A program made the translations under genes and the position numbers. From NCBI GenBank assembly GCA_014382665.1, contig JACNJH010000111.1, positions 1 through 43,026 on the forward strand: a DNA stretch of 43,026 bases, in the 5' to 3' direction. The first letter of the stretch is position 1, and the number at the start of each line of letters is the position of its first letter. Below are positions 1 to 43,026 of the stretch, piece by piece. Under the pieces are notes generated by a model that worked only from the letters and a program-made list of their open reading frames with translations, was not told the DNA's origin and searched no databases. The stretch comes from Candidatus Desulfatibia profunda. Lineage in GTDB: Bacteria > Desulfobacterota > Desulfobacteria > Desulfobacterales > UBA11574.

Positions 1-155
1 ATGCCGCCGACGGTTTTCGGCTTCGCGATGGGCTTTTTTTCCTTTAGGAGTTTGGCGATATCGCCTTTGGGCTTCGCGGTGATTTTTGTGTTTGCCGGCA
101 AGACGACACTCATCACAACAATAAGCTTGCCCTCTCCAGCAACTCCGACAGACAT
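1..155 (-). CDS. possible partial ORF running off the left edge
   Basis: An open minus-strand frame enters from the left edge. Read from ATG at 155 it gives about 51 residues: a short hydrophobic start (MSVGVAGEGKLIVVMSVVLP) and then a Lys/Ala/Pro-rich stretch (AKPKGDIAKLLKEKKPIAKP). The frame stays open upstream to about 240, but no well-placed ribosome site was found. The opposite strand has its own protein-like frame from 45 to about 371, so which strand codes is uncertain. No family was recognised. Either frame could be a decayed fragment. Confidence 0.22.
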   Translation of the reverse strand, partial: MSVGVAGEGKLIVVMSVVLPANTKITAKPKGDIAKLLKEKKPIAKPKTVGG

Positions 156-295
156 AGAAAACGAAATCGCACCAACGACAACGAATTTGACGCAGTAATA
201 GAATGGACATGCCTCCGTGCTTGCAAACAGCTGGAGGATGTAGTAGAAAAAAATATCATGGTGGAGCTTCCGGCTGTTGGCGGCAGCTCTTCTTT

Positions 296-323
296 AAAGC
301 CCGAAGGTGCTACTTCGGGCTTT
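296..323. terminator. bidirectional stem-loop terminator
   Basis: There is a perfect 11-bp stem (AAAGCCCGAAG / CTTCGGGCTTT) with a 6-nt loop. T-rich sequence lies on the plus side (TTTTCATTT) and a run of A on the other side, so it can end transcription in either direction. Which gene it serves is unclear because the flanking frames are not convincing genes. Confidence 0.7.
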
Positions 324-345
324 TCATTTGATTCTCCTAAGATAA

Positions 346-504
346 TTGCAAAATACCGATATAGAGCTCAATAGATTTCTCAAGAAACCCTCTCCGGTTA
401 ATGCCGATGTTGTGATGAAATATGTTGGTTGGAATGACGCTTTGGATGAAAAAAACGGGGTGAGAAAACTAGATGGAATTAAAGGAATTAAAAGGATTTT
501 TTAA
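346..504 (+). other. possible 52-residue coding fragment in an otherwise gene-free stretch
   Basis: Between the terminator and the TPR gene, the only protein-like reading is this TTG-started frame. It contains words such as ELNRFLKKP and MKYVGWNDALDEKNG. It has no ribosome site and its TAA lies in the hairpin AAGGATTT-TTT-AAATCCTT (492-510). It may be the tail of a decayed gene. The rest of 324-690 holds only a small tandem repeat and a palindrome. Confidence 0.2.
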
Positions 505-534
505 ATCCTTCGGAAGGAAATGAAATTATATGGG

Positions 535-569
535 AATTAAACTGACAACATAATTAAACTGACAACATA
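535..569. repeat. two-copy 17-bp direct repeat
   Basis: The 18-base sequence AATTAAACTGACAACATA occurs twice with a period of 17 bases, the copies sharing one base. It is followed by the palindrome TCAACATGTTGA (599-610) next to a TATAAT-like hexamer. This could be a regulatory region for whatever lies to the left, but no gene start fits it well. Confidence 0.6.
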
Positions 570-696
570 ACTTGCCATATGGACAAATATCATTGACGTC
601 AACATGTTGATATAATTACTACATATCTTGAACTCAAGTTGAAACTCTTGACAGGACTTTGACCCTTCTCCCGAAGTCATACAGTTTGTAATCCTA

Positions 697-1341
697 TTAT
701 GGTTTGCCGCGGGACCGGATGCGTTGAATCAGCTCGGCCACGAGCTGCCCGTTGGGTGACTTGGCGGCCGGGTTGACGGCGACCAGTTCCTCCCAGGCGC
801 TTACGGCGCCTTCCATATTGTTTAAGTCATGCATCAGCACAATGCCCTTGTTGAAGCGCGAGACTTCGTGGCCCGGATTAATGGCGATGGCCTTGTCAAA
901 CGCCTTAATCGCTTCTTCGGGTTTGCCGCTACGGCGGTACATGACGCCCATGTCGGTCCAGACATCGGCATTGTCGGGCTTGATGGCCAGGGATTTTTGG
1001 TAGGCTCCGATGGCTTTTTCAAAATTGTCGGAATCAAAATAAAGGTTGCCCAGTTGCGTCCAGGCCTCGGCGTCTTCGGGATGTTGGGCGGTTTGCTGTT
1101 CGAGCTTAAAAATCCTGGCGGCCGTTTCGACCGAAGGCGCCCGATCACCGGCCTTCGGGGCTGCCTGCGAAGGCTCCGGTTGCGATTTTGGCGGCGAAAG
1201 CGGAACCGGCAGCCCGCTTCGGGATTTATACACCGTTAACATTACGCCTATAAAAAACCCTATAACCAGAGCAACGGTGGCAACCCAGAACATCGTCTCT
1301 TTTTTTACATAACCGGTTTCGGGAGTTTCTTCTTCTGTCAT
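697..1341 (-). CDS. membrane-anchored tetratricopeptide-repeat protein
   Basis: A 214-residue protein with a short polar N-terminus, one transmembrane helix (about residues 17-39, FWVATVALVIGFFIGVMLTV) and a Pro/Ser-rich linker to about residue 70. Three TPR units follow at about 90-195, with typical words such as AEAWTQLGNLYFDSDNFEKA and ADVWTDMGVMYRRSGKPEEA. The topology suggests an inner-membrane anchor with the TPR domain on one face, probably a protein-interaction scaffold. The ATG at 1341 has an AAGGA site 8-9 bases upstream. The gene stands alone, ahead of an inverted-repeat element. The specific partner is unknown. Confidence 0.85.
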   Translation of the reverse strand: MTEEETPETGYVKKETMFWVATVALVIGFFIGVMLTVYKSRSGLPVPLSPPKSQPEPSQAAPKAGDRAPSVETAARIFKLEQQTAQHPEDAEAWTQLGNLYFDSDNFEKAIGAYQKSLAIKPDNADVWTDMGVMYRRSGKPEEAIKAFDKAIAINPGHEVSRFNKGIVLMHDLNNMEGAVSAWEELVAVNPAAKSPNGQLVAELIQRIRSRGKP

Positions 1342-1423
1342 AAAATATCCTTTATTTAGTCAAAAAACCTGGTCATCTGAACTATGTCAGGGAGGACATA
1401 TCTAAACCGAAATAAATAGTTAA

Positions 1424-1600
1424 AAATTCGAAACACGAAATTCGAAACAAATTCGAAATTCGAATGTTCAAATATTCTAAACGCTATTTGCTCTTTTTTG
1501 GCAAATTATAGGGTGCGATTTTCGAGGTCGTATTTTTTTGAATTTGGAGTTTTTGTCATTCGAATTTGTTTAGGATTTCGATATTCGAATTTCGGATTTA
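1424..1600. repeat. about 180-bp imperfect inverted-repeat intergenic element
   Basis: The left arm (about 1424-1466) is built from repeats of ATTCGAAA / CGAAATTCGAA. The right arm (about 1558-1600), read on the other strand, gives nearly the same text, including AAACAAATTCGAATG in both. The centre contains a small hairpin (ATTTGC...GCAAAT). No ORF spans it. It looks like a non-autonomous or repetitive intergenic element between two minus-strand genes. The remaining gap (1342-1423 and 1601-1666) holds nothing recognisable. Confidence 0.6.
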
Positions 1601-1666
1601 ACGCTTTTTAAGTAACTCTCTTCCAGGAGTAAGCTAAAGCCGGGTCTTTGGGGGCTGGCCTCTTTA

Positions 1667-2506
1667 CTATAAACTAAGTAGTTTGGCAGCATTCAAGCCG
1701 CAGATCGCTTCAATCTCCGTCGTTGACAGCCCGGATGTTTCAAGTTCCTTAAAATATCGGGCCGGCACCAGCAGCGGAAAGTCACTGCCAAAGAGAATCT
1801 TATTAAGGCCGACGATCTCTTTTGCAAGCCGGTATATTTTTCCGTCATAAAGAAACGGCGATGCGGCCGTGTCAAAATATACCTTTTCAAGGCTTGCTTT
1901 TACCTCTTTTTTAAGGAGGTTGAAAAAGAAGATGCCGCCGCCCCAGTGCGCAAGTACAATCGTATTTTCCGGAAATCTTTTGATAAGATTATAAATCTGT
2001 CTTAAGGTGTTCGGTGTTTTTCCCGGGTATAAATGGCCCACCGGTTCATTGGTGTGGATCAGAACCGGAAAATCCTTATCCCGGCAGATTTCCATCAAAG
2101 GGGCCAGCTTTTCAAGGGCGTTGTCTTCAATTCCGGATTGATAAAAGGCAAGCTCGCCGATACCGCAAAGCCCTGCTTCCAGACACCGCAACGCTTCCGA
2201 AGCGGCATCCCGGCTGAAAGGATCCAGGCAGCAAAAACCGACAAGGCGCCGGGGGAATCTTTGCACCGCTTCCAGGATATAGTCGTTATGTTCTTTAGAT
2301 GTCTGCGAATTCTGCCAGGGAAAACCGAAAATAACGGATATGTCGATCCCCTGTTGATCCATGGCAGCAACAATCTCCTGAGCCCCGACCAGTTTTGATC
2401 CGGGAGCGCTGTACAGCAGCTTGAAGGCGGGCTCAGCCGGGAAATATGCTTCCCGGTTTTCACGGATCGTTTTAGGAAAAATATGGGTATGAAAGTCGAT
2501 GATCAT
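1667..2506 (-). CDS. amidohydrolase-family (amidohydro_2) TIM-barrel hydrolase
   Basis: A 279-residue protein. It opens with MIIDFHTHIFP, whose HxH pair is the first metal-ligand motif of the amidohydrolase superfamily. Later superfamily motifs follow: FPVLIHTNEP (third His), IVLAHWGGG (fourth His) and ILFGSDFPLL (catalytic Asp). This matches the decarboxylase/lactonase-like amidohydro_2 group, but the substrate cannot be deduced. The ATG at 2506 was chosen because it directly precedes the conserved DFHTH motif and has GGGGT 8 bases upstream. An in-frame TTG at 2524 would add only six residues. The gene is monocistronic as far as can be seen. Confidence 0.85.
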   Translation of the reverse strand: MIIDFHTHIFPKTIRENREAYFPAEPAFKLLYSAPGSKLVGAQEIVAAMDQQGIDISVIFGFPWQNSQTSKEHNDYILEAVQRFPRRLVGFCCLDPFSRDAASEALRCLEAGLCGIGELAFYQSGIEDNALEKLAPLMEICRDKDFPVLIHTNEPVGHLYPGKTPNTLRQIYNLIKRFPENTIVLAHWGGGIFFFNLLKKEVKASLEKVYFDTAASPFLYDGKIYRLAKEIVGLNKILFGSDFPLLVPARYFKELETSGLSTTEIEAICGLNAAKLLSL

Positions 2507-2698
2507 CGCCAGACCCCAGCACAAATGGTATCGTTTTGTTGACTAAAGATACTTCTATACAATATATGTACTTAATTAACAACCTTCTATCGGTGTCCGT
2601 TGATAGTTGTCCGTCGTCCGTGGAAAAGAATAGATGAAAATTGGACTATAATTATTAATTGAGGGAGCGGGTTTTATAAAAAACAACGGACATTACCC

Positions 2699-3025
2699 AT
2701 GTTTCTGATTATCGGCATTTCACCCAAAACCAAGATTATAGACAATACCCCCAGGATCTGCCAGGCCTGCGGGCTGGCCCAGGCGCGGCTGAAGCGGGTG
2801 GACAGTTATTTCAACCTGTTTTTTATCCCGCTGTTCAGGGTAAAAAAGGGGGAGCCGTTTGTGATCTGTGACCGTTGCGAAAGTATTACGTCCGAGACGC
2901 CCTCGGCATATTATCCGCCGCCGCCCAGGAGAGATTTCCGATGCAGCGGCTGCGGCCGGCCCCTGGAAGAAGAATTCAGGTACTGCCCTTCATGCGGCAA
3001 TCCCGTTCAAAGTGAGGGAATATAA
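2699..3025 (+). CDS. zinc-ribbon protein
   Basis: A 108-residue protein with two cysteine-pair modules. The N-terminal part has CQAC (about residue 21) and CDRC (about 60). The C-terminal zinc-ribbon has CSGC...CPSCGNP (about 81-102), a rubredoxin-like knuckle. The middle segment (NLFFIPLFRVKKGEPF) resembles small zinc-ribbon membrane-associated proteins. It probably binds one or two zinc ions structurally; its function is unknown. The stop TAA (3023-3025) ends one base before the TTG start of trmL, so the two genes are very likely cotranscribed and translationally coupled. Confidence 0.75.
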   Translation: MFLIIGISPKTKIIDNTPRICQACGLAQARLKRVDSYFNLFFIPLFRVKKGEPFVICDRCESITSETPSAYYPPPPRRDFRCSGCGRPLEEEFRYCPSCGNPVQSEGI

Positions 3026-3026
3026 C

Positions 3027-3500
3027 TTGCAGAAAAGCTCAGATGCGCCTTTGGAACGCCACGTAGTGCTGGTGGCGCCGGATATCCCCTGGAATACCGG
3101 CAATATCGGCCGTACCTGCCTGGGGACCGGCGCTTATCTTCATCTGGTAAAGCCGCTGGGGTTTTCGCTGGAGAACCGGGATCTCAAACGGGCCGGTCTG
3201 GATTACTGGCACCGGGTCAAACTTTCGATCTGGGAAAAATTTGAAAGTTTCGAGGAAAAAACAGCGCCCCAAAAGGGTGAAGTCGTCCTGTTTACCAAAA
3301 ACGGCGCCAAACCTTTCCGGGCCATGCCGCATACCCAAAGGCTTTTTCTGATATTCGGCTCGGAAACCCAAGGGCTTCCCGAAACGATCATATCCCGATA
3401 TCAAAACGCCACCTACCATATTCCCATCAGCGCTGACATCCGCAGCCTGAACCTGTCCACCGCGGTCGGAATCGCACTGTACGAAAGCCTGCGCCCCTGA
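3027..3500 (+). CDS. trmL: tRNA (cytidine/uridine-34 2'-O)-methyltransferase TrmL (SPOUT family)
   Basis: A 157-residue protein, the same length as E. coli TrmL. It carries the SPOUT signatures: WNTGNIGRTC near the N-terminus, FGSETQGLP (SAM-binding knot loop) and RSLNLSTAVGIALYE at the C-terminus. The family methylates the 2'-OH of the wobble base in leucine tRNAs. The start is taken as TTG at 3027: GAGGGA sits 8-9 bases upstream and the resulting length fits the family. The same frame is open upstream to 2868, but that part overlaps the zinc-ribbon gene in another frame and is proline/arginine-rich noise. The gene is coupled to that zinc-ribbon gene. Confidence 0.93.
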   Translation: MQKSSDAPLERHVVLVAPDIPWNTGNIGRTCLGTGAYLHLVKPLGFSLENRDLKRAGLDYWHRVKLSIWEKFESFEEKTAPQKGEVVLFTKNGAKPFRAMPHTQRLFLIFGSETQGLPETIISRYQNATYHIPISADIRSLNLSTAVGIALYESLRP

Positions 3501-3537
3501 GTGTTAAAAAAACAATTCCCGATGATCCTTATTTAAA

Positions 3538-3723
3538 TAACCGCAGACACACGCAGACTGCCGCGGACTTTTTGTCCGGTCGATTTGACCGGACAAAATA
3601 GCTCATCGCTTCGCGAAAAAACATGGCTGGATAGCCTTACATTTGCCCGAAGGGCATGACATTTAACAGTTAGCCGAGTCGGCTAACTATTTGTCTGTGA
3701 ACGTCTGTGTGTGTCTGTGGCTA
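3538..3723. repeat. MITE-like element with 21-bp terminal inverted repeats and internal hairpins
   Basis: TAACCGCAGACACACGCAGAC at 3538-3558 is mirrored at 3703-3723 with 18 of 21 positions matching. Inside are a perfect 12-bp hairpin (TTTTGTCCGGTC, 5-nt loop, 3570-3598) and an 8-bp hairpin (GTTAGCCG / CGGCTAAC, 3669-3687). No ORF fills it. It lies between trmL and fhs, which converge. The nested, compact structure resembles a miniature inverted-repeat element. Confidence 0.65.
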
Positions 3724-3756
3724 AATTGATTTTGGTATTGATAGGCACAAAAAAAT

Positions 3757-3778
3757 AGGGCCCGAAAATTCGGGCCCT
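3757..3778 (-). terminator. rho-independent terminator of fhs
   Basis: A perfect 10-bp GC-rich stem (AGGGCCCGAA / TTCGGGCCCT) with a 2-base apex. On the minus strand it is followed directly by ATTTTTTTTG. It lies about 30 bases after the fhs stop codon. Confidence 0.92.
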
Positions 3779-3809
3779 TGGGGGCAAACAAACGAGTTAA
3801 CTGTAAAGC

Positions 3810-5573
3810 TTAGAACAGTCCCGTAACCTTCCCGGTCTTCACATCCACATCCACACGGCGGTAAGCCGGGTCGGAGCTGGTTCCCGGCATCAGGCTGATG
3901 GTGCCGCAGCAGGGGCACAGGAACTTGGCGCCGGAGAAGATCAGCACGTCGCGGACGGGCAGGGTCCAGCCCTTGGGTGTTCCCTTGACAGCCGGATCAT
4001 GGGTCAGCGAAAGATGGGTTTTGACCATCATGGTGGTGTAATCGTCATACTTGGAATCGGACTCGAGCATCTTGGCCTTGGCCTCGGCCTCGGGCGTCCA
4101 GGCCACACCATCGGCACCGTAAACGTTCTTGGCAATGGTGTTGACGCGTTCACGCAGCTTCATTTCCATCGGGTACAGGAATTTGAATTCGGTTTTTTGA
4201 TCACAGGCCTCGAGGACCGCATCGGCGAGTTCCAGGGCTCCGTCGCCGCCGTCGGCCCAGTGGGTGGAAACCGCACAGCGAGCACCGGCTTTCTCGGCGT
4301 ACTTGCGCACCAGGGCGATCTCGTCCTTGGTGTCGGTATGGAAGCAGTTGATGCAGACCACCGGGTTAATGCCGGACATCCGGATGGTGTTGATGTGGTG
4401 CACCATGTTGGCCACGCCCTTTTCCAGCAGGCCCAGGTTCTCTTTCTGATAATCTTTGGGCAGCGGCAGGCCGGCCACGACCTTGGGGCCGCCGCCGTGC
4501 ATCTTCAATGCGCGGATGGTGCTGGTAAGAACGGAGACCTGGGGTTTCAGGCCGCTGTAACGGCATTTGACGTTCCAAAATTTTTCAAAGCCGATGTCAG
4601 CACCGAAGCCGGACTCGGTCACGTGATAGTCGAACACCTTCAGACCGACCCGGTCGGCGATGATCGAGGACTGGCCCACGGCGATGTTGGCAAAGGGTCC
4701 GGCGTGGACCATTAAGGGTTGATATTCAACTGTGGACATGAGGGTCGGGTTAATGGTGTTGCGCATCCAGGCGGTCATGGCATTACCAACTTCCAGATCG
4801 CCGGTGGTGACCACTTTACCGCTCTTGTCAAAGGCCACGGTGATGTTGTTCAGTTTTTCACGCAGGTCGGCCAGGTCGCGCACGATGGAAAGAATCGCCA
4901 TCAGTTCGGAGCTGACCGCAATCCCGAACCTGGACTGCATCACAAAGCCGTCCATGCGTCCGCCCAGGCCGATAATGATGTTCCGTAAGGACTGGGCGCA
5001 GAAGTCCATGATCCAGCCCATTTCCACCCGGGTGGGGTCAACGTCCAGCCGGCGCATACGGGTGAGGCGTGCGAGCTGTTCATCATTGTAGTTCCGCTCG
5101 TGCTGCATACGAGCGGTCAGGGCCACCAGGGCCAGGTTGTGAGCGTTCATGATGTCGTTAATGTCGCCGGTTAAGCCCATGGAGAACTCGGTCATGGGAA
5201 TCAGCAGCGCATTGCCGCCGCCGGCCGCGGTACCTTTAATGTTCATGGTCGGACCGCCCGAGGGCTGCCGCAGACAACCGCCGACATTCACGCCGCGCTT
5301 GCCAAGACCTTCCATGAGGCCGCAGGAAGTGGTGCTCTTGCCTTCGCCCAGCGGTGTAGGGGTAATCGCGGTCACCTCAATGTATTTGCCATCCTTCTTT
5401 TTCTTGAGCCGCTCGATAATCTTCATGAAATCGAGTCTGCATAGTCTCCCCTGGGGAATGACTTCGTCTTTTTCAAGACCCAACTTTTCGCGCCATTCAT
5501 CAGGAGTAGGCATGTTTTCTTCGGCCGCTTCGGAAATCTGCCAGTCGGGCATTTTTACAGCATCGTAAGCCAT
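3810..5573 (-). CDS. fhs: formate-tetrahydrofolate ligase (10-formyl-THF synthetase)
   Basis: A 587-residue cytoplasmic enzyme that activates formate with ATP and THF to 10-formyl-THF. This is the entry step of the methyl branch of the Wood-Ljungdahl pathway and a general C1 supply. The P-loop is TPLGEGKST (about residues 72-80). Other family words are [65 protein letters not shown] and the terminal VTGLF. The sequence differs noticeably from the clostridial type: there are insertions around residues 140-170 and a C-terminal FLCPCCGT cluster where clostridial enzymes have FIVPITGA. The ATG has AGGAGG 8 bases upstream. The gene is monocistronic with its own terminator. Confidence 0.97.
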
Positions 5574-5607
5574 CTACTCAACCTCCTCTATTAAAGTTAA
5601 CGGATAC

Positions 5608-5641
5608 GGGAACCCCATACTTCATCTTACCCGCGGTTCCC
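5608..5641 (-). promoter_or_regulatory. leader hairpins upstream of fhs
   Basis: In the fhs leader, GGGAACC pairs with GGTTCCC around a 20-nt loop. A second small hairpin (AGGGTT-CAA-AACCCT) lies further upstream at about 5673-5687. The first ends about 35 bases before the start codon. Neither matches a riboswitch consensus I can recall, so a regulatory role is only a possibility. Confidence 0.3.
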
Positions 5642-5687
5642 TTTGCTTTAGTTATCTTTCAGGGTTTTGAACCCTATCTAGTCCATC

Positions 5688-6060
5688 GGATGGTCCCTGT
5701 GTAAACATGGGAATTTGATGGGATAGAACTTTCATTTAAATAAAAACAACAGACAGTTATGCTGGTAAAGAACTTAAAGTGCTTCGGCGGCTATCTATGC
5801 CGAACTAAAGATTGCCTTAAATCACATGAAATTTAATTTGGCAAGCACTATGTGAATAATTTTGTATAAAAAATTTATCCCTTTAAAAAGAGACTAAGAG
5901 CGTCCTAATAAGCCTTAAAAAAATGATTCTGTCAATAAAAAATCGAAATTAGCCCGGTGAAATTCCTGTAAAAGTTTCCAGCATGAAACTAAACATGTGC
6001 TCGTTCTCAGGTAAAAGCAGGCGGCGGCACCATAGCAGCGTTGCAGAAAGATTCAATTTC
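5688..6060. other. gene-free AT-rich spacer
   Basis: No convincing ORF on either strand. A minus-strand TTGACA (5930-5935) could be a -35 element for fhs, but no good -10 follows at the right distance. The rest is AT-rich with no clear structure. Confidence 0.4.
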
Positions 6061-6180
6061 TATGGCAGTTTTTAAAAAAACCTTCCCTTTCAGCCGCCGG
6101 GTGATTTTTGTTTAGATCGGCGGCTTGCTATCATTGTTTTAAGGAAACGATTCAATCGCAACATAGTTATGACAACTGCT
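6061..6180 (+). repeat. dispersed intergenic repeat, copy A (long form)
   Basis: The core TTTCAGCCGCCGGGTGAT... (6088-6120) and the tail AACATAGTTATGACAACTGC (about 6160-6179) recur at 12074-12152. Copy A carries about 39 extra bases between core and tail. Its core can form a hairpin (AGCCGCCG / CGGCGGCT, 18-nt loop) that copy B cannot. The element ends about 30 bases short of the stop codon of the neighbouring ABC transporter gene. Confidence 0.6.
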
Positions 6181-6209
6181 CTAGATGTGAGATTAGCGAG
6201 AAATTCTGG

Positions 6210-8222
6210 TCAGTTCTGCAGTTTATACAACCGGAAATAGAAGCCTTGGCGTTGCATCAGTTCGCTGTGAGTGCCGGCTTCGATAATCCGGCCCCTGTTG
6301 AGCACGATAATCCGGTCGGCCTCCCGGGCGGTGGAAAGTCGATGGGCGACCACAATGGCTGTTCGGTTGGCCATCAGGTTAAAAAGCGCTCTTTGGATGT
6401 GGCGTTCCGTGCTGGAATCGATATAGGAAGTGGCTTCATCCAGCAGGATCAAATCGGGGTTGCGCGCAAAGGCCCTTGCGATCGAGATGAGCTGACGTTC
6501 TCCACTTGAAAGTGACATCCCGCCTTCGGAAAGAACGGTATCAACGCCGCGGGGTAATCTGTCAACAAGGGTTTCGCAATTGGAGTCCCTGATAATTTGC
6601 CGCAGTTCCTTTTTGGTGATGTCACGCTTTCCCAAGGCAATATTGTCCCGGATTGTTTCGGAAAACAAAAACGGATCCTGCGTAACCAGGGCCAATTTTT
6701 GCCGTAATTCAAAGGTGGGAATCATTTCGATGTTCACGCCGTTTAAAAGCACCTGCCCTGATGAGGGATCATAAAACCGGGCAATAAGGTTGATAATCGA
6801 TGTCTTGCCAGAGCCGGTCGGCCCCACCAGTGCCACCGTTTCACCGGCCGAAACCCGAAAAGATACCCGGTTAAGCACGGTTTCACCTTTTACATAAGCA
6901 AGGGAAACATCTTTGAAGGCGATTTCCGTGATCTTTTCGAGCCTGCGTGCCGGCATCCGGGATTTTATGCCGGGTGTGGAACTGAATTCATCCGCCGGAG
7001 CAGGCTGCGGCAAAATTTCGCTGTTGTCCAGCAGAAAAAAAATTCGTTCAGCCGATGCCATGGCATTTTGCAGGATATTGTATTTTTCGGCAATGTCTCG
7101 AATGGGCCTGAAAAACATCTTCATATATGAAATAAAAGCAACCAGGGCGCCCAGGCTGATGCTGTCGTCAAGCACCCGGCCGCCGCCGTAATAGATCACG
7201 ATTGCAATGGCTACCGCCCCTAAAAGTTCGATAACCGGCATAAAGACTGCAAACACATGGACCTGTCGCATGCCGGCCAGATAATGTTCATGATTGAGTT
7301 CGGCAAAATTCCGGCAATTTGCTTTTTCCTGCAAAAAGAGCTGGATAACCCTGATTCCACCGATGGTCTCCGAAAATTTGGTATTTATCTCAGCAAGCTT
7401 GATCCTAAGAATTCGGAATGCTTCCCGGGCTTGACCGGCAAAATGAATGGACGCCGCTATCACCACCGGGAGCACCATGAAGGAAACCAGGGCCAGTTGC
7501 CAGTTGAGGCCTAAAAGAACGGCGGTGATGCCTAAAAGCAAAAAGAGGTCCCTGAAAACAAATACTATCACGGAAGTGAAAAATTCATACATGTTTTGGA
7601 TGTCGTTGGCGACCCGCGTAACCAGACGCCCCACAGGATTGCGGGTAAAAAAGGCCGCCGACAGCCTCTGGATATGTTCGAAAAGGCCGACCCTCAGATC
7701 ATGCATGATCATCTGCCCTGCATATTCCATCAGCATGACCTGCACAACATTCAGAGCGAACATTACCAGAACAATGGCAAGAAATGCAGCCGTAATCATG
7801 CCGACCCCGGCCAGATCACCCTTGCGCAGTATCGCCAGATCATTTTTTTCGAATTGGTCAAGATCGTCAAATTTAGCCAGAGCAAGTGACCCGTATCGTT
7901 TGAAGCGGTCCGGGTATTTTTGGACAACGGCCTTGATTTCGGCATCTGTCAGGTCCGCCCGCAGGTATCTGACGTTATCATTGGTCCGATTCCGATCCTT
8001 ACCGTGCACGGGTCTGATTTGTGGAACAATATAACGGTCGATGGCGATCTTGGTGACATAAGGCATAGAAAGATCCAGCAAGGTGATACCGACAACCAGA
8101 ATAATGGATAAAAAAAGGAGTGGTTTGTACGGTTTTATATACGGATACAGGCGCCCTAACATTTTTACATCATAAGGCTTGCCAAGCTGCGTTTCCTCAA
8201 AATAGCCAAAATCAGTATGCAT
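6210..8222 (-). CDS. ABC exporter half-transporter with canonical ATPase site
   Basis: A 670-residue type-IV ABC exporter subunit: six transmembrane helices (about 35-420) then an ATPase domain (about 430-670). The ATPase has Walker A GPTGSGKTS, Q-loop TQDPFLFSE, signature LSSGERQL, Walker B LILLDEATS (catalytic Glu present) and H-loop VAHRLST. About 80 extra hydrophilic residues sit between TM1 and TM2 (roughly 75-150), predicted on the outer side. Such a loop is also known in some heterodimeric exporters of the YheH/MdlB type. The start overlaps the end of the preceding subunit gene by 11 bases, so the two are coupled and almost certainly form a heterodimer. The substrate (lipid, drug or peptide) is unknown. 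Confidence 0.92.
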   Translation of the reverse strand: MHTDFGYFEETQLGKPYDVKMLGRLYPYIKPYKPLLFLSIILVVGITLLDLSMPYVTKIAIDRYIVPQIRPVHGKDRNRTNDNVRYLRADLTDAEIKAVVQKYPDRFKRYGSLALAKFDDLDQFEKNDLAILRKGDLAGVGMITAAFLAIVLVMFALNVVQVMLMEYAGQMIMHDLRVGLFEHIQRLSAAFFTRNPVGRLVTRVANDIQNMYEFFTSVIVFVFRDLFLLLGITAVLLGLNWQLALVSFMVLPVVIAASIHFAGQAREAFRILRIKLAEINTKFSETIGGIRVIQLFLQEKANCRNFAELNHEHYLAGMRQVHVFAVFMPVIELLGAVAIAIVIYYGGGRVLDDSISLGALVAFISYMKMFFRPIRDIAEKYNILQNAMASAERIFFLLDNSEILPQPAPADEFSSTPGIKSRMPARRLEKITEIAFKDVSLAYVKGETVLNRVSFRVSAGETVALVGPTGSGKTSIINLIARFYDPSSGQVLLNGVNIEMIPTFELRQKLALVTQDPFLFSETIRDNIALGKRDITKKELRQIIRDSNCETLVDRLPRGVDTVLSEGGMSLSSGERQLISIARAFARNPDLILLDEATSYIDSSTERHIQRALFNLMANRTAIVVAHRLSTAREADRIIVLNRGRIIEAGTHSELMQRQGFYFRLYKLQN

Positions 8223-9972
8223 GCAAAAACTCCTCTTCTATCTGTTGGAGACGGAAGGTTTTGGCATAGTATTGATCAGTTGCCATCAACTGCGCATGCG
8301 TACCGGATTCCACGATACGTCCGCTGTCAAGGGTAATGATCTGATCGGCAAAGCAGACCGCCGAAATTCGATGTGAGACAATTATGATGGTCCTGTTGTC
8401 GGCCATGGATCTGATGGTGTTGATAATGTCATGGCCGGTTTCCATATCTACCTGGCTGATAGGGTCATCCAGGATCAAAATGCCGGCATCGATCAAAAAG
8501 GCTCTGGCCAGGGCCACGCGCTGTTTCTGCCCGCCGGAGAGGATGACCCCTTTTTCGCCGACGATGGTATCAAAGCCGGCCGGAAAAGAACAAATGGTGT
8601 CATACAGGGCTGCTTTCTCGGTCGCCCGTATCAATTCCGGTTCGGCTGTATCCGCACCGAAGGTAATGTTTTCCCGGATGGTCCCGGCAAATAAAAACGG
8701 TTCCTGAGACACAAAGGCAATCAGGGCTCTGAGCTTGCGGATCTGTATTTTTCGAATATCGATGCCGTCGAGCAGAATACGCCCCGGCAACACATCGTAA
8801 AGCCTTGGTATAAGTCTTAAAAGGGTCGTTTTACCGCTTCCGGGAGGACCGACAATGCCAAGAATCCGGCCGCGCCCAAGATGAATATCGATTTCAGATA
8901 GAACCGGCAGGAAGTTCGGGCGGGCAGCGTTGCGCTCATATGAAAAGCCGACATTTTCAAAAACAAGGCCGCCGCAGGTCGTTCTTGGGGGCGTTGCGCC
9001 CGGCATGTCGTCAATTTCAGGTAAGGTTTTCATGATCCTGTCGATTCTGTCGAGAGAAGCTTTACCCCGCTGGATAAGATTGGTGACCCAGCCGACGGCC
9101 ATCATCGGCCAGGTGAGAATTCCCAGGTAGCTGATGAACGCCACAAAATCTCCGGCGGTAATGGTAAAGTCGATGGTTTGACGGCCTCCTAAAAAAAGGA
9201 CGATGGCCAGGCTTACGTTCGATAAAAAAACCATCATCGGAAAAAAAGAGCCGGTAATCCTCACCAGCTTGAGATTTTTGCCAATATAATTTTTGGACAC
9301 GGTTTCAAGTCGTGCGGCGGATTCTTTTTCCTGGTTGTAGGACTTGATGATGCGGATACCTGCAAACCGTTCCCTGACGACTTCGGTTAAATCCGAAAAC
9401 GCCGCTTGCACCTCCCCGTACATTCGGTGCATCTTTTTGCTGAAAAATCGTGTGCCCAGGACGATCACAGGCATGGGGATCAGGACAAACGCCGTCAGTC
9501 GAACATTAATGTAGGCCATAAAGGCGATCGCTGCCGTCCCGAGCACGACGGCATCGGTCAGTGCGACCGTACCCATGCCCGTAGCCATGCGAACATTCTG
9601 GATATCGTTGGTGGCATGCGCCATCAAATCGCCGGTTTTGGTATTATCGAAATACGACGCCGACAGCGTCTGAATATGTGCAAACAGCCTGTTGCGCATA
9701 CCTTCTTCGACCCGGCGCGACGTGCCGATGAGATAGCGCCGCCAGAAATAACGGAAAATACAGATCAAGACGGCAATGCCCACGATATAAAAGGCATAAA
9801 TTGCCAGGTGTATGCCGTCCGCCCGCAGCATGGTAAGGTCGTCAACAGCCCATTTGATGACACGGGGGATGAAAAGCAGCAGAATATCGACCAGGATCAG
9901 GCAGGCGATTCCAAGGAAAATGCGGTAACGATTTTCTTGAAGATACGGCTTTATCAAGTATAGAGACTTCAT
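8212..9972 (-). CDS. ABC exporter half-transporter with degenerate Walker B
   Basis: A 586-residue partner subunit with six N-terminal helices (about 15-320) and an ATPase domain. Motifs are Walker A GPPGSGKTT, Q-loop SQEPFLFAG, an intact signature LSGGQKQR, Walker B ILILDDPIS and H-loop IVSHRIS. The catalytic Glu after Walker B is Asp (DD instead of DE), as in the degenerate subunit of heterodimeric exporters such as TM287/288 and YheI. This suggests one inactive or slow ATP site in the pair. The start is taken as ATG at 9972, the usual distance before the first helix. An in-frame GTG at 10026 would add 18 residues but has no ribosome site and overlaps the divergent promoter. Confidence 0.9.
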   Translation of the reverse strand: MKSLYLIKPYLQENRYRIFLGIACLILVDILLLFIPRVIKWAVDDLTMLRADGIHLAIYAFYIVGIAVLICIFRYFWRRYLIGTSRRVEEGMRNRLFAHIQTLSASYFDNTKTGDLMAHATNDIQNVRMATGMGTVALTDAVVLGTAAIAFMAYINVRLTAFVLIPMPVIVLGTRFFSKKMHRMYGEVQAAFSDLTEVVRERFAGIRIIKSYNQEKESAARLETVSKNYIGKNLKLVRITGSFFPMMVFLSNVSLAIVLFLGGRQTIDFTITAGDFVAFISYLGILTWPMMAVGWVTNLIQRGKASLDRIDRIMKTLPEIDDMPGATPPRTTCGGLVFENVGFSYERNAARPNFLPVLSEIDIHLGRGRILGIVGPPGSGKTTLLRLIPRLYDVLPGRILLDGIDIRKIQIRKLRALIAFVSQEPFLFAGTIRENITFGADTAEPELIRATEKAALYDTICSFPAGFDTIVGEKGVILSGGQKQRVALARAFLIDAGILILDDPISQVDMETGHDIINTIRSMADNRTIIIVSHRISAVCFADQIITLDSGRIVESGTHAQLMATDQYYAKTFRLQQIEEEFLHAY

Positions 9973-10015
9973 CTTAAAAATAGTTAAAATGGTTCGTTTG
10001 AACTCCGACCGCACG

Positions 10016-10044
10016 TTGACTTTCACAATGCCGGTTGTTATGAT
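10016..10044 (+). promoter_or_regulatory. sigma-70 promoter of the RNB exoribonuclease gene
   Basis: TTGACT (10016-10021), a 17-base spacer and TATGAT (10039-10044). The expected start site is about 10050-10052, immediately before the ATG at 10053, so the transcript would have almost no leader. It sits in the divergent gap next to the ABC exporter operon. Confidence 0.7.
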
Positions 10045-10052
10045 ACAATGTT

Positions 10053-12038
10053 ATGGAATCAGGAAATATTGTCGAGTTTGTCGACCGTCAGAAAATAATA
10101 TGTGCGGTTGTTCTGGAAGTCAAGAAACAGAGACTCAGGCTTCTTACCGAAACCAACCGCGAAGTCAACCTTTCCCCGGGACGTCTCTTTCACAAATGCC
10201 CGCTGCGCCTTGAGCTGTCCATGGGCAGGGACAGGATCGTGGATGCCTTAAAGGAGATTTCCAGGCGGCGCCAAACATTGATTGCCGATATAGATATAAA
10301 GGAATTGTGGGAAGTTTTGAATACGGAACAGGAATGGATCGATCTTGGCACCATGACCGAATTCTGTTTTCCAAACAGCGCGACATACGATCACGAGTCC
10401 GCCGTTGTAAGGGCATTTTTCGAAAACCGGCTCTATTTCAAATTTAACCAGAATAGCTTTTTCCCGAATTCAGAAGAACTGGTTGAACGCAATACCGCCC
10501 AGCAAAGAGAAGCTGCCCGCCAACATCGGATCATCGCAGAGGGAAGCGACTGGTTAAAAAAAGCCCTGGCGGGCGATCACGTCAACCTGCTCCAGAATAC
10601 ATCTGAAATCAAGAACATACTGAAATCGTATTATATCTTTGGGAATGAAAGCGGGCATTACAACAGCGGCAAAGCAATGCTGGCGGCGGCTCAAATTGAT
10701 CCTGACAACGGTTTGTTTCAGGTTCTGGTAAAGCTGGGCGTCTTTGGTGAAAATGAAAACATCGACCTTTATCGATATGATATGCCCACTGTTTTTTCCG
10801 ATGGAATGATGCAGGTTGCGACAGCGCTGATCAACAACAAGCCGTTCACGTTTGCCGACCACTCGCGTAAAGATCTGACCATGCTGCCCGTCATGACCAT
10901 AGACGGCCAGGGAACCCTTGATTATGATGACGCCATCAGCATCGAAGACTACGGCGATCGTTACCGCTTGGGTGTTCATATTGTCGATGTCGGACATTAT
11001 ATCAAAAAAGGGGACATGATCGATCAGGAAGCCCTTGCGCGCGGCAGTTCCATCTATATGCCGGACCTGAAAATCCCCATGCTCCCTCCCAGCCTGGCTG
11101 AAGATCTTTGCAGTCTGAAAGCCGGACAATTGCGACCTGCCATCAGCATCATGGTGAATCTGAGCCGGTCCTGCGAAATCATCGACAGTGAAATTTTTGC
11201 AAGTATTATCAGGGTAAAACATCAGCATACCTATTACGATGTTAATTTGATGGCGGAAGAAAACAGGGAAATCATTATCTTGCGCGAAATCGCCGAGTCG
11301 TTCCGACGACGCAGACTAAATGACGGTGCTGTTCCAATAACCCTGCCGGATATCCATATCTGGATCGATGAAACAGGTGAGATAACGGTCAACCGGATTA
11401 ACCGGGAAAGCCCCGGAAGGATGCTGGTTTCGGAAATAATGATCATGGCCAACTGGTTGATGGCCAACTTCCTTTTTAAAAACAATGCACCGGCCATTTT
11501 CCGATCTCAAACACCCCCGAAGGAACGTCTCTACAAGGGCAATGAAGGGACCTTGTTTCAGAACATTATGCAGCGAAGGCTTCTGAGCCGGTTTGTTTTA
11601 GGTCCTGAATCCGAACATCATTCAGGATTGGGCCTGAATGCCTATGTTACGGCAACGTCACCCATCCGGAAATATTTCGATCTTGCCACCCAGCGGCAGA
11701 TCCGGGCGGTATTGGATCTGGAAGAACCCTATCCGCAAGAGGAAATTGCTCATATTATTCAACGGCTTGAACAGCCGATGGGCGATGTGTCAAAAATTCA
11801 ATCCGGTCGCAACCGATACTGGCTGTTGAAATATCTTGAGAATAGAATCGGTCAAAAAGAAGAAGCGATTGTCCTTTTAAAACGGAGAAACAACTATCAG
11901 ATACTGCTGACGGAATATATGCTGGAGTGCGACCTGCCGCTGTCGAGCGGCATCAATTTAAAACCCGAGGACCTTATTCAGGTGACAATCCAGCATGTCG
12001 ATGCGCGCAAAACGGTGATTTCAGTCTTTATGGGCTGA
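10053..12038 (+). CDS. RNB-domain exoribonuclease (RNase II/R family)
   Basis: A 661-residue protein. The N-terminal part (about 1-70) is an OB-like start (GNIVEFVDRQKI). The catalytic RNB domain spans about 270-590. Its IDGQGTLDYDDA motif (about 282-293) has the four spaced aspartates that bind magnesium in RNase II, and TSPIRKYFDL (about 535) is the conserved C-terminal RNB motif. A short S1-like tail follows. It is expected to degrade RNA processively 3' to 5' in the cytoplasm. It is shorter than RNase R and lacks obvious cold-shock-domain motifs at the N-terminus. The start codon is supported by the N-terminal domain beginning at once. There is no Shine-Dalgarno, which fits the leaderless promoter. 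Confidence 0.92.
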   Translation: MESGNIVEFVDRQKIICAVVLEVKKQRLRLLTETNREVNLSPGRLFHKCPLRLELSMGRDRIVDALKEISRRRQTLIADIDIKELWEVLNTEQEWIDLGTMTEFCFPNSATYDHESAVVRAFFENRLYFKFNQNSFFPNSEELVERNTAQQREAARQHRIIAEGSDWLKKALAGDHVNLLQNTSEIKNILKSYYIFGNESGHYNSGKAMLAAAQIDPDNGLFQVLVKLGVFGENENIDLYRYDMPTVFSDGMMQVATALINNKPFTFADHSRKDLTMLPVMTIDGQGTLDYDDAISIEDYGDRYRLGVHIVDVGHYIKKGDMIDQEALARGSSIYMPDLKIPMLPPSLAEDLCSLKAGQLRPAISIMVNLSRSCEIIDSEIFASIIRVKHQHTYYDVNLMAEENREIIILREIAESFRRRRLNDGAVPITLPDIHIWIDETGEITVNRINRESPGRMLVSEIMIMANWLMANFLFKNNAPAIFRSQTPPKERLYKGNEGTLFQNIMQRRLLSRFVLGPESEHHSGLGLNAYVTATSPIRKYFDLATQRQIRAVLDLEEPYPQEEIAHIIQRLEQPMGDVSKIQSGRNRYWLLKYLENRIGQKEEAIVLLKRRNNYQILLTEYMLECDLPLSSGINLKPEDLIQVTIQHVDARKTVISVFMG

Positions 12039-12073
12039 TGGAGGCCTTTTTAAGAATCGTTTGTGCAGATTTT

Positions 12074-12152
12074 ATAGTGGTTGTCAAAATAACGTTCCGT
12101 TTCAGCCGCCGGATAATTCCGTTTAAATCGGAACATATCTATGACAACTGCG
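12074..12152 (+). repeat. dispersed intergenic repeat, copy B (short form)
   Basis: Begins TAGTGGTTGTCAAAAT, has the core TTTCAGCCGCCGGATAAT, and ends AACATATCTATGACAACTGC. The ends form a short inverted repeat (GGTTGTCA / TGACAACT), and TTCCG / CGGAA forms an inner stem. Compared with copy A at 6061-6180 it lacks about 39 bases. It ends immediately before the ribosome site of the ThrRS editing-domain gene, so it forms part of that gene's leader. Confidence 0.6.
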
Positions 12153-12166
12153 GTAGGAAAGAACCG

Positions 12167-12574
12167 ATGCGTGTGTTATTCTGGTACTGTGATCGTTTTG
12201 ACTGGACGCCGGCATTCCAGGCCCTGCCGAATGCTGCGGACCCGGAGCCTGCTGAAAATGAAAACTGCGTGGTGGCCTTTGTCCACATTGAGCCTAAAGA
12301 TGTGGAATCTAAAAGTTCAGCCGAAACCAAGCTGGCGAAAAACGCCAAGTGGCTGGCCCGCAAATGGCAGATTTCCAGCGTTATATTGCACTCTTTCACC
12401 CACCTGGGGGAGGAAAAGGCTGAGGCCGACGAGGCGCGGGCATTGCTGGACCGCACCCAAAAACGGCTGGAAACCGCGGGGTATTCTGTTACGCAGACAC
12501 CCTATGGTTATTTTTTAGATTTGGTCATCCAGGCCAAGGGCCATCCTCTGGCAAGGGTCTTCAAGGAGTTTTAA
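12167..12574 (+). CDS. free-standing archaeal-type threonyl-tRNA synthetase editing domain
   Basis: A 135-residue protein resembling the N-terminal editing domain of archaeal ThrRS, a D-aminoacyl-tRNA-deacylase-like fold that removes serine from tRNA-Thr. Diagnostic stretches are MRVLFWYCDRF, NCVVAFVHIEPKD, ILHSFTHLGEEKA and TPYGYF, ending KGHPLARVFKEF; compare the archaeal pattern of PYAHLS, APFGYYK and KGHPLAE. It has no synthetase body, so a trans-editing role is inferred. AGGAAAG precedes the ATG by 6-7 bases. The frame is open upstream to 11927, but that part overlaps the ribonuclease gene and the repeat. Its position after the ribonuclease suggests possible cotranscription. Confidence 0.85.
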   Translation: MRVLFWYCDRFDWTPAFQALPNAADPEPAENENCVVAFVHIEPKDVESKSSAETKLAKNAKWLARKWQISSVILHSFTHLGEEKAEADEARALLDRTQKRLETAGYSVTQTPYGYFLDLVIQAKGHPLARVFKEF

Positions 12575-12696
12575 GCGGTTTCATCATTCCCCTCTAATCC
12601 CAATTCAATTCTGGTTCAACCCTAATTGATCGAAAGTCAAAGGTAAAAATGGAGCTGAATTTTATAAAATCTAAGGTTTCTTCATTTTGTTCACGC

Positions 12697-12724
12697 TTAA
12701 TTAAGGTTCAAAAGCCTTGATTAA
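12697..12724. other. hairpin in the TonB-receptor upstream gap
   Basis: TTAATTAAGG and CCTTGATTAA pair with one mismatch around an 8-nt loop. The gap 12575-12806 has no gene. No cobalamin riboswitch box was found despite the BtuB-like receptor downstream. This hairpin could end transcription from upstream or form part of the receptor leader. Confidence 0.35.
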
Positions 12725-12806
12725 TAAAACCGATTGCGCTATGGAGTCATTTTTCGTTATCTCGATTTACAATACAGGTTAACCAAATAGCGTCAAGTGG
12801 TGCTGA

Positions 12807-14642
12807 ATGCGTCTAACGGTTAAAGTTGTTTTGATAGCCTCGGCGTTGTTTTTATCAGCCGCCTCCCTTTTGACGGCGGGGGAAAACAATGGCCGTTATT
12901 TTGAATTGGATCCGGTCGTCGTTACGGGCAGCCGCATCCCCCATCAGCTTTCAAACGCGGCCCAATCGGTTGCGGTTATCAGCCGGGAAGAAATAAGCGC
13001 TGCCCCGGCAGACAGCATTACAGACGTCCTGAAACATGTCGTCGGCGTGGATGTTCGCCATCGAAGCCCTCACGGTGTCCAGGCCGATGTCGGCATCCGC
13101 GGAAGCTCCTTTGAGCAGACATTGATTCTTGTCGACGGCGTCAACGTCAGCGACCCTCAAACCGGCCATCACAACATGGACCTGCCGGTGAACCTGAATG
13201 ATGTGGAACGGATTGAAATCCTGAAGGGCCCGGGAGCAACAATTTACGGCCCCAATGCCATGGGGGGCGTAATCAACGTCATCACCCGGGACGTGGATAA
13301 GAACGCTTTGGGCGCAGAGGTAAAATTCGGCCAATACGGCTTTTATGATGTTGAAGCCCGGGGGGCTCTGGTGTCGGGCCAGGCATCCAGCCGGCTGTCG
13401 GCCAACCGGCGGTACTCCTCAGGTCATATTAAAGAAAAAGATACCGATTTTGACATCAAAACATTGAATTACAAGGGCACTCTTAAAAACGAGACAAATC
13501 AGTTTCATCTGCAAATGGGATATGCCGACAAAGACTTTGGTGCCTACAAATTTTACAGCGACGCTTATCCTGACCAGCGCGAAAAAACCGAAAGCTTTCT
13601 GCTGTCTACCGGAGCCGATCTTGACATCAGCGATGTTCAAATTGCTCCCAAGCTGCACTGGCGGCACCATGACGATGAATATAAAATCAAAATCAATAAC
13701 ACCTGGAATGTCAATAAACACTGGACAGACGTCCTGGGCATGCAGGTCAATGCCCGGATACCATCTTTTCTGGGCGATACCGCCGTGGGCGCTGAAGCCG
13801 CTCTTGAAGCCTTAAAAAGCTCCAACCTGGGTGACCGTGACCGCCGGCGCCAGGCGCTTTTTGTTGAACACAAGCTTTATCCTTCCGAAAAACTTACGCT
13901 TGGCATCGGCGCTGCCGGGGTGCACTACAGTGACTGGGGCTGGAAGGGCTGGCCGGGTGCTGACTTTAATATGGAGTTAAGCGCTGATGTGAACTGGTTT
14001 GGGTCTTTAAAAAAATCTTTCCGGGTTCCCACCTTCACGGAACTGTATTATTCTACGCCCGCAAACCAGGGCAACCCGGAGCTTAAGCCGGAAAAGGCCT
14101 GGACGTATGAAACCGGAATGCGCTGGCAGGCCGAGCGTGCCGGTGCCGATCTCAGCCTGTTTTATCGCGATGCCGAAGACGTCATCGACTGGTCGCGCCC
14201 TCCCGGGCAAACCACATGGACCGTGCGCAATATTGCCCGGATCAGCGCCAGGGGCGCCGAACTGGGTGTTCATTACCACCCCGAATCCTTGTTAAACTCC
14301 AAATTTGTTTCCGCGCTAAACATTGCCTATACCTATCTGGATCTCGACCGGGACACGCAGGCAATGGAGTCAAAATACGCCCTGGATCATCTGCGTCACC
14401 AACTGCACGGATCAATAAAAATGGACTGGTCCGACCGCCTCACCCACACAGTTTATGGCAGATATGGGAAACGAATCGCAGCGGATGACTACACGGTTGT
14501 CGACACCCGCATCACCTATGCGTTTCAGCGCTTCCGAATCTTTCTTGAGGCCACCAACCTATTTAACGAAACCTACACCGAATCCGGTTTTGCACCCATG
14601 CCCGGTCGCTGGCTTATCGGTGGTGTAACCTTTAACTTGTAA
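12807..14642 (+). CDS. TonB-dependent outer-membrane receptor (BtuB/CirA-like)
   Basis: A 611-residue protein. It has a signal peptide (about 1-25), a TonB-box-like start (DPVVVTGSRI), the plug domain (about 40-155: GVDVRHRSPHGVQADVGIRG, LVDGVNVSDP, VERIEILKGPGATIYGPNAM, GGVINVITR) and a 22-strand beta barrel ending in ...WLIGGVTFNL with a C-terminal aromatic-x-Leu. It imports a large scarce ligand such as a corrinoid, siderophore or heme, using energy from TonB-ExbBD. No tonB or ABC importer lies in the window and there is no B12 riboswitch, so the ligand is open. It overlaps the convergent ybaK-type gene by 11 bases. Confidence 0.93.
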   Translation: MRLTVKVVLIASALFLSAASLLTAGENNGRYFELDPVVVTGSRIPHQLSNAAQSVAVISREEISAAPADSITDVLKHVVGVDVRHRSPHGVQADVGIRGSSFEQTLILVDGVNVSDPQTGHHNMDLPVNLNDVERIEILKGPGATIYGPNAMGGVINVITRDVDKNALGAEVKFGQYGFYDVEARGALVSGQASSRLSANRRYSSGHIKEKDTDFDIKTLNYKGTLKNETNQFHLQMGYADKDFGAYKFYSDAYPDQREKTESFLLSTGADLDISDVQIAPKLHWRHHDDEYKIKINNTWNVNKHWTDVLGMQVNARIPSFLGDTAVGAEAALEALKSSNLGDRDRRRQALFVEHKLYPSEKLTLGIGAAGVHYSDWGWKGWPGADFNMELSADVNWFGSLKKSFRVPTFTELYYSTPANQGNPELKPEKAWTYETGMRWQAERAGADLSLFYRDAEDVIDWSRPPGQTTWTVRNIARISARGAELGVHYHPESLLNSKFVSALNIAYTYLDLDRDTQAMESKYALDHLRHQLHGSIKMDWSDRLTHTVYGRYGKRIAADDYTVVDTRITYAFQRFRIFLEATNLFNETYTESGFAPMPGRWLIGGVTFNL

Positions 14643-15114
14643 CAGAAATCACATGACCACCGGTTATTATTGGAAGGTCGGCCGAAGCAAGCTTGAACAT
14701 GGCGTTGGGCGTTCCGGCCGCCGCCCAGATCTCTTTGTGTTTGAGTAAATCCTCATCGATGAAGGCTTTGAGCTTTTGGGTATGGCCCAGGGGCGGGACA
14801 CCGCCGACGGCAAAACCGGTCGTTGCAAGCACGACATCGGCAGCGGCCATCTGAACCGGCTCGGACACGACCTCGCGCAGTGTTTTGGTATTGACGCGGT
14901 TGGCGCCGCTGGCCAAAACCAGGAAGGGCTTTTGGGTTTTCTTGCCTTTGAACACCAGCGATTTAACAATCTGGGCGACATCACATCCCAGGGCGTCTGC
15001 AGCGTCCTGGGCCGTACGGGTGGTTTCCTGCATTTCGATGATCTGACAGCTCAGGCCGAAAGCCTTGAGAGCCTCCTGAACTTTTTTAGCGCTTGAACTC
15101 AGCTTGTTTGAAAT
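14632..15114 (-). CDS. YbaK/EbsC-family aminoacyl-tRNA deacylase, probable ATT start
   Basis: A 160-residue protein of the YbaK/ProX family (cytoplasmic deacylation of mischarged tRNA). It has TRTAQDAADALGC, IVKSLVFKG (catalytic-type Lys), LASGANRVN and the family hallmark GFAVGGVPPLGH. From the first ATG (15033) it would lack the normal N-terminus. In frame upstream, the residues SNKLSSSAKKVQEAL give the usual family start. No ATG, GTG or TTG lies between them and an upstream stop. The only well-placed codon is ATT (15112-15114), 9 bases after GGAGAGG. ATT is therefore chosen as a rare start codon. CTG five codons later is less well spaced. Confidence 0.82.
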   Translation of the reverse strand: MSNKLSSSAKKVQEALKAFGLSCQIIEMQETTRTAQDAADALGCDVAQIVKSLVFKGKKTQKPFLVLASGANRVNTKTLREVVSEPVQMAAADVVLATTGFAVGGVPPLGHTQKLKAFIDEDLLKHKEIWAAAGTPNAMFKLASADLPIITGGHVISVTS

Positions 15115-15184
15115 GGGTTTTTACCTCTCCGGTTTTCCAGGTCTGAACCGCGGCCACGGCATCGATGTTAACTGAATATTTCAT
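15086..15184 (-). CDS. possible 32-residue upstream ORF overlapping the deacylase start
   Basis: A small ORF starts at ATG 15184 with GGTGG 4-5 bases upstream. It runs 32 codons (MKYSVNIDAVAAVQTW...) in another frame and stops at 15086, inside the first codons of the YbaK-type gene. The ribosome site of the deacylase lies inside it. It could be a translated leader that couples to the ATT start, or chance. No homology was recognised. Confidence 0.3.
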   Translation of the reverse strand: MKYSVNIDAVAAVQTWKTGEVKTHFKQAEFKR

Positions 15185-15257
15185 GTTCCACCAATATTAA
15201 TCAGGGATAAGCCATTTTGCAAAGTCATATCTTTGAGAATAATAAGGAGCATCGGGA

Positions 15258-16883
15258 TCAAAACAGGCGGACAAGTTCGTCGACCTCAAAGGCGGGCCAC
15301 TTGGCCGGGGCATCATGCCAAACAGCCTCAATTCCCCGGCCCGTACCCCTTACCTCACCGATACAGGTCACCTTAATTCCGGCATTTCGAATGCCAGCCA
15401 TGAGATTCTCACAAACGCTTTCCTGGCAACAGATCAAAAGGCTGCCCGAGCCGATCAGACCCAGGGGATCAATGTTGAGCAGGCGACCGATTTTTTGCGT
15501 CTGGGGAAAGTACGGAATCCTGCTGATATCGATTTTTATCCGGTGGCCGCCGGCGATACTCAACTCTTCCAGTGCCGTTGCCAGACCGCCCTCGGTAACA
15601 TCATGCATGGCGCTGACTCCGACAGTCTCGCCGGCAATTTTAGCTTCCTTCAGAATGCTGATTTCGGAAACAAACGCTTTGCTTTTTTCGATTTCAGCCT
15701 CCGGCAGACCCAGGCGTTTCAACCGGTCTTCAAATTTTCTAGCGATAATCGCCGTTCCTTCCACCGCAACGGCCTTGGTCAGCATGACTTTATCGCCGGG
15801 TTTCATGTTGCGCTTATCGATCAGGTCACGCCTGGCAACCGTTCCTGCCAGCATCCCCGCAACGACCGGTCGTGTGACCGCATCGGTGATTTCAGTGTGC
15901 CCGCCGCACAGCATGATGTCCCAGCGCCGGCAGGTCGATTCAAGCTCGTGCATCACCTGCCAAATTTCCGAGGGCGTAGTCCCGCATGGAAAAAGCAGCG
16001 TTGTCAACAGCCATCTGGGGATTGCTCCGGCGGTGGCTATGTCATTGGCATTTATCAGAACCGCATAATGCCCGATCGAATCGGTAACAAAGGTGATGGG
16101 ATCGGACTTGAGCACCAAGACTTCCGTTTCCTGAACATTTACCGCCGCCGTATCTTCGCCGATTCCCGGGGGTATCAGCACAGAGGCGTCCTGGAAATCG
16201 AATTCCTGGAGAAACATTTCCAGAATGTCATTGGGCAGCTTGCCCATTGACAGCGGGGAGCCGAAACGGACAATTGTTTTGAGCTCCTCCAGGCGCGAAA
16301 TTCTAAAATCACTTGCAATCTTGGATGGTCCGGAGTTCACCCCGTTATCGAGAAATGCCGTCAGACTTCCAGCCTCTTGACCGGCCTGGATGTCAAAGAA
16401 GAAATCCCCTACCATCAGCAGTTGGCCGACATCCACCTTCAGTTTTTGCGCTGCCAGCAGGATTCCGTCCGGATTCGGCTTGCGCTTGACCGGCGTTTCC
16501 CTGGTAATGATCAGGTCAAAATCGGACACGCCGATGGTGTTGAAATTCTGAAACGCCCGATTAATGGAATCAAGGGTGTTGCGAGTAATAATTCCAAGGG
16601 CGATGCCCTTTGAACGCAGATATGCAACCAGATCTTCGGCACCGACGTTGGGCTTCGAGTTCTCGGCCGCGTTCCTTTCAAAGCGCTCCAACACGTCGCG
16701 AGCTTCCTTTTGCCGGGCCGCGGTCGGCAGGCTTTGGATGAATTCGAGTACCAGTGCTTCCGGAGGACAGCCGATGGTCTGCTTTAACAGGGGAAAATCC
16801 AGAGCACCGGGCCTGGTCAGGGTGCCGTCGAAATCGAACAGGACGGCCTTGATGCAAAACGGTTTAAGGATCACAGGTTTCAT
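15258..16883 (-). CDS. HAD phosphatase fused to an AIR-synthase (HypE-like) domain
   Basis: A 541-residue two-domain protein. Residues about 10-215 are a HAD hydrolase: VLFDFDGTLT (nucleophile Asp), GIITRN (Thr motif), KPNPDGIL (Lys) and MVGDFFFDI (acidic motif). Residues about 220-541 are an AIR-synthase/HypE-like ATP-binding domain: PPGIGEDTAAV, LINANDIATAGAIPRW, CGGHTEITDAV, SAMHDVTEGGLATALEEL and LIGSGSLL. True HypE ends in a PRxC motif whose Cys carries the cyano group; this protein ends VDELVRLF and so is not a standard HypE. The substrate is unknown. ATG at 16883 is preferred over an in-frame TTG at 16889. It lies 11 bases after the glycerophosphodiesterase gene, so it is the third gene of an operon with map. 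Confidence 0.88.
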   Translation of the reverse strand: MKPVILKPFCIKAVLFDFDGTLTRPGALDFPLLKQTIGCPPEALVLEFIQSLPTAARQKEARDVLERFERNAAENSKPNVGAEDLVAYLRSKGIALGIITRNTLDSINRAFQNFNTIGVSDFDLIITRETPVKRKPNPDGILLAAQKLKVDVGQLLMVGDFFFDIQAGQEAGSLTAFLDNGVNSGPSKIASDFRISRLEELKTIVRFGSPLSMGKLPNDILEMFLQEFDFQDASVLIPPGIGEDTAAVNVQETEVLVLKSDPITFVTDSIGHYAVLINANDIATAGAIPRWLLTTLLFPCGTTPSEIWQVMHELESTCRRWDIMLCGGHTEITDAVTRPVVAGMLAGTVARRDLIDKRNMKPGDKVMLTKAVAVEGTAIIARKFEDRLKRLGLPEAEIEKSKAFVSEISILKEAKIAGETVGVSAMHDVTEGGLATALEELSIAGGHRIKIDISRIPYFPQTQKIGRLLNIDPLGLIGSGSLLICCQESVCENLMAGIRNAGIKVTCIGEVRGTGRGIEAVWHDAPAKWPAFEVDELVRLF

Positions 16884-16894
16884 AAGCAAACGCT

Positions 16895-17629
16895 TTAAAT
16901 GAGCGCGTATCGAGCTGCAAGTGCTCGAAGCCGGTAAAGCTCATTCGTAATAATTCCGTCAACACCCAGTAAAATGAACTTCTTCATCTGCTCAGGGTGG
17001 TCCACCGTCCAGACCAGCACCGCGGTGCCCCTGCGCTGCAAGGCTGCTACCATGGCTTTGTGGACAAGCCTGTAATGAACCGCGACTCCGCTCAAAAATC
17101 TGGGCAGCAAATGCGCCGTTAGACCCAACGCAACGTTTCTGAAATTCTGCCAGCGTGTTTCCCGATGATGAAGCGATACAATCAAATACAGCGGCAACTG
17201 GACGCCGGTCTCTTGCAACCGCTTGAGCAAATTATAATTGGAGCTTGATATAACGCTTCCGGGAGCCGGTGTGACGACGGATAATTCCCTGACCAGGTTT
17301 GCTGTGCTCCGGCAGCTTTTGATCTCCAAGTCCACGGGCACAGGCCCGATGGCATCGAGGCTGTCAGACAGTTTCGGTGCGCGATCATCCCGTCCCGTCA
17401 GGTGTAAAACCTGGGCATAGGTCAGATTGCCCCACGGCGGCGCATTACGGTTGAAGGCGTTGTCGTGGTAAATGACAAAATGCCCGTCACGCGTTTCGTG
17501 GACGTCCATTTCAATCATATCGGTTTGGGCGGCTACAGCCGCTCTAAACGCCGGAATCGTGTTTTTGATACCGTTAACCTCAAGACCTTGATGCGATATG
17601 ATTTTGGGGAAAGGTTTGCGATAATTCAT
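16895..17629 (-). CDS. glycerophosphodiester phosphodiesterase-family protein
   Basis: A 244-residue TIM-barrel protein of the GDPD family, which hydrolyses glycerophosphodiesters to glycerol-3-phosphate. Motifs are ISHQG (family AHRG), the ENT-like NGIKNTIPAF, IEMDVHETRDG (metal-binding ExD), FVIYHDN (catalytic His), VDLEIKS and VWTVDHPEQM...GVDGIITN. The active-site Arg of AHRG is Gln here, which is unusual and may affect activity or specificity. No signal peptide is seen, so it is cytoplasmic. Its ATG directly abuts the stop codon of map (no intervening base), implying translational coupling. Confidence 0.88.
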   Translation of the reverse strand: MNYRKPFPKIISHQGLEVNGIKNTIPAFRAAVAAQTDMIEMDVHETRDGHFVIYHDNAFNRNAPPWGNLTYAQVLHLTGRDDRAPKLSDSLDAIGPVPVDLEIKSCRSTANLVRELSVVTPAPGSVISSSNYNLLKRLQETGVQLPLYLIVSLHHRETRWQNFRNVALGLTAHLLPRFLSGVAVHYRLVHKAMVAALQRRGTAVLVWTVDHPEQMKKFILLGVDGIITNELYRLRALAARYALI

Positions 17630-18517
17630 TTACAAATCGTAAGGGGTCAGACTCTCAAAACCCTGGTCGGTAACCAGAATGGTCTGTTCAAATTGGGCCG
17701 AAAGCGAGCCATCCCTGGTGACGGCCGTCCACTTGTCTGCCAGAATGTTAAGGTGCCGCGCTCCCAGATTGATCATCGGTTCAATCGTAAAAACCATGCC
17801 CGGAACCAGGACAATGCCTTCACCCTGGCGGCCGAAATGAGGAATCTGGGGGGGTTCGTGAAAATCGAAGCCGACCCCGTGACCCACAAATTCCCTGACA
17901 ACCGAGCATCCCTGGCTTTCAGCATACTCTTGAATGGCCCAGCCGATGTCTCCGACGGTATTCCCGGGCTTTACCGCTTGTATGCTGCGTTTAAGGCTCT
18001 CGCGGGCTACCCGGACGATTTTCTCGGCATCGGGTCCGGGCGTTCCCACAAAAAATGTTTTATTGGCGTCGGCGTAATAGCCGTTTAAAATCGGAGTTAC
18101 GTCTACATTCACAATATCCCCGTCTTTTAAAATCCGCTGTCCCGGGATGCCGTGACAAATCACTTCATTGACGGAAACACACACACTCTTTGGGAATCCC
18201 CGATAATTCAAAGGCGCAGGGATAGCCCCGTTCTTAAGGGTAAATTTATGCACCAGGGTGTTGATCTCGTCCGTGGCCATCCCGGGACGGATTTCAGATT
18301 CTACCATATCGAGGGTTTCCAGGACCAGGCGCCCGGCACTCCGGATACCTTCGATATCCGCCGGTTCTTTGAGGCGAATATTGTATTTTTGAACATACAG
18401 TTTCTTAAGTTCTTCAGGCGGCAGCTCTATCTTGTCCATGCAGCACTTCTTATATTTACGACCGCTGCCGCAGGGGCAGGGAGCATTGCGCCCCACTTGT
18501 AATGTCCTGTTTTTCAT
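17630..18517 (-). CDS. map: methionine aminopeptidase type I with N-terminal SEC-C zinc motif
   Basis: A 295-residue enzyme that removes the initiator methionine. The first about 30 residues carry a SEC-C zinc-binding motif (GRNAPCPCGSGRKYKKCC), known as an N-terminal extension in some MetAPs. The catalytic domain follows with VNEVICHGIPG, VNVDVTPILNGYYADANKTF (metal Asp pair), VGHGVG (His), GMVFTIEPM (Glu) and SAQFEQTILV (Glu). It is the first gene of a three-gene operon with the glycerophosphodiesterase and the HAD-AIRS fusion. The ATG at 18517 has only a weak ribosome site. The upstream gap (18518-18774) is AT-rich with no recognisable feature. Confidence 0.95.
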   Translation of the reverse strand: MKNRTLQVGRNAPCPCGSGRKYKKCCMDKIELPPEELKKLYVQKYNIRLKEPADIEGIRSAGRLVLETLDMVESEIRPGMATDEINTLVHKFTLKNGAIPAPLNYRGFPKSVCVSVNEVICHGIPGQRILKDGDIVNVDVTPILNGYYADANKTFFVGTPGPDAEKIVRVARESLKRSIQAVKPGNTVGDIGWAIQEYAESQGCSVVREFVGHGVGFDFHEPPQIPHFGRQGEGIVLVPGMVFTIEPMINLGARHLNILADKWTAVTRDGSLSAQFEQTILVTDQGFESLTPYDL

Positions 18518-18774
18518 AATCTGATCGATTCAGTGTTATAATGTTCACAAGTTTTATATTAAATAATAAATATTTGCTGTCAGGTCAATAAATTATAGGG
18601 AATTACCAGCGGTCTGTCAAACCGTAAGCACCTTAACATATTGAGATTTAAAATTATTTATTTCTTGTAATTTTTGATGAAATTAATCATAGTAAATTTG
18701 GTTCAAGGGTTCATAATAAAATAGGTAAATACCGGCGAATCTGGGCATGCAGCATTTAAAGGAGGTCGGAACGA

Positions 18775-19080
18775 ATGGTACATAAAATTTTAGTGGCTTT
18801 GGACGATTCGGAAAATGCAATGCGGGCGGTAGAGTATATTGCCAAACTTTTTACCCCTGAAAATCAGGTCACCCTGTTTAGTGTCATTTTAGACACGGCA
18901 ATGCTGTGCGATATGAACAGCCCTGAGCTAACCCCTTATTTTATTGCTCAGCAGGGTACGTTCTGTTCTTTGGAAGATAAAAAAAAGATCAAATCCTTCA
19001 GAATTGCGACATCGCCGATTCGCAGCACGCCGGCCTTTATTCCGTCTGAAAATATTTTTTATCCTCCTTTGGCGTTATAA
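18775..19080 (+). pseudogene. universal stress protein, C-terminally truncated
   Basis: The first about 72 residues are a typical UspA N-terminus (HKILVALDDSENAMRAVEYI...QVTLFSVILD...CSLEDKKK) after a strong AAAGGAGG site. From about position 18990 the similarity stops, and the frame runs 29 unrelated residues to a TAA at 19080. It crosses into DNA that codes on the other strand. The nucleotide-binding Gly-rich motif (GxxGxxGx9GS) normally near residue 120 is missing. This is the remnant of a Usp gene cut by a rearrangement. Confidence 0.7.
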
Positions 19081-19454
19081 TCGCGGATCATTTCCCGGAT
19101 TTTCTGAACCGGGCTCTTTGCCTCTGTGTTTTTGCAGAGGTCTTCAAAACGCTGCCACATTTCAGGATCGACTTCGAGCAATACAATCTCGATCTTTTCA
19201 GGTTCCGGGCTTGCGGGGGCCGGTCTGTGGGGCTCACGCGTTTGGAGCGTTGCTTGCTCGAATTGAAATGTTTCAGGTTCGCCTTCAGTATCCAGAAATT
19301 TGAAATAGACGTGTAATCGCTCGCCTTGGCGGATGAAATTTTCGGTCTAACTGCCAAATACCTGAACCGGCCGGTATGGATGGGAGCCTTCAATCACATC
19401 AACCCCTGCTTTTGCTTTAACCTTTTCAATGATGGTTTCCTTTATTAATTTTAT
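19059..19454 (-). pseudogene. unidentified gene with an in-frame amber codon
   Basis: One continuous minus-strand frame gives protein-like sequence on both sides of a TAG at 19347-19349: IEGSHPYRPVQVFGS, stop, TENFIRQGERLHVYFKFLD, then LQTREPHRPAPASPEPEKIE and VDPEMWQRFEDLCKN, ending RDYNAKGG. No start codon with a ribosome site lies upstream. Another frame over the same DNA is longer without stops but is Arg/Lys/Ser-rich and looks like noise. The family was not recognised. The 3' end overlaps the rearranged tail of the Usp gene by 22 bases. A single nonsense mutation in a decaying gene is the simplest reading. Confidence 0.55.
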
Positions 19455-19549
19455 TTAGACCTAAAAACCATGGCCCCCTTAGCCAGTTAAAGATCCCGCA
19501 TTTTTTGCCCTTTTCCAAAATAAAGCTGGTTAAATGATCAATTCGTTAG

Positions 19550-19906
19550 TTAGTCTGTCTCCCGGCCGCAGCTCTTCATGGCAATCATTTCACCAGTTTC
19601 AGCATCGATTTGAAGCGTTTTATACGTTCGAATGTATTTTTTAGAACCAAGCGACTCCATAATATTTACAGACGGCATCTGACGGTAAAACCCCAAGGTA
19701 ACCAGCCATGTCGATTTATCAGCAGACAGCTCTACTTCTTCAAGCAAGAGATCTTCAAATTTTTTGGTATCATAAAGTTCTTTGAATAAATCGAAAGCGG
19801 TTTTTACCGCATTTTTCACGCCAATCATTGCTTTATCCCTTGATTGCTTTGGTTCATACGATGAGTTTTGCACCAATCTGAAAGTTTCTGCCGTTATAAT
19901 TCGCAT
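19550..19906 (-). CDS. small conserved-type hypothetical protein
   Basis: 118 residues. A helical N-terminal half (MIGVKNAVKTAFDLFKELY) is followed by a beta-rich part (LLLEEVELSADKSTWLVTLG...) ending YKTLQIDAETGEMIAMKS. The last phrase resembles the strand-turn-strand end of PepSY-like small domains. There is no signal peptide or membrane segment. The start could be ATG 19906 or the internal ATG at 19828, where the regular fold seems to begin. No function can be given. Confidence 0.6.
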   Translation of the reverse strand: MRIITAETFRLVQNSSYEPKQSRDKAMIGVKNAVKTAFDLFKELYDTKKFEDLLLEEVELSADKSTWLVTLGFYRQMPSVNIMESLGSKKYIRTYKTLQIDAETGEMIAMKSCGRETD

Positions 19907-19949
19907 GCATGCAGCCTGCCGTCAAGCATGTTCTGATCGAACAACGCAG

Positions 19950-20492
19950 ATGAAGCTCCCCACAGTCCCGCTTTCAGCGGGACAGGGTATTCTGGCGAAG
20001 GCGAATAAAATAGTATTGACACTGGATGACCTGTATCGCTGGACCGGCTCGATTCAAGCCCGGGAAGTCGTCGATATGATATTGACCCGTGACCCTTCCA
20101 GTCTCAGCGCCGCATCATTGCGGGATATGTTTGAAGATGGCGATGCCGTTGGGGTCGCTGAAATGATGTTAGGCCGTAAAAAAATCTTCCCGGCTTTTCT
20201 GGAACTTTTAATTCACGACAAATGGCCGGTCCGTTTGGGCGCCATGGTGGCCTTTGAAACCATCGCCGCAAAAAGCAGCGACCTCGCCGCCCGGGCAATC
20301 CCTTTTTTGTGGGAACGTTTTTCCCTGGCAGAGGACACGGTCAAAGGGGACATTCTCTATCTTTTGGGGGTATCCGGAGATAAGAAAACAACCCCGAAAC
20401 TTACAACAATTTTGAGCGGCCCATATTCTGCCGAGATCAAAGAAGCGGCCGCAGATGCACTAAAAGAACTTGATAAAGACATCCGCCCTTAA
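19950..20492 (+). CDS. HEAT-repeat-like protein, probably 5'-truncated
   Basis: A 180-residue helical protein. From about residue 25 it reads as a well-formed helical-repeat domain (LDDLYRWTGSIQAREVVDMI, MFEDGDAVGVAEMML, FPAFLELLIHDKWPVRLGAM, DTVKGDILYLLGVSG, IKEAAADALKELD). In proteins of this type that I recall from related bacteria, this domain follows a thioredoxin-like N-terminal domain. That domain is absent here. Instead the first about 15 codons are supplied by a palindromic REP-like sequence (AAGCTCCCC...TCCCGC-TTTCA-GCGGGA, 19953-19982). It may be expressed from the new ATG or be a remnant. Confidence 0.55.
   Translation: MKLPTVPLSAGQGILAKANKIVLTLDDLYRWTGSIQAREVVDMILTRDPSSLSAASLRDMFEDGDAVGVAEMMLGRKKIFPAFLELLIHDKWPVRLGAMVAFETIAAKSSDLAARAIPFLWERFSLAEDTVKGDILYLLGVSGDKKTTPKLTTILSGPYSAEIKEAAADALKELDKDIRP
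19953..19982. repeat. REP-like palindrome
   Basis: GAAGCTCCCC (19952-19961) is followed by a perfect 6-bp hairpin TCCCGC-TTTCA-GCGGGA (19966-19982). The same GAAGCTCCCC lead-in starts the larger hairpin cluster near 20998. This suggests both are members of one REP-like family. Confidence 0.45.
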
Positions 20493-20597
20493 CGGATTGA
20501 TGCTGCATCAAGAATTCCAAAAAATTGACTTTGAGCGCATGCTTTTAATAAGGTAGTGTCTATGTGAAGAAATCCGGGATAAAAGGAGGCGAACGTA

Positions 20598-20978
20598 ATG
20601 CTGTTAAAAAAACTTCTGGAACGGTTGTCCAAAAAAGAAAAACAGGTTGCTGAAGAAAGAAGAAAGTTTGCCAGACTGGTATATCCACCTAAAAAAAGAC
20701 CCAAGTTCAAAGTCAGGGAACAGGAAATGGAAGTCATAGATATTTCAGAAAAAGGGATTAAATTTTTAAAAAATAAACAAGCGGAAATCAGCGAGTGCGT
20801 GCATGGAACCACAGAATTATTAAGCGGCAACTCACTGGATATAACCGGAAAAATTGTATGGGAGCATAACAGTGAAGTCGGCGTGCTGATAACAAAAATA
20901 CCGGAATCCATTATCGTTGAAGAGATACGGACCATTCTGCGGGATTTGGGACCGGGCGATTCCGATCAAGAAAAATGA
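20598..20978 (+). CDS. PilZ-domain protein (putative cyclic-di-GMP receptor)
   Basis: A 126-residue protein. After a Lys-rich helix, the PilZ signature appears: ERRKFARLVYP (an RxxxR-type motif, R21/R22 and R26) and VIDISEKGIKF (D/NxSxxG). It lies early in the chain, as in single-domain PilZ effectors. The beta-barrel continues to about residue 110. It would sense c-di-GMP and act by protein contact; the target is not encoded nearby. AAAAGGAGG is well placed before the ATG. A possible -35 (TTGACT, 20525-20530) is present but its -10 is weak. Confidence 0.8.
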   Translation: MLLKKLLERLSKKEKQVAEERRKFARLVYPPKKRPKFKVREQEMEVIDISEKGIKFLKNKQAEISECVHGTTELLSGNSLDITGKIVWEHNSEVGVLITKIPESIIVEEIRTILRDLGPGDSDQEK

Positions 20979-20999
20979 TTCGTCAGCCCAGGTTGTGAA

Positions 21000-21057
21000 G
21001 CTCCCCGCCCTAACGGGCGGGGGTTCTGACGTGCGTCAGTGCTTCGCGGCGGGGAGC
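21000..21057. repeat. REP/BIME-like cluster of nested palindromes
   Basis: GCTCCCCGCC (21000-21009) can pair either with the adjacent GGGCGGGG (21015-21022) across the loop TAAC, or with a perfect copy GGCGGGGAGC at 21048-21057. A separate hairpin CTGACG-TG-CGTCAG lies between. There is no T run, so it is not a simple terminator. It fills the gap between the convergent PilZ and cysteine-cluster genes. Confidence 0.6.
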
Positions 21058-21064
21058 GTGCCGG

Positions 21065-22060
21065 TCACATGAAAATAACCTCCGGCGGCTGGAGCGTTCT
21101 TTTAAGCCGTATGAATCGATTCCCCTTTAAGCGGTATATGGCCTCCGGCCTATTGAGCTTTTCAAGAAGCGGTTTCATCAAGGCATCATCCTTTAGTTTT
21201 TCAAAAAGACTCTCCTTTCCCAATCGCGTGTCCAATTGGTAAATGCTGTTCATAATACCTTCGAAAAATCCGGAGGATTTGAGCACGACACTCACGAGTT
21301 GCTCATAGTCCTGCATAGACCCTGACAAATCTTTCGATTGGTCCTGTTTCAACAGCTTGGTCAAGGGCTTGGAGTCAATGATAAAGGACGGGGTATCGAA
21401 AATAAAATGGTTGGAAAGGGCTTCTTCTCTGCAGCTCATTCCTCTGAGGGTCTCCAAGGCGTTGCTCCTTGCCTGCGAAACTTTGATTTCTGCCTTCAGG
21501 CAGGGGAATCCTTTGAATATCGGGTTGTTGACAAGATCCGGTATCATTCCTTTTAGCTGATGATACTCCGGGAAAAGAATACAATTGAGCGGCTTTGAGC
21601 CGTGAACCCGGCAGTGAGCCTTTTGAAGAAAGTTGCAGGGTTTTTTCAGCTTTATCAAAAGGCGCTGATAGCGGGAGTTGATCTCCAAATTCTCCAGGCC
21701 TATGAAACAGTGCTGGAAAAAAAGACTGGATACCGGCGTGTTTAAAACCAGGCTGAGCCTGATCAAATCAAAAAGGCTCACTTCGACGATAACCTCGGCC
21801 ATCCAGCATCCGGGTGCGCTGCAATCCTCCGGGCACCGCAGATTGCATTCCTTTTGGGCAAGCTCGGCCTGATGCTGAAAATAACGCTCCATACCGGCAT
21901 TTTCAGCCCAAAAAAGGCATTGTGTCAAGTTTTCCTTAATGATTTTGAAAGCCGGGCGCAACCGTTCAGAGCCGGTGCCGTTTGCAGGGCCGGCTGTGCC
22001 TTTTGCTGCACCCACTTTGGCACTGTCGATGTGATCACCCTGGAAGCTCTTATTATTCAC
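21065..22060 (-). CDS. YkgJ-type cysteine-cluster protein (putative zinc/iron-binding)
   Basis: Up to 331 residues. The central part carries the cysteine-rich pattern of the YkgJ/CxxCxxCC family: CNLRCPEDCSAPGCW (about residues 72-86), a spacer with SLFDLIRLSLVLNTPVSSLF, then KKPCNFLQKAHCRVHGSKPLNC. The family is thought to bind zinc or iron, or a Fe-S cluster, by pattern only. The C-terminal 130 residues are helical with no recognised domain. The indicated start is a GTG without a good ribosome site, so the true start may be 20-60 codons further in. Confidence 0.65.
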   Translation of the reverse strand: MNNKSFQGDHIDSAKVGAAKGTAGPANGTGSERLRPAFKIIKENLTQCLFWAENAGMERYFQHQAELAQKECNLRCPEDCSAPGCWMAEVIVEVSLFDLIRLSLVLNTPVSSLFFQHCFIGLENLEINSRYQRLLIKLKKPCNFLQKAHCRVHGSKPLNCILFPEYHQLKGMIPDLVNNPIFKGFPCLKAEIKVSQARSNALETLRGMSCREEALSNHFIFDTPSFIIDSKPLTKLLKQDQSKDLSGSMQDYEQLVSVVLKSSGFFEGIMNSIYQLDTRLGKESLFEKLKDDALMKPLLEKLNRPEAIYRLKGNRFIRLKRTLQPPEVIFM

Positions 22061-22094
22061 GAGTGGATTGAGGTGTGTTCAATAGTATTTGCGC

Positions 22095-22123
22095 TTGCAA
22101 TGGATCTCATTTTAGTATACAAT
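22095..22123 (+). promoter_or_regulatory. promoter of the Phd/PIN toxin-antitoxin operon
   Basis: TTGCAA (22095-22100), 17 bases, then TACAAT (22118-22123). The predicted start is about 22130, giving a leader of about 18 bases that contains the GGAGG site of the antitoxin gene. Autoregulation by the antitoxin at or near this site would be usual for the family. Confidence 0.6.
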
Positions 22124-22147
22124 TGAGCCTCATTTGGAGGTGAAATT

Positions 22148-22435
22148 ATGAAATTTTTAAGTGTTAGAGATCTTAAAACAAAGTCATCACAGGTTTGGAA
22201 AGAACTTTCCGATCAAAAGGAAATGGTCATTACCAGCAATGGCAGGCCCATTGCTGTCATTTCATCGATAACCGAAAACAACCTTGAGCAAGTTTTATCA
22301 GCATTTCGCCAAGCGCGAGCAATGCAGGCAGTGACTTCCATTCAGTATGAATCCGTACGCAAAGGGACTGATAATATTACTATGGATGAAATTGACTATG
22401 AAATAAAATCGGTTCGATCTAAGCGTAAAAGATGA
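22148..22435 (+). CDS. Phd/YefM-family antitoxin
   Basis: A 95-residue protein. The N-terminal fold MKFLSVRDLKTKSSQVWKEL and VITSNGRPIAVIS is the classic Phd/YefM DNA-binding domain. The C-terminal half (from about 55) is charged and flexible, as expected for the toxin-neutralising segment. It should bind its own promoter and the PIN toxin encoded next. There is a strong GGAGG site 8 bases before ATG. The stop overlaps the toxin start by 4 bases (ATGA). Confidence 0.88.
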   Translation: MKFLSVRDLKTKSSQVWKELSDQKEMVITSNGRPIAVISSITENNLEQVLSAFRQARAMQAVTSIQYESVRKGTDNITMDEIDYEIKSVRSKRKR

Positions 22436-22869
22436 AAATTGTACTGGATACAAATGTTCTTGTCTCCGGCCTTCTCACACCATTCGGGTCAAGCGGTGAA
22501 ATAGTCCGCATGGTTTCGGCAGGCATTCTTATTTTGCAGTTTGATTCGCGGATACTATTGGAGTACCAAGAAGTCCTTTATCGGCCTAAATTTCAATTCA
22601 ATAAGGAACATATCGATACCCTTCTTGCCTATGTAAAACAGAATGGCCAAGTTATTCCTGCCAGTCCATTGAAGAAACGCCTACCTGATCCGGATGATGA
22701 ACCATTTCTTGAAATTGCCATTGCGGGAAGGGCTGCATGCTTAATTACCGGAAACAAATCTCATTTTCCACGAAAATCTCGGCAGGGAATGAAAATTTTA
22801 TCACCTTCTGAATTCATTGATTTTTATAGAAAATACAATGAAGACACAGAACATCCGCATTCACCCTGA
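22432..22869 (+). CDS. PIN-domain toxin (COG1569-type ribonuclease)
   Basis: A 145-residue PIN nuclease. It opens with KIVLDTNVLVSG (first acidic residue, D6), then LLEYQEVLYRPKF (conserved Glu), LPDPDDEPFLEIAIAG (Asp cluster) and ACLITGNKSHFP. Such toxins cleave RNA, often tRNA, with divalent metal and are inhibited by the upstream antitoxin. The 4-base overlap with the antitoxin gene indicates translational coupling. All expected acidic positions are present, so it looks functional. Confidence 0.9.
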   Translation: MKIVLDTNVLVSGLLTPFGSSGEIVRMVSAGILILQFDSRILLEYQEVLYRPKFQFNKEHIDTLLAYVKQNGQVIPASPLKKRLPDPDDEPFLEIAIAGRAACLITGNKSHFPRKSRQGMKILSPSEFIDFYRKYNEDTEHPHSP

Positions 22870-22983
22870 ATACGAAAACCGTTGGCTTCGAGTTGTGATT
22901 AGTGTGAGGATAAAACCTGATCGAGCTATAACTGCCTTTTTAACACCTTCTTCTAAGGGAAGGCCATAACTTGCCCGGATTTT

Positions 22984-23532
22984 TCACGAGCTTGAGACCT
23001 TCAACGGCTTCCCATATTCATTAAAATGCACCTTTTCATATTGCAGATCTTCTTTGGGGTGAGCGGGCTTGCTTTCTGCCGGGTAGCCGATGGCGACAAT
23101 CGATTCCACGTTTAAGTTTTCCGGAATATGTAAAAGTTCGCGAATATAGGCTTCTGCGGTTTTGTTCCTGTTATGCATTCGCATTCTAATCTGAATCCAG
23201 CAGCTTCCAAGCTCCAGTGATTCGGCTGCCAGATGCAGAAAAATCGAGGCGATGGAAACGTCTTCGATCCACACATCGCATTTGGCAGGATCGGCGCAGA
23301 CCACAATTCCCAGGGGCGCATTGCTCAGAAACGATGCTCCGTGCGGCTTGGCCTTTGAGAGCTTTGCAAGTAAATTTCGATCCGTTACTACAATGAACTC
23401 CCAGGGATTGAACCCTCTTGAAGAAGGCGAGCGCAGGGCCGCCTCGACAAGCATGTCGATTTTTTTTGATTCTACGGGTTTTTGCAGGTATTCGCGAATG
23501 CTTCTTCGTTTTTGAACCAGAGATAAAAACAT
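22984..23532 (-). CDS. nitroreductase-family flavoprotein
   Basis: A 182-residue protein with the FMN-binding pattern of the nitroreductase family: VQKRRSIREY (about 5-14), AALRSPSSRGFNPWEFIVV (about 31-49), APLGIVVCAD, WIEDVSIASIFLHLAAESLELGSCWIQ and VAIGYPAE. It is expected to use NAD(P)H and FMN to reduce nitro compounds or quinones, or to have another redox role. ATG at 23532 has AAGGAG 11 bases upstream. A TTG at 23565 would add 11 residues that lack the family start. It is downstream of the poly-gamma-glutamate hydrolase gene on the same strand, 38 bases away. Confidence 0.9.
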   Translation of the reverse strand: MFLSLVQKRRSIREYLQKPVESKKIDMLVEAALRSPSSRGFNPWEFIVVTDRNLLAKLSKAKPHGASFLSNAPLGIVVCADPAKCDVWIEDVSIASIFLHLAAESLELGSCWIQIRMRMHNRNKTAEAYIRELLHIPENLNVESIVAIGYPAESKPAHPKEDLQYEKVHFNEYGKPLKVSSS

Positions 23533-23570
23533 AATTAAAGCCGCTCCTTTCCCTGAGGGTATCAAATTGG

Positions 23571-24188
23571 TTAGGCCTTGTCGAGATCGCCGGCATGTAA
23601 AGAGAGCGCGTGGCGCAGTGCCTCGATAAACTGTTCAAAGCGCGGCGTAAGGCTTTTGGGCCAAAGACACGGATGGTTCGGGAAAAACTCGGCACGCAGC
23701 CCGGAGGAAACCTCAAGTTGCACACCCCCCTGCAAACTGTTGCGATTGCAAATGTTGTGCGGATTTTTCCCCGGCAAACCATCGGTTTCGCCAACAGTGA
23801 AATCAGCATCAAGGAGGGCTTTTTTGATTTTTGCTTTAAAGCGCGTGTCGTTACCTCCAAGATGAACGATTTTGTTTTGGCCCTTGCAGCCGTGGATGGT
23901 TAAAACGGCTTTTGAATTTTCGGCGATTTCAATGCCTTTGGGTTCGTCAAACCGGGTGCTGGTAATATGCAGCCCGATGTTGCCTTGCGCCTTTAACCCG
24001 CTGAAAGCATAGAAAGTATGGTCGTGGCCAGCAACGGCTGCTGCAATTTCAGTGGTCCCGGGTTCGATGCCGCCGCCATGGGGAGCCATGACGGCAATCC
24101 CGGATTTCCCGGATCGTATTTGGATTTGATAATCCTTCCCAAACGTTTCGCTTTCTTTCAACTCCCGGTAACTTTGATAATTTCCCAT
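23571..24188 (-). CDS. poly-gamma-glutamate hydrolase family protein (PF05908/DUF867 type)
   Basis: A 205-residue protein. The metal-site words of this family are visible: VMAPHGGGIEPGTTEIA (HGG and downstream Glu), LHITSTRFDEP, LTIHGCKG and VHLGGND. Known members include the phage PGA depolymerases and B. subtilis YjqB (zinc-dependent). The frame is continuous with a fragment of a dihydrolipoamide-dehydrogenase-like gene upstream. The ATG at 24188 is where the hydrolase similarity begins. The translated product could instead be a fusion started at 24389. There is no signal peptide from ATG 24188. The natural substrate here is unknown. Confidence 0.82.
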   Translation of the reverse strand: MGNYQSYRELKESETFGKDYQIQIRSGKSGIAVMAPHGGGIEPGTTEIAAAVAGHDHTFYAFSGLKAQGNIGLHITSTRFDEPKGIEIAENSKAVLTIHGCKGQNKIVHLGGNDTRFKAKIKKALLDADFTVGETDGLPGKNPHNICNRNSLQGGVQLEVSSGLRAEFFPNHPCLWPKSLTPRFEQFIEALRHALSLHAGDLDKA

Positions 24189-24520
24189 AGTGGCATACTC
24201 ACACCCGATGATTCCCGCGCCGATGATCATCAATCGTTTTGGAAATTCTTTTAGGTTCAAAATGCCGTCGGAATTTAAAATGCGCTCCTGATCCACCTTG
24301 ATGTTCTGAAAACTGCGAGGCGTCGATCCTGTACAGACCAAAAAATAATCGGCGCTGATCTCTTCTTTTCGGCCGTCGTGATACGTCACTATAACTTTTT
24401 GGGGATTGGCAAAGGAACCTCAGCCGCGCTTTAAGGTCAAAGATCCCGGCCCGTCCCAACATCTGGGAGAGAACGTTTCGATCTGTGAGAGCATTTGATA
24501 CTGCTATTCTTTAACAGCCT
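24189..24520 (-). pseudogene. remnant of a pyridine-nucleotide disulfide oxidoreductase (Lpd/SthA-like)
   Basis: Visible pieces are NVLSQMLGRAG in one frame, then TLKRG, a TGA where the family has Trp, GSFANPQKV, and SADYFLVCTGSTPRS...RLMIIGAGIIGCEYA (second Rossmann GxGxxG) in another. So there is at least one frameshift and one nonsense codon, the FAD-binding N-terminus is missing, and everything after the NAD-binding glycine box is replaced by the poly-gamma-glutamate hydrolase. The remnant cannot make an active oxidoreductase. Confidence 0.78.
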
Positions 24521-24662
24521 CCTAAAAAATGAACTGTAACCTTTCAACACTATACGGGATCAAAAGGTTTTTGTAAATCGAAACGGTATCTGATAAAGAA
24601 CACACAGCCTGTTTTATATGTTACGACACAAATAATTGCACATCATAAAATTCATTTTAGCG

Positions 24663-26423
24663 ATGAAAATACTGCTGATATATCCATATTATCTTGAGCA
24701 GCGAGACCGTACTGAAGATGTGGTTGTTCCGCCGATCGGCATTTACTATGTCGGCGCCATGCTCAAGGAGCATCATTACGACGTTGAAATATTGAACTGG
24801 CACAGTATCAATGCAACCCCTGAAATTATCGAAAAGACCTTGTGTGAGAAGAAACCCGATGTCATCGGGTTCTCCATTCTGCAGGCCAACCGCTGGGGCG
24901 GCATCGAAATTGCGCGCATTGCAAAAAAAATCGATCCAAAGGTCAAGATTGTCTTTGGCGGTGTCAGCGCCACATTTTTATGGGAGCATTTTTTAACCCA
25001 TTTCCCCCAAATCGATGTTGTGGTGCTCGGTGAGGGTGAATACACCTTTTTAAACCTGGTGCGATGCCTTGAAAAGGGTAATGAACGTCGTCTGAAAAAC
25101 ATTAAAGGCATCGCTTATAGAAACGGCAGCAAAATCGTCCGCACAGAAACGGCACCTTTTATCCAGGATTTGGATCAACTGCCTGTTCCGGCAAAGTATT
25201 TTGAATACCGGCACCTGTCGTTAACCCGGGGATGCCCCGGCAAATGCAAATTTTGCGGGTCTCCTGAATTTTGGGGTGCCAAGGTCAGGTTTCATTCTAC
25301 CGACTACTTTGTTGACGAGCTTCAGCGTCTCTACGATAAAGGCATTACGTTTTTTTATTTTTCGGATGATACCTTCAGCGTCGACAAACAGCGCGTCATC
25401 GACATCTGCAAGAAAATCCTAAAAAGAAATCTCAAGATCACATGGGTTGCCATTTCACGGGTCAACTATATGAGCCCGGAGGTTTTTGAGTGGATGCGAA
25501 AGGCCGGCTGCATTCAAATCAGCTACGGCGTGGAAAGCGGCAGCGCCAAAATTCGAGCGGCGCTGAATAAAAAGATAAAGACCGCAGACATTGAAAAGGC
25601 TTTTGACATTACCTTGAAATACGGCATTCTGCCCCGCGCCTATTTCATCTACGGCTGCCCCGGAGAAAGCCGTGAAACCATCCGGGAAACCATCGATCTG
25701 ATTTCAAGAATCAAACCCCTGGTCATCCACTTTTTTATCCTTTCCATATTTCCGGGAACGGCGTTGTATACAAAGTTGAAAAAAAGATCGAAAATAACCG
25801 ATGACATCTGGCTGAATCGCATCGAGGATATCAAGTATTTTGAAACCGACCCTGCATTGTCCCGGGAGCTGGTCGTATCCTTTGGCCGAACACTGCAAGC
25901 CGAATACTGCCGGCAGCTTCCGGCCATTATCGATGCTGTTGAGCTTGTCGACAAAGAAGAATTTTACCCGCTGCATTCCGATTTTTGTTCACGCCTCGGG
26001 ATGACCTTTGACCATGGCGATTATGCCAAAATCGACGCCATCAAGGACAAAGAAACAATTGCCGCAAAACTATACCAAAAAGCGTTACAATACTATCCCA
26101 ACGCGCGCGCGTACCTGGGTCTGGGCATCATTCATCAAAAGAACCGGTCCTACGAACCCTCGATAAAGATCCTTTTGGAAGGGCTTGGGTATTTCCCGGA
26201 CGACGAGCAACTCAACCTCTGCCTGGGAGTCAGCCTCATGAATGTCGGTGAGTATCAGCAGGCGCTTACGTATTTGCTGAAATTTCAGCACTCACAGCAA
26301 GTTTTGGGCCTGATCACCGGATGCTACCAGGCCCTGAATGATGTTGAAAAGGCAGCGGCGATTCAAAAACGACTTCAATCCCTAAAACCGGAGAAGTCCG
26401 AATCCGGACCGGGTCAAGGCTAG
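24663..26423 (+). CDS. B12-binding-domain radical SAM protein with C-terminal TPRs
   Basis: A 586-residue protein. Residues about 1-140 form a cobalamin-binding-type domain (KILLIYPYYLEQ, VVPPIGIYYVGAML, KPDVIGFSI, VVVLGEGEYTF) lacking an obvious DxHxxG base. Residues about 180-400 are a radical SAM domain with LTRGCPGKCKFCG (CxxxCxxC, about 190-197) and YGVESGSAKIRAALNK. The C-terminal 140 residues (from about 455) hold TPR units. The family modifies lipids, cofactors or natural products; the reaction cannot be told. The ATG before KILLIYP is used; a TTG nine codons earlier is unlikely. Its TAG shares bases with the stop of the convergent FecR gene. Confidence 0.88.
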   Translation: MKILLIYPYYLEQRDRTEDVVVPPIGIYYVGAMLKEHHYDVEILNWHSINATPEIIEKTLCEKKPDVIGFSILQANRWGGIEIARIAKKIDPKVKIVFGGVSATFLWEHFLTHFPQIDVVVLGEGEYTFLNLVRCLEKGNERRLKNIKGIAYRNGSKIVRTETAPFIQDLDQLPVPAKYFEYRHLSLTRGCPGKCKFCGSPEFWGAKVRFHSTDYFVDELQRLYDKGITFFYFSDDTFSVDKQRVIDICKKILKRNLKITWVAISRVNYMSPEVFEWMRKAGCIQISYGVESGSAKIRAALNKKIKTADIEKAFDITLKYGILPRAYFIYGCPGESRETIRETIDLISRIKPLVIHFFILSIFPGTALYTKLKKRSKITDDIWLNRIEDIKYFETDPALSRELVVSFGRTLQAEYCRQLPAIIDAVELVDKEEFYPLHSDFCSRLGMTFDHGDYAKIDAIKDKETIAAKLYQKALQYYPNARAYLGLGIIHQKNRSYEPSIKILLEGLGYFPDDEQLNLCLGVSLMNVGEYQQALTYLLKFQHSQQVLGLITGCYQALNDVEKAAAIQKRLQSLKPEKSESGPGQG

Positions 26424-29020
26424 CGCGCCACGCCCGCACCGGTGCCGGAAAAGTTCGTGGATGAATCGATGCTGCCGGCGGCCCCGCCCTTCATATTTAC
26501 CGAGTATCCGCCGACCGTGCCGCTGCCGTTGACCTTGGCGGCCCATTTGTCGCCGGCACTGCCGGCCCAGCGTTCGACGTTAAAGGCAACACTGCTGAAA
26601 CCGGCCCCGTTCAAAAGCACCTGGTCGCCTGTGGCCGGGTTGTCGCTGTAGGTGCCGGACACGCTTTTCGCAGCCCAGATGGACGGTGACTGACCGGCGG
26701 TGTAGGCAAAAAAGATGACGTTGTTCATGGCAACGTTCAAGTTGCCGTTGTTGCCGGTCAAATTGGTGCGTCCGATCTCAAAGCGCGGTATTTTCAGCTT
26801 ATCCAGTGCAGCCACATTGGGCGTACCGCCGATTTCACCGACCATTTCCAAAAATTTGTTGGTATCGATCATGGTGCCGCCGATCACCAGGTCCCAGATG
26901 TTGCTGTAATCAAGCGGATCATACTCCCCGTAAAGTTTACCGCCCATCACGCCGCTGACGGCGGACGTAAAATTGATCCAGGCCCCCGCGAATTTACCGC
27001 TGATCTTGTCGCCGGACCACTGGCTGCCGTATAGTTCAGCCCAGTGATATCTTTCGAACGGCGGGTCCTTGGGCGTCCTGAATTCCACCGACATCTTCCA
27101 GTTGTCGGCGACGGTACCGGTAAAGGTGCCGTTGACCTCCCCCCGATAGATGCCCCAATTTACGCCAGGAACCGAGATAAAACCTCCGACAAATCCGCCG
27201 TCCGGATTCAGAATCTGGATGGTTCCTCCGCCGGCATTGAACGTCCGGCCCGCAGATGAATCATAATACATGACCTTGGGGTCGGGAATCGGATCAGAGG
27301 AATTGTAGGTTGCCGTACCGGCCGCTGACAATTGAATGGTATCCAGCGAAACCCAGTTGGATTGCCATATGCCGTCGGCCGCATAGCTGCCGGCCATGTC
27401 GCCGGTGAGCACGCCAGCGCTGCCGTCCTGCCCGATCCAGTCCATCAGAATTTCGCCCTCGATGACACCTGAATGCCATACCCCTCCGGCTGAACCGTAA
27501 AAATACCGTTGAGCGTCCAGGCTGCCTTCAACAATATCGATATATTGTTCCGGAAACTGCATCGTCTGAGTATTCCACTCGCCGTACAGCTGGATGCTGT
27601 AACCGTTGCTCCAATCTCCGGCAAGCCGATAATTTGTGGTCAAGTTCGGATTGACGCTTTCCACTTCCCAGGGCAGCACCATCGGATCAAATAAAGTGTA
27701 GCTGTCCGGACCGAAAAAACCAAAGAGCATCGGCATAAACATATCGTTGAACGAGCCGTCGGCAAGGAACAGGGCCGGGCCGAAAAAATCCGGGCCGGAT
27801 TTGAAAAACATCGGGTCGCCGCCATTGAAGCCGCCCGGGCCGGGACCGAAAAACATCGGATCGCCACCCTCGAAGCCGCCCGGGCCGGGACCGAAAAACA
27901 TCGGATCGCCACCCTCGAAACCGCCCGGACCGGGCCCGAAAAACATCGGATCGCCACCCTCGAAACCGCCCGGACCAGGCCCGAAAAACATCGGGTCGCC
28001 ACCTTCGAAATTTCCCGGACCGGGCCCGAAGTTGCCGTGAGGCCCGTAATCGCCGCCCATATCGCCACGGTAATTATCGCCGCGGGGTCCGTAATCGCCG
28101 CCTCTGTCGCCACGCCTTGCCATCTTAGGTTTTGCGCCGTCGTGATGATCACCCTCAGGTCGATCACCTGCCATGCCGGACCCCCGACCATCATCTCCCG
28201 GGCCGCGATCATCAGGTCTTTGTCCATCGTTGGGTCCTGGATTGCGATCCTGCATTTCGCCACCGTCATCCGCCCTCTTGTAGCCTTGCGGGTTGTCCGA
28301 ATTGCCGTCGCCGTCGGGTTGCCCTTTGGAATCGCCCTGTTCACCGGGCTTGCCATCACCCTTTTCACCGCCCTTATCGCCATTTTCAGGTGCGGCGGTA
28401 TCCTGCCCGTGTTGTTCGATTTCCGCCGGGGTGGCAATACGCACTACCGGGGGCTGGTCCGCACCGATTACTGTCAGGGCTTGACCGGCCTGAATCTGCA
28501 TTACCTGATCCGGCCGGTTTTTGTTGTAACCGTATCCGCTGCCTTCTTTGAAGATAAAATTGCTGGCACCGCGCACATAAGAACTGAAGTAATCGGTGCC
28601 GCGCACACCGCACACCGCGGTTGGCGTATGCACTTCATACCGGTTGCTTTTGCCAAATCCGAAAAAGCCGCGGGACTTTTTGACAATGTTCTGGATCTTG
28701 CCCCTGAACAGGTTGAAAACACCGCGATTCTGCTTCTTGTCCATCATATATTCATTGATTTCCACCCGGCTGCCGGGGGCCAACCGTATGATGCTGCCGT
28801 CGCTGAATTCAATTTCGGCCTTGGCGTTGCTCTTGGTCCGTATAATGTCGCCGACCAGGATGCTGTCGCCGGTGTTTGCCGATCTGGCACTGGTTCCAGG
28901 TGACGTAATGTCCACGCGTCCCTGCAACTTGGTAATCTTACCGGCCGGAGCGGCAAAACCTTGTGCTGCCCAGCAAAGCATGAGCAGCAGGCCGGCAAAA
29001 CATGCCATTTGACGTTTCAT
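26420..29020 (-). CDS. secreted FecR-domain protein with a GPGPGGFEGGDPMFF repeat
   Basis: An 866-residue exported protein. It has a signal peptide (about 1-24) and a FecR domain (about 25-150) with VGDIIRTKSNAKAEIEFSDG, IIRLAPGSRVEIN and YEVHTPTAVCGVRGTDY. A low-complexity acidic/Gly/Pro/Asp region follows (about 190-330), with five 15-residue repeats (about 335-410). A long C-terminal beta-rich region (about 450-866) is full of Gly/Asn/Thr strands such as GEVNGTFTGTVADNW and ends GAGVAR. Such FecR proteins are usually surface or periplasmic, not iron regulators. The start ATG has GGAGG 6 bases upstream. It is the second gene of a pair with the TPR-porin, 50 bases apart. Confidence 0.85.
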   Translation of the reverse strand: MKRQMACFAGLLLMLCWAAQGFAAPAGKITKLQGRVDITSPGTSARSANTGDSILVGDIIRTKSNAKAEIEFSDGSIIRLAPGSRVEINEYMMDKKQNRGVFNLFRGKIQNIVKKSRGFFGFGKSNRYEVHTPTAVCGVRGTDYFSSYVRGASNFIFKEGSGYGYNKNRPDQVMQIQAGQALTVIGADQPPVVRIATPAEIEQHGQDTAAPENGDKGGEKGDGKPGEQGDSKGQPDGDGNSDNPQGYKRADDGGEMQDRNPGPNDGQRPDDRGPGDDGRGSGMAGDRPEGDHHDGAKPKMARRGDRGGDYGPRGDNYRGDMGGDYGPHGNFGPGPGNFEGGDPMFFGPGPGGFEGGDPMFFGPGPGGFEGGDPMFFGPGPGGFEGGDPMFFGPGPGGFNGGDPMFFKSGPDFFGPALFLADGSFNDMFMPMLFGFFGPDSYTLFDPMVLPWEVESVNPNLTTNYRLAGDWSNGYSIQLYGEWNTQTMQFPEQYIDIVEGSLDAQRYFYGSAGGVWHSGVIEGEILMDWIGQDGSAGVLTGDMAGSYAADGIWQSNWVSLDTIQLSAAGTATYNSSDPIPDPKVMYYDSSAGRTFNAGGGTIQILNPDGGFVGGFISVPGVNWGIYRGEVNGTFTGTVADNWKMSVEFRTPKDPPFERYHWAELYGSQWSGDKISGKFAGAWINFTSAVSGVMGGKLYGEYDPLDYSNIWDLVIGGTMIDTNKFLEMVGEIGGTPNVAALDKLKIPRFEIGRTNLTGNNGNLNVAMNNVIFFAYTAGQSPSIWAAKSVSGTYSDNPATGDQVLLNGAGFSSVAFNVERWAGSAGDKWAAKVNGSGTVGGYSVNMKGGAAGSIDSSTNFSGTGAGVAR
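27791..28015 (-). repeat. five tandem 45-bp repeats inside the FecR-domain gene
   Basis: Five near-identical 45-bp units encode the 15-residue repeat (N/G)F(E/N)GGDPMFF(G/K)xGP(G/D). The inner three are the most alike at DNA level. A partial sixth unit follows. The unit length is a multiple of three, so copy-number changes keep the frame. Confidence 0.9.
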
Positions 29021-29070
29021 AGTTAACCTCCGCAGCAACCGCTTAGGTCTCCTGAGCGCGGCAACCGCAA

Positions 29071-30870
29071 TCAGAAGCGATACTCGATTCCGGCCATAAA
29101 CAGTTCCTGATCGTAATCGTAGTAGCCGATGTTCGAATAGGCCCGGTTATAAGTATACTGTCCCACCAGTCGCGTTTTTCTGTTGATATCCCAGAAGATA
29201 CCTGCCGAAGCGGTATAAGTTTCGTTACGCCGCTGGTCCTGATTGTTCAGCAAGGTGTGGTTGTGCTTAAAATCCTGGATAAATGCCACACCGCTGACCT
29301 GCAGACTGACGCTGTCGATCAGCGGGATCGTTACACTGCCGGATAGTTTATGGCCGGTGTTCACCCACCAGATGCCGTCCGTGTCTTCGTCGATAAACTC
29401 ATAGCGCAAATTGAACAGCGAATTGTCCGCAAACATCCATATCCAGCTGATATAGGCGCTCAGAGCCTGTGCATCGCGGTCTTCCTCGGGCTGGGTCGGT
29501 GGCTGGAGGTAATCGCTGAGGGCGTATCCGGCAAAAAATTCCAGCATGTGGCGCTGACCGATAGGTATCCGCACCAGCGGCCCCAGACTGAACGATTCCA
29601 CGTAACTGGCGTAGCTGGGGTTCCGCAGCCAGCTATAGTCGTAAGTTGCGGCCAGATTGATTGTATAGCGACCGAAATTGTATCCGGGCACGACACTGAT
29701 ACTGGTGCTCAGCGAATCTCGGGAAGTAGAGCGCTCGTCGTTGAGGGAACTGTTGGCGGCAAGCTGCCCGCTGAACAGCCAGGGTGCTTCTAAATTGGGC
29801 GCATAGTACAGCCGCAGGGATGTAACCAAGGCGTTGCTGTCCAGCGGATCCTCACCCGACCGGTAAGCCGTATCCTTGGGCGTGGTCAAAAGGTTGGTGT
29901 TGTGCTGGCCGTAAACACTGATGGTGGCTTGCAGGGGCCGCGCCTGCTCAATGCGTGCCTGGACCATGTCCTGGTAATGACGCGCAAATTCGGCCATGTC
30001 GGACTGGGGATTGAGCAGGATGCTGGCTTTCAAACGCTCCTGGGCCGCTTTGAATTCCTGGGTCTTTATATAGCAAAGGGCGATTTTCAACTCGGCTGCC
30101 TGCCGGTAAGACGGATCGAGGGCTTGGGCTTTTTCGAAAACTTTTGCCGCTTCTTCGCACCGGTTCAGGCGCGCATAAAGTTCGCCTTTGAGAAAAAGGG
30201 TTTTGCCCGGGGCAATCCCCTGCGATTCGGCCACCGCCAGCCACTTTTGGGCTTTTTCAAAATCTTCGAGTATCATGGCCACGTCGACCAGCTCGATGAG
30301 GGCTTCCTTGATCCGCGGCGTCAAGCCGACCGCAATCTGGAGATTTTCCAGCGCCTTGGTATAATTCATAACCTGTTTGTAGGCCATTCCCAGAAAAAAG
30401 GCGGTCAGGCTCGAATCCGGATGGCGGCCGCACTCCTGTTCAAGGATCTCGATGGCTTCCTCGAAATTCTCTTCTTTGTACTGGCGGATGCCTTCCTGCA
30501 GTTCGGGGTAAAGAATATACGGCACCGCCGGCGCCTGATTGTCCGACGACTCTGCCGGCGCTTTATTTTGCGGTGAGACCGCCGGCACGGCATCAGCCTT
30601 CTGTTCCGCTTCACGCTTCGGTCCGCTCGCTGACGCGGCCGCAAGGTAGAAAGCAGACGGCTCGGGAATGCGTGCTTCGCAAAAAGCTTCCAAGGTTTCC
30701 CCGGACCTTGTAATTGATGCGCTGCCTGTGCTCGCCGGAAGCTTAAAACGCTCGACGATTGGCCTGACCGCCTGGGCATATCCCAGACGGAGCAAACCGA
30801 ATTGCAGACAGGTCAGGAACAGCAGTATCCCGGCAAACATAACCAGTTTCAGAATCGTGTAACGACTCAC
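29071..30870 (-). CDS. TPR protein with C-terminal outer-membrane beta-barrel
   Basis: A 599-residue protein. It has an N-terminal hydrophobic signal or anchor (TILKLVMFAGILLFLTCLQF), a Pro/Ala-rich linker and about five TPR units (about 115-300: IRQYKEENFEEAIEILEQE, GMAYKQVMNYTKALENL). A barrel of about 270 residues follows, beginning near ATISVYGQHNTNLLT and ending in the outer-membrane signature MAGIEYRF (terminal Phe). This layout resembles the TPR-plus-porin assembly modifiers of surface proteins. The GTG at 30870 has AAGGAG 6-7 bases upstream; ATG-less extension to 30960 is unlikely. With the FecR gene directly downstream it probably forms a secretion or surface-display pair. Confidence 0.85.
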   Translation of the reverse strand: MSRYTILKLVMFAGILLFLTCLQFGLLRLGYAQAVRPIVERFKLPASTGSASITRSGETLEAFCEARIPEPSAFYLAAASASGPKREAEQKADAVPAVSPQNKAPAESSDNQAPAVPYILYPELQEGIRQYKEENFEEAIEILEQECGRHPDSSLTAFFLGMAYKQVMNYTKALENLQIAVGLTPRIKEALIELVDVAMILEDFEKAQKWLAVAESQGIAPGKTLFLKGELYARLNRCEEAAKVFEKAQALDPSYRQAAELKIALCYIKTQEFKAAQERLKASILLNPQSDMAEFARHYQDMVQARIEQARPLQATISVYGQHNTNLLTTPKDTAYRSGEDPLDSNALVTSLRLYYAPNLEAPWLFSGQLAANSSLNDERSTSRDSLSTSISVVPGYNFGRYTINLAATYDYSWLRNPSYASYVESFSLGPLVRIPIGQRHMLEFFAGYALSDYLQPPTQPEEDRDAQALSAYISWIWMFADNSLFNLRYEFIDEDTDGIWWVNTGHKLSGSVTIPLIDSVSLQVSGVAFIQDFKHNHTLLNNQDQRRNETYTASAGIFWDINRKTRLVGQYTYNRAYSNIGYYDYDQELFMAGIEYRF

Positions 30871-31086
30871 CTTTTTCTCCTTCCAAGCAAAGGGCGGGTA
30901 TTTCCGTCCAACCGACAGAAATTGGCCGTCATGATCAATCCCTGCATGTGCCAAAATCAACTGTCAACGCAAACAGCTGCAAAAGGCGTGCCGCAGATAT
31001 AACTTGCTGATTTGGCGATAAAAACAATCTTATGATGTCAATAACGGCGACATGTTCGGTATCCATGTTGCCAATTTTTTGACGCT

Positions 31087-31353
31087 TTGATCTCGGCTGC
31101 GTGCGGGGAAAAACGGCCCAAGGAACATCAAAGCCGCAGCGGGGGTGTTTTCGCGGATGGTCCGGCGCTCTTTGGCAAGGTCTTCGGGAACGGAATTTAC
31201 TGGATAGTTGACGCTGGAAAATATTGCCTGCTATATTACCAGGGCGGATTTTGCTCACAACTTGAAGAATTCAAAGCCGCCTGCTTGAACATGGTTGAAA
31301 AAATAAGGGGAAAAAGGGGGGCACCCTCTAACAGCACACGTTTTAAGCTATGA
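31087..31353 (+). CDS. uncertain small ORF in a 550-bp gap
   Basis: An 88-residue TTG-started frame. Its second half is protein-like (FGKVFGNGIYWIVDAGKYCL, LEEFKAACLNMVEKIRG) with natural codon choice. The first 25 residues are not convincing and there is no ribosome site. It could be the 3' end of a lost gene. No family was recognised. The rest of the gap (30871-31086 and 31354-31420) shows nothing clear. Confidence 0.28.
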   Translation: MISAACGEKRPKEHQSRSGGVFADGPALFGKVFGNGIYWIVDAGKYCLLYYQGGFCSQLEEFKAACLNMVEKIRGKRGAPSNSTRFKL

Positions 31354-31420
31354 TTATCCATTGAGCGTTTTAACACAGAGAATACCGCTCATCGGGAAAA
31401 GAACCATTTCTGAATTGAAA

Positions 31421-32758
31421 CTACATAATGGGCATATATTTTTCGATTTCATACTGGCTGACATGGGTCCGATAGCGATCCCACTCGATCTTTTTGTTCT
31501 CCACAAATTTTCTGAAAATATGCTCGCCCAGAGCCTCTTTGACCAACTCTGATTTTTCAAGTTCAATCAGGGCTTCAAAAAGATTGTTCGGAAGGGTTAT
31601 GATACCTCTTTCCTTTTTATTTTTTGCGGACATTTGGTAAATGTCTTCTTCAATGGGGGCCGGAAGTTCGTAGTCGTTTTCGATTCCTTTGAGGCCGGCC
31701 GCCAGCATGACGGCAAAAGCCAGATACGGATTGCAGGCCGGATCCGGAGCGCGGAATTCGATGCGGGTGGCGACTTCCTTTCCCGGTTTGTACATGGGTA
31801 CCCGAATCATGGCCGAACGGTTCCGGTGAGCCCAGGAAATATAAACAGGAGCCTCGTATCCCGGCACCAGTCGCTTGTACGAGTTGACCCATTGGTTGGT
31901 AACGGCGGTGATCTCGCGGGCATGCCTCATAATACCGGCAATATATTTCTTGGCAATTTTGGATAAATGGTAGGGATCGTTGCCGTCAAAAAAAAGATTT
32001 GCGTTGCCCTTAAACAGGGATTGATGCACATGCATGCCGCTGCCGTTCTCGCCAAAGATCGGTTTGGGCATAAATGTGGCATAATACCCTCTTTGGCGAG
32101 CGATTTCTTTGACGACGATCCGATAGGTCATGGTTTTGTCGGACATGCTGAGGGCGTCGTCATACCTTAAGTCGATCTCGTGCTGGCTCGGCGCCACCTC
32201 ATGGTGGCTGTACTCAACCTGGATTCCCATGGCCTGGAGGGCAAAGATGGTTTCGCGTCTTAAATCAGACGCCATGTCCAGGGGAGGGCTGTCAAAATAT
32301 CCGCCCGTATCCAGTCCTTCGGGCTTGTCTTTGCTTTTAAAATAAAAATATTCCAGTTCGGGGCCGACGTAAAAGGTGTATCCCTTTTCGGCAATTTTAT
32401 TCAAAAGGCGCTTGAGAACATAACGGGGATCACCCTCATAGGGGGTATGATCCGGGTTGACAATATCACAGAACATGCGCGCCACAGGCCTTTGCTCCGG
32501 ACGCCACGGCAGCAGTTGAAAGGTGCTGGTATCCGGCAAGGCCACCATGTCGCTTTCCTCGATACGTGCAAACCCTTCGATGGAGGACCCGTCAAAACCC
32601 ATACCCTCGATCATGCCTACTTCCAACTCGGGCTGCGTGACCGCGAAGCTTTTCAACATTCCCAGAACGTCCGTAAACCAGAACTGAATAAAACTGACAT
32701 TTTTTTCTTTGACAATTCTCAAGACATCTTCTTTGGTCATACAGGTTTTGCAGCTCAT
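31421..32758 (-). CDS. glnA: glutamine synthetase type I (GSI-alpha-like)
   Basis: A 445-residue cytoplasmic enzyme making glutamine from glutamate, ammonia and ATP. Motifs are GMGFDGSSIEGF, YVGPELEYFYF, EVAPSQHEIDLR, the ATP-loop KPIFGENGSGMHVHQS, YKRLVPGYEAPVYISW and RIEFRAPDPACNPYLAFA. The length (445) and the absence of the NLYDLPPEE adenylylation loop (here YELPAPIEEDIYQ) point to the GSI-alpha class, which is not controlled by adenylylation. AGGAGG lies 7 bases before the ATG. It is divergent from serA with a 294-bp gap. Confidence 0.97.
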   Translation of the reverse strand: MSCKTCMTKEDVLRIVKEKNVSFIQFWFTDVLGMLKSFAVTQPELEVGMIEGMGFDGSSIEGFARIEESDMVALPDTSTFQLLPWRPEQRPVARMFCDIVNPDHTPYEGDPRYVLKRLLNKIAEKGYTFYVGPELEYFYFKSKDKPEGLDTGGYFDSPPLDMASDLRRETIFALQAMGIQVEYSHHEVAPSQHEIDLRYDDALSMSDKTMTYRIVVKEIARQRGYYATFMPKPIFGENGSGMHVHQSLFKGNANLFFDGNDPYHLSKIAKKYIAGIMRHAREITAVTNQWVNSYKRLVPGYEAPVYISWAHRNRSAMIRVPMYKPGKEVATRIEFRAPDPACNPYLAFAVMLAAGLKGIENDYELPAPIEEDIYQMSAKNKKERGIITLPNNLFEALIELEKSELVKEALGEHIFRKFVENKKIEWDRYRTHVSQYEIEKYMPIM

Positions 32759-32937
32759 CTGGGGACCTCCTTTTATTATAGAAAAAGCCGTTTATTATCG
32801 AACATGTGAGTTACATCCAGGCTATCACAAATTCGCATGAACAATGCCGAGAGTCAATCAATATCCACGCATGGCACAAAAATTGGGTCGCAAATCGCAC
32901 AGGTTGCAAACAAATTTCTCTCGAATTTATTTTTTAG

Positions 32938-32965
32938 TTGAATGTCCGCAAAAAACATCTATAAT
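32938..32965 (+). promoter_or_regulatory. sigma-70 promoter of serA
   Basis: TTGAAT (32938-32943), a 16-base spacer and a consensus TATAAT (32960-32965). The expected start near 32972 gives a leader of about 80 bases ending in AGGAGG before serA. Confidence 0.7.
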
Positions 32966-33052
32966 GCTTTATCTTTTTGATTTTAGATTGGGTATACGTC
33001 GTTTGCTTATGCTCAATTATCATTTTTATTTTCCGTTTTCAGGAGGACTATT

Positions 33053-34639
33053 ATGAAAGTTTTGGTTAGCGATAACCTGGGTGAAGCCGGCATTCGGATG
33101 TTTCAGGAAGAAGATGGCATTGACGTTGATGTAAAAACGGGCCTGCCTCCTGAAGAGCTTAAAAAGATCATCGGCAACTACGACGCCCTGGTTATCCGGA
33201 GTGCGACAAAGGTTACAGAGAATCTGCTGGAAGCAGCGACGCGTCTGAAAGTCATCGGCCGTGCCGGCATCGGGCTGGATAACGTGGATATACCGGCGGC
33301 TACCAAACGCGGTATTATTGTTATGAATACCCCCGGCGGCAATGTTATCACCACCGCTGAGCATGCAATTGCCATGATACTGACTTTATCGCGCAATATC
33401 CCCCAAGGAACCGCAACATTAAAGAAAGGTCTGTGGGAAAAAAAGAAACTTCAAGGAAGAGAAATATATAACAAGATCTTAGGAGTTATCGGTTTCGGAA
33501 AAATCGGATCAATTGTAGCCGACCGCGCCCGCGGTCTGAAAATGCAGGTGATTGTCCACGACCCTTATGTCAGGCCCGAGCAGATTGAAAAGGAAGGCTT
33601 TGAAAGTGTATCGCTGGAAGAATTATACCGCCGGTCCGATTATATCACCATACATGTTCCCAAGCTCAAAGATACCACCAATCTGCTTAATAAGGACGTT
33701 TTTAACAAAATGAAAGCCGGGGTCATGATCGTTAACTGCGCCCGCGGCGGGATTGTCAACGAGGACGATCTTCTTGAGGCCTTGGAGTCGGGCAAGGTTG
33801 CCGGTGCTGCTCTGGATGTTTTCGAAAAGGAACCTCCCGGTGTATGCCGGCTGATTGAACATGAGCAGCTGATTTGTACACCCCATCTGGGGGCTTCCAC
33901 TCAGGAAGCCCAGACCAAGGTGGCTGTCGATGTGGCCAGCCAGATCATCGATTATCTCAAGAACGGCACCATTTTGAATGCGGTCAATTTTCCGTCAATC
34001 ACCGGCGATCTTCTTAAAAAGCTGAAACCGTTATTATCTCTGGCCGATCAAATGGGCAGTCTCCAGGCCCAATTGGTTCAGGGACCGGTCGAAGAAGTCT
34101 CCATTGAATATGCCGGGGATTTCAAAGGACTGGATCTATCGCCGGTTTCAATCGCGGTATTAAGAGGTTTGCTGGCGCCGGTGGTTAAGGACGATGTTAA
34201 TTTTGTCAACGCCCAGGTGCTTGCCAAGGAAAGGGGGATAAAGGTCAAAGAGACCACCAGTGATGATTCCGAAGAGTATATCAACCTGGTTACCATCCGG
34301 GTGGTGACTTCCGAAATGACCAATACGGTATCCGGAACCATATTCGGCAAGAATCAGACCCGAATTGTCAAGATCAATAATTTCCGCCTCGAGTTGATTC
34401 CCCAGGGCCACCTGGCACTGATCTATAATCTGGACAAGCCGGGAGCTATCGGAAGTTTCGCAATGCTTCTCGGTGATCATAAAATTAACATCGACCAGAT
34501 GCAGGTGGGGCAGGAAGAGACCGGAAAAATGAATATCATTTTTCTTAGAACCAATGTTCCGATATCCGAACATGTGATTGAAAAGTTGCTGGAACTGCCG
34601 CTGATTATATCGGTGACGCCCTTGGAGTTTGAGACATAG
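33053..34639 (+). CDS. serA: D-3-phosphoglycerate dehydrogenase (long form with ACT domain)
   Basis: A 528-residue enzyme of serine biosynthesis (3-phosphoglycerate to phosphohydroxypyruvate, NAD+). The substrate/NAD domains (about 1-315) show VIRSATKVTENLL, VIGFGKIGSIVADRA (Rossmann), VNCARGGIVNEDDL (Arg), VFEKEPPG (Glu) and CTPHLGASTQEAQ (His). Then comes the allosteric substrate-binding (ASB) domain (about 320-450) and a C-terminal ACT domain (about 455-528: GHLALIYNLDKPGAIGSFAM), typical of the long type I form. AGGAGG sits 7-8 bases before ATG. The DUF3786 gene starts at the next base (34640), implying an operon and coupling. Confidence 0.97.
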   Translation: MKVLVSDNLGEAGIRMFQEEDGIDVDVKTGLPPEELKKIIGNYDALVIRSATKVTENLLEAATRLKVIGRAGIGLDNVDIPAATKRGIIVMNTPGGNVITTAEHAIAMILTLSRNIPQGTATLKKGLWEKKKLQGREIYNKILGVIGFGKIGSIVADRARGLKMQVIVHDPYVRPEQIEKEGFESVSLEELYRRSDYITIHVPKLKDTTNLLNKDVFNKMKAGVMIVNCARGGIVNEDDLLEALESGKVAGAALDVFEKEPPGVCRLIEHEQLICTPHLGASTQEAQTKVAVDVASQIIDYLKNGTILNAVNFPSITGDLLKKLKPLLSLADQMGSLQAQLVQGPVEEVSIEYAGDFKGLDLSPVSIAVLRGLLAPVVKDDVNFVNAQVLAKERGIKVKETTSDDSEEYINLVTIRVVTSEMTNTVSGTIFGKNQTRIVKINNFRLELIPQGHLALIYNLDKPGAIGSFAMLLGDHKINIDQMQVGQEETGKMNIIFLRTNVPISEHVIEKLLELPLIISVTPLEFET

Positions 34640-35241
34640 ATGACCGACAATTACGCCAGGATCGTCCGCAGCAATCTTGAAAAACTTTATGGGAACCTGC
34701 CGGCGCGGATCTGGCCCGCAAATTACCCGCCCGGCAGATCAAAGATCGCTTTGAATTTGATGCTTTTGGCGCAAGGTGTGCGATCCGGACGGACGGTATC
34801 TTTCTCGACCAAGAGCGGCAGGACGGGGTGATCGGGATTCTGCTTTCGCTGTATGCCCTGCATGCCCAAAATGAAATGTGTGTACCGGAACCGTTTAAAG
34901 CCTTCAAGGATTTCCCCGACAGCATGCCGTATGCGGCCGCTTTTGTCACCCATACCCAGCAAATTCTGGTCCCTCATGTCGAAAGCATCGAACAAAATAA
35001 AGCCCGTATTATGAAACTACTCAGGGCCGGGCAGGCTCCTGCGGAGGCAGGCGGTGATTTTTCATTTCTGGTTTACCCGCTGCCCAAAATTGCCCTGTGT
35101 TATATTTTCTATCATACCGACGACGATTTTCCGGCCTCGGTCACCTGCCTTTACTCGAACAATGCCCGGCAGTTCTTGCCGATCGACGCTCTGGCCGACG
35201 TCGGGGAATATACCTCTAAAAAAATTCTTGATCTTCTTTAA
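34640..35241 (+). pseudogene. DUF3786-family gene split by a frameshift
   Basis: The start (MTDNYARIVRSNLEKLYGNLP) is in one frame and the remainder in another: ADLARKLPARQIKDRFEFDA, GIFLDQERQDGVIGILLSLY, then FKAFKDFPDSMPYAAAF and FSFLVYPLPKIALCYIFYH, ending YTSKKILDLL. The join lies in the GC-rich run around 34699-34710 (CTGCCGGCGCGG), where one base appears missing. With that base restored the protein would be about 200 residues and complete. It could be a true mutation or a sequencing/assembly error. DUF3786 is common in anaerobes with C1 metabolism; its function is unknown. It abuts serA with no intervening base. Confidence 0.75.
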
Positions 35242-35245
35242 CAGC

Positions 35246-37993
35246 TCAGTCCTCATCCAAAACCTGTCGAACCATTTCAAGCATTTTTCTGATCTCATAG
35301 GGCTTACCGATAAAATTCTTGGCGCCCTTCTCGATGGTTTCTTTGACAGGGCCGGTGTCGGAATAACCGCTGGCAATCACAACCTTTGCGCGGGCATTCG
35401 ACTTGAGAAGTTCTTCAAGACAGCGCATGCCGCCCATACCCGGCATGATCAAATCGAGTATCACCAGATCGATCCTGCCCTGCTCCCGGCGGTAAAGGTC
35501 CAAAGCGCTCTCACCGTCAACGGCTGTCAGCACATTATAGCCTAACTTCTCAAGTATCTGCTTGCCGAGGTCCCTGATGGCGTCCTCGTCATCCACCAGC
35601 AGCACTGTTTCGGTGCCGCCGCTGACAGGGGCTTCTGTCTCTTGCTCCTCCGGCTCGGCTTCTTTATCCATGGCCGGAAAATAAATTTTAAAGCTGGTGC
35701 CCGCACCGGGCTCGCTGGAGCAGGTAATGTAACCGTGGTAGCTTTTGACAATCCCATAGACAATCGCCAATCCCAGACCGGTTCCTTTGCCGACTTCTTT
35801 GGTGGTAAAAAAAGGTTCAAAGATGCGATCCAGGGTCCCTCTATTCATACCGTGGCCGGTATCCGAGACCGTAAGAAGCACGTAATCGCCGGGTGTTGCG
35901 CCCAAATGGGTCCGGCAGTATTCCTCGTCAAGGCTTGCGTTTTCCGTTCGGATGATGAGTCTGCCGCCCTCGGGCATGGCATCCTTGGCATTGATCGCCA
36001 GGTTCATGATGACCTGCTCAACCTGAGACGGATCGGCATTGACAGCCTTTAAAGGCTCGGCCAGGCGCAGTTCAATATCGATCATCTTCGGAATGGTGCG
36101 CTTCAGTAAATTTATTGCCTGTCTCACCGTTCGGTTCAGATCTAACAGCAGTTTTTTGCTTTCCACCTTGCGGCTGAAGGTGAGCAGTTGCCGGGTCAGC
36201 TCGCCGCCTCTTTGGGCGGCATAAGCGATCTGTTGCAGTTTTCGATATTCCGCGTCGCTTTCATTTTTGTCAAGGAGCAGCAGATCGGCGTAGCCCTGGA
36301 TGGCCTGCAGCAGGTTGTTGAAATCGTGCGCGATACCTCCGGCCAGGGTTCCTACCGCTTCCATCTTCTGGAAATGGAGCAGTTGTTTCTCAGCCTCTTT
36401 TCGATCCGTGATGTCTCTTATCGTCGTCCACATCCCTTCAGGATGGCCCTCTTCATCTCGAATAAGATAGGTCCGGACCTCAACCGGAAATACCCTGCCG
36501 TCTTTTCCGATGTACTCCTTTTCATAGAAGTCCGAGTAACCTCTTGTAAAGACTTGCTCCTCAAGGATTTTAGAGTCGATGGGATGCCACTTTTTCGGCG
36601 TAATATTTTCATAGGTCAGCCGGCGGATCTCTTCTTCAGGGTAGCCCAGCATGCGCTGAAACGCAGGGTTGAATTCGGTGATGGTCCCTTCCATGTTTAC
36701 GGCGGTGAAACCGTCCCGCAGTCCTTTATAGAGTTCACGGTACTTTTTCTCTGATTTCCTTATGTTTTCCTCGGCAAACTTGCGATCGGTGATATCATAA
36801 AACACCCCGCTGACATATTCGATGTCCCCATTTTCATTGCAAACGATATATCCTCTTTCCTGTATCCAGATGATATTGCCGGCCTTGGTGGTAATCCTGT
36901 AATCACGTGCATAGGATTTGTCCGTTTTTAAAGCCCGGATAAAGATTTTTCTTGCAGGTTCGATATCGTCCGGTACGATCAGATCAATCCATTTCATCCT
37001 TCCGGAATTAAATGTGTGCACATTGTAACCGGTCAACACCTCGACCTTGTTGTCATAAAACTCAACAGACCAGTCCTTGAATCCCTTGAAAACAAATCCC
37101 GGCAGATTATTTACCAGCAATCGGTATGTTTCCTCACTCTCTTTTAGCGCTTCCTCCGCCAGTTTGCGCTGGTTGACCTCCTGCCGGAGCCGTTCATTGA
37201 CCCTTTTCAAATCATCAGCCCGCTTATGTTCGGTTATATCTCTAAATATGCCTTCTACCGCAATAGGCTTTCCGGTCTGATCATGAACCAAACGGGAATT
37301 GGTTTCTGTAAGAATCAGCGTGCCGTCTTTTCGTTTTAGGGTCCCCTGAAATATAATTTTACCATGTTTCAAAATTTCTTTGCGAAGATACTCCCGCTCT
37401 TGAGGGTCGCCATAAAACTCTTTAGCTATATTTTTTCCGATCATTTCCTCAGCGCTGTCATAACCCAAGAGTTCAACCCCAGACGGACTCACCAGGATTA
37501 GATTCCCTTCAAGGTCTGCACGGTAATAACCATCCGTAATGTTTTCGAATATGCTTCGATATTTTTTTTCACTCTCCAGCAGGGTCTGCTCCATCAGCTT
37601 AGGTTCCGTGATATCGTGGGCAAAAACCGCTACTTTGATTACTTTTCCCTGAAGGTTGCAGATAGGATATATCTTTGTATAATTCCACACCCCGTGGCGC
37701 TGGTCCTCCATGCTGACCGGTTGGCCGGTTTCAAACACCTTGTTTACATTCGCCCTTCGAGGTTCGATGACTTCGGATGGAAACAGATCCCAAACACATG
37801 TCCCCAACAGGTCATCTCTGCGCTGATGAAATCGCCGGGCATAGGTTTCATTGATCTCTAAAATCATTCCCCGGGGATCCAGCAGAACCACGGCATCTGT
37901 GGTGGCATTTAACAATGCTCTGCCCTCAAGGTTTTTTTCCTCCAGTTCCTTAACTTTTTGTTCCAATTGTTCGCAAGTCGGTTTTCCAGCCAT
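35246..37993 (-). CDS. hybrid histidine kinase with four PAS domains and a C-terminal receiver
   Basis: A 915-residue soluble sensor with no transmembrane segments. A short coiled start ([12 protein letters not shown]) is followed by PAS domains at about 25-135, 145-265, 290-405 and 415-535, each closed by a DITE/DITDRK-type PAC end. Then comes HisKA with the phospho-acceptor in [11 protein letters not shown] (about residue 555), and HATPase with [14 protein letters not shown] (N box), DTGHGM (G1), FEPFFTTK and [11 protein letters not shown] (G2). The receiver domain (about 795-915) has [23 protein letters not shown] (phospho-Asp) and a conserved Lys in FIGKPY. It phosphorelays a cytoplasmic signal, possibly redox or ligand. 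GGAG lies 9 bases before ATG. It converges with the DUF3786 gene. Confidence 0.93.
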
Positions 37994-38222
37994 GAATACT
38001 ATCTCCAGTCGACCTTAAGAGGCAAAAAAGACTCATACAATTCGGATTAAAAATTGCTTGAAGGCATTATCAAAGATTGCGGATTGTTTGTCAATTATAT
38101 CGGCGGGAGCATTTTCAATCTCAAAACCCGTTTGCAGCGGTATTTGACTTGAAAAATTCGATCTGAAATGTCATAAGGACCAGCGTTGATCATGCAACAA
38201 TTAGCCTGAGGGGGTAATTTTT

Positions 38223-38417
38223 ATGAACCAGGAGATGGAATGCATGTGCCAGGAATGCGGCATATCGGTCTATCTTCCCAAAACCGACATTGCTCTGGAG
38301 GACCCGGCCAGCAGCGATTCGAAATTGCTGGACAGACTGCTTGCCTGTCAGAACTGCGGCGGTCAACTGGCGCTGGTGGGCAAGGCCGGAGACGAGCCTC
38401 ACTGCCGGCTCAAGTAA
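38223..38417 (+). CDS. small two-knuckle zinc-binding protein
   Basis: A 64-residue protein with CMCQECG (about 7-13) and CQNCGG (about 42-47) separated by a helical acidic segment. The CxxC pairs would make a single zinc ribbon. A good GAGGGGG site lies about 8 bases before ATG. Its role is unknown; it may be an accessory or regulatory protein. It is divergent from the kinase and some 210 bases upstream of the RiPP-type radical SAM gene. Confidence 0.65.
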   Translation: MNQEMECMCQECGISVYLPKTDIALEDPASSDSKLLDRLLACQNCGGQLALVGKAGDEPHCRLK

Positions 38418-38467
38418 GAAATTCGGATTCAAGCTTCGTTAACCCGGGGTTAGAAAAAGTTGGCCTG

Positions 38468-38660
38468 CTACAGGTAAAAAATTTCCGTTTCTTCATCTTC
38501 ATGCAGCATCCGGAGCGGCGCAACATCCATTTTGCATCGGTAGTTCGGGGATGTACCGTACAGGCGGCAGATCAGGGGCCTGACCGGATAAATCGAGCAA
38601 CCGGTCTCATTCAAGTCCGGAGAAATAAGTGTGCAAACCGATAGAAACCATAGGGGATTA
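38468..38660 (-). pseudogene. C-terminal fragment of a YkgJ-type cysteine-cluster gene
   Basis: The minus-strand frame reads LISPDLNETGCSIYPVRPLI, then CRLYGTSPNYRC and a tail to a stop at 38468. GCSIYPVRPLICRLYG is the hallmark end of the YkgJ/CxxCxxCC family. The N-terminal half with the other cysteines is absent. Upstream of it the DNA is the start of the radical SAM gene on the other strand. The fragment's DNA also supplies the ribosome site and GTG start of that gene. Confidence 0.6.
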
Positions 38661-40529
38661 TTAAAAAAGGTCGCGCTGATTTCAACTCCCTGGCCTCTTT
38701 TTAACCGTCCTTCAATCCAGATCGGCACGCTGAAGTCCTTTCTTGTATCACAGTTTCCCGACCTGAAGGTCGATGCCCATCATGCTTATTTAAAGGTCGC
38801 GGCCGCCATCGGTTACCCGATCTATCAGGCCGTCTCCGAGCAGACCTGGCTGGCGGAGAGCGTTTACGGTGCCCTCTTATTTCCCGAACGCCTCAAGTCT
38901 GTCAAAAAGGTCTTTCAGCGTCCGTCCGTCCGTCACCCCCTGTTGCGCAAGGTCCTATTCGAAACGCTGATTGCGCAAGTCGAAGCGGTTTCAAAAACCT
39001 TTATCAACAGCATCGGCTGGGGGCAATACCAGCTTGCGGGTTTTTCAATCTGCTTTTGTCAGCTCACCGCTTCCCTCTATTTTATCAAACAGATTAAGAA
39101 GCGCTTTCCGAATTTAACCATCGTTGTCGGCGGATCTATGTTTGCCGGCGAATCGATTCGCAATATTTTTGAAGTGTTTCCTGAAATAGATTTTGTGGTC
39201 AACGGCGAAGGGGAGATTCCTCTTAGCCGGTTGGTTCGTCATCTTTCCGGCTGCCGGCACCCGCAGGACATACCGCCGGTTCCGGGAATTGTCAGTGCTA
39301 AAAGCGCTGGAGACCATATGCCCATTGTTCTCAACCAGATGGAGGATTTGGCCGCTCTAAAGCGCCCGGATTACGATGACTACTTTGAACAGCTCAAATC
39401 GCTGGGCCTGAAAAAAACCTTCTTTCCAATCATCCCGGTGGAACTGTCACGGGGCTGCTGGTGGCAAAGATCACACGGCACCACCGGCCTTACCGGTTGT
39501 GCCTTTTGCAATCTGAACCTTCAGTGGGACGGGTATCGTTCCAAAGCCCCTTTGGAGGCGCTTTCTGAAATCGACACGCTTGTCAAAAAGCACAAGACCC
39601 TATCCGTGGCATTCATGGACAATCTGCTGCCGATAAAAGCTTCCGACAACATTTTCAGACAGCTTGCCCGCCTGGGAAAGGACTTTCGCCTGTTCGGAGA
39701 AATCCGGGCCTCTACCCCCAAATACATTTTAACGGCCATGCAGGCGGCCGGGATGGCGGAGGTCCAGATCGGTATCGAAGCGCTCAGTACCCGGCTTTTA
39801 AGCAAGCTCAACAAAGGGACAACCGCCATCCAGAATCTTGAAATTATGAAGCACTGTGAAGCTATGGGCATTGTCAATAGGTCGAATCTGATACTGCATT
39901 TCCCCGGAAGCGACGACCAAGATGTGGCCGAGACATTGCGGTGCCTGGATTTTGCGCTGCCGTTTCGCCCTTTAAAGCCCGTGCGGTTCTGGCTCGGTCA
40001 GGGCAGCCCGGTGTGGCAGGATCCTAAAGCTTTCGGGCTCAAAGCGGTCTTTAACCATCCCAATTATGCCGCCATCTTCGGACCGGAAATCAACCGTACC
40101 ATGCGCTTTACGCTCCAGGCCTATCGCGGCGACCTGGGGCATCAGAAAAAACTCTGGCAGCCGGTTGTAAAAAAACTCAAGGAATGGAAAAGCTCGTATG
40201 CCGATCTTTATAAGAGTCCCGCCGCCGGGCACATCCTCAGCTATCGGGACGGATGCGACTTTTTGATGATTCGCCAGAAACGCGTCGGAAACGAACCTTT
40301 AATCCACCGGCTGGAGGGAACATCCAGGGCGATTTACCTTTTTTGTGAACACCACCGTTCGATCAAAAGTATCGCAGGCCATTTTCCGGGGATGCCGACA
40401 GACAAAATATTGGCGTTTTTAAACATGATGGCAGCCAAGAAATTGATGTTTGCAGAAAACGGCAAATACCTGGGCCTGGCCGTGCCGGCAAGATCCCACC
40501 ATCAAGCACATCCTGGTTTTGCATTATAA
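38631..40529 (+). CDS. RiPP-maturation-type B12/radical SAM protein (rSAM 1 family)
   Basis: A 632-residue protein that resembles the 'RiPP maturation radical SAM protein 1' family. The N-terminal B12-like domain has KKVALISTPWPLFNRPSIQI, KVAAAIGYPIYQAVSEQTW and VVGGSMFAGES...VVNGEGEIPL. The radical SAM core has VELSRGCWWQRSHG and TGCAFCNLN. The cluster cysteines are C276, C290 and C293 (C-x13-C-x2-C), where relatives have C-x7-C-x2-C. EVQIGIEALSTRLLSKLNKG follows. The C-terminus (LSYRDGCDFLMIRQKR, FCEHHRSIKSIAGHFPG) is a small winged-helix-like domain that may bind a leader peptide. The GTG start has GGAG 8 bases upstream. No precursor peptide gene is evident nearby. Confidence 0.82.
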   Translation: MQTDRNHRGLLKKVALISTPWPLFNRPSIQIGTLKSFLVSQFPDLKVDAHHAYLKVAAAIGYPIYQAVSEQTWLAESVYGALLFPERLKSVKKVFQRPSVRHPLLRKVLFETLIAQVEAVSKTFINSIGWGQYQLAGFSICFCQLTASLYFIKQIKKRFPNLTIVVGGSMFAGESIRNIFEVFPEIDFVVNGEGEIPLSRLVRHLSGCRHPQDIPPVPGIVSAKSAGDHMPIVLNQMEDLAALKRPDYDDYFEQLKSLGLKKTFFPIIPVELSRGCWWQRSHGTTGLTGCAFCNLNLQWDGYRSKAPLEALSEIDTLVKKHKTLSVAFMDNLLPIKASDNIFRQLARLGKDFRLFGEIRASTPKYILTAMQAAGMAEVQIGIEALSTRLLSKLNKGTTAIQNLEIMKHCEAMGIVNRSNLILHFPGSDDQDVAETLRCLDFALPFRPLKPVRFWLGQGSPVWQDPKAFGLKAVFNHPNYAAIFGPEINRTMRFTLQAYRGDLGHQKKLWQPVVKKLKEWKSSYADLYKSPAAGHILSYRDGCDFLMIRQKRVGNEPLIHRLEGTSRAIYLFCEHHRSIKSIAGHFPGMPTDKILAFLNMMAAKKLMFAENGKYLGLAVPARSHHQAHPGFAL

Positions 40530-40704
40530 ACGGTTTTAACCGGCGGTAATGCCAAAATCCGGCCGCGTTTATTTTTCTAAAGTAACATTTTCTTTGAACC
40601 GATATTATCTATAATAGCAATCCTAAAACAAATATACCATGTTTGGCAATATTTGGTGTCATCGTAAACACTTAACCAATCGACCATTCAACGCTGGTTG
40701 CAAT

Positions 40705-41700
40705 ATGAGCTGCAAACGGACTTTTTTTATTCTTACTTTGATTTTTTGCTTCAAGGCTGCTGACCTTCGGGCCGACGTCTGCTCCCAAATAGACGAAAAT
40801 GGCGTCAAAAGCTTTCCCGAGACCCAGCTTGTGCAAGCTGATGCAGTAGACGGGCGGCAAAAGATCTTACCGGATAAACCGGACATGACTGCGGAACTTG
40901 CTGAAGCCGCATCATCAGCACATATCACCCGCAATGAATTTTCAAAAAAGGCCCCGGCCGAGACCAAATTTATCATGGACAAACACCTCCGGGTTCCGGT
41001 CCGGATCGTCTATCACGGGCAAGTCTTTACGACCCTGTTCGAGCTGGACACCGGCGCAGCCCACACGGTGGTATCACAGGATCTGGCAGAGAAGATGGGG
41101 GTACAGGAAACACGGTTTGCCGGCCAAGGATCCCTTTCGGACGTGAAAGCATCTGCAACTGCATTCAAGGTGTCGAGCATCGCGGTGGGACCGCTTGAGC
41201 GCAAGGATTATCCGGTTTATGTTCTTCACTCGAGCCAAAAGGGATGGTCGAAACTAAAAGGGATAAATATCTTGGGCATGGACCTTTTAAAGGAATTACC
41301 TTTTTGCGTTGATTTCCAAGCCGGCGTGATTCGGTGGGGCAACGATCCGGCCGACAGTGCCGCGCTGCAGATAAATACCAAGGCTGTTATAAAGGACGTT
41401 CGGATATTTCTGCCTGTTCATATTGTTTACAACGGTCAAATTTACAAAGAAATGTTCTTGCTCGACACAGGTTCGGCCCAGACATTCGTGACACCTGCTT
41501 TTGCAAAAATGTTGGGGATAACGGATGTCCGCCAGGGTCGCAGGATTAAGCTGTCAAGGATACAGGCGGGTCCGCTTGAGATGAAGGACTATCATATTGG
41601 GATATGGAATACACCGAATAATCTGATCGGCCTGGATCTGCTGAGATACACAACCTTTACCATCGATTATGCAGCGGGTATCATTCGATGGAATCTATAA
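40705..41700 (+). CDS. exported protein with two tandem retropepsin-like aspartic protease domains
   Basis: 331 residues. A signal peptide (TFFILTLIFCFKAADLRA) is followed by a DUF4124-like segment (CSQIDENGVKSFPE). Two copies of a retropepsin-like domain follow (about 88-210 and 225-331). Each has a VP/LPVxIVYxGQ strand, an xLDTGxA active-site loop (Asp115 in FELDTGAAHTVVS; Asp254 in FLLDTGSAQTFVT), GPLExKDY and LxGxDLL before the final strand. Retropepsins normally act as homodimers, each giving one Asp. A duplicated single chain could form a complete periplasmic protease. The start is ATG 40705 by the signal peptide; an upstream ATG at 40639 lacks a ribosome site. Confidence 0.85.
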   Translation: MSCKRTFFILTLIFCFKAADLRADVCSQIDENGVKSFPETQLVQADAVDGRQKILPDKPDMTAELAEAASSAHITRNEFSKKAPAETKFIMDKHLRVPVRIVYHGQVFTTLFELDTGAAHTVVSQDLAEKMGVQETRFAGQGSLSDVKASATAFKVSSIAVGPLERKDYPVYVLHSSQKGWSKLKGINILGMDLLKELPFCVDFQAGVIRWGNDPADSAALQINTKAVIKDVRIFLPVHIVYNGQIYKEMFLLDTGSAQTFVTPAFAKMLGITDVRQGRRIKLSRIQAGPLEMKDYHIGIWNTPNNLIGLDLLRYTTFTIDYAAGIIRWNL

Positions 41701-42103
41701 ACAAACAGGAAACCATTCAAAGGAAAACCCCCGCAGCGCATTAAGCCCGAAGATCAGCGCCAGACTGTCGCTGAGCGCGTAAAGCACAATGGCCGCCAGG
41801 GCGACACAGTTCCCTAAAAGAAGGGAAGCTCCGTCTCCCATTTGACGGCCGAACCATCCGGAAACCAATCCCGTCGTATAAAATTCCCCCGATCCACACA
41901 AAGGTCTGGCAGCACACGTTGGCTACCATGGGCAGGGTGGCAAAAAGCGTGGTTTCCGTAACGCTCATGCCCAGGTAATGGCGCAGATAAATGGACAGGT
42001 AGGCGTAAAAGAGGCCGCGACGGAACATGGCCAGCATTTCAAAGGAGGAAAGTCCGAAGAAAACAACTACAGGATGGCGATCTTTTTGACGATGCGCGAT
42101 CAT
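41695..42103 (-). pseudogene. major facilitator superfamily transporter fragment, frameshifted
   Basis: The N-terminal frame gives FFGLSSFEMLAMFRRGLFYA, YLSIYLRHYLGMSVTETTLF and LPMVANVCCQTFVW (the first two MFS helices). The similarity then passes to another frame (VSGWFGRQMGDGASLLLGNC, ALAAIVLYALSDSLALIFGL) and ends at a TAG overlapping the protease stop. The total is about 135 residues, only a third of a typical MFS protein. So there is at least one frameshift plus loss of most of the gene. Confidence 0.7.
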
Positions 42104-42142
42104 ATTATCCAAAGCGCCGGGAAATGAATTGAGGGGACATTG

Positions 42143-42580
42143 TTACTGCTGTCTTAAGACCCGAATGACCTTGGGGCGGTATTGATCTTGTCGGGACATG
42201 CGATCTCCCTTGGATTTCACATAGATAAACGCCAGAGCCAAAAACGAAAAACCGCCGATTGCCGAAGCTGTGGATGTACCAAGATTGAATGCCGGTGCCA
42301 GTTTCATGCCGATCAAGGCCCCTGCCAGCATGCACAGTATCGGAAAAACATAAATTAGAAACGTCGCTTTCAATAAAGGGGTTGTATCAAAGCTGAGTAC
42401 GACCCTGTCGCCGACTTTCCCGCCGGCGGCATTGATGGCCTGCACCTCCATGTCGTCCCCGCCGCCCATGACGCTGCACGCACCTTTGGAGGAACAGCCC
42501 TCGCAGGCTTTCGATTTTGTTGTTTTAACCCAGGCTGTGCCGGCACCAATTCGGATGACGACGCCTTCTTCTGTTGCCAT
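42143..42580 (-). CDS. rseC: RseC/MucC-family membrane protein (SoxR-reducing / sigma-E modulator type)
   Basis: A 145-residue protein. Its cytoplasmic N-terminal domain carries a cysteine cluster (ACEGCSSKGACSV: C-x2-C-x5-C, about 26-35) likely to hold a Fe-S centre. A basic/beta stretch follows, then two transmembrane helices (about 72-95 FLIYVFPILCMLAGALIG, and 100-122 ASAIGGFSFLALAFIYV). In E. coli RseC works with the Rsx complex to reduce SoxR; rnf/rsx genes are common in anaerobes. AGGCGG lies 6 bases before ATG. No rpoE or rsx genes are in view. Confidence 0.9.
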   Translation of the reverse strand: MATEEGVVIRIGAGTAWVKTTKSKACEGCSSKGACSVMGGGDDMEVQAINAAGGKVGDRVVLSFDTTPLLKATFLIYVFPILCMLAGALIGMKLAPAFNLGTSTASAIGGFSFLALAFIYVKSKGDRMSRQDQYRPKVIRVLRQQ

Positions 42581-42654
42581 AGTAACCGCCTTTTTATTCC
42601 GAAAATTTCATGAAAATTTTTCACCCTTTGGACGCTACCTGACGCGCGCATTTC

Positions 42655-42757
42655 CCCGTTTTCAACGGGATCTTCGAACTGCGTTACGTGTCCCGCCGAA
42701 GCACGGCGAAGGCGGATCAGGGGCTTGCGGTAGACACAACTACAGCTACGCCCCTGA
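42655..42757. repeat. cluster of hairpins (REP-like) next to a transposase gene
   Basis: Three stem-loops occur in about 100 bases: CCCGTT-TTC-AACGGG (42655-42669), CCGCC / GGCGG (42693-42715), and a long imperfect stem TCAGGGGC...GTAG / CTAC-GCCCCTGA (42717-42757). There is no ORF. REP-type palindromes commonly flank RAYT genes such as the one beginning about 100 bases to the right. Confidence 0.5.
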
Positions 42758-42859
42758 ATGCCTGGTAAATGAACGTCTCAGTTGCGTGAAATTTCCGGGT
42801 TCCGGGTTAGATGTTGATGTTAGAGAGATATGCGGGACGTCCATAAATAAGCAAATAAC

Positions 42860-43026
42860 TCATTCAGGTAATTGGTAATTGTGCTTTTTGGCGATCTTTT
42901 CACCTCGACTTACAGCGTATCCTACTCCAGGTTGACTCATTCCCAAACGTTTGGCCACATCCGTACAACTCATGCCTAATTCTTGAACAGCCCAATAACA
43001 CAACAAATCCCTGGCTTCAACTTGAA
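42860..43026 (-). CDS. 3' end of a REP-associated tyrosine (Y1) transposase
   Basis: The last 55 codons of a minus-strand gene cut by the window edge. The residues VEARDLLCYWAVQELGMSC, TDVAKRLGMSQPGVGYAVSR, GEKIAKKHNYQLPE are the C-terminal helix-turn-helix of RAYT/IS200-like Y1 transposases (single-strand endonucleases of REP elements). The catalytic HUH and Tyr residues would lie beyond the right edge and are not seen. The stop is TGA at 42860-42862. Confidence 0.75.
   Translation of the reverse strand, partial: QVEARDLLCYWAVQELGMSCTDVAKRLGMSQPGVGYAVSRGEKIAKKHNYQLPE

What the first reader, a model, noticed from the sequence alone, without database searches (positions are those of the whole stretch)
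38631..40529. RiPP-type radical SAM enzyme with a stretched C-x13-C-x2-C cluster motif
The whole protein follows the layout I associate with the RiPP maturation rSAM 1 family: RGCWW before the cluster and a C-terminal winged-helix-like segment. The spacing between the first two cluster cysteines is 13 residues, with an insert rich in Gly/Thr/Ser (HGTTGLTG), against 7 in relatives I know. No standard precursor is adjacent. The system may use a remote or unrecognised short precursor, or modify a protein.
Basis: partly seen in the sequence, partly recalled or inferred. Interest (0 to 1): 0.75.

Follow-up and report, generated by a model that had tools for sequence, protein, structure and literature searches.

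The report
Stand-alone B12 radical-SAM methyltransferase of sulfate reducers
The gene encodes an intact vitamin-B12/radical-SAM methylating enzyme whose odd long cysteine spacing is only a variable surface loop; the more interesting point is that it belongs to a branch inherited as a lone gene across sulfate-reducing bacteria with no peptide precursor beside it, so it may methylate a conserved cell protein rather than make a peptide natural product.

Summary
In detail: the 632-aa protein at 38631-40529 has C276-x13-C290-x2-C293, RGCWW and a C-terminal winged helix, and passes TIGR03975 full length (359 bits, cut-off 281.85). The stretch is natural: 13 is the commonest spacing among 97 orthologues, but these range from 4 to 21 residues, and the insert is Cys-free, Gly/Ser/Lys/Arg-rich and hardly conserved. 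It is a tolerated flexible loop, not a new cluster type. The orthologues form one clade (100% SH-aLRT) apart from canonical C-x7-CxFCGLN members, marked by CxFCNLNLQW. The gene is single-copy and inherited vertically. Its neighbourhoods differ, no short ORF recurs beside it across families, and it shows no association with Nif11/NHLP precursors, whereas some canonical members sit beside precursors. The predicted fold is a B12-radical-SAM methyltransferase with a winged-helix domain whose top matches, just above background, are leader-binding RREs. Best reading: a C-methyltransferase acting on one conserved polypeptide encoded elsewhere, perhaps a host protein as MgmA does with MCR. The substrate is unknown.

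The parts
38631..40529 (+). B12-binding/radical SAM protein, 632 aa, GTG start; member of a Desulfobacterota clade inside TIGR03975
38619..38622 (+). GGAG, likely ribosome-binding site 8 nt before the GTG
   Evidence: sequence, (inference)
38667..39260 (+). N-terminal cobalamin-binding-type (Rossmann) domain, residues 13-210
   Evidence: Pfam B12-binding 22.4 bits over residues 114-201, under the gathering score of 32.1; structure match to TsrM/OxsB/TokK
39366..40205 (+). Radical SAM TIM-barrel domain, residues 246-525
   Evidence: Pfam Radical_SAM 43.1 bits, gathering score 29.5
39456..39509 (+). cluster motif C276-x13-C290-x2-C293
   Evidence: the three Cys are conserved in clade and canonical sets
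39465..39497 (+). variable loop insert, residues 279-289 (QRSHGTTGLTG)
   Evidence: spacing 4-21 in 97 orthologues; about 22% identity against 52% in the surrounding domain
40227..40490 (+). C-terminal winged-helix, RRE-like domain, residues 533-620
   Evidence: (best Z 8.8 to leader-binding protein TbiB1)

Best explanation
A cobalamin-dependent radical SAM C-methyltransferase. SAM first methylates cob(I)alamin; a second SAM, bound to the [4Fe-4S] cluster held by C276/C290/C293, is cleaved to a 5'-deoxyadenosyl radical, which takes a hydrogen from an unactivated carbon of the substrate; the carbon radical takes the methyl group from methylcobalamin. The substrate is most likely a polypeptide segment held by the C-terminal winged-helix domain, encoded elsewhere in the genome and conserved by descent, more likely a host protein than a secreted peptide product. 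The long Cys1-Cys2 segment is a solvent-exposed loop of tolerated length. Shown here by computation: fold, cluster residues, clade, loop variability, vertical single-copy inheritance, no conserved neighbour. Inferred from relatives: cobalamin use and methyl-transfer chemistry. Inferred and open: that the substrate is a host protein.
For: TIGR03975 (C-methyltransferases) at 359 bits, full length; AF2 model of mean pLDDT 85 whose nearest solved structures are B12-radical-SAM enzymes (TsrM Z 20.8, TokK 20.5, CysS 20.4, OxsB 20.3, MgmA 18.4). One clade at 100% SH-aLRT, 95 orthologues; taxonomic families need 48 label changes on the tree against a minimum of 47, and a mean of 80 (lowest 76) when shuffled; one intact copy per genome as a rule. 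Neighbours are varied, mostly housekeeping genes by inspection, and recur only within families; no short ORF within 2 kb recurs across more than two families, the best case being response-regulator-like. The C-terminal domain is nearly as conserved as the catalytic domain in the clade (48% vs 52%) but not in canonical members (27% vs 43%), as expected for one constant partner. Its best structural matches are the RREs TbiB1 with leader peptide (Z 8.8, 8.6) and TigE (8.2).
Against: No substrate identified. RRE likeness is marginal: ordinary winged helices score Z 7-8, Foldseek gives no hit at E<=0.001, and Pfam PqqD touches 2 of 14 members at best E 0.11. Seven canonical-bearing genomes also lack Nif11 leaders, so lack of a known precursor is not unique to this clade. 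Precursors of an undescribed family far from the gene cannot be excluded. Small-molecule or lipid substrates are not excluded.
Confidence: 0.5

Rival explanations
1. A true RiPP maturase acting in trans on a small precursor peptide encoded far from it, of a family not yet described.
For: TIGR03975 membership by score; RRE-like C-terminal domain; some canonical members sit beside precursors (Nif11, pheganomycin family).
Against: Nif11 or NHLP leaders occur in 4 of 82 orthologue-bearing genomes of the order against 17 of 160 others (Fisher p 0.15, no positive association), and not in the window's own genome. No protease, transporter or second maturase recurs beside it. Vertical single-copy inheritance over a phylum is unusual for RiPP clusters.
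Confidence: 0.27
2. A C-methyltransferase of a small molecule, lipid or cofactor (as TokK, HpnR or BchE-like enzymes act), with the winged helix only structural.
For: Nearest folds include TokK, CysS and OxsB, which act on small or carrier-bound molecules; lower-scoring HMM hits include BchE and HpnR; stand-alone gene.
Against: The best family by far is the peptide-modifying one (359 bits against 64); the C-terminal winged helix shared with that family is retained and highly conserved.
Confidence: 0.18
3. The long Cys1-Cys2 segment defines a new cluster-binding or gating mechanism.
For: Length of 13 is the mode (52 of 97) and the insert is biased to Lys/Arg/Gly (mean net charge +2.7), which could suit an acidic partner.
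Against: 22 orthologues have only 4 residues there, all in one subclade reached by a single change on the tree, with the rest of the motif the same; no Cys and no conserved position in the insert. In the window the insert has net charge +1 only.
Confidence: 0.05

Closest known systems
RiPP maturation radical SAM C-methyltransferase, TIGR03975 (rSAM_ocin_1)
   Same: Full-length HMM match above cut-off; RGCWW, PDYDDYFE, CxFCxLN, GIE..S, KG motifs; B12-type domain + radical SAM + C-terminal winged helix.
   Different: Scores 337-366 bits against 613-730 in canonical members; FCNLN instead of FCGLN (N294 95/95 vs G 21/21); spacing 4-21 instead of 7; no precursor or partner genes nearby.
PoyB/PoyC (polytheonamide) C-methyltransferases
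   Same: B12-radical SAM with an expanded Cys1-Cys2 spacing (Cx7Cx2C; PMC5682303, PMC11285071) acting on a peptide.
   Different: In a RiPP operon with precursor; spacing of 7. Sequences not compared here.
MgmA (methyl-coenzyme M reductase glutamine C-methyltransferase, 9ccb)
   Same: B12-radical SAM fold (Z 18.4); modifies a conserved host enzyme in vivo (PMC11796369), the model proposed here.
   Different: 417-residue chain, aligned only up to residue 530 of ours, so without the C-terminal winged helix; archaeal; 18% identity. TIGR04014 matches ours at only 35 bits.
TsrM, OxsB, TokK, CysS
   Same: Nearest solved folds (Z 19-21).
   Different: 12-20% identity; TsrM has the usual CX3CX2C (PMC8992657); small-molecule or carrier-bound substrates.

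Membership tests
TIGR03975 (NCBIfam subfamily) | Score at or above curated cut-off over the whole model | tested here: met
   359 bits against 281.85, model 1-606; six distant orthologues 337-366
TIGR03975 (NCBIfam subfamily) | C-x7-C-x2-C with FCGLN, as in canonical members | tested here: not met
   C-x13-C-x2-C with FCNLN; orthologues 4-21; canonical members read here have 7, with one short exception, L043
TIGR03975 as a RiPP system | Association with leader peptides TIGR03793 or TIGR03798, or another short precursor beside the gene | tested here: not met
   positive examples; but canonical genomes without Nif11 also exist
Radical SAM superfamily | Radical_SAM domain and three cluster cysteines | tested here: met
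   Pfam PF04055 43.1 bits; C276, C290, C293 conserved in clade and canonical sets
Class B (cobalamin-dependent) radical SAM enzymes | N-terminal cobalamin-binding domain | tested here: inconclusive
   PF02310 22.4 bits, under its gathering score of 32.1; the predicted fold aligns with B12-radical-SAM enzymes from residue 10 on. Cobalamin binding itself not testable here
Class B radical SAM methyltransferases | Methyl transfer through methylcobalamin | not testable with these tools
   needs purified protein
RiPP recognition element (RRE/PqqD-like) | b3-a3 winged helix that binds a leader peptide | tested here: inconclusive
   fold order fits; best Z 8.8 to TbiB1-leader complex, little above generic winged helices; PqqD best E 0.11 in 2 of 14 members

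The most novel reading that the evidence does not exclude
The clade is a non-RiPP branch of the TIGR03975/PoyC-type family that C-methylates a conserved host protein in sulfate-reducing Desulfobacterota, a bacterial counterpart of MgmA/Mmp10 acting on MCR, with a leader-binding-like domain re-used to hold one cellular protein.
Probability: 0.35. Interest if true: 0.72.

Novelty: new variant of a known kind. Interest (0 to 1): 0.45.

Why it matters
Curated annotation would name this whole clade 'RiPP maturation' enzymes, although nothing around them looks like a RiPP cluster. If they methylate a conserved protein, a hidden carbon-methylation is widespread in sulfate-reducing bacteria, and it can be found by ordinary proteomics. 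The clade also gives a natural series (4 to 21 residues) showing how freely the loop after the first radical-SAM cysteine can vary in one orthologous enzyme.

Tried and rejected
Insert as artefact: rejected, 52 of 97 independent orthologues have the same length. Giant fusion in G187 (open frame 3107 aa): rejected, the frame runs into 8000 masked N. Local precursor: a permissive comparison of 744 short ORFs in 84 loci found none shared beyond two families. Known precursors genome-wide in the order: no association. Link to sulfate reduction: dsrA is in 53 of 55 orthologue-bearing genomes of the phylum sample against 137 of 340 others, but within the order there is no signal (53/54 vs 86/93 good genomes, p 0.26) and many dsrA-bearing genomes lack the gene, so this may be shared ancestry only. 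Link to the Wood-Ljungdahl pathway: CdhC in 39/40 with and 37/40 without the gene, no discrimination. Occurrence in Nitrospirota: 51 genomes gave only canonical C-x7 members. The scan of genome contigs used exact peptide patterns and returned few close relatives, so restriction to one phylum is not proved. Profile search of the C-terminal domain against solved structures gave no credible RRE hit.

Full report
Observation. The ORF at 38631-40529 (+) is 632 aa, starts with GTG behind GGAG, and is intact. Cysteines 276, 290 and 293 give C-x13-C-x2-C inside SRGCWWQRSHGTTGLTGCAFCNLNLQW. The protein matches TIGR03975 over its full length with 359 bits against a cut-off of 281.85; the next family, BchE, has 64 bits. 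Pfam finds Radical_SAM above and B12-binding below its gathering score.

Relatives. In a sample of 242 genomes of the same order, 87 have a match at E <= 1e-40; five of these are only 27-33% identical, canonical-type enzymes (G005, G099, G107, G132, G196), which leaves 82 with an orthologue. In 395 genomes across the phylum 55 have one. There is one intact copy per genome as a rule; a few genomes carry split pieces or an additional 25-30% identical canonical paralogue. I fetched about 100 neighbourhoods. A tree built without the insert columns puts 95 orthologues on one side of a branch with 100% SH-aLRT and 21 canonical TIGR03975 proteins on the other (quick method, no bootstrap). The 48 taxonomic families in the clade need 48 label changes, one more than the minimum, against a mean of 80 and a lowest value of 76 in shuffles. 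Inheritance is therefore essentially vertical, with losses: 44 of 45 re-checked genomes without a strong hit have no orthologue, including two of the genus of G392 and G481; the forty-fifth, G545, does carry it.

The stretched motif. In 97 orthologues the Cys1-Cys2 spacing is 4 (22), 8-9 (5), 11-12 (4), 13 (52), 14 (4), 15 (4), 17 (4) and 21 (2). The 4-residue form is separated from the longer ones by a single change on the tree. The insert of the longer forms has no Cys, is rich in Gly, Ser, Lys and Arg (mean net charge +2.7), poor in hydrophobic residues, and about 22% identical against 52% for the radical SAM domain. AlphaFold gives the stretch 281-300 a mean pLDDT of 57-58 in a model of mean 85. 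I read it as a flexible surface loop whose length is free to vary. Canonical members read here have C-x7-C-x2-C with FCGLN, with a short exception in L043; PoyB and PoyC are published with Cx7Cx2C (PMC5682303, PMC11285071). Departures from CX3CX2C are 'not unusual' (PMC8992657).

What marks the clade. N294 (95/95 against Gly in 21/21), W299, R359 (Lys in most canonical), G456, H476, W509, G541 and others are invariant or nearly so in the clade and different in canonical members. The whole clade, as far as tested, scores 337-366 bits on TIGR03975 against 613-730 for canonical proteins: it passes the cut-off as a separate, more distant branch.

Surroundings. Neighbours differ from family to family and are mostly housekeeping genes; recurrent ones (YkgJ-type, WbqC-like, TerB-like, PyrD, a 115-aa protein) recur only among close genomes (names by inspection unless Pfam is cited). 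A permissive comparison of 744 short ORFs within 2 kb of 84 loci found none shared beyond two families. Nif11 leaders (TIGR03798) occur in 14 and NHLP leaders (TIGR03793) in 8 of the 242 genomes of the order, in 4 of 82 orthologue-bearing genomes and 17 of 160 others, so there is no positive association; the window's genome has neither. As a positive control, canonical TIGR03975 genes lie beside Nif11 precursors in Sinorhizobium, near one in Mesorhizobium, and beside a pheganomycin-type precursor in Streptomyces. A caution: seven other canonical-bearing genomes have no Nif11 leader either, so this control is mixed.

Structure. The model's best solved neighbours are TsrM, TokK, CysS, OxsB, AprD4 and MgmA (Z 18-21), which fixes the architecture: cobalamin-type Rossmann domain, radical SAM barrel, extra C-terminal domain. 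The C-terminal domain folded alone (pLDDT 86) is b-b-b-a-a-a-b-b. Its best matches are TbiB1 with lasso leader peptides (Z 8.8 and 8.6, about 75 residues at 2.5 A) and the N-terminal domain of TigE (8.2, 73 residues at 2.6 A), with ordinary winged helices at 7-8; Foldseek and profile searches give no significant RRE match. An RRE-like role is therefore plausible but not shown. In the clade this domain is nearly as conserved as the catalytic one (48% against 52%), in canonical members much less (27% against 43%), which fits one constant partner in the clade and changing leaders elsewhere.

Mechanism. From established chemistry of class B radical SAM methyltransferases (PMC5682303 for PoyC), the enzyme should methylate an sp3 carbon, using one SAM for methylcobalamin and one for the 5'-deoxyadenosyl radical. 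I commit to a polypeptide substrate encoded elsewhere, more likely a conserved host protein; MgmA, which methylates MCR in vivo (PMC11796369), is the model. That last step is inference.

Physiology. dsrA is found in 53 of 55 orthologue-bearing genomes of the phylum sample and 137 of 340 others, but within the order the signal disappears, and CdhC does not discriminate. The clade lives in sulfate-reducing lineages; a functional link is not shown. In 51 Nitrospirota genomes only canonical members were found.

Verdict. The sequence oddity is real but explained as a variable loop. What remains of interest is a phylum-wide, stand-alone, vertically inherited methyltransferase branch that carries a RiPP name without a RiPP context.

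Noticed in passing
window 38465-38740 (-) and 38621-38687: Truncated remnant of a CxxCxxCC/YkgJ-type gene that is intact in the closest relative (L050); about 340 bp present in L050 between that gene and the radical SAM gene are missing here, so the GTG start and its upstream region lie at the deletion junction and expression may be altered in this genome.
   Followed up: partly
window 38223-38417 (+): 64-aa ORF with CxxC-type cysteine pairs, conserved upstream of the radical SAM gene in nine loci of the same family only.
   Followed up: partly
window 24636-26423 (+): A second B12-binding radical SAM protein (both Pfam domains above cut-off), only 25% identical to the one studied over the shared part.
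   Followed up: no
window 40639-41700 (+): Protein with two retroviral-type aspartyl protease domains in tandem, just downstream; not a recurrent neighbour in relatives by the survey.
   Followed up: no
window 15258-16889 (-): One 543-aa frame joins a HAD hydrolase domain to an AIR-synthase/SelD-like domain pair.
   Followed up: no
G392, G481 with and G439, G591 without the gene (same genus code g243): Recent losses inside one genus, useful for comparing proteomes with and without the enzyme.
   Followed up: partly
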